A DNA stretch of 43,706 bases, taken from positions 1 to 43,706 of the IMG/VR virus record IMGVR_UViG_3300032397_000029; one strand, given 5' to 3'. The stretch's first letter is position 1, and the number at the start of each line of letters is the position of its first letter. Of this stretch, positions 1-43,706 are shown in pieces. The notes below the pieces were generated by a model. That model had not been told where the DNA came from, did no database searches, and saw only the letters and a program-made list of their open reading frames with translations. The position numbers and the translations under genes were made by a program. Origin of the DNA: a virus.

Positions 1-2
1 GG

Positions 3-1235
3 GTGAAGGCACATTCGGGGTCTCCACTGAGCGACTCAACACCATCCAATCTTGGGTCAGCCGCGCCTGGAGATGCAACGTCTGTATCACGCGCGAACCA
101 TGTTCATGGACATGGAGCTCTAGCTGGAGGGACGTTGCATGCAGACGTCATTGCTGGCGGTGCTTCTGGATTCATGCCCGGAGCGGACAAGACCAAGCTC
201 GACGGAATTGCTGCGGCTACTCCGATACAAGACATCTTCTATATCGGGCCTCTCGGTAGCGACACGACAGGCAATGGCACCGAAGGCAAGCCATTTGCCA
301 CGCTACAGAAGGCGTACGACACATGGTTCCCGAGCGGTACGCCGCTGACTTGGCCCGAGTTCGACCGCAAGCGCATCTTCCGAATCTTGCCAGGCACAAC
401 TGCTGCGACCGCAGGAAATCTTGTGGCGGCATGCTGTAACTTCATCATTGAAGGTTTCGGGTCTATTGGAACCGTTACCTACGATGTGAAGTCTGAGGTA
501 ATGGCAACGTTCACGGGAGCTTCTGCAAACTACGAAACGAATACGATCCACGTTCAAGGTGGCGGAGGATTCGGTTGGAACACGTCAAGTGCCGACTCGC
601 AGCTAATCACCGGTGACATTGTCGTTTCGAACTTCAACGTTACGACTCGTGACTTGTATTTGTCTTTCGAGTCTTGCCAGGTTCAGATGAAGACTCAGGC
701 CAGGGTTGTGCCTGGTGGGTTCGTTTGCCCGATCTACATTAGGGCAACGGACACAGTTTTCATCTATTGCGAGTCGGGTGTGAATGCATTGGGAAACATG
801 CCAATGACGTTCAGTCTTCTTCGAGACTGCGTCTTCCGCAATCAGGTCAATGCGACAAAGGGTTCGATTGGCTTCGCCGATATGCAAGGTTGCTATTTTC
901 GTCGGGGGTTTGTTGGGAATCCAGGGATTGCTTCGATGGTAAGTGTGGGAGTCTTCCGTGGATGGGAAGTCAACCATCTCAAGTATGCGTTTGATGTCTC
1001 GGCCTATCCGCAAGAACTTCGAATGGACTACCCGACTTGGAAGTACATCAAGGAAGAGGCCGCTCCAGTGCTTGGCACATGTACGGTGAAGCTGACCGAT
1101 CAGTTTGGGGGCGTTTCAGGTTCTCGTCCAACAGGAGTGCTTCCTTCTGGAATGTGCTATTTCGATACAACATTGGGTCGCCCTGTTTGGTGGTCTGGAG
1201 CTGCTTGGCTAGGAGCTGACGGGCTCGCCGCGTGA
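3..1235 (+). CDS. Tail fibre / beta-helix tail spike protein, 5' end probably cut by the window
   Basis: The visible 410 residues open with a linker common in phage fibres: a SRANHVHGHG stretch followed by GGTLHADV and GFMPGADKTKLDGIA. A segment starting near residue 80 (IGPLGSDTTGNGTEGKPFAT) is of the type that introduces right-handed parallel beta-helix domains in phage spikes and pectate-lyase-like proteins. The C-terminus (RPTGVLPSGMCYFDTT and WWSGAAW) is a typical fibre tip. The likely role is receptor binding or surface-polysaccharide degradation outside the cell; no catalytic residues could be assigned. The first in-frame GTG is at base 3 with no ribosome binding site visible, so the true start is probably upstream of the window. 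The stop overlaps the terminase start by four bases (GTGA). Confidence 0.8.
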   Translation: MKAHSGSPLSDSTPSNLGSAAPGDATSVSRANHVHGHGALAGGTLHADVIAGGASGFMPGADKTKLDGIAAATPIQDIFYIGPLGSDTTGNGTEGKPFATLQKAYDTWFPSGTPLTWPEFDRKRIFRILPGTTAATAGNLVAACCNFIIEGFGSIGTVTYDVKSEVMATFTGASANYETNTIHVQGGGGFGWNTSSADSQLITGDIVVSNFNVTTRDLYLSFESCQVQMKTQARVVPGGFVCPIYIRATDTVFIYCESGVNALGNMPMTFSLLRDCVFRNQVNATKGSIGFADMQGCYFRRGFVGNPGIASMVSVGVFRGWEVNHLKYAFDVSAYPQELRMDYPTWKYIKEEAAPVLGTCTVKLTDQFGGVSGSRPTGVLPSGMCYFDTTLGRPVWWSGAAWLGADGLAA

Positions 1236-2794
1236 CTCCTGCCGAGCGGCTTCTCATGTCGTTGCAGCGTAAGGTACTCCTTGCGCGACAAGACCCCGTT
1301 CATTTTGTCGACTTGGTGCTGAAGGTCGAGACCACACGACAACCTATCGTGTGCGCTCCGCACCAGCGAGTATTGCTTAGGTTTGCGAAGGACCATCCTC
1401 GGTGTGTGCTCCTCCTTCCGGTCGCGCACTCGAAGACGTTCTCGATGGCAGCTCTCGGCATGTGGGAACTCGGTCGCGACCCTACATGCCGAGGAGCTGT
1501 GATCAGCCATACGCAAGGGCAAGCAGAGAAAGTGTTGCGAATGATTCGCGATTACATTCGCACTAGCATCGAGTTGAAAGCCATATTTCCAGATCTGCAG
1601 CAAAGCCACCGGTCGGGAGATCCGTGGACCACAACAGCGATTACTGTCGAACGGCCTCCAGGTATACGAGACCCGAGCATGGTTGCACTTGGATTTGAAG
1701 GTGCCATTCCGGGATCCCGGCTCAAGTTCATTTTGATAGACGACATCCTGACCCATGAGAACACGGCGACGCGTGAGTCACGAGAGAAGGTCTACGACTG
1801 GTGCGACTCTTCGGTCTTCAGTCGAATCGATCCGACACCTGACGCGCGTATCATTGTGACGAATACGGCCTGGCACAATCAGGACGTACCTCATCGTCTA
1901 ATCGAAAAGGGATGGCCGGCTCTTCGTATGGAGATCGGAGGCTTGATCGAGTTGTATAACACCGATTGGGACTCTGACGACCTCCGACCGGAGCACATAT
2001 CTAGTCTGTTGTGTCGTCTATCTGCGCGTACAGATACAGATGCGTTGTGGCCTGAGATGTTTTCTGAAGATCGGATCGAGCAGCTTATCCGAGACCACCT
2101 CCCTATTAGGTTCAACCAGCTCTATCGCAACATTTGCACTGACGAGCAGTCAGCACGATGCAAGCCAGAGTGGATAGAATTGTGCAAGAAGAACGCACGC
2201 GAGCACGGCGTGCATACTTTCGTGTCCGAGTACAAGGGTCCGAACGCAACCTTTACTGGAATCGACTTGGCAGTGTCCCCGGGGGAGGCGCACGACGACA
2301 CGTGTTTCTTCACGTTCGAGGCATTGCCCGATGGTTGTCGCCGCATTCTGGATATCGATATCGGTCAATATGACGGACCTACGATTGTCTCCAAGCTAGT
2401 AGCAAAGCATCGTGCGTATAACTCTATTGTACGGGTAGAAAGCAATGCAGCTCAGGATTATATACGACAGTTCGTACTCAATCAGAACTTGAGCATTCCA
2501 ATCAAAGCTCATATGACCGGGAGAGCTAAGGCACATCCGGAGCATGGAGTTGAAGGACTGTTCGTGGAGATGTCGAACGGGGCGTGGTTGATACCGAACG
2601 ACCAGTACGGAAACGTACGCGAGAAGGCTACGCGAATGTTCATCGACGATTGCTTGCAGTATGCGCCTGAAAGGCATACCCCCGACTCGCTGATGGCTTG
2701 CTACATGGCGCGTGAGCAAGCTAAGGCTTGGGGGCTTGGGGGGAAGGTGATACCCGGTGGTCGCCCAAACTTGAGCAATTTGCTTTCACGATAG
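1232..2794 (+). CDS. terL: Terminase large subunit (ATPase-nuclease)
   Basis: This 520-residue protein is the DNA packaging motor that cuts concatemeric DNA and pumps it through the portal. The ATPase half has a Walker A-like LPVAHSKT at residues 62-69, departing from the classic GxxGK[ST], and Walker B FILIDD at 166-171. A VTNTAWHNQD coupling segment lies at 209-218. The C-terminal RNase H-like nuclease shows the expected acids: D345 in GIDLA, E403 in RVESNAAQDY and D485 in HTPDSLMA. Length is normal for the family. It starts with GTG overlapping the upstream spike gene. No small terminase subunit is recognisable in this window. An unusual point is that a spike or fibre gene directly precedes terL. 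Confidence 0.95.
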   Translation: MTPAERLLMSLQRKVLLARQDPVHFVDLVLKVETTRQPIVCAPHQRVLLRFAKDHPRCVLLLPVAHSKTFSMAALGMWELGRDPTCRGAVISHTQGQAEKVLRMIRDYIRTSIELKAIFPDLQQSHRSGDPWTTTAITVERPPGIRDPSMVALGFEGAIPGSRLKFILIDDILTHENTATRESREKVYDWCDSSVFSRIDPTPDARIIVTNTAWHNQDVPHRLIEKGWPALRMEIGGLIELYNTDWDSDDLRPEHISSLLCRLSARTDTDALWPEMFSEDRIEQLIRDHLPIRFNQLYRNICTDEQSARCKPEWIELCKKNAREHGVHTFVSEYKGPNATFTGIDLAVSPGEAHDDTCFFTFEALPDGCRRILDIDIGQYDGPTIVSKLVAKHRAYNSIVRVESNAAQDYIRQFVLNQNLSIPIKAHMTGRAKAHPEHGVEGLFVEMSNGAWLIPNDQYGNVREKATRMFIDDCLQYAPERHTPDSLMACYMAREQAKAWGLGGKVIPGGRPNLSNLLSR

Positions 2795-2835
2795 GTCCTC
2801 CTTCTAGTATGCAGCGTGTATGGTATCGTTGAGGC

Positions 2836-3063
2836 ATGGAAGATCTTGTGTCATTCTTGCGGTATGTAGCTCAGTCGTTTCCAGTCATAGCTGCAGCGCT
2901 AGAGACATTGGCGGTGGAGTGGGCTACGATACAAGGCAAGGATCCAACAAGTTTGATTGAGGCGTTAACTTCACCCACCAAGCGGGAGTCAGTAGCAGAC
3001 GTACAGCGGCGGAAGTACGATTCAGAACGTCCAACTAAACCAGGGAGTGATGACAAACTATGA
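2836..3063 (+). CDS. Small protein of unknown function (75 aa)
   Basis: I do not recognise this protein. The first half is mildly hydrophobic and probably helical (MEDLVSFLRYVAQSFPVIAA); the second half is charged (KRESVADVQRRKYDSERP). It lies 41 bases after terL. GAGG sits only one base before the ATG, which is too close for a normal ribosome binding site, so the start is uncertain. Its stop overlaps the next small gene in an ATGA junction, which supports translation as part of a coupled series. It is too short and shows no helix-turn-helix, so I do not call it a small terminase subunit. Confidence 0.6.
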   Translation: MEDLVSFLRYVAQSFPVIAAALETLAVEWATIQGKDPTSLIEALTSPTKRESVADVQRRKYDSERPTKPGSDDKL

Positions 3064-3212
3064 GCACCGACAAGAAGTTTGAAAAGTTCGCCAAGAAGCC
3101 AGTCAAAGCTGATGATGTTGAGGAAGCACCCGAAGAAGAGGCTAGCAAAGAGCCAGGCAAGAAGGTCAATCCATTGATGGCATGGATCAAGCAGAAGAAG
3201 GGTACCAAGTAA
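3060..3212 (+). CDS. Small Lys/Glu-rich protein (50 aa)
   Basis: The frame begins at the ATG of an ATGA overlap with the preceding gene and ends at the TAA of a TAATG overlap with the next. It encodes 50 residues, very rich in Lys, Glu and Asp (DDVEEAPEEEASKEPGKK), ending MAWIKQKKGTK. The AWIKQK segment recurs in the next gene product (AAWIKQKEMGKK), so the two may share a short functional motif or a common origin. Function is unknown. Tight coupling on both sides is the main evidence that it is a gene. Confidence 0.6.
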   Translation: MSTDKKFEKFAKKPVKADDVEEAPEEEASKEPGKKVNPLMAWIKQKKGTK

Positions 3213-3394
3213 TGCCAGAAGGCATGCATCCAAAGGCGGTGGCAGGTCTCAAGAAGTGGAGCAAAGGAAAAAAGCTCAGCGAGGTTGCTGACTCTATCGA
3301 GCGTAATACCGATGCCGATGAGCCGTACGCGCTGGCCGCTTGGATCAAGCAGAAAGAGATGGGCAAGAAGCAGTACGCTAAGACCTGTCTGTAG
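3212..3394 (+). CDS. Small basic protein (60 aa) with AWIKQK motif
   Basis: I place the start at the ATG in the TAATG junction with the previous gene; this is the first good methionine of the frame. The product is basic (MHPKAVAGLKKWSKGKK near the start) and contains a DADEPYALAAWIKQKE block. By general knowledge, similar short D-x-PYA-x-AW blocks occur in small proteins of many large phages, but no function is established that I can name. The next gene follows a TAGGAGG ribosome binding site that overlaps this gene's stop. Confidence 0.65.
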   Translation: MPEGMHPKAVAGLKKWSKGKKLSEVADSIERNTDADEPYALAAWIKQKEMGKKQYAKTCL

Positions 3395-3403
3395 GAGGTT
3401 GGT

Positions 3404-3532
3404 ATGGACTGTGTGCGCTGCGGACATACAACCGAAGTTGTGCTCACAACGGATGAGCACGGAAATATCATTGTGTTGAGGTATTGCACGCATTGTTGCT
3501 GGGGGCAGATCGAACCAGAACCTCCGTCATGA
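3404..3532 (+). CDS. Cys4 zinc-ribbon-like mini-protein (42 aa)
   Basis: An excellent ribosome binding site (TAGGAGG, seven bases before the ATG) opens a 42-residue frame. The protein has Cys pairs MDCVRC at the N-terminus and YCTHCCW near residues 27-33, separated by a short beta-like stretch (TTEVVLTTDEHGNIIVL). CxxC plus CxxC spacing is the layout of a minimal zinc ribbon. Such mini-proteins bind nucleic acid or protein partners, but which applies here cannot be told. The stop overlaps a possible downstream ATG (ATGA). Metal binding is inferred from Cys spacing only. Confidence 0.7.
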   Translation: MDCVRCGHTTEVVLTTDEHGNIIVLRYCTHCCWGQIEPEPPS

Positions 3533-3726
3533 ATGACTGTGCGATTCCAATTGTGTTCTCAGGAAACTTGTGTCCTTTCGACCGGCAGTCCGAAGCGTGG
3601 CTGTGGCCGTGCAGACTCGATTTGGACGTGACGCCTCTAACACAGTTAAGCATCCTATTTTTTGGGTACAGATTTCTGCGGAACAGTTACCTAGTTGAAC
3701 TTCACTCTACCCTTCATGTAAGCTGA
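3529..3726 (+). CDS. Doubtful small ORF (65 aa)
   Basis: The frame begins at the ATG of an ATGA overlap with the Cys4 mini-protein and runs 65 codons. The first 45 residues (GNLCPFDRQSEAWLWPCRLD) look plausible for a protein, but the C-terminal part (FFGYRFLRNSYLVELHSTLHV) is less convincing. There is no ribosome binding site beyond the coupling junction. It enters a region with an inverted repeat and an open minus-strand frame, so it may be untranslated leader sequence. I rate it as possible only. Confidence 0.35.
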   Translation: MNDCAIPIVFSGNLCPFDRQSEAWLWPCRLDLDVTPLTQLSILFFGYRFLRNSYLVELHSTLHVS

Positions 3727-3841
3727 CGCTTCCGGGCTTCGGGCCACGTCGGTAGCAGCAGCCAGGTTGTCATTCGCCATCGCAACGTGGCCCCTAGCCT
3801 TTTCGTCCTGGTCGGTGCATACTCCAGAGCGGAGGCGTTCA
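3533..3841. other. 309-base low-coding gap with inverted repeat
   Basis: This is the longest stretch in the window without a confident gene. It holds the tail of the doubtful plus-strand ORF, a T6 run near 3656-3662, a perfect 9-base inverted repeat (3741-3749 and 3785-3793) and a minus-strand frame of 53 codons (3852 down to 3691). It ends with the GGAGG ribosome binding site of the gene at 3842. The arrangement suggests a structured leader or an operon boundary, but no promoter close to consensus was found. Confidence 0.5.
3741..3793 (+). repeat. 9-bp perfect inverted repeat, possible leader hairpin
   Basis: GGGCCACGT at 3741-3749 is the exact reverse complement of ACGTGGCCC at 3785-3793, leaving a 35-base loop. 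A short TTTT follows at about 3799-3802. This could form a GC-rich RNA stem in the leader of the gene at 3842, either a weak terminator or attenuator or a stability element. It could also be a protein binding site. Confidence 0.5.
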
Positions 3842-4405
3842 ATGCAATTCATCGTACTAGAGGATCCGCTGCGGGGATACGCTCCTGGAACCATCCTTGA
3901 GCCAGAACAAGCCAACGCACTGAAAACAAATGGCATAGTTAGTCTTCCGGTTGACCTAACATTATTCGACCGCGGAGTGCTCGGAGGATTCTTCCGTCGC
4001 GATTGGGGGCAAGGTCGTATAGCACCTACAGTACCCGGACCGTGTGCCCCAATGGTAATGCACGTCGTGCCAAACATGCACAAGATATGGTGGGCTGCCA
4101 AGCTCGAAGCATCGCCAAGGTTGATCGCCGAGATGCGAGCAGGCGAACAAGCTATAGGGCAACTTCGTGTCGTTGTCGATTCGAGTCAATCTGACGTGAT
4201 GGCGTGCGGACTGTCCAACGAAGCGGGCAGTGTCGTAGACCTGTCGACGCTGGATGTCAACGAGGCATCCGATATCGAAAACGCATGGGTGGTGCGCGGC
4301 ACTGCGAGGCTTCACGCGCCCAACCCGGGATTCATGGGATTCATGTTGTACGGGCACGCGCGCGAGATGCGCATTCTGTGGACTGCAATATCGCTAACGG
4401 AGTAA
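3842..4405 (+). CDS. Protein of unknown function (187 aa)
   Basis: The start is set by GGAGG six bases before the ATG at 3842; an earlier in-frame ATG at 3767 lacks a site and falls in the structured gap. The product is soluble, with mixed alpha and beta character, without signal peptide or membrane segment. It begins MQFIVLEDPLRGYAPGT and contains a WWAAKLEASPRLIAEMRAGEQ helix near the middle. I do not recognise the family. Its place between terL and portal, followed two bases later by another gene, makes a virion or head-assembly role plausible but unproven. Confidence 0.75.
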   Translation: MQFIVLEDPLRGYAPGTILEPEQANALKTNGIVSLPVDLTLFDRGVLGGFFRRDWGQGRIAPTVPGPCAPMVMHVVPNMHKIWWAAKLEASPRLIAEMRAGEQAIGQLRVVVDSSQSDVMACGLSNEAGSVVDLSTLDVNEASDIENAWVVRGTARLHAPNPGFMGFMLYGHAREMRILWTAISLTE

Positions 4406-4407
4406 CC

Positions 4408-4887
4408 ATGCGATTTCCAAACAAGTTCGTCCGATATATAGGTGCTGGGTTGTCACCACTACTCGGCTCTGATGTTGACCCGACAACGCTAAGCCCGTAC
4501 GTGCAGAAGCAATATCTGGGTAACGACAACGTGCTCGTATCTCGCACGCTGAACGTTGGTGGATTTCCTATGCAACGGGTTGCAATCGGATGGTCGTACT
4601 CGGGTGCGGGTGCTCCTGCTGTTGCTCCAGTAACGGTATTCATTTGGGATGATAACAGCGAACGTTGGTACAAGGTGTACCACGCGTCTGTAGTATCGAT
4701 TCCTGTCAACAACATCACCTTCTTGGATGTGTGTACCTTGTTGGACTTTCCGCACACAACACCTGGAGCAGGTATGCTTCCAACGGGCGCACTCGAATAT
4801 GCAATCTTGGTGGGCGCTCCGGTGGCAGCACCAGACGGCACGTACACAATCATTGCAGGTTGTGACGTGAGCAATCCTGGCGTGTGA
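4408..4887 (+). CDS. Beta-rich protein of unknown function (159 aa)
   Basis: GGAG six bases before the ATG at 4408 decides the start. The 159-residue product is rich in small residues and beta-prone segments (VAPVTVFIWDDN, ALEYAILVGAPVAAPDGTYTI) and carries no membrane segment. This composition fits a capsid decoration or other exposed virion protein, but no known fold can be assigned by eye. It follows the previous gene by two bases and overlaps the next start at its TGA, so it is cotranscribed with its neighbours. Confidence 0.75.
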   Translation: MRFPNKFVRYIGAGLSPLLGSDVDPTTLSPYVQKQYLGNDNVLVSRTLNVGGFPMQRVAIGWSYSGAGAPAVAPVTVFIWDDNSERWYKVYHASVVSIPVNNITFLDVCTLLDFPHTTPGAGMLPTGALEYAILVGAPVAAPDGTYTIIAGCDVSNPGV

Positions 4888-5126
4888 TGTTGACGTGGCT
4901 GTGGTCTTGGGTCGTCTCGAAGTTCTTGCCAGCACACCCAGTCGAAGAGTGTGACACAGAACCTGATATCGAACCTCTGGGCATGGTGTATGTCACTATG
5001 TCCGATGAAGCCAAGCGAATGCGCGACGAGATAGCGATGACAATCCTACCAGGGAAAACACCAGTCCCGATCGTACCGCTTAGTGGGTCTATTCGTGCGC
5101 GCATAGCAGAGAGGGCATTGCGATGA
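4887..5126 (+). CDS. Small protein with hydrophobic N-terminus (79 aa)
   Basis: The frame can start at GTG 4884 or at ATG 4887; I chose the ATG, which overlaps the preceding stop. The N-terminal 15 residues (MLTWLWSWVVSKFLP) are Trp-rich and hydrophobic but short for a full membrane helix. The remainder is charged (EECDTEPDIEP, SDEAKRMRDEIAM). It ends in an ATGA overlap with the portal gene. Function is unknown; membrane contact is only a possibility. Confidence 0.65.
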   Translation: MLTWLWSWVVSKFLPAHPVEECDTEPDIEPLGMVYVTMSDEAKRMRDEIAMTILPGKTPVPIVPLSGSIRARIAERALR

Positions 5127-6886
5127 GTGGAGCCGTTATCCTTCCCGACTCGTACGGATTCGCAAGCTCGTTCGGGCTCAACAACACAACACTTGGTCCA
5201 ACCTTTCGCGCTCGCTGGATCTGTAGCAACGAACGGTATCGAGAGTTAGATCGAAGGCAATCGTACTACGATTGTACTCAACACGACTGGAAGCAGTACG
5301 ACTTCGACGGTCGCATCTGTAGACCTGGTCCGCCTACCCAGCAACCGTTACTTGTTACGGAAGCAAGTGGCACATACGTTCCACTAAAAGCACGTCGGCC
5401 GTCAAATCCGTATAGGCTCGCGCGCATCATTGTCAGCGCATTCACCAATCTTGTGTTCGGGCAAGGTCGGTTCCCGCAGGTGCGTATTGCAGGCGATGCA
5501 GATACTCAAGATTTCTTGCAGTGCTTGTGCAAAGTGTCTTCGCTATCCGTACGTATGGTGCAAGCGCGCAACATAGGCGGCGCTGTTGGGAGTGTTGGGT
5601 TGTCGTGGTGCTTCTATAATGGCGCACCAAGAGTGTCAGTCCATTACCCGAAGCATCTGCACGTGCATGATTGGGAAGACCGGGAGCTGCTAGTACCCAA
5701 ACACGTATCGGAAGTCTACTACTATCCGGACGATGTGTTCGATGTGGCAAAGAACAAGTATGTTCGTAAGTGGTTCTGGTACCGTCGCGACTGGACAACA
5801 GAGGCCGACATCACATTTCAGCGTATCGAGTTCAAAGGCGATAAGGATCCAGTCTGGACAATCGACGAGACGTCGACTGTTAGGCATGGCGACGGATTCT
5901 GCCATTTCGTGTGGATTCAAAACGAGCCGAGCGAGGATATAGACGGATCATCCGATTATCAAGGTCTGTACGAAAACTTTGATTCAATTGACACGATCTA
6001 TTCGGTGCTCACTCGCGGAACAACATTGAATCTCGATCCCACGTTGGTTTTGAAAATGGATCTTGACTACTTTCAACGTATGGGAGTCAAGAAGGGGTCC
6101 GACAACGCACTATGTGTAGGCGAGAGCGGCGATGCGTCGTACTTAGAGCTGAGCGGGCAAAGTTCGCAGACCGGAATCGACCTGTTCATGTCGATGCGAC
6201 AATCAACTCTTGAGGTTGCACAATGTGTGATCACCGACCCAGATAAGGTCACAGCAAGCGGTGTGTCCAGTGTTGCGTTGAAGGTCATCTACGCTTCAAT
6301 GCTTTCCCGATGTGACATGTTTCGCGATCAGTATGGCGAAGGCCTGAGACGCCTATTGGATCAGATGGTTCGTGCAGCACGGACTAGGATAGGAATGACA
6401 ACGCCCGAAGGTGCACAACTACAATTGACCCTTCCGAAACGTGCTGAGGAACGACAGCTAATCGGGTCAGATGGAGAGCCGACGGAAGAGACTGAAATTG
6501 TGATGATCGACCGCAAGCTAGGGAGCGGAGGCTACATCGATCTTGTGTGGGGCGTATATTTCGAACCTACTGCAGATGACCAGACCAAGACAGTCACTAC
6601 CTTGTCACTTGCAACAGGAGGCAAGGCATTCTTGTCGAAACGTAGTGCTACCGAAATGGCAGCTGCTGCGTTCGCGCTCAATGCCGAAGAAGAGGTTCGT
6701 CGAGTGGATATGCAATCGAAGATCGACAAGGTTGCAATGCAAGCCGCAATGGAGGACGCAGACATAGGCGGAAAAGTCGGTGCGCCAAACGAGCTGCCCC
6801 CAGGCGCACTCGAACGCCGACCGCAGAATCTTCCTGGGATAGGCGATAAGCCGAAGACGGAGACCGATAGTGGCGTCGCTGTCTAA
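5123..6886 (+). CDS. Portal protein
   Basis: This 587-residue protein is called portal from its size, its place between terL and a MuF-like minor head gene, and sequence features. An N-terminal arm is followed by an ARIIVSAFTNLVFGQGRFP segment like those of SPP1 gp6-type portals. A FVWIQNEPSEDIDGSSDYQG loop leads into a long helix (YENFDSIDTIYSVL). Further on come LDPTLVLKMD, an ITDPDKV block and a Met/Arg-rich helical region (SRCDMFRDQYGEGLRRLLDQM) typical of the portal crown. It forms the ring at one capsid vertex through which TerL pumps DNA. It starts in ATGA overlap with the previous gene and ends 17 bases inside the next. Confidence 0.85.
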   Translation: MSGAVILPDSYGFASSFGLNNTTLGPTFRARWICSNERYRELDRRQSYYDCTQHDWKQYDFDGRICRPGPPTQQPLLVTEASGTYVPLKARRPSNPYRLARIIVSAFTNLVFGQGRFPQVRIAGDADTQDFLQCLCKVSSLSVRMVQARNIGGAVGSVGLSWCFYNGAPRVSVHYPKHLHVHDWEDRELLVPKHVSEVYYYPDDVFDVAKNKYVRKWFWYRRDWTTEADITFQRIEFKGDKDPVWTIDETSTVRHGDGFCHFVWIQNEPSEDIDGSSDYQGLYENFDSIDTIYSVLTRGTTLNLDPTLVLKMDLDYFQRMGVKKGSDNALCVGESGDASYLELSGQSSQTGIDLFMSMRQSTLEVAQCVITDPDKVTASGVSSVALKVIYASMLSRCDMFRDQYGEGLRRLLDQMVRAARTRIGMTTPEGAQLQLTLPKRAEERQLIGSDGEPTEETEIVMIDRKLGSGGYIDLVWGVYFEPTADDQTKTVTTLSLATGGKAFLSKRSATEMAAAAFALNAEEEVRRVDMQSKIDKVAMQAAMEDADIGGKVGAPNELPPGALERRPQNLPGIGDKPKTETDSGVAV

Positions 6887-7880
6887 GCGGCTTGCAGTCA
6901 CCCGAAAAGCAGGTCTCGATATCGCCGCGAAGACCGGTAAAAAACAGCTCGTGCAAGTCTTGGAACGCGCAACGCTCGATTTGCGGCAACGACTCACTCA
7001 GGTGGAAGGTCTCAAAGCTGCAGGACGCGACATTCCATTTACAGAGGAGCGACTTCGATTGACGTTGCTCCAGGTACAAGATGTTACAAGGAGTGTCAAG
7101 CGAGGAATCAAGCAAACCGTGCTCGATACCGGGCAGATGGCAGCCGATAAGGCGAGTAACACCTTGCTCGATTACCTGGCTGTAGCAGAGAAGACGTATC
7201 GAGGTTTGGCGCAAGTACTTCCACTTGACGAAGCTGCCGTATTCTTTCGAGCTACTAGCGGCGTTGAATCTAGCGTGCTGCATCGACTCGAATCCGACCC
7301 TTATCATCCTAGCCAACCGGGCGTTCTAGATAGATACGGTACGGCAACTATTGGGCACTTCGAAGAGTTGCTACAGCAAGGTCTCATTACACGCGAGCAT
7401 TGGGTGGATGTAAGGAACAATGTAATTGCAGTCAGTCCGTTCCTCCAGGATGCTCCGGCGTATTGGGCCGAACGTATCGTGCGCACAGAGTCTATGCATG
7501 CCTACGGGAGGGCTTCGTGGGAAGGTATGCGTGAGGCCGACGCACAGCTCGGCGACATGTGCAAGATTCTATGTGCAACATTCGACGATCGTACTGGGTG
7601 GGACTCGTATCAGGTACACGGGCAGATTCGACGTGTAGACGAAGCGTTCGAATGGAGCGATCCGAAGGGTGGAGTTCAACTGTATCAACACCCACCGAAT
7701 CGACCAAACGACCGAGAGGCTGTTGTACCACATCGACTAGGATGGGACATTCCAGCAGAGCTAGAACCACTCAATGATGGCGAAGTCGTTACAGCGTGGA
7801 CAAGAGATGGAAGGACGGGTGCTCCCCCCGAACGGCCGAAAATGAGCACTGTTGATATCAAGAAGAAAGAGAAACGATGA
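6870..7880 (+). CDS. Minor head protein, MuF / SPP1 gp7-like
   Basis: The 336-residue product starts at GTG 6870 with GGAG eight bases before it, inside the portal 3' end. The N-terminal 120 residues are helical and charged. The C-terminal part has the pattern of the MuF head morphogenesis family: RTESMHAYGRASWEGM (206-220), FDDRT (238-242), H250 and PPNRPNDRE (275-283) before a basic tail ending KKKEKR. Members bind the portal and enter the capsid in few copies; in SPP1 gp7 this affects DNA ejection. Portal followed by MuF-like protein is a classic pairing and supports both calls. Confidence 0.85.
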   Translation: MASLSKRLAVTRKAGLDIAAKTGKKQLVQVLERATLDLRQRLTQVEGLKAAGRDIPFTEERLRLTLLQVQDVTRSVKRGIKQTVLDTGQMAADKASNTLLDYLAVAEKTYRGLAQVLPLDEAAVFFRATSGVESSVLHRLESDPYHPSQPGVLDRYGTATIGHFEELLQQGLITREHWVDVRNNVIAVSPFLQDAPAYWAERIVRTESMHAYGRASWEGMREADAQLGDMCKILCATFDDRTGWDSYQVHGQIRRVDEAFEWSDPKGGVQLYQHPPNRPNDREAVVPHRLGWDIPAELEPLNDGEVVTAWTRDGRTGAPPERPKMSTVDIKKKEKR

Positions 7881-7882
7881 CT

Positions 7883-7911
7883 TTGACTTCGCGGCACAAC
7901 CGAACTATTCT
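7883..7911 (+). promoter_or_regulatory. Candidate sigma70-type promoter
   Basis: TTGACT at 7883-7888 and TATTCT at 7906-7911 are separated by exactly 17 bases and match the sigma70 consensus boxes at 5/6 and 4/6 positions. They lie in a 55-base gap between the MuF-like gene and the gene at 7936, one of the few gaps in the head module, so transcription could restart here for the scaffold and capsid genes. The assignment is by eye, without statistics. Confidence 0.5.
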
Positions 7912-7935
7912 GAATGAGCAACTAACGGGGCTACC

Positions 7936-8235
7936 ATGAGCTTTCGCATACGACCTACTCCACAAGGTTCTGTCAACGCAGGCATGAAGGTTCTCGCTGC
8001 TCCAAAGGCAGAGGTCTTCGAACACGTGCATCGAACAGATGACTACGACGACCTGTTCGAAGCTGCGAAAGAGTTAGGTGCCCCGGATCATGAAGTTGGG
8101 AGCACAACACCGACCGAGGGCAATGCAAGTGCAAGTCACTCGCATTCCGACCACGTCGAAGTCCCGATCTATCCTGATGCAATACCGTGGCCGAAGGTCA
8201 CCGCAAAGACGCCATACAAGTTGAAGGAGAAATGA
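7936..8235 (+). CDS. Small head-module protein of unknown function (99 aa)
   Basis: The product begins MSFRIRPTPQGSVNAGMKVL, has an acidic middle (DDYDDLFEAAKELGAPDHE), and a low-complexity Ser/His stretch (NASASHSHSDHVEV). It has no membrane segment and looks partly disordered. The start follows a weak GGGG-containing site, downstream of the candidate promoter. Small acidic, disordered proteins next to scaffold genes are common in phage head modules, but no specific role can be assigned. Confidence 0.7.
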   Translation: MSFRIRPTPQGSVNAGMKVLAAPKAEVFEHVHRTDDYDDLFEAAKELGAPDHEVGSTTPTEGNASASHSHSDHVEVPIYPDAIPWPKVTAKTPYKLKEK

Positions 8236-8236
8236 C

Positions 8237-8551
8237 ATGGACGGACAAAAATCAGGAACAGGAGCTAGCAGCCCATTCGGTAGTGGTAAGGGCGCAACGA
8301 ATGCAGCCGGAGCTGCATCGGGTGCTCATGACTTCGTGAAGAATTCAGAGAGCGGTGCTCCTAAGACCGGCGGGAAGGATTTCACGCAGAACAATCCCGA
8401 GCAGAAGCCTGGCGACGATGACACGCTCAATCAGGAGACGGTCGCAGAAGGCGGAAAGGTGCTGAAAGCCGATCCGACTTCGGCAACACGCACCTCACCT
8501 GTTGGACGACCAGATGGAGGACGTAAGCCGTTCTCCCTTCGTGGGGCCTAA
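8237..8551 (+). CDS. Small disordered Gly/Ser/Lys-rich protein (104 aa)
   Basis: A clear GGAG site precedes ATG 8237, one base after the previous stop. The protein is low in hydrophobic residues and rich in Gly, Ser, Ala, Lys and Asp (SPFGSGKGATNAAGAASGAH, NPEQKPGDDDTLNQETV), so it is probably intrinsically disordered. It sits in the head module just before two beta-rich proteins. Function is unknown; an internal or capsid-associated protein is possible. Confidence 0.7.
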   Translation: MDGQKSGTGASSPFGSGKGATNAAGAASGAHDFVKNSESGAPKTGGKDFTQNNPEQKPGDDDTLNQETVAEGGKVLKADPTSATRTSPVGRPDGGRKPFSLRGA

Positions 8552-8553
8552 TC

Positions 8554-8958
8554 ATGGCGCAAGTGTCACTCGACGGGACGGTCACTATAGGACCACAGTC
8601 GTCATCTGGCGGAGGCGTTCCGGCTGCAATCAATTCGGTCGCGTTCTCGACAACCCCGAGCCCGAAGCCCGCACAGGTCTACATTGAGACCACGCGAAAT
8701 GTGCAAAGTCCTTCGGCCTACGTTGAGTTGACAGGGATAGGCACGACCGACACAATCACGAGAGCGAACTTCTTGTACTTCAAGGCGGCAAGTCCGGTCA
8801 TGCTGCGATTGACTATGGTTGATACTCCTTCAGATATTGTTGCCGAAGAGTGGGTATCGGGCGTAATCGTTCATGAGTTCCCAGACGACCACGCATTGAA
8901 GTTGCTAGAAGTCAAAGGTTCAGGCACGGTAGAGTACATGGCTAGCGGTAACAGCTAG
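8554..8958 (+). CDS. Beta-rich head-module protein (134 aa), possible decoration protein
   Basis: After a Gly/Ser-rich N-terminal arm (IGPQSSSGGGVPAAI) the sequence alternates beta-prone segments (KPAQVYIETTRN, SAYVELTGIGTTDTI, VMLRLTMVDTPSD, LKLLEVKGSGTVEYMA). No known motif is visible. A beta-sandwich placed upstream of scaffold and capsid genes could be a capsid decoration protein, by analogy with SPP1 gp12, which lies between scaffold and capsid genes. That is an inference from position and composition only. Confidence 0.7.
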   Translation: MAQVSLDGTVTIGPQSSSGGGVPAAINSVAFSTTPSPKPAQVYIETTRNVQSPSAYVELTGIGTTDTITRANFLYFKAASPVMLRLTMVDTPSDIVAEEWVSGVIVHEFPDDHALKLLEVKGSGTVEYMASGNS

Positions 8959-8982
8959 TCCGACATCTTTGGAGGAATGGAT

Positions 8983-9651
8983 ATGAGCACATTGAAAGAA
9001 GCGATCAATCGGGCGCAGCTCGGAACTTTGGCCGATGCGTTCCGGAAACTAGGGATTGGTGATATCCTTCGCGCATTGCCGACGCAACTCATCGGCGTTG
9101 CCCCAGCTACAGGTAATTTGTACGTCGGTTCACCGATGCACGTCATCACCCTTCCTACGGATGCAAAGGCGATAGCGTGTCTCGCGGTGTACGCACGAGC
9201 TGGCGGAGGTACTCTCGGTCCGCTCGTCGCGAATACCCATACGGCGCCCGATGCGGGCTCGTACTTCGTCAATCCGACTGGCGACATTGAATTTGCCGTA
9301 GCCGACGCATGGACTAAGCTCGATCTCGTATACTTCCCCGCGAAGGTTGACCGGTACGAGATGACTCTGCCCGTCGCAGCAAATACGGCAACGCTTCAGG
9401 CTGCATACACAGCAAAGGGCGTTCAACTTGCGATGCAGATCGAGTCGCTAGCAGGTACGCTCGTGTCCAAGATGATTGTCGACCCGCCGGGGACCGCTCC
9501 TGCTACGGGTCATGCTGCATTGAATCTCGCGAAGACCACAATCGCGTTCAATGCTGCCGACGTTGTAACTTCTTGTCGAGTTCTCTTAGGGGTAGGGCCA
9601 GCAATCGACGTCAATGCCCTTCTTGAAGAGACCGATACTACGATTCTGTGA
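8983..9651 (+). CDS. Head-module protein of unknown function (222 aa)
   Basis: GGAGG at 8971-8975 lies seven bases before ATG 8983 but only one base before the in-frame ATG 8977, so 8983 is chosen. The protein begins MSTLKEAINRAQLGTLADAF. Beta-prone, Ala/Thr-rich segments follow (GSPMHVITLPTDAKAIACLA, KLDLVYFPAKVDRYEMTLPV), ending in LLEETDTTIL. No transmembrane segment or catalytic motif is visible. Its position immediately before the scaffold gene suggests a virion head protein such as a decoration or minor capsid protein; confidence in that role is low. Confidence 0.75.
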   Translation: MSTLKEAINRAQLGTLADAFRKLGIGDILRALPTQLIGVAPATGNLYVGSPMHVITLPTDAKAIACLAVYARAGGGTLGPLVANTHTAPDAGSYFVNPTGDIEFAVADAWTKLDLVYFPAKVDRYEMTLPVAANTATLQAAYTAKGVQLAMQIESLAGTLVSKMIVDPPGTAPATGHAALNLAKTTIAFNAADVVTSCRVLLGVGPAIDVNALLEETDTTIL

Positions 9652-9659
9652 GGTGAGCT

Positions 9660-10523
9660 ATGCTGACTGGTAACACGGAGGAGACAGCAAAGCCTGCACT
9701 CACGGAAGTTGAACAGAAACAAGAGTCTGCCCCGACGGTAGCCGACAAGGCCCCACCTCCGAAAGCTGCTGTCGTGTCCCAGAAGGAAGTCCCGGCGACA
9801 ACCCCTCGGACTACGTCGCCGGGAACTTCCGCTAAGTCCTCTACAAAAGAGGAGGACAGCGATGACGATGAGCCGCACCCTGATGACGAAGGGGTCATCA
9901 AGATGTCGCTGACTGCGTTCAATCGTCGGGTACAGCGCGCTAGTCGTTCGGAATTGCGAAAGCTCTTCGGGACGGACAACATCGGCGATATCGTGACGAT
10001 GAAGCAGAAGCTAGATTCGTACGAAAAGGAACGCGAAGAGGCTAGACAAAAGAGTTTGTCCGAGATCGATAAGCTCCGGGAAGAAGCTGCGGTTGAGCGC
10101 AAAGCCCGAGAAGTGGCTGAGGCCCGTACCAGCGAACTCCAAGAGGATCGGTTAGCTTCGCAAGAAGACGTGCATATCCGTAGCATTGCCGACGAGTACA
10201 TTGCACCGAAGTACTACAAGTATGCGGCACGCGATCTTCGAGAGCATCTCGTCGAAACATACGACAATGATTACGATAAGGTCACCGATAAGGTGCTGAA
10301 GGCATGGTTCAAAGAGTACGCGGAAGGCAATCCGGAATTAGCCGTGAAAAGCCAAGAAGCCGAAAAGCCTGTCGCGCCTATCACGAATGGTCCTGTTGGT
10401 ACACGGCCAGCAGCTCCACCGTCTGGCGGCCCTGGAGGAAAGGACGTCCGTCCAGGCAGACCTAATAGCATGTCCAACGCAGAATGGATGGCGTATCGGA
10501 AACAAAACGGCATTACCTACTGA
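9660..10523 (+). CDS. Capsid scaffolding protein
   Basis: The 287-residue protein has a disordered Pro/Thr/Ser/Asp-rich N-terminus (EEDSDDDEPHPDDEG). A long charged coiled coil follows at about residues 110-175 (KQKLDSYEKEREEARQKSLS and on). Next come a helical region (IADEYIAPKYYKYAARDLRE) and a Pro/Gly-rich linker, and the C-terminus is MSNAEWMAYRKQNG. This architecture and the position directly before the major capsid gene are those of phage scaffolds, which template procapsid assembly and leave before or during packaging. A helical C-terminus is the usual capsid-contact end. No protease domain is fused to it, unlike some lambda-type scaffolds. Confidence 0.85.
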   Translation: MLTGNTEETAKPALTEVEQKQESAPTVADKAPPPKAAVVSQKEVPATTPRTTSPGTSAKSSTKEEDSDDDEPHPDDEGVIKMSLTAFNRRVQRASRSELRKLFGTDNIGDIVTMKQKLDSYEKEREEARQKSLSEIDKLREEAAVERKAREVAEARTSELQEDRLASQEDVHIRSIADEYIAPKYYKYAARDLREHLVETYDNDYDKVTDKVLKAWFKEYAEGNPELAVKSQEAEKPVAPITNGPVGTRPAAPPSGGPGGKDVRPGRPNSMSNAEWMAYRKQNGITY

Positions 10524-10649
10524 GGAGTGCTGTGTTGCTAGGTAAATGAGCGCACCGCGCGCTAACCCACACGCGACGACGGCGGTTAACAGTCGGAACG
10601 GGATATTGAGCGCGGGCACAAGGATGTGACACTAACAGGAGAAACGACA
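10524..10649 (+). promoter_or_regulatory. 126-base leader of the major capsid gene
   Basis: The gap before the capsid gene contains a small hairpin, AGCGC (10549-10553) with GCGCT (10559-10563), and a 27-codon frame from ATG 10546 to TGA 10629 with no good ribosome binding site. The GGAG site of the capsid gene lies at the end. No promoter close to consensus was found. Leaders of this size often tune expression of the most abundant virion protein, but that is inference here. Confidence 0.4.
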
Positions 10650-12032
10650 ATGCCCGTTGTTCTAGGAATTCCCCCAGCAATTATGCAGCTCGTGCAGCAA
10701 GGTCTGCTCGAACGTGCTTTTCATGATGGTCTGTACCCAAATCTTGCCTACCGTTCCGAAGCTATGGCTGAAGAATGGCCTGCTAATACAGGCGGCGAGA
10801 TCTTCATGTCTCGGCCTGGGCTGCTCGCGCCTATCGTCAAGGCGCTCATTCCAGGCAAAGACCCTGATCCTCAAGCAATCTCGTACGAGCAGTGGGTAGC
10901 ACGGCTCGACCGATATGCAGGTTCGATTGACGTTCACATGCCCACGTCCGTGGTCGCTAATGCAAACTTGTTCATGCGAAACATCCATCAGCTCGGTTTG
11001 CAGGCAGGGCAGTCTGTCAATCGTATCGTGCGTAATCAGATGTTCATCAGCTATCTGTCGGGTAGCACGGTGCTTACAGTGTCTGCGGGTGCGGGCGACA
11101 CCACAATTCAAGTTGCAGCCTTGAACGGATTCGCTGACGTTGTTGTACCAGGGACGAACGTTCGTCCGATGCCCGTGTCTCCGTCGAATCCACTTCCGAT
11201 CACGATTGGAACAACGGTTCGCAACGTGGTTGGGTTCTCTCCGAACGATCCAACCGATCCGAATGGCCCCGGAGTACTGGCGCTCAGTGCCGCAGTCGGC
11301 GGAGCAGGCTATCCTGCCCGTACTGCAGTACTAAGTGCCTACCGGCCGACCATCATTCGTACTGGTGGTGGAGACAGCGTGGATGCCATTGGCGGCGGCG
11401 ACAGCTTCGTGCTGCAGGATGCCATCAACGCAGTTGCGATTCTGCGACGGCACAACGTTCAGCCGCACGACGACGGCTTCTACCATGCTCACATCTCTCC
11501 GCAAGCGAACGCGCAGGTGTTCGCCGATCACGTGTTCCAGCGGTTGAATACGGCGTTACCCGAGCATGTCATCTACAAAGAAGGTTTCATCGGTACGATC
11601 AGCGGTATCCTCTTCTCGATGAATACCGAGGCCCCTGAGCCAGTGAACGCGGGTGACCGCGTTGCAACTGGAACCCGTGCGTTCTACTCCAATGGTATCG
11701 GAGCGGAAACAACAAACGAAAGCGGCACCAACATAGGCCGAATCATCGTGACCGGCAAGGGTACGGTCTACGAACGTTGGCTGAACGAAGAGAACTACGT
11801 GTCCGAAGCTGGGATCACAGGTAAAGTTGGCGACTTTGACATTGTCAACAACGGCATCTCGATCTCCACTGAGCGAATACGGTTGATTCTTCGTGCCCCA
11901 GTCGACCGTTTGCAAGATGTTGTGTCGGCAGCTTGGTCGATCTCAACGTGCTTCCCGGTTCCGTCAGATGTTACCGCGTCTACTGGACCTGAGCGCTATA
12001 AGCGCGGCGTTATTATCGAACACGCGCTGTAA
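10650..12032 (+). CDS. Major capsid protein (HK97-fold type)
   Basis: I start the gene at ATG 10650, which has GGAG at normal distance; GTG 10626 in the same frame lacks a site. The 460-residue product follows the scaffold gene and has the composition of a capsid subunit. Features are a helical N-terminus (MQLVQQGLLERAFHDGLYPN), long beta-rich middle with Gly-rich loops (RTGGGDSVDAIGGGDSFVLQ), a H-rich segment (FYHAHISPQANAQVFADHVF), and a C-terminal jelly of beta segments ending RYKRGVIIEHAL. No recognised protease gene is nearby, so maturation by cleavage seems unlikely. The fold assignment is inferred from context rather than a diagnostic motif. Confidence 0.85.
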   Translation: MPVVLGIPPAIMQLVQQGLLERAFHDGLYPNLAYRSEAMAEEWPANTGGEIFMSRPGLLAPIVKALIPGKDPDPQAISYEQWVARLDRYAGSIDVHMPTSVVANANLFMRNIHQLGLQAGQSVNRIVRNQMFISYLSGSTVLTVSAGAGDTTIQVAALNGFADVVVPGTNVRPMPVSPSNPLPITIGTTVRNVVGFSPNDPTDPNGPGVLALSAAVGGAGYPARTAVLSAYRPTIIRTGGGDSVDAIGGGDSFVLQDAINAVAILRRHNVQPHDDGFYHAHISPQANAQVFADHVFQRLNTALPEHVIYKEGFIGTISGILFSMNTEAPEPVNAGDRVATGTRAFYSNGIGAETTNESGTNIGRIIVTGKGTVYERWLNEENYVSEAGITGKVGDFDIVNNGISISTERIRLILRAPVDRLQDVVSAAWSISTCFPVPSDVTASTGPERYKRGVIIEHAL

Positions 12033-12042
12033 CTAGTGTGTT

Positions 12043-12086
12043 GGGGGGACCATGAGCCACGGGGAACCGTGCCTGCTTGGCCCCCT
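12043..12086 (+). terminator. Strong hairpin just after the capsid gene
   Basis: A run of six G (12043-12048) plus CCA (12050-12052), with A12049 bulged, pairs with TGG (12078-12080) plus CCCCCT (12081-12086). Inside it, CACGG (12058-12062) pairs with CCGTG (12067-12071) around a GGAA tetraloop. No U-run follows, so it is not a textbook intrinsic terminator; it may slow polymerase or protect the capsid mRNA 3' end. A 12-codon ATG frame (12052-12090) lies within it. Confidence 0.55.
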
Positions 12087-12123
12087 CTAACATTGGCATC
12101 TAAGGGTGGGAGGGTCGGTAGAG

Positions 12124-12438
12124 ATGCGAAATAAGCCGGCAAAGGCTGAAACCACTTCGGCAGGTACTGGGTCTATCACGGCGAGTACGCCTATAGCCGA
12201 CGCGCCCACATTCGATAGTCCGGCACTTGTCGAACAGGCCCCTATCATCAACAAGGTTCCCCCGCGTGGAAAAGCTAAAGTACCTGCACCAATACGGTAC
12301 AAGATCGCTACGTTAGGTACCATCATGTATCGAGGCGTTCGCGTGACGTTGAAGCAGGGTAAGGTCATCGACGAACGGTGCTACGACATCGCGTTCTTGC
12401 GCGAACAAGGTGTCGAGTTGATCCCCGTTACGGAGTAA
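12124..12438 (+). CDS. Small protein of unknown function (104 aa)
   Basis: ATG 12124 is preceded by GGAGGG at a workable distance, whereas the earlier GTG 12106 lies before that site. The N-terminal half is disordered and Ala/Thr/Pro-rich. The C-terminal half (IRYKIATLGTIMYRGVRVTL, then GKVIDERCYDIAFLREQGVE) looks like a small folded domain with beta strands and a helix. Position after the capsid gene fits a head accessory or head-tail joining protein. I cannot name the family. Confidence 0.7.
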   Translation: MRNKPAKAETTSAGTGSITASTPIADAPTFDSPALVEQAPIINKVPPRGKAKVPAPIRYKIATLGTIMYRGVRVTLKQGKVIDERCYDIAFLREQGVELIPVTE

Positions 12439-12448
12439 GGGGTGTCTA

Positions 12449-12742
12449 ATGGCCGGGTCTAGAGAAAAAGCTGTATCTGCATGGGTGCGCAAGCAGGCGC
12501 AGTCCACAACTAATGATCGTGGAGAGACTAGAATTACGGGGTCTGATAGGTCTCAGCTGAAGTCTGCGTACGGAGCCAGTGCAGAGGGTCGAATAGATGC
12601 GAAGTCAGGGAAGTTAGTTGTGCATCATGACGCAGCTGCTGGAGGCAAACACATAGGTACGTTCCGCGACGTGGAACATGCTGTAACTTCAGCGGGGTCC
12701 GAGTACAATCGCGACGAGAAGGGGCAGTTCGCATCAAAGTAG
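12449..12742 (+). CDS. Protein with C-terminal RDE-G-FASK tag (97 aa)
   Basis: The 97-residue protein is basic in the N-terminal part (REKAVSAWVRKQAQ) and ends EYNRDEKGQFASK. Nearly the same ending closes the next protein. The body (SGKLVVHHDAAAGGKHIGTF) shows no known catalytic motif. By general knowledge, a closing RDE-x-GRF segment occurs in various phage and prophage proteins, but its role is not established to me. An internal head protein, or a substrate recognised through its tail, is possible. The ribosome binding site is the AAGGGG before ATG 12449. Confidence 0.75.
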   Translation: MAGSREKAVSAWVRKQAQSTTNDRGETRITGSDRSQLKSAYGASAEGRIDAKSGKLVVHHDAAAGGKHIGTFRDVEHAVTSAGSEYNRDEKGQFASK

Positions 12743-12751
12743 GAGCTGATA

Positions 12752-13309
12752 ATGGGCAAGGGTATGTCTGCGTGGGCAAAATCGTTTGAGGAGTACAACA
12801 AGTCTCCTGTTTCCGTAAAAAGCCCAGAGCACCTAAGTGCAGCTGCAGATAGATTAGAACAGAGCGCAGAAAAGTCTAATACAGAGCGTTCTTGGGAAAA
12901 AGCAGAAGAGGCTCATTCAACTGCGAGTGCAGCACATGCACGTGAAGGTAACGAAAAGGAATTGACCCACCACGACAATCGCGCAACTGAAATGATGAGA
13001 CGGGCCACAAATGCCGCTGAGTCGCGTGGGGTAGGGTTCAAAGAAGAAGGCCGTAAGGTTCCGAGTGCAGAATTACGTGCTGCATCCAGTAACGCTTACA
13101 AATCTACTTATGCAGCGGAGCGGCTAGGTACAGCCAAAGCACATGCTGATGCGCAGGGAGCACATATGCATGCGGCTGCAATTCACGGACGAGAGGGGAA
13201 TCACGATCTTGCGGCTAAACATCGTGAACATGCAAGTACCCATACATCGTTAGGCGGAGGGTCCGACGAGTATCGTCGCGACGAACAGGGTCGGTTTGCT
13301 TCGAAGTAG
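12752..13309 (+). CDS. Ala/His-rich helical protein with C-terminal RDE-G-FASK tag (185 aa)
   Basis: GGAG seven bases before ATG 12752 sets the start. The 185-residue protein is strongly helical and rich in Ala, Glu, Lys and His. Two similar blocks stand out: EEAHSTASAAHAREGNEKEL followed by HHDNRA, and GAHMHAAAIHGREGNHDLAA followed by KHREHA. These suggest an internal duplication of a helical hairpin of the form AAxHxREGNxxxAxxH. It ends EYRRDEQGRFASK, matching the preceding protein. No enzymatic motif is visible. It could be a packaged internal protein, but there is no direct evidence. Confidence 0.75.
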   Translation: MGKGMSAWAKSFEEYNKSPVSVKSPEHLSAAADRLEQSAEKSNTERSWEKAEEAHSTASAAHAREGNEKELTHHDNRATEMMRRATNAAESRGVGFKEEGRKVPSAELRAASSNAYKSTYAAERLGTAKAHADAQGAHMHAAAIHGREGNHDLAAKHREHASTHTSLGGGSDEYRRDEQGRFASK

Positions 13310-13320
13310 GAGATGATCTG

Positions 13321-13716
13321 ATGCCGTTTTCTGAGGAAGAAAAAGTGAAGATCAGACATCATCTCGGGTACTTAAATGTAGCTGCCGCCTTCACGTTCGT
13401 GCTCGGGGCTCCCGCAGCAATCGAAACACAGTTCATCATCGAAGGGGCGATGAATCGCGTGCTCATAGCAGCTGAGCCCGAAGTTCGCCGGCATGTTGCA
13501 ATTCTCGATAACATCGAGGAGCAAATGAATGCCGACCGCGAGCTGCTGGCTGTAGACAAGGTGGATGAGATCGGCATTCGTAAGACCGAGATGGGCGAAC
13601 TGCGTACGGAGTACATGTACTGGCGGCATTCGTTAAGTAACCTACTCGGAATCTATGCTAATCCATTCGATAGAAGATTTGGAGGAATGGGTATCAATAT
13701 ACCTGTATCGAGATAG
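13321..13716 (+). CDS. Probable head-tail joining protein (131 aa)
   Basis: ATG 13321 follows GGAGAT at proper distance. The product is mostly helical, beginning MPFSEEEKVKIRHHLGYLNV, with a hydrophobic FTFVLGAPAAIETQFIIEGA stretch that is more likely a buried helix than a membrane segment. The helical region ends in a YMYWRHSLSNLLGIYANPF block. Small helical proteins at this place, after capsid and before a gp10-like gene, are usually connectors that cap the portal (SPP1 gp15 type). The role is inferred from order and fold impression. Confidence 0.7.
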   Translation: MPFSEEEKVKIRHHLGYLNVAAAFTFVLGAPAAIETQFIIEGAMNRVLIAAEPEVRRHVAILDNIEEQMNADRELLAVDKVDEIGIRKTEMGELRTEYMYWRHSLSNLLGIYANPFDRRFGGMGINIPVSR

Positions 13717-13718
13717 TG

Positions 13719-14273
13719 ATGCCTAAGCCTGTCGCCCTCAACCCCGGACAAGCTAAGCGCTCTCTAGCGCATAGACTAGGTCCAAGAGTTGATCGTGTGC
13801 GGCAGATTGCAACGAAACTAGGATTACGTCCGTATCGAGTATGCCTTGTATGGACTGTGTTTTCTGGCACCGAACGCGGTGAAGGTCGAGAAATCGAGAT
13901 TAAACGGATCGAGATCCTTCCGACGCCGCGAGTGGAGTCGATGGAGAACATTCTACTGACGGCGTTCACTATAGGTTCGATCCCGATAGGCCTGCTGCGC
14001 GTACGGTTAGTAAGCGCAACCTACACACTCGACCAATTGACGGGGCATTGGGTACCCGAGCCCCACGAAGAACGGCTTCCCGAGAATCATAACTTCTTCT
14101 ATGAGATCTTCGAAGACGGGCGGGGCGATCCTGTGCCGTTACGGCAGCGATTCAGACTGGCTGCAAAGCCGCATCGACGAGCCGGTTCGGTTTCGTGGGA
14201 TATTTTGCTCGAACGGATAGGCACAGATCACGACGCAACAACTGCAACTCTAACCACGCAATGTGAGGGATAA
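13719..14273 (+). CDS. Probable head-tail joining protein (184 aa)
   Basis: The frame can start at GTG 13716, overlapping the previous stop, or at ATG 13719, used here. The protein starts basic (MPKPVALNPGQAKRSLAHRL) and is beta-rich in the centre (YRVCLVWTVFSGTERGEGRE, IPIGLLRVRLVSATYTLDQL). It ends in an acidic and then basic segment. Location between two neck-type genes suggests a head completion or neck component. No motif allows a firm name. It ends in a TAATG junction with the gp10-like gene. Confidence 0.7.
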   Translation: MPKPVALNPGQAKRSLAHRLGPRVDRVRQIATKLGLRPYRVCLVWTVFSGTERGEGREIEIKRIEILPTPRVESMENILLTAFTIGSIPIGLLRVRLVSATYTLDQLTGHWVPEPHEERLPENHNFFYEIFEDGRGDPVPLRQRFRLAAKPHRRAGSVSWDILLERIGTDHDATTATLTTQCEG

Positions 14274-14767
14274 TGGCGTATGTGTTTCGGCTTGAAGATG
14301 CTGGGGTGAAGATCCAGGCGTTCTTCAATACGAAGGTACGCACGGCTGCAATCAAAGGGTTGCAGTCCGCTGCTGTCGAAATGCATAGGGACATCGTATC
14401 GTCGTACATCCCGGCATCAGGTCTTCAGCGATTTCGTGGCATTTATGCTGGGTCTTGGAAGACGAAAATGCTGCCCGACGGAGCAATCGTGTTCAGTACG
14501 GCGCCGCACGCGCCAATCATCGAGTACGGACGACGCGCCGGAGCCCCTATTGGGCGCAAGATGATTGATGAGCTTGCTCACTGGGTGAAGGTGCATGGGT
14601 TAGCTCAGACGGCAACCGAGGTTCGGCAGATTGCATTTGCCATCGCATTGTCAATACAGCGTCGAGGTATGTGGATGCCGAATGGACTCCGCATCTTGGA
14701 GAAGGCTTGTGCAAATATCCAAGCCAGAATCAACAAACATGTTGCGGCTGAGATGGGGAAGCCGTGA
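14273..14767 (+). CDS. HK97 gp10-like head-tail / tail completion protein
   Basis: The 164-residue protein carries the hallmark APHAPIIEYGRRAG at residues 77-90, matching the A-P-[HY]-A-x-x-x-E-x-G pattern of the HK97 gp10-like family. An N-terminal helix (TAAIKGLQSAAVEMHRDIV) and a C-terminal helix complete the small alpha-beta fold. Family members complete the head-tail joint or the tail end during assembly. It begins in the TAATG junction with the previous gene and overlaps the GTG start of the next. Confidence 0.85.
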   Translation: MAYVFRLEDAGVKIQAFFNTKVRTAAIKGLQSAAVEMHRDIVSSYIPASGLQRFRGIYAGSWKTKMLPDGAIVFSTAPHAPIIEYGRRAGAPIGRKMIDELAHWVKVHGLAQTATEVRQIAFAIALSIQRRGMWMPNGLRILEKACANIQARINKHVAAEMGKP

Positions 14768-15459
14768 GGTACGAAGGCGACGCGACGGCATTGATTCAAG
14801 GATTGCCTTGGGGGACTGTCTACCCCCCTCGCATGCCTCCGCCGTTGCCTGTAGTGGATGGGCGTAGTGTAGCTCTAAGCATTCTGCGGAAGTACATTGG
14901 AGAGCTTACATTTTATGTGCCCACTGGTAGCCAAGTATCCGCTACGAATCCCGGTCCCTCTAAGGACTTCAAAATCTGCCCAGACCGGTTTTTCATCGAG
15001 GACGCTGACGCAATCCAAGAGGCAGAGTTGCCGGCAATGGCAATCACTCCTGGTAAAGCCATCTATAACTGCATCGGGCTGTGTGCATACCTTGACGAAT
15101 CAACAAGGGACAAGTTTGGCAAAGGTACAGTCATTCAATGGCAGAGCGAGTACTTCGAGATCTTCACGTTAGAAGTATGGGCGCCAACTAGGACGATGCG
15201 TCGAGCTCTGTGCGCTGGCATCGAAGTATCGCTAACGCCAATCGAGTACATGTACGGTGTACGATTTCGAATGCCCGATTATTGGGACGAGACGGTATGC
15301 TTCACTTTGCTCGACCGTATGAATATAAGCAACGATGCAGCCCGAAAGGGTAGGCTACAGACCAACTTTTCAATCGAAATGCGGTTCAACGTAGTGGCGC
15401 TTGTGAACGCTGTCACGTTGCAGCCGTACACAGCTGTAGACGTAAACGATGGAACGTGA
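14764..15459 (+). CDS. Neck / tail terminator-region protein (231 aa)
   Basis: The start is GTG 14764 in a four-base GTGA overlap with the previous stop. The product combines a Pro-rich N-terminus (GTVYPPRMPPPLPVVDGRS), a FFIEDADAIQEAELPAMAI segment and beta strands (YFEIFTLEVWAPTRTMRRAL). Immediately before the sheath gene, phages usually encode neck or tail terminator proteins, which cap the tube and join it to the head; this protein is the best local candidate. The assignment rests on gene order. Confidence 0.65.
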   Translation: MRYEGDATALIQGLPWGTVYPPRMPPPLPVVDGRSVALSILRKYIGELTFYVPTGSQVSATNPGPSKDFKICPDRFFIEDADAIQEAELPAMAITPGKAIYNCIGLCAYLDESTRDKFGKGTVIQWQSEYFEIFTLEVWAPTRTMRRALCAGIEVSLTPIEYMYGVRFRMPDYWDETVCFTLLDRMNISNDAARKGRLQTNFSIEMRFNVVALVNAVTLQPYTAVDVNDGT

Positions 15460-15467
15460 GAAACTAT

Positions 15468-15483
15468 GTCGCAACGTTGCGAC
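15468..15483. promoter_or_regulatory. 16-bp perfect palindrome upstream of the sheath gene
   Basis: GTCGCAACGTTGCGAC is its own reverse complement. It lies in the 54-base gap between the neck gene and the sheath gene. As RNA it forms a six-pair stem with an ACGT loop and no following U-run; as DNA it could be an operator. A seven-codon ATG frame (15466-15489) covers it. Confidence 0.45.
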
Positions 15484-15513
15484 TCGTAGACCGAGCAGCA
15501 TAGGAGACATCAG

Positions 15514-17709
15514 ATGAGTGGTTTCATTAGACGATTTCTCTTCGATCCGGGCAATGAGGTGCTGCTTGAGATCGAGTCCATCAACATTCTCGACCTAGAA
15601 CCGCCTGCTAGCATTCAGGGGATCGGTACAGGTACTGTGATGTTGGTAGGGGAGTTTGAAAACGGCCCGTTCAATACGCCAACAGAGGTGTCAAGCTCAA
15701 CCGATTTGAAGAACGTGTTCGGAACGCACGGCTACGCCTACGGAGGGGTGATAGCTAACAATCCTTGCGCCGTCAAGCGTCGTGCAGATGCAGCGCTTGT
15801 CGATGAGTATTGGAACGGTAACTCTATCGTGCAGCTCAACGGAAAGAAGTTCAAGCGTCTCGTGCTTGTGCGCGCGGATACGAGTACCGGGTCTGTGACG
15901 TTTACCCGTTGCGCAATGCTTACAGGTATTGCGGCATGGCGGTACGTACTTGACTCGGGGCAGACGCTAATTGTCGATAGCGGCGCCGGTGATGTGACAG
16001 CTACGTTTACTGCAATCGTAGCAGCCGTGACCGGCTCTGGTGGTACCTACCCGACGGTGTTTGCTGGTGGTGAAACGCTCACGTTGTACTGGGACGATCA
16101 ACCGCAATTCACCACGACTTTCTTGTCCAGTGACCAGACCGCCACACAGGTTGCGGCTCGCATCAATCAATATGCTGGTTGGACATTCGCCACAGTGTCT
16201 GGTGGTGAGCTTCGGCTGACTGCTCGCATCAAGGGCAATGCAAGTACGGTCGGTGTGGTGAGTGGCTCTACAGGCGTACTCACCAAGCTAGGCTTGTCGG
16301 CTGCGGTTACGCATCCGGCTCCTGGTACGTGTAACGTACAGAACATTGCAGCCGTTAGCGTATCTGAAGCTCACACGGTCTGCGTCGCAGCCGATCCGAA
16401 TCTCAAGGTCACAACAGACAGTCAATCTCGCATTCGGATGATCAACATCGGTATTCCAGGCACGGGCACATTGAAAGTCAAGAGTACTTCAACTGCAATC
16501 GCGTTTGGATTCGCTCCGTTGGATGTTGTAGTTAGTGCCGCAACTGGAGACGCAGGTATGCTATCCGCAGGCACGCGCGTGCGGAACTCCGGTGGGACCG
16601 AGTGGGTCACCATGCAGGATGTGAGCATTACGGCTGCTAGTGCGGGACCTTATACTATGAAGGTTCGCCCAGCACTCGACGACGGAACGAATGTGGGAGC
16701 TGTTGCAGGTACGATCACGACCGTATACGACGCACCAGACATTGGCGCTTTTGCATGCATCAATTACGCGCCGCTAGTGGCCGCATTGTCGGAAGCTGCA
16801 ATTGATGCCACCTACACAACAGCTTATGCCAGCACCGTCGATCTGAACTCGGTTGCAAAGGAGGTCAACATCTCCTTCTGTGCTCGCCAGTCCAACACTG
16901 TCCGTCGTATGGTAAAGTCGAATGCAATTGATGCTAGTGCGAACGGATGCTTTGGGCGGTTCGCTTGTGTTCGCGCCCCTCTTGGCATCACACGTTCGAC
17001 GGCTCGCAGTACGGCAGCTGAACCAGGAGTCGGCGCGTACAGAGACCAACGGGTAGCGTACTGTTATCCTGGGGTCAACACGACGGTACCGTCGATTGCC
17101 ACCCGAGGGACTGCAGGAGGTGCAGGCTTCACCGCAACTGGAGCTGTCGACGTGGGGGCCGATGGGTTCCTCGCCAGTTTGATGTCACAGCTTCCGCCAG
17201 AAGAGAATCCCGGACAAGAAACTCCATTCCTCACTGCAATCAACAGTGTCGAAACAAGCCCGAATGCCCAAGGCTTCACGATCATCGACTACACAAACTT
17301 CAGGTCGTCTGGCATTTGTGCGATCCGTATCGACGGAGGAACCGCGTTCTTCCAATCAGGTGTGACAAGTGTCGATCCTGCCGTGTACCCGAACTACCGA
17401 AACATCGCGCGTCGCCGGTACGCAGACATGGTGCAAGACACCATGGCTCTCCGTCTCAAGGGTTTTTCGAAGAAGCTCGCAACTGCTATGCGCCGTAAGG
17501 CAGTCAAAGGCGAGATCGTCGCTTACATGGATACGCTCAAGAACCGACAGAATAGCTACTCCTTGAGCGATTCGTCAAATACGCCAACCGAGCTCGCCAT
17601 GGGTCTCTACCGACTAGTGTTGAAGATCCGCACGCTATCCAGTTTGGATAGTATTACGCTTGAAACCATGATCGGCGAGTCGGTTATCACGACGACTGAA
17701 ACAGTCTAG
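15514..17709 (+). CDS. Tail sheath protein
   Basis: The 731-residue protein has an AGGAG site before ATG 15514. The N-terminal part contains GTGTVMLVGEFENGPFNTPT, the early sheath motif in which a new particle is described by effects such as name and start loops. The Ser/Thr/Gly-rich middle (about residues 130-400) is an insertion domain facing outside. The C-terminal domain is conserved: YTNFRSSGICAIRIDGGTAF, then YRNIARRRYADMVQDTMALR and TLSSLDSITLETMIGESV. These features are typical of contractile tail sheaths of P2 and Mu type, and sheath subunits contract to drive the tube through the envelope. It is followed directly by the tube gene, as usual. Confidence 0.9.
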   Translation: MSGFIRRFLFDPGNEVLLEIESINILDLEPPASIQGIGTGTVMLVGEFENGPFNTPTEVSSSTDLKNVFGTHGYAYGGVIANNPCAVKRRADAALVDEYWNGNSIVQLNGKKFKRLVLVRADTSTGSVTFTRCAMLTGIAAWRYVLDSGQTLIVDSGAGDVTATFTAIVAAVTGSGGTYPTVFAGGETLTLYWDDQPQFTTTFLSSDQTATQVAARINQYAGWTFATVSGGELRLTARIKGNASTVGVVSGSTGVLTKLGLSAAVTHPAPGTCNVQNIAAVSVSEAHTVCVAADPNLKVTTDSQSRIRMINIGIPGTGTLKVKSTSTAIAFGFAPLDVVVSAATGDAGMLSAGTRVRNSGGTEWVTMQDVSITAASAGPYTMKVRPALDDGTNVGAVAGTITTVYDAPDIGAFACINYAPLVAALSEAAIDATYTTAYASTVDLNSVAKEVNISFCARQSNTVRRMVKSNAIDASANGCFGRFACVRAPLGITRSTARSTAAEPGVGAYRDQRVAYCYPGVNTTVPSIATRGTAGGAGFTATGAVDVGADGFLASLMSQLPPEENPGQETPFLTAINSVETSPNAQGFTIIDYTNFRSSGICAIRIDGGTAFFQSGVTSVDPAVYPNYRNIARRRYADMVQDTMALRLKGFSKKLATAMRRKAVKGEIVAYMDTLKNRQNSYSLSDSSNTPTELAMGLYRLVLKIRTLSSLDSITLETMIGESVITTTETV

Positions 17710-17731
17710 TTGTCAAGGGAAGAAGGTCAAT

Positions 17732-18160
17732 ATGTCTCAAAGGTTGAAAGGCCAAGAAGTGCAGATTATCATCTGCAAAGCAGGTGAACCGCAGACTACT
17801 CTAACGGACATTCAGAACTTCAATGCAGAGTTTCAATCTGAAACCAAGACTCAAGGCTACCTTGGCGAGAAGTGGAATCAGGTTGATGACATCTACAATC
17901 AGACGAAGTTCGATCTCGAACTGAACCTGCATGCAACAGAATGGTTTGATTTCCATCAATCCATCCTGGACCGGCAAATGCGTGTAACCCCAGACTTACA
18001 GTTCAACATCCTGGCCGTCATGAACTTCCCGAACGGGGAGTCCCCGACCATGATGTTTGGGGACGCAAAGTTCGGAGCTACGCCTATCAACATCAGTTCC
18101 CGTGGTGACTATGTGAAGGTCAAGCTAGACGGTATGTGCGAAGTTCCGCAAAGGATCTAA
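17732..18160 (+). CDS. Tail tube protein
   Basis: GAAGAAGG before ATG 17732 is a good ribosome binding site. The 142-residue length and the LGEKWNQVDDIYNQTKFDLE segment with following LNLHATEWFDF agree with XkdM-like tube subunits. Beta segments dominate (VQIIICKAGEP, DYVKVKLDGMCEV). It forms the inner tube stacked beneath the sheath. The AAGGA in its last codons can serve as ribosome binding site of the short leader ORF that follows. Confidence 0.88.
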   Translation: MSQRLKGQEVQIIICKAGEPQTTLTDIQNFNAEFQSETKTQGYLGEKWNQVDDIYNQTKFDLELNLHATEWFDFHQSILDRQMRVTPDLQFNILAVMNFPNGESPTMMFGDAKFGATPINISSRGDYVKVKLDGMCEVPQRI

Positions 18161-18162
18161 GC

Positions 18163-18231
18163 ATGTGGACGGAGGCGCAGTCGGGTTTAGGCCCGTTTCT
18201 GGGCTCTATCGAGGTGGTCACCCGCAGCTAA
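18163..18231 (+). CDS. Candidate leader peptide (22 aa) upstream of tail chaperone
   Basis: ATG 18163 lies seven bases after AAGGA (18151-18155), a plausible ribosome binding site within the tube gene end. The frame encodes 22 residues starting MWTEAQSGLGPFLGSIE and stops at TAA 18229-18231. The stop is two bases before the sequence that can pair with the chaperone's ribosome binding site, so a terminating ribosome would cover it. It may be a regulatory leader rather than a functional peptide, or it may be untranslated. Confidence 0.4.
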   Translation: MWTEAQSGLGPFLGSIEVVTRS

Positions 18232-18281
18232 ACCTGCGCCTCCAACCTCCCCGAGAGAGCCCACCCTAACTGGAGGCGCAG
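18171..18281 (+). promoter_or_regulatory. Candidate translational switch: duplicated ribosome binding site with shared complement
   Basis: GGAGGCGCAG occurs at 18171-18180 and again at 18272-18281, where it is the ribosome binding site of the chaperone gene (ATG 18284). Its exact complement CTGCGCCTCC lies between them at 18234-18243. The complement can therefore pair with either copy; pairing with the second extends to 11 bases (18234-18244 with 18271-18281) and hides the site. A second helix, GGGCTCT (18201-18207) with AGAGCCC (18256-18262) and GAGGT (18211-18215) with ACCTC (18245-18249), interleaves with these and would make a pseudoknot. The pairing is seen directly; switching is inferred. 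Confidence 0.6.
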
Positions 18282-18283
18282 TA

Positions 18284-18877
18284 ATGAACGCAGCAGCACA
18301 ACGGCAGAGGGGTAAACCTGATACGTTTGCCGACGCCGTCCGAGCGACGGTATCTACCAATCTCACTCTCGAAGAGAAGGCACTCTTAGGCGAAGTTGGC
18401 CCAGAATCCAGCGACGCTGTAGAACCCATTCTGGCAATCGACGATGTCGAACCGCGGCCGCACGGAACGCATCCAGCTTGGGTTGTCGTGCCCCCAAATC
18501 TTGCCATGCCACCCGAGGTGCTTGTCACATACGTACGCTGCAAGGCTAAGCTCACTCGAATTCCAAGCAAGGGAGATCGTAGCATCATCATATGGGGGCT
18601 CACTGCGTCTGAAGAGATGGTGTCCCTTAAGCGGTGTATGGGCGAAAACCTTCGTTCGGTGTCCGAGATGACGAAAATGACTATTCGGGCAATCGACGGT
18701 GTGAAAGTTGATTGGTCGGGGAGGCCCGGGCCAGGAAATGTCAACACGTTCTGGGATGAGATCGGACCGGCTTATCGGCAACAGCTCATCAATGTGTATC
18801 TCAAGACGCATGCTCTAAGTTCGGAGGACCAAGCCGATTTTTTCGTCAATTGTTTGCATATCGAGGACGTCTCTTAG
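18284..18877 (+). CDS. Tail assembly chaperone, short (unshifted) product
   Basis: The 197-residue product lies between tube and tape measure genes, where tail assembly chaperones (lambda gpG analogues) are found. Its N-terminus (MNAAAQRQRGKPDTFADAVR) is charged; the domain near residues 60-150 contains PPEVLVTYVRCKAKL and WGLTASEEMVSLKRCMGENL. Near the C-terminus it has the expected helical end before a slippery heptamer at 18838-18844. Ribosomes that do not shift end at TAG 18875-18877. The chaperone coats the tape measure during tail assembly and is not expected in virions. Confidence 0.85.
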   Translation: MNAAAQRQRGKPDTFADAVRATVSTNLTLEEKALLGEVGPESSDAVEPILAIDDVEPRPHGTHPAWVVVPPNLAMPPEVLVTYVRCKAKLTRIPSKGDRSIIIWGLTASEEMVSLKRCMGENLRSVSEMTKMTIRAIDGVKVDWSGRPGPGNVNTFWDEIGPAYRQQLINVYLKTHALSSEDQADFFVNCLHIEDVS

Positions 18878-19173
18878 CCCGCGAGGGCTGGGAGCCCTTC
18901 GATTTGTACGAGCACTACGAGGCGTGCAAGACGCTCCTAGTCGCTCAAATCTACGGTGAGCCGGCACCTGCCTGGCATTTGATAGAGTTCGATGTGGAAG
19001 ATCGGGTGAAGGCTAGAATGCGGCAGAAGATGGCACTATCAAGGTACGGACGTGTGGACTTCTTCGGATGGAATCACCGACCTGTTGCGGAGTTGGATGC
19101 CGCAACTGCCGTACTAACTGAAATGTTGGAAAACGAGGACGCTGTACCTGGATGGAACGAACGCAATGGCTGA
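18284..19173 (+). CDS. Tail assembly chaperone, -1 frameshift product (gpGT-like, about 296 aa)
   Basis: A -1 shift at TTTTTTC joins the first 187 codons to a downstream frame without its own start site. The joined sequence reads smoothly through the junction: EDQADFF then RQLFAYRGRLLAREGWEPF. The T part continues to NERNG at 19173 and contains a YEHYEACKTLLVAQIYGEP segment. This matches the lambda G/GT layout, in which a minority fusion recruits the tape measure and tube. The start of the downstream part at base 18844 is set by the slip site. The tape measure start overlaps its end by eight bases. Confidence 0.85.
18838..18844 (+). promoter_or_regulatory. -1 ribosomal frameshift slippery site TTTTTTC
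   Basis: In the zero frame the codons are GAT TTT TTC, so the heptamer T TTT TTC fits the X XXY YYZ rule. Slipping gives TTT TTT then CGT, leading into the downstream frame. A stem AGCCC (18876-18880)-GCGA-GGGCT (18885-18889), or the alternative GGGCT (18885-18889)-GGG-AGCCC (18893-18897), lies 31 or more bases downstream, farther than usual for a stimulator. Confidence 0.85.
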
Positions 19174-21187
19174 GAATACCGAAGTTCAGGTTGCGGCGGT
19201 ACTAAAGCTCGAAGATCGTGCAAGTTCGGCGTTGAGCAGTATCAAGAGTGGGTTCGACCGAGTATCGGGGGCTGCCGGTTCTGCTGTAGGTAAGCTCGCA
19301 GACTTTGCGAAGCAGACGGCAGCTGTTGCTATCGGAGTCAATATCGGCAGTATGGTCTCGGGGCTCGGCGGTATGTGGACCGAGATGATCGGAGCAGCAA
19401 AGGCGCACAATACCGAAGTTCGGCATATGGCGTCCACGTTGATGATGGTGTCCGATCCTAGCCGAAGTTGGGGCAGTCTCCAGAAACAAGCGGAAGGCTA
19501 CGTCCATCAGATGCAGATGGTCGGAATTGAAACCGGAACGTCCCATCATTCAATGGTTGAAGCCTTTGAGGATATTTCCGCGCGGTCGAGTAAGTCTACC
19601 GACCACATTACAAAGATGGTCGAGCAAGCAGCGATGGCCGGACGTATTGTGCCTGGGGGACTTGAGGCGATAACTCAAGGCTTCCAGATGGTAGAGATGG
19701 GCGTTGTTCGTGCGCGCAATCCAATTGTAATGCTCATCAAACAGGCTGGATTGATGGGAGGTACGGCAAAGGAGATTGCCAAGGACATGACTATGATGGC
19801 GTCTGAGGATGCCTTAGCAAAGGCGCCAAAGCACATCAAAGCAATTGCCGCTGAATGGGGGAAGACCGGACAAGCTCCGGTTACGGCAATGGCCGAAAAG
19901 GCCATTGAAATTATGGCGGCGAAAGCCAAGACCATTCCGATGTCGATGGGGCAACTCATCACGTCTATCAAGGAACAGAAGGCGTTGTTACTAGAGACGG
20001 TTGGAGTTCCAGTGTTGAAGGGCATCCTCGATGCAATACGTCCGTCTTTAGAGCAACTTCGTAAGTACTTCACAGAACATAAGGATGCAGTCGAACAATG
20101 GGCTAAGTCGCTAGGCGACAAGGTAGGCGCATGGTCGAAAGAAGCCGCTGCCAAGATGCAAGAGGCATTCAATTACCTACAGACGCACAGCAACGAGATA
20201 TGGAACGCACTCGAAAAGGGCTCTGCTGCGCTGATGTCCGTGTTGCAATTCATGGTTGCGCACAAGGAGATTATCCTTGCGTTAGCAGCAGCTAAAGCGG
20301 CAAGTGGAGTGCCCGGTGTAGGTGCCGCAGCGCAAGGTGCAGGGTTCGTCGTGAAAGCAATAGCTAGCGCAGGTGCTGCAGGAGCACCCATATTCGGGAT
20401 GGCCGCATCGGCTGGAGCAATGGGCGCAGCCGTTGCATTAGGTGCCGCGACACTTGCGATCGCAGCTGTAGGTACTGCTGCCTACAACGCGTATCTGCTA
20501 TGGGATGAGACTGTAGGTGTAGCAAATCGCGGGTTGGAAGCACAATTAGCACTTAACAAGAAGGAAGAGGCCGTAGTCGATCAACAAATAGCTCTGCAAG
20601 GTAAACGTGCAGAGTTCATCGCGGCGCAAGCGAGCTATGCCAACACCGAATCTATGTCCACTGGGCGAGGGGCGGGGGGGAACATTCCGGTACCTGAGAT
20701 AGGATTTGGAGATGTGCTCGCCAACAGTTTGGATCGCGAGAAGATGCTCGTTCAGTCTGATACCCAAGCTGCAATGGCCGATATGGCATCTCAATACAGT
20801 GCGATGTTCAATGCTGCAGCTGCATCAGGGAATGCCGGGTTGATGCAGGTCGCGTTATCTACGCTGACTAACAGTAATGCTTTGCAGTATTCGCTATTTA
20901 TGTCGGGAGAGAGCATAACAGGAGGATTTGATGCACTCATAGCAGCGCTCAAGGCAGCAGGGCCCGAATTCGAGCAGGCGGCAAACAATCTTGCGGAACT
21001 TGTGGGTAAGGGGAAAGGCGGAGTTCCGCCCCCACATAGGGGTCCGCTCATTGGTGGAGGAAACACGTTCAACATCAAACAGGACTTCAGAGACCAAGAT
21101 CCTGACCGTATTGCCATTGTGTTCCAACGAGACCTCTTGAAAGCCGCGCTGACACCGACGCAGAGCAGAGTGGGGAACCTAGGATAA
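19166..21187 (+). CDS. Tail tape measure protein
   Basis: The 673-residue protein follows the chaperone pair, as tape measures do. It begins with a helical segment (QVAAVLKLEDRASSALSSIK) and a short GVNIGSMVSGLGGM stretch. Long Ala/Met/Lys-rich helical stretches follow, with a hydrophobic Ala/Gly region at about residues 370-445 that may contact the host membrane during ejection. At about 0.15 nm per residue, a rule known for siphophages and broadly used for myophages, the predicted tail is roughly 100 nm. Its C-terminus is Gly/Pro-rich. ATG 19166 overlaps the chaperone frame by eight bases. Confidence 0.9.
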   Translation: MAENTEVQVAAVLKLEDRASSALSSIKSGFDRVSGAAGSAVGKLADFAKQTAAVAIGVNIGSMVSGLGGMWTEMIGAAKAHNTEVRHMASTLMMVSDPSRSWGSLQKQAEGYVHQMQMVGIETGTSHHSMVEAFEDISARSSKSTDHITKMVEQAAMAGRIVPGGLEAITQGFQMVEMGVVRARNPIVMLIKQAGLMGGTAKEIAKDMTMMASEDALAKAPKHIKAIAAEWGKTGQAPVTAMAEKAIEIMAAKAKTIPMSMGQLITSIKEQKALLLETVGVPVLKGILDAIRPSLEQLRKYFTEHKDAVEQWAKSLGDKVGAWSKEAAAKMQEAFNYLQTHSNEIWNALEKGSAALMSVLQFMVAHKEIILALAAAKAASGVPGVGAAAQGAGFVVKAIASAGAAGAPIFGMAASAGAMGAAVALGAATLAIAAVGTAAYNAYLLWDETVGVANRGLEAQLALNKKEEAVVDQQIALQGKRAEFIAAQASYANTESMSTGRGAGGNIPVPEIGFGDVLANSLDREKMLVQSDTQAAMADMASQYSAMFNAAAASGNAGLMQVALSTLTNSNALQYSLFMSGESITGGFDALIAALKAAGPEFEQAANNLAELVGKGKGGVPPPHRGPLIGGGNTFNIKQDFRDQDPDRIAIVFQRDLLKAALTPTQSRVGNLG

Positions 21188-22425
21188 TGCCGAAGCAACG
21201 AGCTACAGTCGTCATTGTCGAGGAGCTAGCCGGACAGAAACGGCGAGTTGAGCTTCACGGTGCGGGTCTTCCTCATCAAGGCGTAGCATGGAAGACCGAA
21301 CAAAAGCTAGTCACTGCGTGGTACCCAGGTAACCCCCAAGAGGCAACTCAGCAAGTATTCGGTCCTCGCGAAGTTCCGGTCTCTTGGGAGGGCGAATGGC
21401 ATCGTACGTTGTTGGGTCGCAATCCGTGCAAGTATAGCGAAGGTGGTGGAAACAGTTCGAGCGTAGTCAACCCGACGACGCTCCGAGATTTGTTCGATTC
21501 CATATTCTACAGCGGGCAACGGCTTCGTGTAACGTGGGTGGCAGAGGACTATCTCGGGCAGGAATTCAACCTCGTACGCGAGGGTCGGTGCAAGACCTGG
21601 GAGTTCCCACATACCCGACTCGAAGACATCAAATGGAAATTCGAGTGGGAGTGGCAGAGCAGAGGCGGTACCGTCCAGAAGGTTGTAGCTACACGCGACG
21701 ACGAAGAGGCATCGAGTATTTCGAAGTATCTGTCCTACGCCGAGCAGTGTTATACGGCCGTTAACTTTAATGCGATCAATGCCTACGCAAAGGGCCTCAA
21801 GAAGAGTACGTCCTTTCTCACATTAGGACAGCTCGAAGCTCTGGCGAATGCTCCAATGGCGATTGCCGATTCGTTCGGGCGCGCGGTCCGGCAGCAAGTC
21901 AACAGCCTCCGTCGCGTTGCAGACATGGCGAACAAGTTCCGAGCCGTACCATACAGCGTAGCCAATTCGTTACTAAGCGTAGCCAGAAACACGACGTACA
22001 TTTGCAATCAGTACTGCGACACGATGAGCCGTATGCCCCCGGAAGCCTACACAACGAAGCACAACGTTGCCGATCTCACGCGGTCTGCAAAGTATTTTGG
22101 AAGCACGATAGGTACGGGACGAGAACTCGCGAGGCAGTCACAAGTGATGGCGGTGTCGGCACAGACACAAATCTCCCAGATGGGTGGCGCTCGCAACGAA
22201 GCAGTTCGTCGCACGGCGACGCAGAACACGACGTCTCGAACGATCCTCGGCGTGCATGTCGTGAAGCAAGGGGACACGGCGTATTCGATATCAAAGAAGT
22301 GGTACGGTACTCCCGACCATGCAATTGACATTTTGAGGACCAACAAGATCAAGCTGACCACCGTACGATTGCCTCCAGGCAAGCCTCTGGTAATCCCTGT
22401 GTTGTCTACTGCGCGAGGGGTGTGA
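21187..22425 (+). CDS. LysM-containing baseplate / tail protein
   Basis: The 412-residue protein has a C-terminal LysM-like domain at about residues 356-405: VVKQGDTAYSISKKWYGTP, a DILRTN helix and LPPGKPLVIPVL. The N-terminal domain (VEELAGQKRRVELHGAGLPH, QVFGPREVPVSWEGEWHRT) resembles tail-hub adaptor proteins of XkdP/gp53 type, which link tape measure to hub and bind the tube. Residues 251-264 (FRAVPYSVANSLLS) are shared almost identically with the holin-like protein 10 kb away. It overlaps the tape measure in a TAATG junction and the next gene in a TGATG junction. Confidence 0.85.
   Translation: MPKQRATVVIVEELAGQKRRVELHGAGLPHQGVAWKTEQKLVTAWYPGNPQEATQQVFGPREVPVSWEGEWHRTLLGRNPCKYSEGGGNSSSVVNPTTLRDLFDSIFYSGQRLRVTWVAEDYLGQEFNLVREGRCKTWEFPHTRLEDIKWKFEWEWQSRGGTVQKVVATRDDEEASSISKYLSYAEQCYTAVNFNAINAYAKGLKKSTSFLTLGQLEALANAPMAIADSFGRAVRQQVNSLRRVADMANKFRAVPYSVANSLLSVARNTTYICNQYCDTMSRMPPEAYTTKHNVADLTRSAKYFGSTIGTGRELARQSQVMAVSAQTQISQMGGARNEAVRRTATQNTTSRTILGVHVVKQGDTAYSISKKWYGTPDHAIDILRTNKIKLTTVRLPPGKPLVIPVLSTARGV
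21936..21975 (+). repeat. 40-base repeat, copy 1 (in LysM gene)
   Basis: Bases 21936-21975 match 31882-31921 at 37 of 40 positions, the last 23 without a mismatch (starting ACAGCGTAGCC). Both copies are read in the same frame and encode F-R/Q-AVP-Y/H-SVANSLLS. Confidence 0.85.
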
Positions 22426-24398
22426 TGGCGCAGGAGTATCCTGACCAAACTTACTATCCATCAAGTAAGGTGCGTCTAATCATACGGTTCGAGGAGTTCG
22501 AGGCAAAGGAATCCAAGGTCAAAGAGTTAGCTCCGAAGGTGCCAGTGACACTAGCGAAGGGTACGAAGTCGAACCGTGCTCCGCTTGACGTGCAAGAGTA
22601 TTCCGACCCAATTACGGGCGCAAAGCAGTGGCGACTGGTACAGCGCGGAGCACCACCACCTATTGGAGGCCCGCAGAACCAAGACTCGTCAGCAGACGGG
22701 CTGACGCAAGTAGTAGGCGGCATCATCCCGCGTGAAGCAAACTTGGGGCTCAACGGCACTCGGCAAGCTGACACGTTGAACGTGTCGATACGGTACATCG
22801 ACCTTCCAATAGATCCGCGAACTGTGCGTTCGTGTGCAATTGAGTTCTACCTCGGAACAGTGAAGGCGGAAGACTTTGAACGAGGCATTGCAGGAGCGAC
22901 AAGAGGGCTAACATTCGGCGGCAATTGCGAGAATCCAAACGAGCCGCTGAATCTGGTGCCCGACACGTACACCGACGGGAACGGAACGTTGCGCACAAAC
23001 CTGCGGTTCCAAGGGTGGGTAGACAAGTGGGAAGCGGATATAGGGGACGATGACGAGCCTCTTGCGCGTTTGGAGTGTCGTGATAACACGCAGATGTTGA
23101 TCGACCAGATACAACCCCCGAAATGCGTGATCGCGTCTAAGGAAGAACTGGACAAGGGTATTGCCGACTTTCTAGCAAACTTTCCGCAGTTTGCAGGGCT
23201 CACAGTCGAATATCGGCCTAGTGGGATCCCTATTCCGAAACTTGAAGAAGCATTGTCAAAGACATCGTATCGCCCTAAGCAGGGGCCGACCCCAACTGGA
23301 GGTGCTGCAGATAAGACTAGCGTCATGGACTACCTGACAGACATTTGCGGGAGCGTCGGGCACAACATACGCGCAGAAGGAAGCATCATTGTAGTACAAC
23401 CTGTGCGAACCTTGTACTCGAATGAGTTCAGCGGACGTCCGGACGACTCGTTCAAAGGGCGTACGTTACCTAGTGGCAAGAACTTTGATTCCAGGCATTT
23501 CATCTACGGACGAAACATCTCATCGCTTCGCATAGAGCGGAATTTTGGTAAAGGTAAGCCAACTAACGTTGAGGTTAGGTGTTATTCTGGCGAGAAAAAG
23601 ACTACACTTGTGGCGCGGTTCCCGTTGCCAGGGGATCAGGTTGTACATCCGATCACAGGGGATAAGGCCGAACAGAAGTGGCTTGTGTGGAGAGTATCTG
23701 GGGTGAAAGATGCAAAGACGCTACGACTGTTAGCACAGAGTGTGTACGATACACAAGGGCGCAATGAGATGTCTGTCAGCTTGCAGACCTACAATCTTGC
23801 TAGCTTTGGTGGGGGGAACCTCGATCCCGACATTCTGGACATGAAGGCGGGAGACCCATTCAATGTGCTCGTACACCGTGACGAAGAAGGTGAAACGTTC
23901 AGTGCGATCACCAATCTCGAAGGTATGTTGCTTGTGCAAAGCCGGTCTCAAGCATTTTTGAAAAGTGTAGGATTCAGTGATTCGTTCGCTAGCACGTACG
24001 CAAAGGTCTATGCCGACCGTGGATTTCAAAGCACATTTCGGCTGAAAAGTCTGGGAATTACGTGGAATGTTGAAGACGGCGTAAAGCTCGATATTCAAGG
24101 CGTAAACTACATAGCAGTACGAGCAGAAAAGCTCTTGCCTAAGGGCGAAGAATTGGAGCAGGGCGGGAAGACCAAGAAGGACAAGCAACAAGCCAAGAAA
24201 AGCAAGGATGAGACGACTGCCGAAAAGTCTCAGGCAGCTACGACTGACAAGGAGACTGCTACGTCGAGTGGCTCCGACTTCGGGTCTGGTAGCCCAAATG
24301 CCCCGAATATGTCAAATTGGGATAATTCGCTCGCGCCCGATGCAGTACCCGGGCAGTTCCCGTCGCGCGGTGCTAGTACACCGTGGGGGCCACGATGA
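22425..24398 (+). CDS. Baseplate hub protein (gpD / T4 gp27-like)
   Basis: The frame opens at GTG 22422 or ATG 22425; I use the ATG overlapping the preceding stop. The 657-residue protein is placed between a LysM protein and an OB-fold spike, the position of gpD/gp27 hubs. Its N-terminal region holds TLNVSIRYIDLPIDPRTVRS and a FQGWVDKWEADIGDDDE turn typical of the hub beta-barrels. DYLTDICGSVGHNIRAEGS resembles the mid-domain helix of this family. The C-terminal 85 residues are a disordered Lys/Glu/Thr/Ser-rich tail unusual for hubs. It forms the centre ring at the tube's distal end. Confidence 0.8.
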   Translation: MAQEYPDQTYYPSSKVRLIIRFEEFEAKESKVKELAPKVPVTLAKGTKSNRAPLDVQEYSDPITGAKQWRLVQRGAPPPIGGPQNQDSSADGLTQVVGGIIPREANLGLNGTRQADTLNVSIRYIDLPIDPRTVRSCAIEFYLGTVKAEDFERGIAGATRGLTFGGNCENPNEPLNLVPDTYTDGNGTLRTNLRFQGWVDKWEADIGDDDEPLARLECRDNTQMLIDQIQPPKCVIASKEELDKGIADFLANFPQFAGLTVEYRPSGIPIPKLEEALSKTSYRPKQGPTPTGGAADKTSVMDYLTDICGSVGHNIRAEGSIIVVQPVRTLYSNEFSGRPDDSFKGRTLPSGKNFDSRHFIYGRNISSLRIERNFGKGKPTNVEVRCYSGEKKTTLVARFPLPGDQVVHPITGDKAEQKWLVWRVSGVKDAKTLRLLAQSVYDTQGRNEMSVSLQTYNLASFGGGNLDPDILDMKAGDPFNVLVHRDEEGETFSAITNLEGMLLVQSRSQAFLKSVGFSDSFASTYAKVYADRGFQSTFRLKSLGITWNVEDGVKLDIQGVNYIAVRAEKLLPKGEELEQGGKTKKDKQQAKKSKDETTAEKSQAATTDKETATSSGSDFGSGSPNAPNMSNWDNSLAPDAVPGQFPSRGASTPWGPR

Positions 24399-25435
24399 AA
24401 CGGTCTAAGTCGTTCGGCGACTTTGATATGCAGACCTTGCGTGAGGCCTTCTCTGGGCCAGGCATGGATCCGCGCGAGTGGGTCAGTTATGCCATCGTCG
24501 ACGCAGACGGCGAGAGCGATGAAGAGAAGTCTGTAGTCTTCGACGAGGATATGGGCCCGCTAGTCAATGTCACGTTACAGCCAGCTGGCAAACAAGTTCG
24601 GTGCAGAGTTGCGAGTTTCGTAGCTGGCAACGGCGAGGCGGACTGGTACCCGTTCCTGGAAAAGGACGAAGTTCTGGTCGTGATGCCCGAAGGTAGCGAA
24701 CGGAACGCAATCATCATCGCTCGGCTAAATCAGAGCATTGACAAGTTTCCTACAATGGTTGGAGGTGCAGACGTCACCAAGAACAACGTAGGGTTCCGTC
24801 GTGTTCGCGCACCGTACATCTTTGAGTTTGCTGCACCCAGTTCGTACCTGATCAAACAGATCCCAACAGAAGCATGTTTTTTGATCGATAAGAGTGGCGC
24901 GATCTACCTCAAGGATGGCAACAAGACCATCTTTCACATGGGTCCCGACTGGGTAGGATTCGTTGGAAATGAAGGCGCATTTCAGATTCAGTACGTACTT
25001 GAGGACGACAAGTTCCTAATCAAAGGAAAAGACGCAGCGGTGGTAGTAGATCTGAATGGGGACGGAACGGCATCGACCTTTATGGTCCCTGGAGTGTTGT
25101 CTATCGGCACGGCTGGCGGGTGGCCATTCTTTCATGCGACAACGGTAGAGGCTATCTGCAACTTGATAAACCAAGCAATGGTAGCATGGGCTACGGTGCT
25201 TGCAGCAACAGGAGTAACACCGCTTACCGGAGTGTCCCTAGCAGCAACAATGGTTGACCCGTCCGGAATACCTCCCGCATTTTTGCCTCTAACAGGAGCA
25301 ATTCCTGCGGCAGCAGCAACACCTCTACCACCTGCGCAATTAGGATTGATCCAAACTGGATTACAACGTCCACCTAGTCCGACAGACGGAATAACAGGAA
25401 TGCCCGGGTTAGGGGCAGTAGGATTGCTAGTATAA
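24395..25435 (+). CDS. Baseplate spike protein with OB-fold (gpV / gp5-like)
   Basis: ATG 24395 in an ATGA overlap with the hub gene is chosen. The 346-residue protein has an OB-like domain at about residues 55-112 (KQVRCRVASFVAGNGEADWY, EVLVVMPEGSERNAIIIARL), as in gpV/gp5 spikes. It is followed by beta repeats (IDKSGAIYLKDGNK, FVGNEGAFQIQYVLEDDKFL) that fit a beta-helical needle. The last 90 residues are Ala/Pro/Gly-rich. The spike pierces the outer layers of the host cell. No lysozyme motif is present. Confidence 0.8.
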   Translation: MKRSKSFGDFDMQTLREAFSGPGMDPREWVSYAIVDADGESDEEKSVVFDEDMGPLVNVTLQPAGKQVRCRVASFVAGNGEADWYPFLEKDEVLVVMPEGSERNAIIIARLNQSIDKFPTMVGGADVTKNNVGFRRVRAPYIFEFAAPSSYLIKQIPTEACFLIDKSGAIYLKDGNKTIFHMGPDWVGFVGNEGAFQIQYVLEDDKFLIKGKDAAVVVDLNGDGTASTFMVPGVLSIGTAGGWPFFHATTVEAICNLINQAMVAWATVLAATGVTPLTGVSLAATMVDPSGIPPAFLPLTGAIPAAAATPLPPAQLGLIQTGLQRPPSPTDGITGMPGLGAVGLLV

Positions 25436-25755
25436 TGCCTGGGTACCCCCCGCCTCCGGATGAGCCAAGTGTTGAGGATCAAGTCGGCGTAGATGCGAGC
25501 GCTAGCTTTGAGCCTGCGCCTGGTGCGATTAGTATTTGTAGTTTCCAGATCCCAACATTCAAGTTCAATCTTCGATTCAAATTACCTAGTTTCAGCATTC
25601 CGTTTCCACCGACATTCAACTTCAGCTTTAAGTTCAAGTGTGACTTGGGAGACCCCTTTGATGTCTCGGCAGGAGTAGAATGGGGCGGAGGGCGTAAAGC
25701 ATCCGGGCCGCGTGACCCAGATGACGTTGACACTGAAAAGTACATGAGGGCATGA
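25435..25755 (+). CDS. Aromatic beta-strand mini-protein (106 aa), candidate spike tip
   Basis: Between residues about 35 and 70 every second residue is aromatic or hydrophobic (FQIPTFKFNLRFKLPSFSIP, then FPPTFNFSFKFKCDLGDPF). This suggests a single extended beta-structure. Two cysteines flank the block (CSF and KCDL). The gene lies right after the OB-fold spike in a TAATG overlap. A metal-binding spike tip or a spike-associated protein is one reading; there is no PAAR signature, so the call is tentative. Confidence 0.7.
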   Translation: MPGYPPPPDEPSVEDQVGVDASASFEPAPGAISICSFQIPTFKFNLRFKLPSFSIPFPPTFNFSFKFKCDLGDPFDVSAGVEWGGGRKASGPRDPDDVDTEKYMRA

Positions 25756-26654
25756 TGGCAGGTGGATATGGCGGCGGACCGTGGGGATTGACTCCATGGG
25801 GAGGCAGCTTCGGCGAGTCTCCCTTTGGCGTGTTCCAACTACTGGACGTGCAATCAATCCGTGAGAACATGTTCCGATTGGAATTCAACTCGGTCGTGGA
25901 CTGGACTGAGATTGGAGACCCGCACGACGGTTCGCGCATCGAGCACTACAGCGTCCGCGTTGTCACTGGCACAGTCGGCATGGACAGCCAATCCGTGCGC
26001 GAAGTCAAGCCGGTGAAGGCAACGCGCACAGACCCTTCGTACGTTGGTGAGTACGACTACGGGCGCTTCATTGATTTGACTGTAGACCGACCGATGTCGT
26101 GCTTTCCGTGTCACTACTACGTCGGCGTAGTCAACCTGTACGGAGCAGGGCACCCGGCTGCAATCACAGTCGAGTTTGAAGCTCGTGCTGTGTATCGCAT
26201 GCTTGCCGTGCAACTACCCGAGCTAGTGGTACCTAAACGCGACATTGCGAATCCACAAACACTGTCGGCCTTCTACGACCCGCTTCCACAACCTTCGGAG
26301 GACTTGCTCGGTACATTCGTCGTGGATGACACAGGGGATTACGGTGCAGACGAAGGCCGAACCAATCTGCGAAAGCGCATCATTCGGCGGCTAATTTCTG
26401 CCGAGGACAGCTTTCCTCATGCCCCTGGATACGGCGTCGGAGTTCCACAAGAACTGAAGAAGTCGAACACGGCTGCGACACGAGCGCGGCTGATAGCCAA
26501 AGGGCAGAAGCAGATCACGCAAGAGCCAGATGTGTCAAAATGCGTGTGCCAGATAGTTCAAGATGAGAACGTGCCGAGTCTTATCCGGTATCGTACTTAC
26601 GTACGCACGAAAGATGGGCTAGACTTACGCGTTGACGTTCCCTTTGCTGTGTAG
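25752..26654 (+). CDS. Baseplate wedge protein, gp25/W-like with N-terminal extension
   Basis: The start may be ATG 25752 or 25755. The 300-residue protein has a Gly/Trp-rich N-terminal arm (GGYGGGPWGLTPWGGSFG). A beta domain follows at about residues 28-145 (FQLLDVQSIRENMFRLEFNS, IEHYSVRVVTG, PCHYYVGVVNLYGAG) that resembles a fibronectin-type or sandwich fold. The C-terminal domain at about 195-300 (TNLRKRIIRRLISAEDSFPH, then APGYGVGV) looks like the gp25/W wedge domain. Such wedges link sheath and baseplate. Most gp25 proteins are about 130 residues, so the extra 190 residues are unusual. Confidence 0.75.
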   Translation: MMAGGYGGGPWGLTPWGGSFGESPFGVFQLLDVQSIRENMFRLEFNSVVDWTEIGDPHDGSRIEHYSVRVVTGTVGMDSQSVREVKPVKATRTDPSYVGEYDYGRFIDLTVDRPMSCFPCHYYVGVVNLYGAGHPAAITVEFEARAVYRMLAVQLPELVVPKRDIANPQTLSAFYDPLPQPSEDLLGTFVVDDTGDYGADEGRTNLRKRIIRRLISAEDSFPHAPGYGVGVPQELKKSNTAATRARLIAKGQKQITQEPDVSKCVCQIVQDENVPSLIRYRTYVRTKDGLDLRVDVPFAV

Positions 26655-26663
26655 GAGCCTCGC

Positions 26664-27770
26664 ATGCCAGATCTTCCGAGCCGTTTGGATCTCTTCAAGA
26701 TTGGCGCGGACTACGTTCTGCAGAAAGCGCTACGCATCGACCCGGCTCAAGTATACGTGCAGGGAAGCGATGTCAATATTTTTTGCGGTGTAGGATCAGG
26801 TCTTTCGTATGCGCTGGTAATGCAGCTCATCCAAAGCATCAACGACTTGATGTTGGATGGCGCCGAAGATGAAGCCCTCGACCGATGGGTAGCCGACCGA
26901 TATCAAATCATCCGAAAAGGCGCAGCTCCTGCTATCGGACGTGTTCGCTTCTGGAGAGACACTGCCGGGTCATCAGGAACGATTCCAATAGACACGAAGC
27001 TGCTTACGCTTACCGGAATCGAGTACATCACAACGACAACATGTAGCTTTGCAGTATCAGCACTCGAAAACTTCGCTAACGTGCGAGCAGTTCAGGCTGG
27101 GAAAGAGAGCCAAGTAGGAGCGAACGCAATTCGGAAGTTTTCAGATCCTACTGCACTCTTCGACCGTACGTTGCAAGTTACTAACGACGCTGCGACAGCT
27201 CATGGTGAGAATGTCGAAGATGACGACACGTTCCGCAATCGTGCTCGTGATTTTTGGAGGACTGTACGTCGAGGTGTGTTGCCGGCAATCGAATTTGGTG
27301 CTCGTGCGATCTCAGGCGTTGAGAGCGCAACTGCCGTAGAGACGTTGAGTACGACAGGTAGCCCTGTTCGAATTATCGAACTCTACATTGCAGATAGCTC
27401 AGGGGTTGCGTCCGAAGTGATGGCGCAACAGGTACGCGATGGATTGATGGAGTACCGAGCCGGAGGTATTCAAGTTATTGTTTACCCAAGCATGCCGCAG
27501 ATTGTAGACGTGTTCCTGCGATTGGTGTTCGTTGCTGGTGTGGACACAGATTCGTTGACGGAGATCATTCGTCAGTCAGTTGTACAGTACATTAACACGA
27601 TTCCTGTCAGCGCACCTCTAACCCGGTCGGCAATATACAGCGTGTTGCAGCGGTACCGAAATGACGGATTGTTGGTGGATGACAGCTCTATCGTAGAACC
27701 TGCTGGCGACATCTATCCAGCCGGCGGAGTTACGCTTCGCACTCGCGTCGAGAACGTGCAGGCGGAATGA
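26664..27770 (+). CDS. Baseplate wedge protein J-like
   Basis: GGAG precedes ATG 26664. The 368-residue protein has the gpJ/gp47 family layout: helical N-terminus, an EDEALDRWVADRYQIIRKGA segment in which DRWVADRYQ matches the early J motif, and the beta-rich core with GTIPIDTKLLTLTGIEYIT. The conserved GENVEDDDTFRNRARDFWRT block (about residues 180-200) follows. The C-terminal half (VYPSMPQIVDVFLRLVFVAG) completes the fold. It joins wedges around the hub and pairs with the gp25-like gene just upstream. Confidence 0.88.
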   Translation: MPDLPSRLDLFKIGADYVLQKALRIDPAQVYVQGSDVNIFCGVGSGLSYALVMQLIQSINDLMLDGAEDEALDRWVADRYQIIRKGAAPAIGRVRFWRDTAGSSGTIPIDTKLLTLTGIEYITTTTCSFAVSALENFANVRAVQAGKESQVGANAIRKFSDPTALFDRTLQVTNDAATAHGENVEDDDTFRNRARDFWRTVRRGVLPAIEFGARAISGVESATAVETLSTTGSPVRIIELYIADSSGVASEVMAQQVRDGLMEYRAGGIQVIVYPSMPQIVDVFLRLVFVAGVDTDSLTEIIRQSVVQYINTIPVSAPLTRSAIYSVLQRYRNDGLLVDDSSIVEPAGDIYPAGGVTLRTRVENVQAE

Positions 27771-29794
27771 TGAACTTGCAACCGTGGGAGCTACGAGCAG
27801 AATGCAATCTCGGTCCGTGCGTGGCAGTACCCGCACTGATGTCTCCCATGGTGACGGTTCCACCTGGTTGGGAGGGCGTTGTGCTCGGCGTGAAGGGCAC
27901 AGTCGATGTGACCGGGCTTTCCCCGTCAGGGCCAGATTACCGCGCGTGTGTGCTCAAGAACGGTGTAGTAACAGCTGAATTTGGGTACTTTGTCGAGGTA
28001 GTTGGACTCATCGAGTTCGCAGCAACGTTCACATCACCTGTAGTAGTTGCTGCAGAAGATACACTCGAAGTCCGTATTGATGCTGCGTATGCTCCAACCG
28101 GAACAGTTTCGTGGGCGTCATTTGTTGTGTACGTCGAATGCCAACTCGTATCGGTACAGCCCGCATGCACCCCAGACGACGACCCTACCACAGCGTATAC
28201 GGCAGATGATATTCGCGCGTTACTTTCGTCGACTGCGGACTCAACCTACTTAGACCCACTTATTCAGGCTGGGGATGGTAACGGGTTAGAGGTCTACAAT
28301 CAGCTCATCGAGCAGCTTGTACGTGTATCTAAGGCGATAGAACGTACAACGCAAGCGATGTACCTCAAGCCGTGGAGTGGACAAAGCTGTGCCGAAGCGC
28401 ACGGAGGGCGCAAAGCCGAAGTACCTCTTGCGGTGCAACGCACCAAGCTCATCGACCAACCAGTGGTGATAAGCGCCGATATTCGAGTGCAACCGATTGC
28501 AATGGAGTCGGGTGATCCTGTTGGATTTGAGGTGTACGTGCCGCGATTCTACTCGCCTACTCCGCAGCTCGTGTTGAACCCGGGTGAAGCCGCGTCGGTA
28601 TTTGCCAAGGTTTATGCAGCGGACTTCGGGTATGGGTACAACAATCCGTCCCCCGAAAGCATCACTCACATCGAGCAGATTGGAACAGGGCTGTCGAACA
28701 CTAGGGGCACTGTGAGTATCTCAGGTAACACAGTGAAGCTCGACGGGTACAACGAGCCTGACACATTTGTTCCGCAGCATGTCGGGCAATACGTACGCAT
28801 GACTGGTGGGGCAAACGAAGGCAATATCGCACGTGTTATCGGGTATGTTCGTCCAGACCTTGCTGCAACATCGCCAACAAGCGGATCGATCATCCTCGAA
28901 CGTGTATTCGTGTTTCGGTGCCCAATATGGGGGCCTCTGGGACGATTGCGCTTCATTGAAGGCGAAGCAGTTTACCAGCCAGGAACGCTCGCACGAGGTA
29001 CAGTACTGAAGCAAAGCGGAGTCGATCCGTATTTCACGCTCACAATTGTGCTCACATCAGGATGGTTTGAGGTTGGCGCTGGGAGAAGCCTTATCGGAGC
29101 GCAATCCGGCGCATTTGCCATCTTAGATCCGGCATTGTTTCCGGATATCAGTACGACTACACCTGCATGGGTCGCCGAAGCAGCGACCGCCGAGTGGGAG
29201 ATTCTTGACTGGATCGACGCTTGGGGGCTTACTGTCAGTAACCCGGTATGCCCTAGCGGCGGTAGGGCAGCTTGGTTGGACCTTTTAGCCGCCGAACGTG
29301 GCATTTATCGGCTTGTTGGGGAGGACGACACGGTCTTCCGCAAACGTACCGATGAGATTGCTGACGTAGTGTGCCCCAATGCGATCAAGCGTACGATGCA
29401 ACAAGTACTGCTGCCGTTAGGGGTACAAGGAACATTTCGTGAGATAGGCACGATCCAATTTCCTGGATTTTTCTTCGATTGTGACGCAGGAGAGGCGCCA
29501 GCACATAGTTTTGCCTACGACATGGATCCTGTGAGTAGGCCAGAGGACCGCTGGAAGTTGCTTGTCGACTACAGCGAAATGCGCGCTTTCTTTGTGATAT
29601 CTTTACCTAGACAAAAACAAGGTGATTTCGGATTTGCGTATGACGATCACCCCTACGGTGCATTTGATACGACGCCATACCCTGACTTTTTCGATGGTTT
29701 TCCTTGGTTAGAGGGTCGTGTCTACCGGCAACTTTGGGATACTATAGGCGAACGGAAAGCTGCGGGAGTGTCGTATGCTTTCGAGATCGAGTGA
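27770..29794 (+). CDS. Large baseplate protein, gpI-like C-terminus (674 aa)
   Basis: The frame can start at ATG 27767 or 27770; the second is used. The 674-residue protein follows gpJ, where tail protein I genes lie. The N-terminal 130 residues are beta-rich (VTVPPGWEGVVLGVKGTVDV); residues about 140-230 are helical (EVYNQLIEQLVRVSKAIERT). A long middle beta region follows. The C-terminus (DTVFRKRTDEIADVVCPNAI, RTMQQVLLPLGVQGTFREIG) resembles gpI/YmfQ-type baseplate proteins, which attach fibres. It ends with FPWLEGRVYRQLWDTIGERK. It is larger than P2 gpI, so a fusion with another wedge domain is likely. Confidence 0.7.
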   Translation: MNLQPWELRAECNLGPCVAVPALMSPMVTVPPGWEGVVLGVKGTVDVTGLSPSGPDYRACVLKNGVVTAEFGYFVEVVGLIEFAATFTSPVVVAAEDTLEVRIDAAYAPTGTVSWASFVVYVECQLVSVQPACTPDDDPTTAYTADDIRALLSSTADSTYLDPLIQAGDGNGLEVYNQLIEQLVRVSKAIERTTQAMYLKPWSGQSCAEAHGGRKAEVPLAVQRTKLIDQPVVISADIRVQPIAMESGDPVGFEVYVPRFYSPTPQLVLNPGEAASVFAKVYAADFGYGYNNPSPESITHIEQIGTGLSNTRGTVSISGNTVKLDGYNEPDTFVPQHVGQYVRMTGGANEGNIARVIGYVRPDLAATSPTSGSIILERVFVFRCPIWGPLGRLRFIEGEAVYQPGTLARGTVLKQSGVDPYFTLTIVLTSGWFEVGAGRSLIGAQSGAFAILDPALFPDISTTTPAWVAEAATAEWEILDWIDAWGLTVSNPVCPSGGRAAWLDLLAAERGIYRLVGEDDTVFRKRTDEIADVVCPNAIKRTMQQVLLPLGVQGTFREIGTIQFPGFFFDCDAGEAPAHSFAYDMDPVSRPEDRWKLLVDYSEMRAFFVISLPRQKQGDFGFAYDDHPYGAFDTTPYPDFFDGFPWLEGRVYRQLWDTIGERKAAGVSYAFEIE

Positions 29795-29801
29795 GGTTCA
29801 C

Positions 29802-30011
29802 ATGGCCGATCCAATGCAAAGTATCATCGACAATCTACCAAGAGCTCCAACTGTGGTAGTAACCGGACATACCCGAGCTGCACTTACCGCAGCGTTAGTA
29901 GCTGTATGCCCATGGGCAACCTTAGAGATGATGGAACGTATGACAGTAATACGCGCGTCACCTAATTCTAGGTCGTTGATCTCAGAACAAGAAGCCAACG
30001 GTTGGCTATAG
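29802..30011 (+). CDS. Small protein of unknown function (69 aa)
   Basis: GAGG six bases before ATG 29802 sets the start; an earlier in-frame ATG 29775 lies inside the previous gene. The 69-residue product (MADPMQSIIDNLPRAPTVVV and on) is mixed helical and has no membrane segment of full length. It is separated by only seven and nine bases from its neighbours. Position between baseplate and fibre genes suggests a small adaptor or chaperone, with no direct evidence. Confidence 0.65.
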   Translation: MADPMQSIIDNLPRAPTVVVTGHTRAALTAALVAVCPWATLEMMERMTVIRASPNSRSLISEQEANGWL

Positions 30012-30020
30012 GAACGTATC

Positions 30021-31706
30021 ATGCCTAGTGGAACCAAGAGCCTAGTATTCAATACGCGCGAACGTGCAATCTCTACCGATTTCAATCGGTTGCAGAAGTT
30101 CAAAGACGCAGACTTAGCCGAACTAATGCGATACATGTTCGGTGTGACAGGTTTCAGCTTGTCTGCGGTCGGGAGCATTCTCGAATATGCTCCGCCTCAG
30201 TCGAATGCTGTAATCATCAACGGGTTGATGGTGCAGCCCCAACCTGCGTCGTTGAGCCTTCGGGTTACGCCAGGCGTAATGTACATGAATGACGGTGCAG
30301 CAGGAGCAGACGATTCAAATTGGCGGTTCGTACACGATCCTGGGATTCTAATAGACGGTGTTGTTACAATCGATCCAGGTAGCGGTGCTACGAGAATCGA
30401 TGTGATTAGCGCTAATCCGTACCTTGAGGTTGTGGAATCAGACAGTAGGGATATCTTCAATACTACAACCGGACTATTCTCACCTGTGTTGGTGAATAAG
30501 GTTACTCGCGCTAGATTGCAATACCATGTAACTAAAGGTGCGCCCGGGGGCGGCTTCCCTGGCATGGTTACAGGACGTGTTCCCATATGTGTGATTCGTG
30601 TTCCATCTACAGCAACTACGTTAGATCAGTGTGACCTGTGGGATGTTCGACCGCTGGCAAAAGAAGCTGCACCAGGTCCGTTCTTCGATATGCGAGAAAT
30701 CACGCTAGTGCAGAAGCAAGCACACGTTAGTGCCTACGATAATACTGAGATGTTTTGCGGGCTGTTTGGGGTAAGCGAACAAGAAGCAGCAATGTTGAAA
30801 GTTCGCGGGTATTTGCTTAGTTCAGACGGTGTGTTGCTCGACCCATGGAAGCCTGGAACTGCCGTAGACAGTCTGTGGGCTGCAGGACTTACGGCATGGT
30901 CTAGCGGGCTCCCATGGTATTTGTGGACTGTATTTCCTCGTAATCTTTCAGGCTGGAGGATGTACTCAAGAGGAGTGCCTCGGGTGCCTTGGTACCTTCC
31001 AGGGATTAAGGTTATGACACAAATTCCGCCTGATTGGCGCGGAGCGCCATTATTGCCCATCCCCCTTCCAACATGGACGGGCATCTTGGGGTCAAGTTCT
31101 GCTGGTTGCGTAGTCGCATCTGGATTTTGCGGCACACATTTAACAGGCCCACCGCACCCATCAGGAACAGTGCTCCCAGCGCCGTCAATTAGCGACGGCG
31201 ATTGGATTATGGTGGACGGGAAATTAGCAACGACCAATCTATGTTCGCCTGCAATTGCACCGGATGCTCCATCGACGGGACTATTTGAGACTGTAACATG
31301 GACACTATACGATGGAATCCATTTTCCCCCAAATGCTAAGGCTATCCGTGTTGAGATAACACGTGTGCTAAAGCACATATATCCATATGACCCTGTTGGG
31401 CCTCAAGGCTATCATTACGTATCAGCAGGCTACAATGATGGAGTAGCCAACATCCCATTATGGAACATTGTGGGTGCTACTAGTCACATGTATCCAACAA
31501 TGAATAATGCGGGAAACCTTACTACGCGAATCACATTTCAAGTAGACATCCCCACACCACCATTTGAGTCTACATCAGACTACTTTGTTCGTAAGGTCTT
31601 CGTGACATGGCTGGACAATCAGATACCTAGTCATCCGCCAGCACCAGAGTTAATCGAACCTGGGAGCGAGATGTTACGTATCGTTGGCTGGAAGGTAGCA
31701 CCATGA
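30021..31706 (+). CDS. Tail-associated / fibre-base protein (561 aa)
   Basis: The N-terminal 60 residues (FNTRERAISTDFNRLQKFKD, then LMRYMFG) resemble openings of phage tail proteins that attach to the baseplate. The following part is beta-rich with PASLSLRVTPGVMYMNDGAA and TRIDVISANPYLEVVESDSR, as in fibre-base proteins. The region beyond residue 230 is Trp/Pro/Gly-rich (WYLWTVFPRNLSGWRMYSRG), and the C-terminus has a beta-sandwich appearance. No catalytic motif is seen. It probably binds the baseplate and presents a receptor-facing domain. Base composition is somewhat more AT-rich than the tail genes upstream. Confidence 0.7.
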   Translation: MPSGTKSLVFNTRERAISTDFNRLQKFKDADLAELMRYMFGVTGFSLSAVGSILEYAPPQSNAVIINGLMVQPQPASLSLRVTPGVMYMNDGAAGADDSNWRFVHDPGILIDGVVTIDPGSGATRIDVISANPYLEVVESDSRDIFNTTTGLFSPVLVNKVTRARLQYHVTKGAPGGGFPGMVTGRVPICVIRVPSTATTLDQCDLWDVRPLAKEAAPGPFFDMREITLVQKQAHVSAYDNTEMFCGLFGVSEQEAAMLKVRGYLLSSDGVLLDPWKPGTAVDSLWAAGLTAWSSGLPWYLWTVFPRNLSGWRMYSRGVPRVPWYLPGIKVMTQIPPDWRGAPLLPIPLPTWTGILGSSSAGCVVASGFCGTHLTGPPHPSGTVLPAPSISDGDWIMVDGKLATTNLCSPAIAPDAPSTGLFETVTWTLYDGIHFPPNAKAIRVEITRVLKHIYPYDPVGPQGYHYVSAGYNDGVANIPLWNIVGATSHMYPTMNNAGNLTTRITFQVDIPTPPFESTSDYFVRKVFVTWLDNQIPSHPPAPELIEPGSEMLRIVGWKVAP

Positions 31707-31972
31707 ATCCGTCTATTTGGGATATGCTCACAAGCCGTAAAGCCGTTGTCATGCTCGTCTCGATTGCATGCGTGACCGTGTTGGCCGCACTCGGCAAGGT
31801 CTCAGGTTCTGAAGCCTTGGAGTTTTCGAAGTGGGTCGTCATGGTGTGGATAGGAGCGCAAGCGGTCGTCGATGCGACATCGTTCCAAGCCGTACCCCAC
31901 AGCGTAGCCAATTCGTTACTATCACGAAAACAGCTTGAATCTAAGAAGGGGGCTACCGATGGCACGGATTGA
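31703..31972 (+). CDS. Holin-like membrane protein
   Basis: The 89-residue protein starts in an ATGA overlap and is predicted to have two membrane helices: about residues 14-32 (AVVMLVSIACVTVLAALGKV) and about 44-58 (WVVMVWIGAQAVVDA). A charged Lys/Glu-rich C-terminus follows. Two helices, small size and the endolysin candidate directly downstream fit a class II-type holin, which opens the inner membrane at lysis time. The segment after the second helix (residues 61-74) is a near copy of a piece of the LysM baseplate protein, so the C-terminal end may be foreign sequence. Confidence 0.75.
   Translation: MNPSIWDMLTSRKAVVMLVSIACVTVLAALGKVSGSEALEFSKWVVMVWIGAQAVVDATSFQAVPHSVANSLLSRKQLESKKGATDGTD
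31882..31921 (+). repeat. 40-base repeat, copy 2 (in holin gene)
   Basis: This is the second copy of the 21936-21975 sequence, with three mismatches. It encodes F-Q-AVP-H-SVANSLLS just after the second membrane helix of the holin-like protein. Confidence 0.85.
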
Positions 31973-32627
31973 TGGTCCGCATGGCGGGTACGTAGACCTG
32001 AAAGAGGTGCAGCTTCCGACACCAATGGTTTCGTTGGCGGCCAAAGCCCTCGCCAAGTATGCAGTCAAAGGTAAGCTGTGCGCGTTCGGGGATCCGATCT
32101 ATGACTTCGTCACTGAGGGGCGTCAGGTCTGGCCGAAGTACTCTTCTTGTGGAGACCTGCCACAGTTCATCTTGTGGGCGTTAGGCTGCAAAGACGAAAG
32201 CATAGTTAACCGAGATGTCGTTGGGTCTGGTTGGGAGATCGGACAGAATTTGTCCAAGCTCGTGTACGGCACGAAGAAGCATTTCGTGTGGGCGCGGCAC
32301 AACGACTCTCGGTCGCCAAGCATGGGAAACATGCTGTACGTGTCGATGCCAGAGCACGTAAGCATCGTCATCGATTGGAACGCGACGACCATGATGGCAG
32401 TGACCTGCGATTATGGGCAATGGGACTACAAGCTCGGGTCGTGTGGAAAGCTGAAGACACACAAGCTCGTGCGCACAAGCGAAGGGCACATTCTCGTTGA
32501 CGCTCGAACATTGCGAGGATGGGTAGACTTCACAAGTATCCCATTGTCTGTGCGTGCTCTTGTGCCAGAGGACTTTTCGTTGCCCGAAGTATCTTCTCCT
32601 CCAAAGCTCAAGACATCGAAGCCGTGA
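31959..32627 (+). CDS. Endolysin candidate, Cys-His-Asp (CHAP / NlpC-P60-like) hydrolase
   Basis: ATG 31959 follows an AAGGGGG site and lies 14 bases inside the holin gene; a TTG upstream is not needed. The 222-residue protein shows YSSCGDLPQFILWALG with candidate nucleophile C64, NMLYVSMPEHVSIVIDWNAT with H133 and D139, and a compact alpha-beta pattern. Cys in such a helix start and His before a beta strand are the layout of CHAP and NlpC/P60 peptidoglycan hydrolases. It probably cleaves cell wall peptides during lysis, after release through the holin. No signal peptide or separate wall-binding domain is visible. Other cysteine hydrolase functions are possible. Confidence 0.7.
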   Translation: MARIDGPHGGYVDLKEVQLPTPMVSLAAKALAKYAVKGKLCAFGDPIYDFVTEGRQVWPKYSSCGDLPQFILWALGCKDESIVNRDVVGSGWEIGQNLSKLVYGTKKHFVWARHNDSRSPSMGNMLYVSMPEHVSIVIDWNATTMMAVTCDYGQWDYKLGSCGKLKTHKLVRTSEGHILVDARTLRGWVDFTSIPLSVRALVPEDFSLPEVSSPPKLKTSKP

Positions 32628-33100
32628 ACGTCATTTCGCGTAGGAGTCAGCGACAGGTTGTTGTTGAGCTTTATAGATTCCTGCGCACGGGTGACTGGAA
32701 AGACGCTACCTGCAAACATCTCGCAGCGTTGCACGGGTGGTGTCATTACCGAACGTATGGATGTTGGCCGTCAAACTACTTCGAGACCGAGTTTTCAATT
32801 GCATCGCTTCGAGCAGGGAGGCTTGCTCGCAAGGCATGTTACGGAAACGCAAGCGACATTGCGTTGTACCTCAAGTGGTTATGGTTACGCGAACGCGACC
32901 GATTGAAGCATACAAAGGCACGGCCCATCGCAGGCGTACCGTCGCTAGATTCGGAACTGGTATTCAAGCAAGGCAACCTGTTCGAGGCGTTTCAACAACA
33001 TCTCGTGCAGAAGGTCAAACAGAAAGAATTAGCCATACAGCGAGCAGCAGAAGACCCGTTCTACCAGATACCAAAGGAAGTCTTCGATGCGGCTATCTGA
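32624..33100 (+). CDS. Protein of unknown function in lysis region (158 aa)
   Basis: The start is GTG 32624 in a four-base GTGA overlap with the endolysin candidate; earlier in-frame starts lie well inside that gene. The 158-residue product is helical and basic, with SRRSQRQVVVELYRFLRTGD, a Cys/His/Trp-rich CKHLAALHGWCHYRTYGCW stretch, and a Lys-rich C-terminal helix (QHLVQKVKQKELAIQRAAED). I do not recognise it. It has no signal peptide or lipobox, so a spanin role is unlikely. The Cys/His cluster might bind metal. Confidence 0.65.
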   Translation: MNVISRRSQRQVVVELYRFLRTGDWKDATCKHLAALHGWCHYRTYGCWPSNYFETEFSIASLRAGRLARKACYGNASDIALYLKWLWLRERDRLKHTKARPIAGVPSLDSELVFKQGNLFEAFQQHLVQKVKQKELAIQRAAEDPFYQIPKEVFDAAI

Positions 33101-33317
33101 CGGGACTTATGTTGGCGATGCATCCGGCCGTATCTGGAAGGTGTGCGAGCTGAAGTGGTGGCAGCTTTGGAGGTGGTGGGGATGGTGGCGGTCTGGCCGA
33201 AACTATATCGACTTTTTTGTTGCAGAAGTGCAAACCAGACAGAGGGTAGTACGCGCTAATGGTAGGATATGCCCGAATGTCGCACCAAACGAAACGCCAG
33301 TTCATTCCTGTGATTGA
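33087..33317 (+). CDS. Trp-rich mini-protein (76 aa)
   Basis: AAGGAAG (33074-33080) is a strong ribosome binding site for ATG 33087, which overlaps the previous gene by 14 bases. The protein opens MRLSDGTYVGDASGRIWKV and then carries the cluster KWWQLWRWWGWWR, seven Trp in 13 residues with Lys and Arg between. The rest (FFVAEVQTRQRVVRANGRIC) is beta-like. Cationic Trp clusters are known to insert at membrane interfaces, so a lysis accessory or membrane role fits its neighbours. It could also be a carbohydrate-binding surface. Function is unknown. Confidence 0.65.
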   Translation: MRLSDGTYVGDASGRIWKVCELKWWQLWRWWGWWRSGRNYIDFFVAEVQTRQRVVRANGRICPNVAPNETPVHSCD

Positions 33318-33347
33318 TTGCGCAACCACAAATGATAGGATGAGGTC

Positions 33348-34010
33348 ATGCCGCGAAAGTACCTAATCAACTCAACGCGGTTGGGGACGCAGTTACACTA
33401 CGCAGGTACGTCGTTCGACACAGTGTTGGAGGCGACTATCATCGAACAGATGGTGAGCTGCGGAGCCGTTCTCGTTGACTCAACACCGGAGGTTCTTTCT
33501 GCTGCAGCTAAAGCAGAAATTCTACGCGAACAAGGTGCTGAACCGTACATGTGCGATGCCGTAATGATCTCGGCATGCGACAACTCAGACACCGTCACGT
33601 ACAACGATGACAAAGTTGGCCCCCCAACAGGGGCAGAGACAGTACAGGAAGTCGTCGATTGGATCAAGACTCACATGTCACCTGGTGGCATGGAGCACGC
33701 AATTGTCGACATTACGTGGGCGGATGTTGCGGTAGGTGTAAAGAACATTGACACAATACCCGTGGGAGTCTTAGTAGAATCGGTATTTGTGGAAGTTCTA
33801 ACACCGTTCGACGGTGCAACAGAAATCAGCATAGGGACGGCTGCAAACCATCAAGAGTTGATGGCCGTCATTGAGAACGATCCGACACAAGCAAACAAGT
33901 ACGGAACGGCATGCAACAAGACATGGCCTGTTGACACGCCAATCAAGGTGTACTTCCCGACGGGAACTCCGTCGGCAGGTTCGGCACGTGTAACGGTGCT
34001 ATTTTCGTAG
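33348..34010 (+). CDS. Structural protein with C-terminal beta domain (220 aa)
   Basis: The N-terminal region (MPRKYLINSTRLGTQLHYAG) may form a small helical domain. From about residue 115 the sequence is beta-rich, with SVFVEVLTPFDGATEISIGT, a VIENDPTQANKYGT turn and RVTVLFS at the end. The second half resembles the end of the next gene product, sharing the ENDP-x-x-A-x-x-Y turn. It appears to be an exposed virion or fibre-associated protein. The start has GAGG just upstream and lies 30 bases after the Trp-rich gene. Confidence 0.7.
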   Translation: MPRKYLINSTRLGTQLHYAGTSFDTVLEATIIEQMVSCGAVLVDSTPEVLSAAAKAEILREQGAEPYMCDAVMISACDNSDTVTYNDDKVGPPTGAETVQEVVDWIKTHMSPGGMEHAIVDITWADVAVGVKNIDTIPVGVLVESVFVEVLTPFDGATEISIGTAANHQELMAVIENDPTQANKYGTACNKTWPVDTPIKVYFPTGTPSAGSARVTVLFS

Positions 34011-34025
34011 GAAGGAACAGGAACA

Positions 34026-34829
34026 ATGGGTCTCTATCACAGCATTCTCGGAACAATTCAATCGTACTTTCACATCGGTGGGCCGCAAGGCCCCCAGCTT
34101 CGCAATTCTAGCGGAGCTATTCAAGCGCGTACTGCAAACAACGGTGCGTATGCTCACATGGAAGTGCTGCGAGCGTCTGGTGCTGACGACGCGTCCACTT
34201 ACCTCGATTTGAAGGAACGCGCCTTCCTGATCGAGTTTAGTTTTGATGGCGCAGATGCCCCCGATCCGGCTGACAACACAGGGAAGTACGGCTTCTGTCA
34301 CACGACAGGTGGGGGCTTTACGGCTGGCAAGATCTACTTTGATGATGCCTCAACCCTTGGTGAATGTACGGTCTACAAGACTAGCATCTTGTTGTCCACG
34401 GCAGTCGTAGCAGGAACGGTCAGTCTGATCGCCAATGGCGTGTACACGGCACAGACTGGGTCTGCGCCGTTCACATGGACGTTGAAAGGTGATGGAACAC
34501 CTAGCTTTTCTGGCATCATTCGGGCAATCAAGCTGACATTGTCAACGATCGACGTGGACTCCACAACGGTGATCCCGACTAGCGCAAAGATTATGCGCGT
34601 CTACACGAATATCACATCGCCGTATACAGCTGATACGACCATCACTGTAACTGTGGATGCACAGACGGTGCAAGCTGCCACCGAGAACGATCCAGAATCG
34701 GCAGGAATCTACCTCAACGATCCGATGCTTACCATCTCAAGTGGAGCAGTGCTACATGTTGACATCGTCGGTGCTGAAACTGGCGACGGCGAAGTCGTAG
34801 TCGAGTACTATTCGGCGTTCTTGGCGTAA
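34026..34829 (+). CDS. Fibre-associated protein with shared N-terminal module (267 aa)
   Basis: A strong GGAAGGAACAGG region precedes ATG 34026. The N-terminal 50 residues (MGLYHSILGTIQSYFHIGGP, then QGPQLRNSSGAIQARTAN) resemble the start of the 670-residue fibre at 41102. The remainder is beta-rich with VYTNITSPYTADTTITVTVD and the ENDPESAGIY turn shared with the previous gene. The common N-terminus probably docks the protein to a shared baseplate partner. No enzymatic motif is seen. Confidence 0.7.
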   Translation: MGLYHSILGTIQSYFHIGGPQGPQLRNSSGAIQARTANNGAYAHMEVLRASGADDASTYLDLKERAFLIEFSFDGADAPDPADNTGKYGFCHTTGGGFTAGKIYFDDASTLGECTVYKTSILLSTAVVAGTVSLIANGVYTAQTGSAPFTWTLKGDGTPSFSGIIRAIKLTLSTIDVDSTTVIPTSAKIMRVYTNITSPYTADTTITVTVDAQTVQAATENDPESAGIYLNDPMLTISSGAVLHVDIVGAETGDGEVVVEYYSAFLA

Positions 34830-34838
34830 TTCAGGAAT

Positions 34839-34852
34839 TCGGCTGTAGCCGA
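34839..34852 (+). repeat. Small hairpin before the large fibre gene
   Basis: TCGGC at 34839-34843 pairs with GCCGA at 34848-34852 around a TGTA loop. It sits in the 34-base gap before ATG 34864. It has no following U-run, so an effect on translation of the fibre is as likely as termination. Confidence 0.35.
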
Positions 34853-34863
34853 GATGGGGCGCC

Positions 34864-37800
34864 ATGTCTGTTGTCGCTCAGATGATCCTCTCTCAGGGGG
34901 GCCTTCCGGGCCTCCCTGCCCAATCCTATATCGGGGTTGATGGCGTTCTTGTAACCATTACCAACGCAGACGACACGGGAGTTACGTACTGGAAGTACGA
35001 ACTTCTTGATGTTCCGTTGGGTTCGACGATTTCACCTGGCATTCTGTCCGAAGGTACAGCTCCTTCTGTAACGTTCACGCCAGAGATCGGGATTGTTGGG
35101 TGTTACAGGGTCAAACTGACGGTGAGGGGGCCGACGGGTGAAAACATCGACGTGCGGAACTTTGCCGTGCCCACACGCGTGCATAGCTGGATTATCCCAT
35201 CGTTCCTCGCCGAAGCCAACGAGATGAATTTCACCGGGCAGCTTCGCGGGTGGATGCGATGGGTCAACGAGATTCTGCTATACATTGACGGTCTCATATT
35301 GCCGGCTGGAACTGAGAACCGACAATTCTTGACGTGGCAGCAGTCACCACCACCTGGTCGTTGGATAGTCACACGAGACTTTGTGGGGGTCGCACCAGAT
35401 TCGGATTCGGATACGCTCGAAGTCAAGCCTGACAGTTCAACAGTTTATGCTGGACGGAACACAGCTATTCGCGGCGGTAGCACAACGGGCACTGGCAAGG
35501 CTGGAGGCTATGCCGGCATCTTTGGAGGAAGTAGCGATTCGGGTGCTGGTGGGAATGCGTATTGGTCGCCTGGTGGAGGAGCTTCACCTAGTGCAAACGG
35601 GAAGTGTCGCTTCGGAGGCAATTACGAGGATCAGTCGCGGTGGTCATTCTACGCAGACGTGAGCATAAGCAATCCAGCAGGGTTGAGTTACAGTGGCGGG
35701 CAGTGGTGGTGGAAGGCTAACGGTGAGACTGAGCTTCAGTGGCATCCATTTGCAACCTCCTCAGTTCCGATAGGGGCTATCGACCAGGTCCTGCAATCAA
35801 CAGGAACAGCCTACGATTGGCGAGACAATCTAGCTCTTCCTGCTGGCGTTCGTACCGTAGGGATCGCCACTCCGACAGCGGATAACCAACGAGCAACTCT
35901 GACAGGCGCCGACACTGGAGTCTATACCGGAGTTGATGCGGAGCTGCGCGGTGGCAATTCGACAGGTGGAGGAAAGCGCGGCGGTCATGCGTACTTGCAT
36001 CCAGGTAAGGGTCCGGCAGGGCAGGGGCAGACCCGATTCGGGTACAAGGATGGGGCATTCACAGAGTTCGCGCTGTATCCCGATCCTGCGTACTTGACCA
36101 GTGGGTCGAATGATTACGCGCCTGGGGTGCGTTACGATGAAGGATCTGATGGCTGGGAACTACAGACCAAATCGTTGGAATGGTTCGCAATTGGTTCAGG
36201 CTTACCTACAGGAACTCTTGGGCAGATTCTTCGCAACAACGGGTCAGGTTGGAGCCCGACCAGCGATTGGATCATGGCGTCGGCCGTCTACCGGTATATT
36301 CGAACGGCAGCTCCAGCAATAGACGGAGAAGAGCTGTCGATGGGGACGGCGAACTCGGCGACCTACGGTACCGCGCATTACACCTTAGAAACAGGCAACA
36401 CGAGCCAGGCAGGCAAACTCGCCGGCGACGTGCGCCTACGTCCGGGCTACAGCGTTGGCGGACAAGGTCGGGTCTTGTTTGGGGCCAAGAATGGCGAGGA
36501 ATTTGCGCTCTACCCAGATCCTGCGTACTTGACCAGTGGGTCGAATGATTACGCGCCTGGGGTGCGTTACGATGAAGGATCTGATGGCTGGGAATTGCAA
36601 ACTAAGACGTTTGAATGGTTTCCCATTGCGAGCGGATTACTTCCGTCTGGGACAATCTACCAGCATCTTGAGCACAACGGCACGGCTTGGGCAGCGGTTA
36701 CTAGTCTAACGCTTCCAGCTGGGTCGATGATAGATGGCATCCGGCATGTGCAGATTGCTGAGTCTTCAACAGGATGCGTGCTGCATCTGAAAGCAGGGGA
36801 TCGGACGGGTTCGGGAGGTGGGAAGGATCTGTGGCTAGAACCAGGTGGGCATGTCACAGGAGATTCCGGTTCTGTCACGTTTGGTCCGTTAGATGCTGAA
36901 CTTGATGATGCTTACCAGATTCTTGCTCGAAAGACAGATGGGACGTACCGACCAGGGTACCGATACAACCCAGGTTTGAAGCGATTGGAAGGGCGCACTG
37001 AGGATAATACCTGGCGTCCGTTCTTGTTCGATGTGCTCATTGCGGGATTTCCTGTTGTCCAAGCCGACGAGACTCCAGCTGACGGGGCTCAGTTGATCTA
37101 TTCAGCGGATAGGATGCAATGGGAATCATCAAACCCGAGTACGAGTACGAGCACTAGGATCACGCCGTACGACGAGTTTGATGTGCTCGGTGTGATGGGG
37201 GACAATCAGATCGGCGCAACGAACGTAATTGGGTACGCAAATCCTGCAACGCAGCGTACTAGGATCGAGTTTCCGGTAACTGCTGGGATGACGTTGGGGG
37301 AGCAAGGATTCTTCACCCGATGTCCTCGTGTTGGCGCTACAACATGTACCGGGCTTCGGGGCGGAACCGATCTAGTACTTGACTACAAGTTGGGTAGCCT
37401 TTCGATCTGGTTCCGACTTCGCAAAGCGATTGCTGCCGAGCGGGTCAACTTGCTAGGGTATGGGGATAATGCGGGCGGGACAGTGTTTGGGCTAGAGCTT
37501 ACAAATGCCGGCCTAAGCGCTACCATGATCACCAACCACGGATCGTTTTCGATCACAACGATAGCTGAAGATCTGCAGTCGTTGGTTGGGGTATGGCATC
37601 TGGCTTCGCTGAATTATGACGGGCAGTTCCTGCGATTGTATCTCGATGGTGCGTACATTTCAAAGGTAGCTGCTACGGGGAACATCCAATGGGGAGCTGG
37701 CAAGAACTGGCATATCAATGCGAACGGTGCAGGCGGTTCGGGCTACTCGTTTATCGGGCATTTCTGCGACGCTAGAGCGGCGGCCGCATTGCGACCTGCT

Positions 37801-38025
37801 ACGTACTACGAGAAGATGTACAGGTTGGCAATGATGTGGCCCGATCCTATCGAGCCGATGACAGAGCCGATTGTGGGCGGAATGACTCCAGAAGGATTGT
37901 CAGTCTACGATCCTGGGCCGACACAGTACACGCCTGTGTATACGCCTATAAATACGTATAGAACCGACTGGGTTCGTTTCGATGCGCCGAAAAATACTTG
38001 GATTGTTTCAGGAGTTAATAGCTAG
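34864..38025 (+). CDS. Large modular tail fibre with LamG-like C-terminal domain (1053 aa)
   Basis: This 1053-residue protein is built from modules. An N-terminal beta domain (about 1-100) resembles an Ig or PKD-like sandwich. Residues about 150-690 hold several versions of a repeat of the form Gly-rich loop, R-x-G, EFALYPDPAYL, APGVRYDEGSDGWELQTK, EWF. Two of these, 407-432 and 552-577, are encoded by identical 78-base DNA. A SADRMQWESSNP segment is shared with the 670-residue fibre. Residues about 838-985 (LDYKLGSLSIWFRLRKAIAA, WHLASLNYDGQFLRLYLDGA) resemble a LamG/concanavalin-like jelly roll, which suggests glycan binding at the host surface. Confidence 0.82.
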   Translation: MSVVAQMILSQGGLPGLPAQSYIGVDGVLVTITNADDTGVTYWKYELLDVPLGSTISPGILSEGTAPSVTFTPEIGIVGCYRVKLTVRGPTGENIDVRNFAVPTRVHSWIIPSFLAEANEMNFTGQLRGWMRWVNEILLYIDGLILPAGTENRQFLTWQQSPPPGRWIVTRDFVGVAPDSDSDTLEVKPDSSTVYAGRNTAIRGGSTTGTGKAGGYAGIFGGSSDSGAGGNAYWSPGGGASPSANGKCRFGGNYEDQSRWSFYADVSISNPAGLSYSGGQWWWKANGETELQWHPFATSSVPIGAIDQVLQSTGTAYDWRDNLALPAGVRTVGIATPTADNQRATLTGADTGVYTGVDAELRGGNSTGGGKRGGHAYLHPGKGPAGQGQTRFGYKDGAFTEFALYPDPAYLTSGSNDYAPGVRYDEGSDGWELQTKSLEWFAIGSGLPTGTLGQILRNNGSGWSPTSDWIMASAVYRYIRTAAPAIDGEELSMGTANSATYGTAHYTLETGNTSQAGKLAGDVRLRPGYSVGGQGRVLFGAKNGEEFALYPDPAYLTSGSNDYAPGVRYDEGSDGWELQTKTFEWFPIASGLLPSGTIYQHLEHNGTAWAAVTSLTLPAGSMIDGIRHVQIAESSTGCVLHLKAGDRTGSGGGKDLWLEPGGHVTGDSGSVTFGPLDAELDDAYQILARKTDGTYRPGYRYNPGLKRLEGRTEDNTWRPFLFDVLIAGFPVVQADETPADGAQLIYSADRMQWESSNPSTSTSTRITPYDEFDVLGVMGDNQIGATNVIGYANPATQRTRIEFPVTAGMTLGEQGFFTRCPRVGATTCTGLRGGTDLVLDYKLGSLSIWFRLRKAIAAERVNLLGYGDNAGGTVFGLELTNAGLSATMITNHGSFSITTIAEDLQSLVGVWHLASLNYDGQFLRLYLDGAYISKVAATGNIQWGAGKNWHINANGAGGSGYSFIGHFCDARAAAALRPATYYEKMYRLAMMWPDPIEPMTEPIVGGMTPEGLSVYDPGPTQYTPVYTPINTYRTDWVRFDAPKNTWIVSGVNS
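36082..36159 (+). repeat. 78-bp exact direct repeat, copy 1
   Basis: The sequence is identical to 36517-36594, which starts 435 bases downstream, and encodes 26 residues (DPAYLTSGSNDYAPG and on) in the same frame of the fibre gene. It marks a duplicated module. Confidence 0.95.
36517..36594 (+). repeat. 78-bp exact direct repeat, copy 2
   Basis: Second copy of 36082-36159. The flanks differ in sequence although the protein repeat continues, so identity is concentrated in this block. Confidence 0.95.
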
Positions 38026-38034
38026 GAGGACGAA

Positions 38035-40740
38035 ATGGGTTTCAATCGGTCGAAGAAAATCAGTGCAAGTGACACCTGGGTTTGTCCTTCTGGGGTAACT
38101 CGGGCGAACGTTTACCTGTGCGGCGGCGGCAATGGTGGCCAAGGTGGATCTGGTGGCGGTGGAGGTGGCACTGGATACGCTACTACGCTTTATTCAGGAG
38201 GAGCAGGTGCTGGTGGTGGACGAGGAGATAATGGAGCTGCAGGACAGTGGACGGTGTACCGCAACCTCAACGTAACACCTGGCAACACGTATAACATCGT
38301 TTGTGGAGCGGGTGGCACCGGAGGAGCTGCTGGTGCTGGCGGGGCGTTTGTAGCTACAGCGACAACAGCAGGTACTGCAGGAGCTGCTGGTACTGCAGGG
38401 ACTCAAGGCGCACGTAGTAGCTTTGGGTATTTAGCAAATCCTGTACAATCTACGCCAACTGCGACGAATAGAGGTGGTGGTGGAGGTGGTGCAGGGCTAG
38501 TGAGCACAAATGGAGCTGGCGGTACTGCGTCTTCAGATTCTGCAAGCGGTGCAGCAGGTGGTGCTGGGATCAACACAGGGACTAGTACGGCGGGGACAGC
38601 AGTAGGTGCTACGAGTTCTGATGGATTTATACCTGTACCAGATTCAATTGGGCAGGCCTCGAATGCTACGATCAAGCAGTCTGTTACGAATCCAACGGCT
38701 GGGACAGCGGGAGCTGGGGTAGCTATTGTGAGTCCTGCTGTGGGAGCTGGGGGCGGAGGTGGTTGCGGTCGAAACGTGGAGAATACAGGCACTGTAGTGG
38801 TGCATGATTTCGACCCGTATGTTGATCCTGGATTTGTAAACGCTGGAGCTGCCCACCCTTCTGGGGGCACAGGTGGTTGGAGCACTAAGGTTCCAGCAGA
38901 CACGATTTTGGTTACGAACGGAGCTAATTCTGGTGGATTCCAGCAGTTTACAGTGCCCACAGGGCACGGGCTCGTGGTCGGAGATGTGGTGCAGTTCGTT
39001 CCTGGTGTAGCAACTACGGGGGCGCTAACAGTTCCTGTTGAGGTTGCGGGGTGTTGTGCAATGCGTGTTACAGCATCGGCTACTACGACTGTGACTACGT
39101 CTGCTGCTACCACTATTATGACAGCAACAGGGATTTTTGTTGGAACGCTAAGGAAGATTCTTGGAGCTGTTAGGATCACTAGCATTGCAAACAATGGTGG
39201 AACTTGTAGGTTCACTACAACTGACAACCACAATCTAGTAGTAGGGCAAATTGTAGGTATCGTGCTAACCACTGGTAACAGTAGCATTTGTAGAGTAACT
39301 AATGTTCCTACAGGTACTTCGTTCGATACAGGCGCAACTTGGGGTGCAACATCAGTAGGGTATGTATTTCTTGCATCTAGTAGGCAGGTAGTGTCTATTG
39401 CTAATAATGGCGGTACGTGCAGGATTTACTTTGCGCAACCGTTGGTCAACAGTAACTTGCGTGTTGGCAGCACACTTTGTGTTTCTGCAACGTCGGTATC
39501 TGGGTACAATGTAGTACATACAATAACAGCAATTACTAACACTTATGTAGACACGTCTGTTTCATACACAGCGGACGCAACAGGTGGGTTTGTGGCTCCT
39601 TGTGACTATACTACTATCACTGCTGTGGCGAACAATGGTAGTGGTAAATGCAGAGTTACCACGTCATCGGCACACCCATTTCAAACAGGTGATTGGGTAT
39701 TTACGAGAGTGCCAAGCACTGCTAGGTACGGTACTATTAGTATAATCGAGTCTTTGGATGCTACTAGAGTTAGAGTAATTACAACGGCAAATCATGGTTT
39801 ATCAGGTGGCGAAACGGTCTTTATTAGTGGCACGGGCGCGGGGGGTTTCTACGACGGTACTTATACGATTCAATACCATAGTGCGACTGATTTCCTTATA
39901 GTACATACTTTTTATGGCTCCAACGTCTTTGGAGGGTCATGGACACAGCTTACGATTGGGTATGCTCAAGTCACATATGTTGATTCCACACATTATGATT
40001 TGTTGTCTGTGAACTATGTAGAAACAACTACTGGGTGGGCTTATGCTTTGGATGGATATTTAGGAGCAGCAGACAACACCTTGTCTGCCGGACACCCGTT
40101 TGCATGTTTTGATGCAATATTATCCGGAATCTATACGGTTGCGTCTAAATTTGGGTACTTATCCGATCAGACATCGGAGACAGTTGTTACACCGATAAAT
40201 GCAACAGGTGCTAACACGTATATGTGGCCCATGTTCAAGGGTCGCTTGATAACGTCAGTTGCCAACAACGGGGCAAGCAAGGCTAGACTCACTACAGCTT
40301 CTGCGCACAACATTCTTGCAGGGGCGAATGTGTACGTCAAGGGGATGACTGTTACAGCATATAACGGAGCATGGCGGGCGGAAGCTGTAACGTCAAACAC
40401 AGTGGATATCGCAGCCGTATACTCGACAACTGATTCCGGTGGAGCTGTGTGTGGAGGAATCAATTGGGGTTGGAATACGACTACGGGCACTCGTGGGTGG
40501 TCAGTCTTGTCAGGATTGCACGGGGCTTTAGGGGATTATGCCAGTGCTCAACCGGCTAATTCTGGATTTGGTGGATTGGGCGGTGGTGGCGGAGCAGGTG
40601 GAGGTGGTGGTCCAGGTCTGGTAACGCAGACAAATGGAGTTGTATCAGGTCAATGGGGCTGGGCAGGTAAAGGTGGGAACGGAGGCAAAGGCGGCGATGG
40701 AGGCTCTGGATTCTGTCTCATAACTTGGTACACCCCGTAG
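38035..40740 (+). CDS. Glycine-rich adhesin-like protein with inserted beta repeats (901 aa)
   Basis: AGGAGG before ATG 38035 is a very good site. The N-terminus (WVCPSGVTRANVYLCGGGNG) opens like a Gly-rich tail domain, and poly-Gly loops run to about residue 250. From about 285 to 840 the protein changes to short beta repeats of the form I-T-x-V-A-N-N-G, R-V-T-T, H-x-L-x-x-G-D-x-V, similar to the FCCH-type repeats found in phage tail proteins. From about 841 Gly-rich sequence resumes (GFGGLGGGGGAGGGGGPGLV) and ends in GSGFCLITWYTP, the usual end of a Gly-rich domain. It is thus one domain split by a large insert. A host-binding adhesin role is inferred. Confidence 0.75.
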   Translation: MGFNRSKKISASDTWVCPSGVTRANVYLCGGGNGGQGGSGGGGGGTGYATTLYSGGAGAGGGRGDNGAAGQWTVYRNLNVTPGNTYNIVCGAGGTGGAAGAGGAFVATATTAGTAGAAGTAGTQGARSSFGYLANPVQSTPTATNRGGGGGGAGLVSTNGAGGTASSDSASGAAGGAGINTGTSTAGTAVGATSSDGFIPVPDSIGQASNATIKQSVTNPTAGTAGAGVAIVSPAVGAGGGGGCGRNVENTGTVVVHDFDPYVDPGFVNAGAAHPSGGTGGWSTKVPADTILVTNGANSGGFQQFTVPTGHGLVVGDVVQFVPGVATTGALTVPVEVAGCCAMRVTASATTTVTTSAATTIMTATGIFVGTLRKILGAVRITSIANNGGTCRFTTTDNHNLVVGQIVGIVLTTGNSSICRVTNVPTGTSFDTGATWGATSVGYVFLASSRQVVSIANNGGTCRIYFAQPLVNSNLRVGSTLCVSATSVSGYNVVHTITAITNTYVDTSVSYTADATGGFVAPCDYTTITAVANNGSGKCRVTTSSAHPFQTGDWVFTRVPSTARYGTISIIESLDATRVRVITTANHGLSGGETVFISGTGAGGFYDGTYTIQYHSATDFLIVHTFYGSNVFGGSWTQLTIGYAQVTYVDSTHYDLLSVNYVETTTGWAYALDGYLGAADNTLSAGHPFACFDAILSGIYTVASKFGYLSDQTSETVVTPINATGANTYMWPMFKGRLITSVANNGASKARLTTASAHNILAGANVYVKGMTVTAYNGAWRAEAVTSNTVDIAAVYSTTDSGGAVCGGINWGWNTTTGTRGWSVLSGLHGALGDYASAQPANSGFGGLGGGGGAGGGGGPGLVTQTNGVVSGQWGWAGKGGNGGKGGDGGSGFCLITWYTP

Positions 40741-40750
40741 GAGCAGTACA

Positions 40751-41077
40751 ATGGCTCAACTAGCGCAAATGGGTGTGATGTATGATGAGGGCTGCATCCT
40801 TGCCGAAGGTGAAGAAGGGATGCCAGATGGGTTCCTTCGAGTCGGCGCCATGACGGTTGAAGGTCACGCGTTCGAGCTGGAAACGCACTTCACTCAAAAT
40901 TCCAACATGCTCGAAGAAGGAAAATGGGAATGCCACTACGGCGGAGAGCCGGTAGCAGAGCCCCCATTGTTCGACTTTCCTCATATCAGTGCGGGGGAAG
41001 AAGCGTGCTTGACTGCGAGGCAGACACAGCCAGAGCGTGTGAAGCAGATGCTGACTGCATGGCTTGAATCTAAGTAG
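40751..41077 (+). CDS. Acidic small protein (108 aa), possible fibre chaperone
   Basis: GGAGC before ATG 40751 fits. The 108-residue protein is acidic (YDEGCILAEGEEGMPDGFLR) and ends in a helical segment (PERVKQMLTAWLESK). It lies between two fibre-type genes, a usual place for fibre assembly chaperones. No motif is diagnostic, so the role is a guess based on position and charge. Confidence 0.65.
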   Translation: MAQLAQMGVMYDEGCILAEGEEGMPDGFLRVGAMTVEGHAFELETHFTQNSNMLEEGKWECHYGGEPVAEPPLFDFPHISAGEEACLTARQTQPERVKQMLTAWLESK

Positions 41078-41101
41078 GTATCGAAAAGGACGGGACTGCC
41101 T

Positions 41102-43114
41102 ATGAGCTTACTACACAACATCAAAGGGATCCTGTCCGACACGTTCCAAATTGGAACTCAGGGTCCGTTACTCAAACGAGTCGGTTCGGCAATCCATGCA
41201 CGTACTTTTGGGGATGGGGCATATACTGATTTTGCAGCTCTTTTTCGACCTCCTGCAGGAGCTGCGGGGGCTGGAACAGCTCCACTCAAACTTCAGCAGG
41301 GTACAGCCCAGACTACTCCAGAGAATGGTGCGATTGAGGATATTGCTGGAAACATTACATGGGTGAAGAGCGGAGTAAGAACACAACTCAACGACCAGTT
41401 AACCACATGGCCTGGAGGCGAGCCGTTAGGATTCGTAGATCGTACGAGCAGCACGATTTCGTGGAATAACACGTCGAAGAAGCTCTCAGTTGCGGTAAAG
41501 AGTCCTGCTACGGAGTTCGTGGTCTACGAGTACGGGGGCATCAAGTACACGTTCACCACGACTCAGGAATCCACCATCTCAAGCCCCGCAGCAGGAGTGT
41601 GGTACTTCTACTTCGAAAGCGGTGTGCTCACCAATTCCACGGTGTTCGCCTTTACCAAGACTCTTGTAGCGTTTGTCACACTAGACGCTAGTAACAATTC
41701 GATAGGGGTTACAGACGAGCGGCACGGCATCGTAATGGATTGGGCAACGCATGAGTACGGTCACGAGAACTTCGGTACTCGTTGGGAAACTGGGCTAGCA
41801 GCTACCAGGATTGCGACAGGGTCTGGTTCTGTAGATGGTGACGCGCAGCTCTACTTAGGCGGCGGTACGGTATGGGATGAGGATCTGGAATGCGTCCTAG
41901 TTCGTTCGGCCTCTCCTACTAACGACTTCGAGCAAGAGCTGGGGACGTCTGGGGTACCTGGCAAGTTCCCGATCTACTATCGAACTGGCTCGGCGTCGTT
42001 CAACTGGGCAAAGTTGACCACTACTGACTTTCCTTGCTACCAGATCGGCGCTGGTCAAAGAATCACGTACAACCTGGACACAGCAGGCACATGGTCTGCA
42101 GCGCAGATCAGTGGAAACAATCGCTTTTCGTGCATGTTTCTTGTCGCAACGAACAGCCTGTCCGAGCCCGTGATCTGTGTCATGGGGCAGTGGGATGATG
42201 CAAATCTCCCTGGGGCTGCTGCACGCACGTTCGGTGACCTAGCACTTGGCGGACTTCCTTTCAAAGAAATGAAGCCGCTGTATAAGGTGATTTTCAGCAC
42301 GAGCACGGGTCATGCGAACAACATCAAAGCGTACGTTGCACAGCTCACCGACCTACGTAACGCTGTAAATGTCCCGTCTGGAAACTTTGTCACTACGGCT
42401 CACAATTCGCTATCGCTTCGCGACGATGCGAACTGCCACCCGGCGACTGCAGTCTCGCTAAGTACGACAGGATTTGGTGGAAACTTAGCCGTTACCGATG
42501 ACGAGGTTCAGAAACTCGCAGCGAAATTCGATGCATACGTACCAGTAGTTGGTGAGCCTACCAAGCTGTTCGGCTACACAATTGGATTCCCACCTGACGT
42601 TGTCAACAATGGCGCAGTAGTCTCGTTTTCTGCCGACCGCTTGCAATGGGAGGCTCTCAACCCGAAAGACGGAGCTGTTAGCCTGATAGGGGTGACGTTG
42701 GCCAACGGGGACGTTCCGAGGTGGGACAGTACGGCAGAGGCTTGGGTAGCTGTCAATCCGGTGTTGGTACGGTCCCTAAGCGGAGCGAGCATAGGTGAAT
42801 CCAGTCAAAATACCGTAACGCCTGCGGAGAAAGTAGCACCTACAGGGTCGTTCGTTGTTGGGAACTATTACGTGAAGTGGTCCTGCGAGATACAGTCCAC
42901 GACAGGCTACAATGTTGCAGGGACGTTCTTGATCGATGCGGTTGAGGTTGGTGCAATGACGATGGACACGAAAGGGCAGTACGTAATGTTTGGTGGATAC
43001 ATTCTTACTGCGTTGGCTGTAGGAACACACACGTTCTACTTGAAGTATGCGTCTGGTACAGCAGCACAACTGGCGTACATTCGTCGAGCTAGTGTGGATA
43101 TAGTGAGGGCATAA
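41102..43114 (+). CDS. Tail fibre protein (670 aa)
   Basis: The N-terminal region (MSLLHNIKGILSDTFQIG, then TQGPLLKRVGSAIHARTFGD) matches that of the protein at 34026. It is followed by APLKLQQGTAQTTPENGAIE, a block common in modular phage fibres. The middle is beta-rich (WYFYFESGVLTN, VVSFSADRLQWEALNPKDG), including the SADR-x-QWE segment shared with the large LamG fibre. The C-terminal 130 residues (GNYYVKWSCEIQ, YVMFGGYILTALAVGTHTFY) look like a beta-sandwich tip. It probably binds host receptors. It ends in a TAATG junction with the next gene. Confidence 0.78.
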   Translation: MSLLHNIKGILSDTFQIGTQGPLLKRVGSAIHARTFGDGAYTDFAALFRPPAGAAGAGTAPLKLQQGTAQTTPENGAIEDIAGNITWVKSGVRTQLNDQLTTWPGGEPLGFVDRTSSTISWNNTSKKLSVAVKSPATEFVVYEYGGIKYTFTTTQESTISSPAAGVWYFYFESGVLTNSTVFAFTKTLVAFVTLDASNNSIGVTDERHGIVMDWATHEYGHENFGTRWETGLAATRIATGSGSVDGDAQLYLGGGTVWDEDLECVLVRSASPTNDFEQELGTSGVPGKFPIYYRTGSASFNWAKLTTTDFPCYQIGAGQRITYNLDTAGTWSAAQISGNNRFSCMFLVATNSLSEPVICVMGQWDDANLPGAAARTFGDLALGGLPFKEMKPLYKVIFSTSTGHANNIKAYVAQLTDLRNAVNVPSGNFVTTAHNSLSLRDDANCHPATAVSLSTTGFGGNLAVTDDEVQKLAAKFDAYVPVVGEPTKLFGYTIGFPPDVVNNGAVVSFSADRLQWEALNPKDGAVSLIGVTLANGDVPRWDSTAEAWVAVNPVLVRSLSGASIGESSQNTVTPAEKVAPTGSFVVGNYYVKWSCEIQSTTGYNVAGTFLIDAVEVGAMTMDTKGQYVMFGGYILTALAVGTHTFYLKYASGTAAQLAYIRRASVDIVRA

Positions 43115-43428
43115 TGGCACTTTTTCTAGTCAAGTCAGATCCGGGTGGGAACACGATCTCGTATTGGCGTATCAGCCCCGAGGTACATTTTAACGTTGTA
43201 GAGCAGGTCGCCTACGCGCATGTCATGGGCTACAAGGATCAGGATGCAAGGGATGCGGACAAGGACGCTAGTCCATTTGCAGGATCTGTTGGACTTCCGT
43301 CCACGATTAGATTGACGCAGGCTGCTGCAATTGCCGCCATGATGGTTGGAGATCATCGTCCGGCGATGTATGTGGTTGCGAAGGCTATGGATGAGTTTGC
43401 GGGGGCAGAAGACGTGTTTGAAACCTAA
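43114..43428 (+). CDS. Small protein of unknown function (104 aa)
   Basis: ATG 43114 lies in a TAATG overlap with the fibre. The 104-residue product is mixed, with MALFLVKSDPGGNTISYWRI at the start and a helical Ala/Met-rich second half (TQAAAIAAMMVGDHRPAMYV). I do not recognise it. Its gene follows a fibre directly, so a fibre assembly or virion role is possible. An AGGTAGGA stretch after its stop serves the next gene. Confidence 0.65.
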   Translation: MALFLVKSDPGGNTISYWRISPEVHFNVVEQVAYAHVMGYKDQDARDADKDASPFAGSVGLPSTIRLTQAAAIAAMMVGDHRPAMYVVAKAMDEFAGAEDVFET

Positions 43429-43440
43429 AGGTAGGAATTC

Positions 43441-43706
43441 ATGCCGTCAACGCGCGACAGGATATCTTCGATTTCAGATCCCAATGGCTCGAATAGCGGG
43501 CAAGGGCCTGTGTGTCCGGAACATGTCAGGGTAGCTAAAGACATCGAACGCTTGGAGAATCGTATGGCAACTGTCGAACATTACCAAAGCGACACTGCTT
43601 CGATGTTCAACAAGATTTTACTGTCCAGTCGTGAGATCGCCAATCAGATAGTAGCTTTGGATGGACAGATGAAAGATTCCATCCAAGCCATGTGGAATCG
43701 GCTAGC
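43441..43706 (+). CDS. Partial helical coiled-coil protein, 3' end beyond window
   Basis: AGGA shortly before ATG 43441 marks the start. The 88 visible residues open with a Ser-rich, probably disordered part (MPSTRDRISSISDPNGSN). A helical stretch with coiled-coil character follows (RVAKDIERLENRMATVEHYQ, then IANQIVALDGQMKDSIQAMW). The frame is still open at the window end. Such helical proteins after fibre genes may be spanins, tail or lysis accessories, but too little is seen to choose. Confidence 0.65.
   Translation, partial: MPSTRDRISSISDPNGSNSGQGPVCPEHVRVAKDIERLENRMATVEHYQSDTASMFNKILLSSREIANQIVALDGQMKDSIQAMWNRL

Follow-up and report, generated by a model that had tools for sequence, protein, structure and literature searches.

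A candidate RNA switch between the tail tube and tail chaperone genes of uncultured contractile-tailed phages

Between the tail tube gene and the tail assembly chaperone gene of a virus record (IMGVR_UViG_3300032397_000029) we found a set of RNA arms that probably acts in cis as a switch on translation of the chaperone. One anti-Shine-Dalgarno segment (C) can pair either with the Shine-Dalgarno (SD) sequence of the chaperone gene (A') or with an upstream copy of it past the tube stop codon (A), and both pairings cross a stem (B:B') that encloses C. Comparison of sequences establishes the competing C:A and C:A' arms, their mutual exclusivity, their conservation and their covariation, and the flanking genes are identified as well. 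We infer that C:A' lowers and A:C raises chaperone translation. The regulatory RNA family would be new, and its placement beside an upstream stop codon is unusual. The whole stretch of DNA that we analysed (43.7 kb) is referred to as the window and its features are listed in Table 1.

The window has the gene order of a contractile tail, with sheath, tube and chaperone genes followed by a long ORF. The AlphaFold2 model of the tube protein (pLDDT 86.7) matches tube proteins of contractile-tailed phages and particles. For the 0-frame product of the chaperone gene the best fold match was the HK97 tail assembly chaperone (2ob9, prob 0.94, E 0.074), which is suggestive only. The -1 frame is open for 98 aa beyond the 0-frame stop, to 19173. 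The position between the tube gene and the tape-measure position, the slippery site with its -1 extension and the weak fold match together identify the downstream gene as a tail assembly chaperone. An earlier sequence-only reading of the window had placed the arms ahead of such a gene, and the frameshift site bears this out. It is also kept in relatives: among the 12 members with the full set of arms a T6N slippery site was present in 11, and all 12 had the -1 frame extension. When isolated phages were searched at the DNA and protein levels, neither the region nor the tube had a match, and the sheath had a single, weak one (Alicyclobacillus phage MMB025). No tRNA genes were found in the whole window.

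Table 1. Features of the tube-chaperone region, in positions of the window
Feature	Position	Strand	Evidence
Sheath gene	15514-17709		phrog_23 match
Tail tube gene, 142 aa	17732-18160	+	ORF; 3' of sheath gene; AlphaFold2 model match
22-codon leader ORF, ATG 18163 to TAA 18231	18163-18231	+	present in window; not conserved
Arm A, upstream copy GGAGGCGCAG, putative antisequestor	18171-18180	+	exact repeat; conserved in 17 junctions
Arm B, 5' strand of stem enclosing C	18200-18218	+	inverted repeat; own vs swapped pairing
Arm C, anti-SD segment CTGCGCCTCCA	18234-18244	+	pairs with A or A'
Arm B', 3' strand of stem	18245-18263	+	inverted repeat; own vs swapped pairing
Arm A', TGGAGGCGCAG, includes chaperone SD	18271-18281	+	exact repeat; SD pseudoknot p 0.001
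Tail assembly chaperone, 0-frame product, 197 aa	18284-18877	+	slippery site, -1 extension, fold match
Slippery heptamer TTTTTTC for -1 frameshift	18838-18844	+	sequence
Long ORF, tape-measure position	19166-21187		gene order

The 10-mer GGAGGCGCAG occurs in the window solely at 18171-18180 and 18272-18281, and its perfect complement CTGCGCCTCC solely at 18234-18243. The full arms C and A' form 11 bp, C and A 10 bp. The repeat, its complement and both pairings had been described in the sequence-only reading, and we confirmed all the essential coordinates. The same reading judged the triple hard to explain by chance, and so it proved: when the whole window was simulated 300 times with an order-3 Markov model, we never obtained a direct 10-mer repeat with its reverse complement between the copies within 124 nt (0/300); plain direct 10-mer repeats averaged 6.35 per simulation. 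A further interleaved helix that had been suggested (18201-18207 with 18256-18262) is part of a larger inverted repeat, B:B', in which the two arms of 19 nt are 84% complementary. C:A and C:A' both cross B:B', and C:A' together with B:B' has the topology of an H-type pseudoknot. This pseudoknot over the chaperone SD reached p 0.001 in the window. The proposed fold of 18140-18300 was uninformative: the nested structure is not unusual (z -1.0), because nested folding cannot display crossing arms. The stretch 18196-18300 gave z -2.15. Among the other gene starts of the window that were tested, only 34026 (33895-34026) reached p 0.01 for an SD pseudoknot, which may be chance as about 40 starts were tested.

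We compared the element to several known classes. Rfam gave no match to the window at E<=1 and none in 12 relatives at gathering score, and a known Rfam family, riboswitches included, was rejected for want of a covariance-model match in either. An HDV-like ribozyme has a similar helix order and likewise lacks an Rfam match here. Between C and B' there is 1 nt in the window; 14 of 18 members have 1-6 nt there and the remainder 10 to 18 nt, which leaves little or no space for the hairpin P4 between the 3' strands of the crossing helices, and we rejected this class too. A search of 17700-18900 for an intrinsic terminator, a stem with a T run after it, found none on the + strand. A stimulator of the -1 frameshift would be a structure a few nt 3' of the slippery site, and was rejected because more than 550 nt separate the element from that site, on its 5' side. 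We found no paper describing such an element in the literature searched, which covered a minority of subscription journals.

A direct search with the tube found it only in near-identical contigs (99.95-99.97% over 6.4 kb). The initial tube and chaperone scans of viral contigs also gave near-identical contigs alone, and the distant relatives were reached through a scan with the sheath. The sheath scan, a tube-alignment scan and a sheath-alignment scan yielded 89 distinct tube-downstream junctions. In 17 of these, the window included, A and C occur 3' of the tube stop and a stem B:B', weak in L218, encloses C; 12 of the 17, again counting the window, carry A' at the chaperone SD. L125, an eighteenth junction, lacks A but has C and A'. 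The tube stop codon of the window is at 18158-18160 and A starts 10 nt downstream of it; across the 17 junctions A starts between -1 and +21 nt after the stop codon in 15, the exceptions being L015, with ∼380 nt before A, and L137 (+34). The core GGAGGCGC is nearly invariant across members; in L236 all three arms are changed, and in L137 A and C are changed in step. The chaperones downstream of the element are 26-62% identical to that of L023, so the element has been conserved over a long divergence. Two DNA pattern scans that made no use of proteins returned 95 and 31 stretches, and every stretch with a third copy and a strong stem was at a tube-chaperone junction. The sequence-only reading had left room for duplication of a ribosome binding site followed by coincidence; recurrence of the layout in 17 distinct junctions excludes this explanation. 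In bacterial and archaeal genomes a single distant homologue of the tube turned up; it belongs to an Armatimonadota MAG, where the junction is short and lacks the element.

Several relatives carry extra DNA or genes in the junction, which looks like an insertion hotspot. We observed an ORF of ∼170 aa without a Pfam match (L017:9072-9756), long inserts (L019:9200-9640, L015:9166-9550 and L018:9388-10010) and, in L130 after 3438, an ORF that by eye only resembles an HNH-type homing endonuclease.

Compensatory changes in relatives had been named beforehand as a check on the arms, and we detected covariation for both pairings of C and for B:B'. In the gapless arm alignment of A:C, 9 of 15 pairs were changed on both sides. 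The covariation score of A:C was 0.265 compared to 0.115 when shuffled (0/500) and at most 0.076 when slid; for C:A' it was 0.236 compared to 0.112 (0/500) and at most 0.100 when slid. The members were selected by their core sequence and not by the flanks. In the flanks of the A and A' pairings an arm formed 3.4 extra pairs with its own partner and 1.5-1.6 with swapped partners (permutation p 5e-5 for A and for A', a value that ignores shared ancestry). The B stems have no sequence in common between lineages, yet they are paired within each genome: the median score was 36 for own arms and 18.7 for swapped arms (permutation p 5e-5, ancestry again ignored). Furthermore, under neutral scoring G-U pairs outnumbered A-C mismatches in these stems by 20:7 (p 0.019, ancestry ignored), as expected if the RNA of the coding strand is the selected molecule. 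Only this count is used; a count of 32:2 on the wider group was set aside because those stems came from a scoring that favours G-U. The claim that one complement serves two mutually exclusive pairings thus holds in distant relatives. C is conserved as the partner of two competing arms in the 12 junctions with A, C and A'.

The pseudoknot extends beyond the members with an upstream copy. The B-C-B'-A' structure over the SD reached p 0.01 at 25 of 50 chaperone junctions, compared to 2 of 260 among other gene starts on those contigs, which served as controls. The test was run against shuffled upstream sequence on junctions whose gap was 60 nt or longer, and p 0.01 is the smallest value attainable. 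A hairpin stem is thus crossed by a helix to which the SD contributes one strand, the arrangement expected of an SD-sequestering H-type pseudoknot. The pairing sequences of this wider group differ wholly by lineage (TTCCTC/GAGGAA, CCTCTC/GAGAGG and CCTTTGCGG/CTGCAAAGG). A cruder analysis that compared SD complementarity across all junctions had been only marginal (p 0.04), owing to miscalled start codons and the inclusion of compact junctions, and the pseudoknot test with control gene starts supersedes it. The upstream copy A is restricted to part of the wider group and most two-arm members lack it. In the tube tree all members with A and most two-arm members fall into one supported group (42 rows), an adjoining group of 26 with mostly compact junctions is without the element, and a few two-arm members are placed in a distant group. 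Two further layouts were noticed. Within 126 nt of the tube stop (which ends at 8177) L199 has the three-arm layout with another core, GTGGAGG/CCTCCAC/GTGGAGG, for which the A arm by itself fell short of significance (p 0.13). Immediately 3' of its tube stop, L255 has another kind of upstream arm, GCACCAATG, which can pair with the anti-SD segment (p 0.004). L255 lies in a distant group of the tube tree, and its arm is possibly an independent case.

In the switch that we propose, stem B:B' would present the anti-SD segment C. With C paired to A' across B:B', the chaperone SD would be hidden and chaperone translation low, and with C paired to A, the SD copy past the tube stop, A' would be free and the chaperone translated. 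The likeliest input would be ribosomes terminating on the tube gene, which would cover or melt A. Positions -1 to +21 are within or just past the stretch covered by a terminating ribosome, and the conserved position of A near the tube stop points to tube-gene ribosomes. Occupation of A would release C to close A' and so hold the chaperone low during abundant tube synthesis; once the tube ribosomes thin out, A:C would form and the chaperone SD would open. This input and its direction are the least certain part of the model, and we rate them at somewhat under an even chance. The opposite sign of control, or a protein input, is possible. The duplex energies of C:A and C:A' are similar in size and the stronger pairing varies by lineage. 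The linker between B' and A' is short for a full B:B' stem alongside C:A', and the resulting strain may open part of B:B' in the closed state. In much of the wider group the C:A' pseudoknot occurs where there is no A, so the basic function does not require this arm. Conversely, 5 of the 17 junctions have A:C without a matching A', and in at least two of them (L017 and L019) another gene or a long insert lies between the element and the chaperone gene. A:C may hence have a second role, e.g. protecting the tube message.

We weighed four other readings of the element. It is rather unlikely that the GGAGGCGC arms and the pseudoknot are an operator to which a phage protein (tube, chaperone or another) binds and stabilises one pairing, so that the chaperone is repressed or activated. 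The core is more conserved than an SD requires, and this holds for A too, which in most members is not an SD, and the five junctions that keep A:C without A' would fit as well; gp32 of T4 offers a precedent, as it acts on the pseudoknot of its own leader (PMC3014915). However, the B stems and loops have no common sequence between lineages, and the pseudoknot of the wider group keeps its form with entirely different arm sequences, which would be unusual for a protein site. We consider it quite unlikely that C:A' sets a fixed, lower level of the chaperone and that A:C is a separate device, for instance one protecting the 3' end of the tube message. This would agree with the many two-arm members without A and with A:C lacking A' in five members. 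It does not agree with the 12 lineages in which A and A' match the same C and both arms covary, from which we conclude that the competition is maintained.

The sequence-only reading had made the leader ORF the sensor, with its translation opening or closing the chaperone SD, and such leader-peptide attenuation now appears very improbable. The ORF itself is as described, with an SD-like AAGGA of its own (18151-18155) and a stop 2 nt before C, and L218 has an ORF that uses A as its SD and also ends 2 nt before C. A comparable ORF, starting before A with its own SD and ending near C, was nevertheless seen in the window alone. Five relatives have an ATG after A at SD spacing, with ORFs of 2 to 21 codons and differing ends, and most members have no ORF of this kind. 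To go by this distribution, the leader ORF is probably not a functional part, and the position of A points instead to tube-gene ribosomes. In L013 (9065-9085) a minimal ORF, ATG CAG TAG, follows A at SD spacing and could hold a ribosome on A. A DNA-level origin without RNA function is scarcely credible: template switching can homogenise quasi-palindromes, and the extra genes in the junctions of several relatives would suit marks of an insertion hotspot, but on the coding strand G-U pairs are more frequent than A-C mismatches, the arms are located on the chaperone SD and past the tube stop codon, and the structure is lacking at control gene starts.

By analogy, the switch would work like an SD-sequestering pseudoknot with an antisequestor, and it resembles the erm attenuators in its competing arms. 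Translational attenuators of the erm/cat type need a leader peptide, and a ribosome stalls on the leader. Here as there, competing arms set the pairing of the downstream SD; we rejected membership of that class as no conserved leader ORF runs over the competing arms, and the sensor arm lies instead next to a stop codon, that of a full structural gene. The nearest phage precedent is T4 gene 32, also an mRNA leader pseudoknot upstream of the start codon that is linked to translational control. In the passages on this gene in PMC3014915, gp32 represses its own translation, and a pseudoknot 67 nt upstream of the start nucleates gp32 over an unstructured ribosome binding site. In our element, by contrast, the SD itself makes up one side of the crossing helix and has a competitor in its second copy, and protein binding is hypothetical. 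In T4 genes e, soc, 49 and I-TevI an RNA helix sequesters the SD and/or start codon, as proposed here for the chaperone SD, but the corresponding passages describe neither a crossing stem nor a second SD copy in competition (PMC3014915). The SD of the H. pylori aapA3 toxin mRNA is likewise sequestered by anti-SD segments, which form alternative structures; there, successive anti-SDs act on one SD during transcription, whereas here one anti-SD chooses between two SD copies (PMC6733600). Lambda, P2 and Mu share the order of tube, frameshifted tail chaperone and tape measure, with tube-chaperone gaps of 15, 56 and 9 nt that are shorter than the ∼120-nt element.

Long-tailed phages need the tube protein in large amounts and the tail chaperone in smaller ones. 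At this locus the control known so far is exerted by the frameshift within the chaperone gene. A conserved switch ahead of the chaperone gene would add a second, translational layer of control to the frameshift. We tentatively suggest a new phage RNA class, still doubtful in our view, in which a decoy SD copy senses ribosomes terminating on one structural gene, so that translating this gene reduces expression of the next. If true, negative translational coupling would set the ratio of tube to chaperone. The three-arm design, with one anti-SD and two SD-like partners, one of them at the upstream stop, makes such coupling between neighbouring genes directly testable, and the element would be a new family of regulatory RNA in uncultured contractile-tailed phages.
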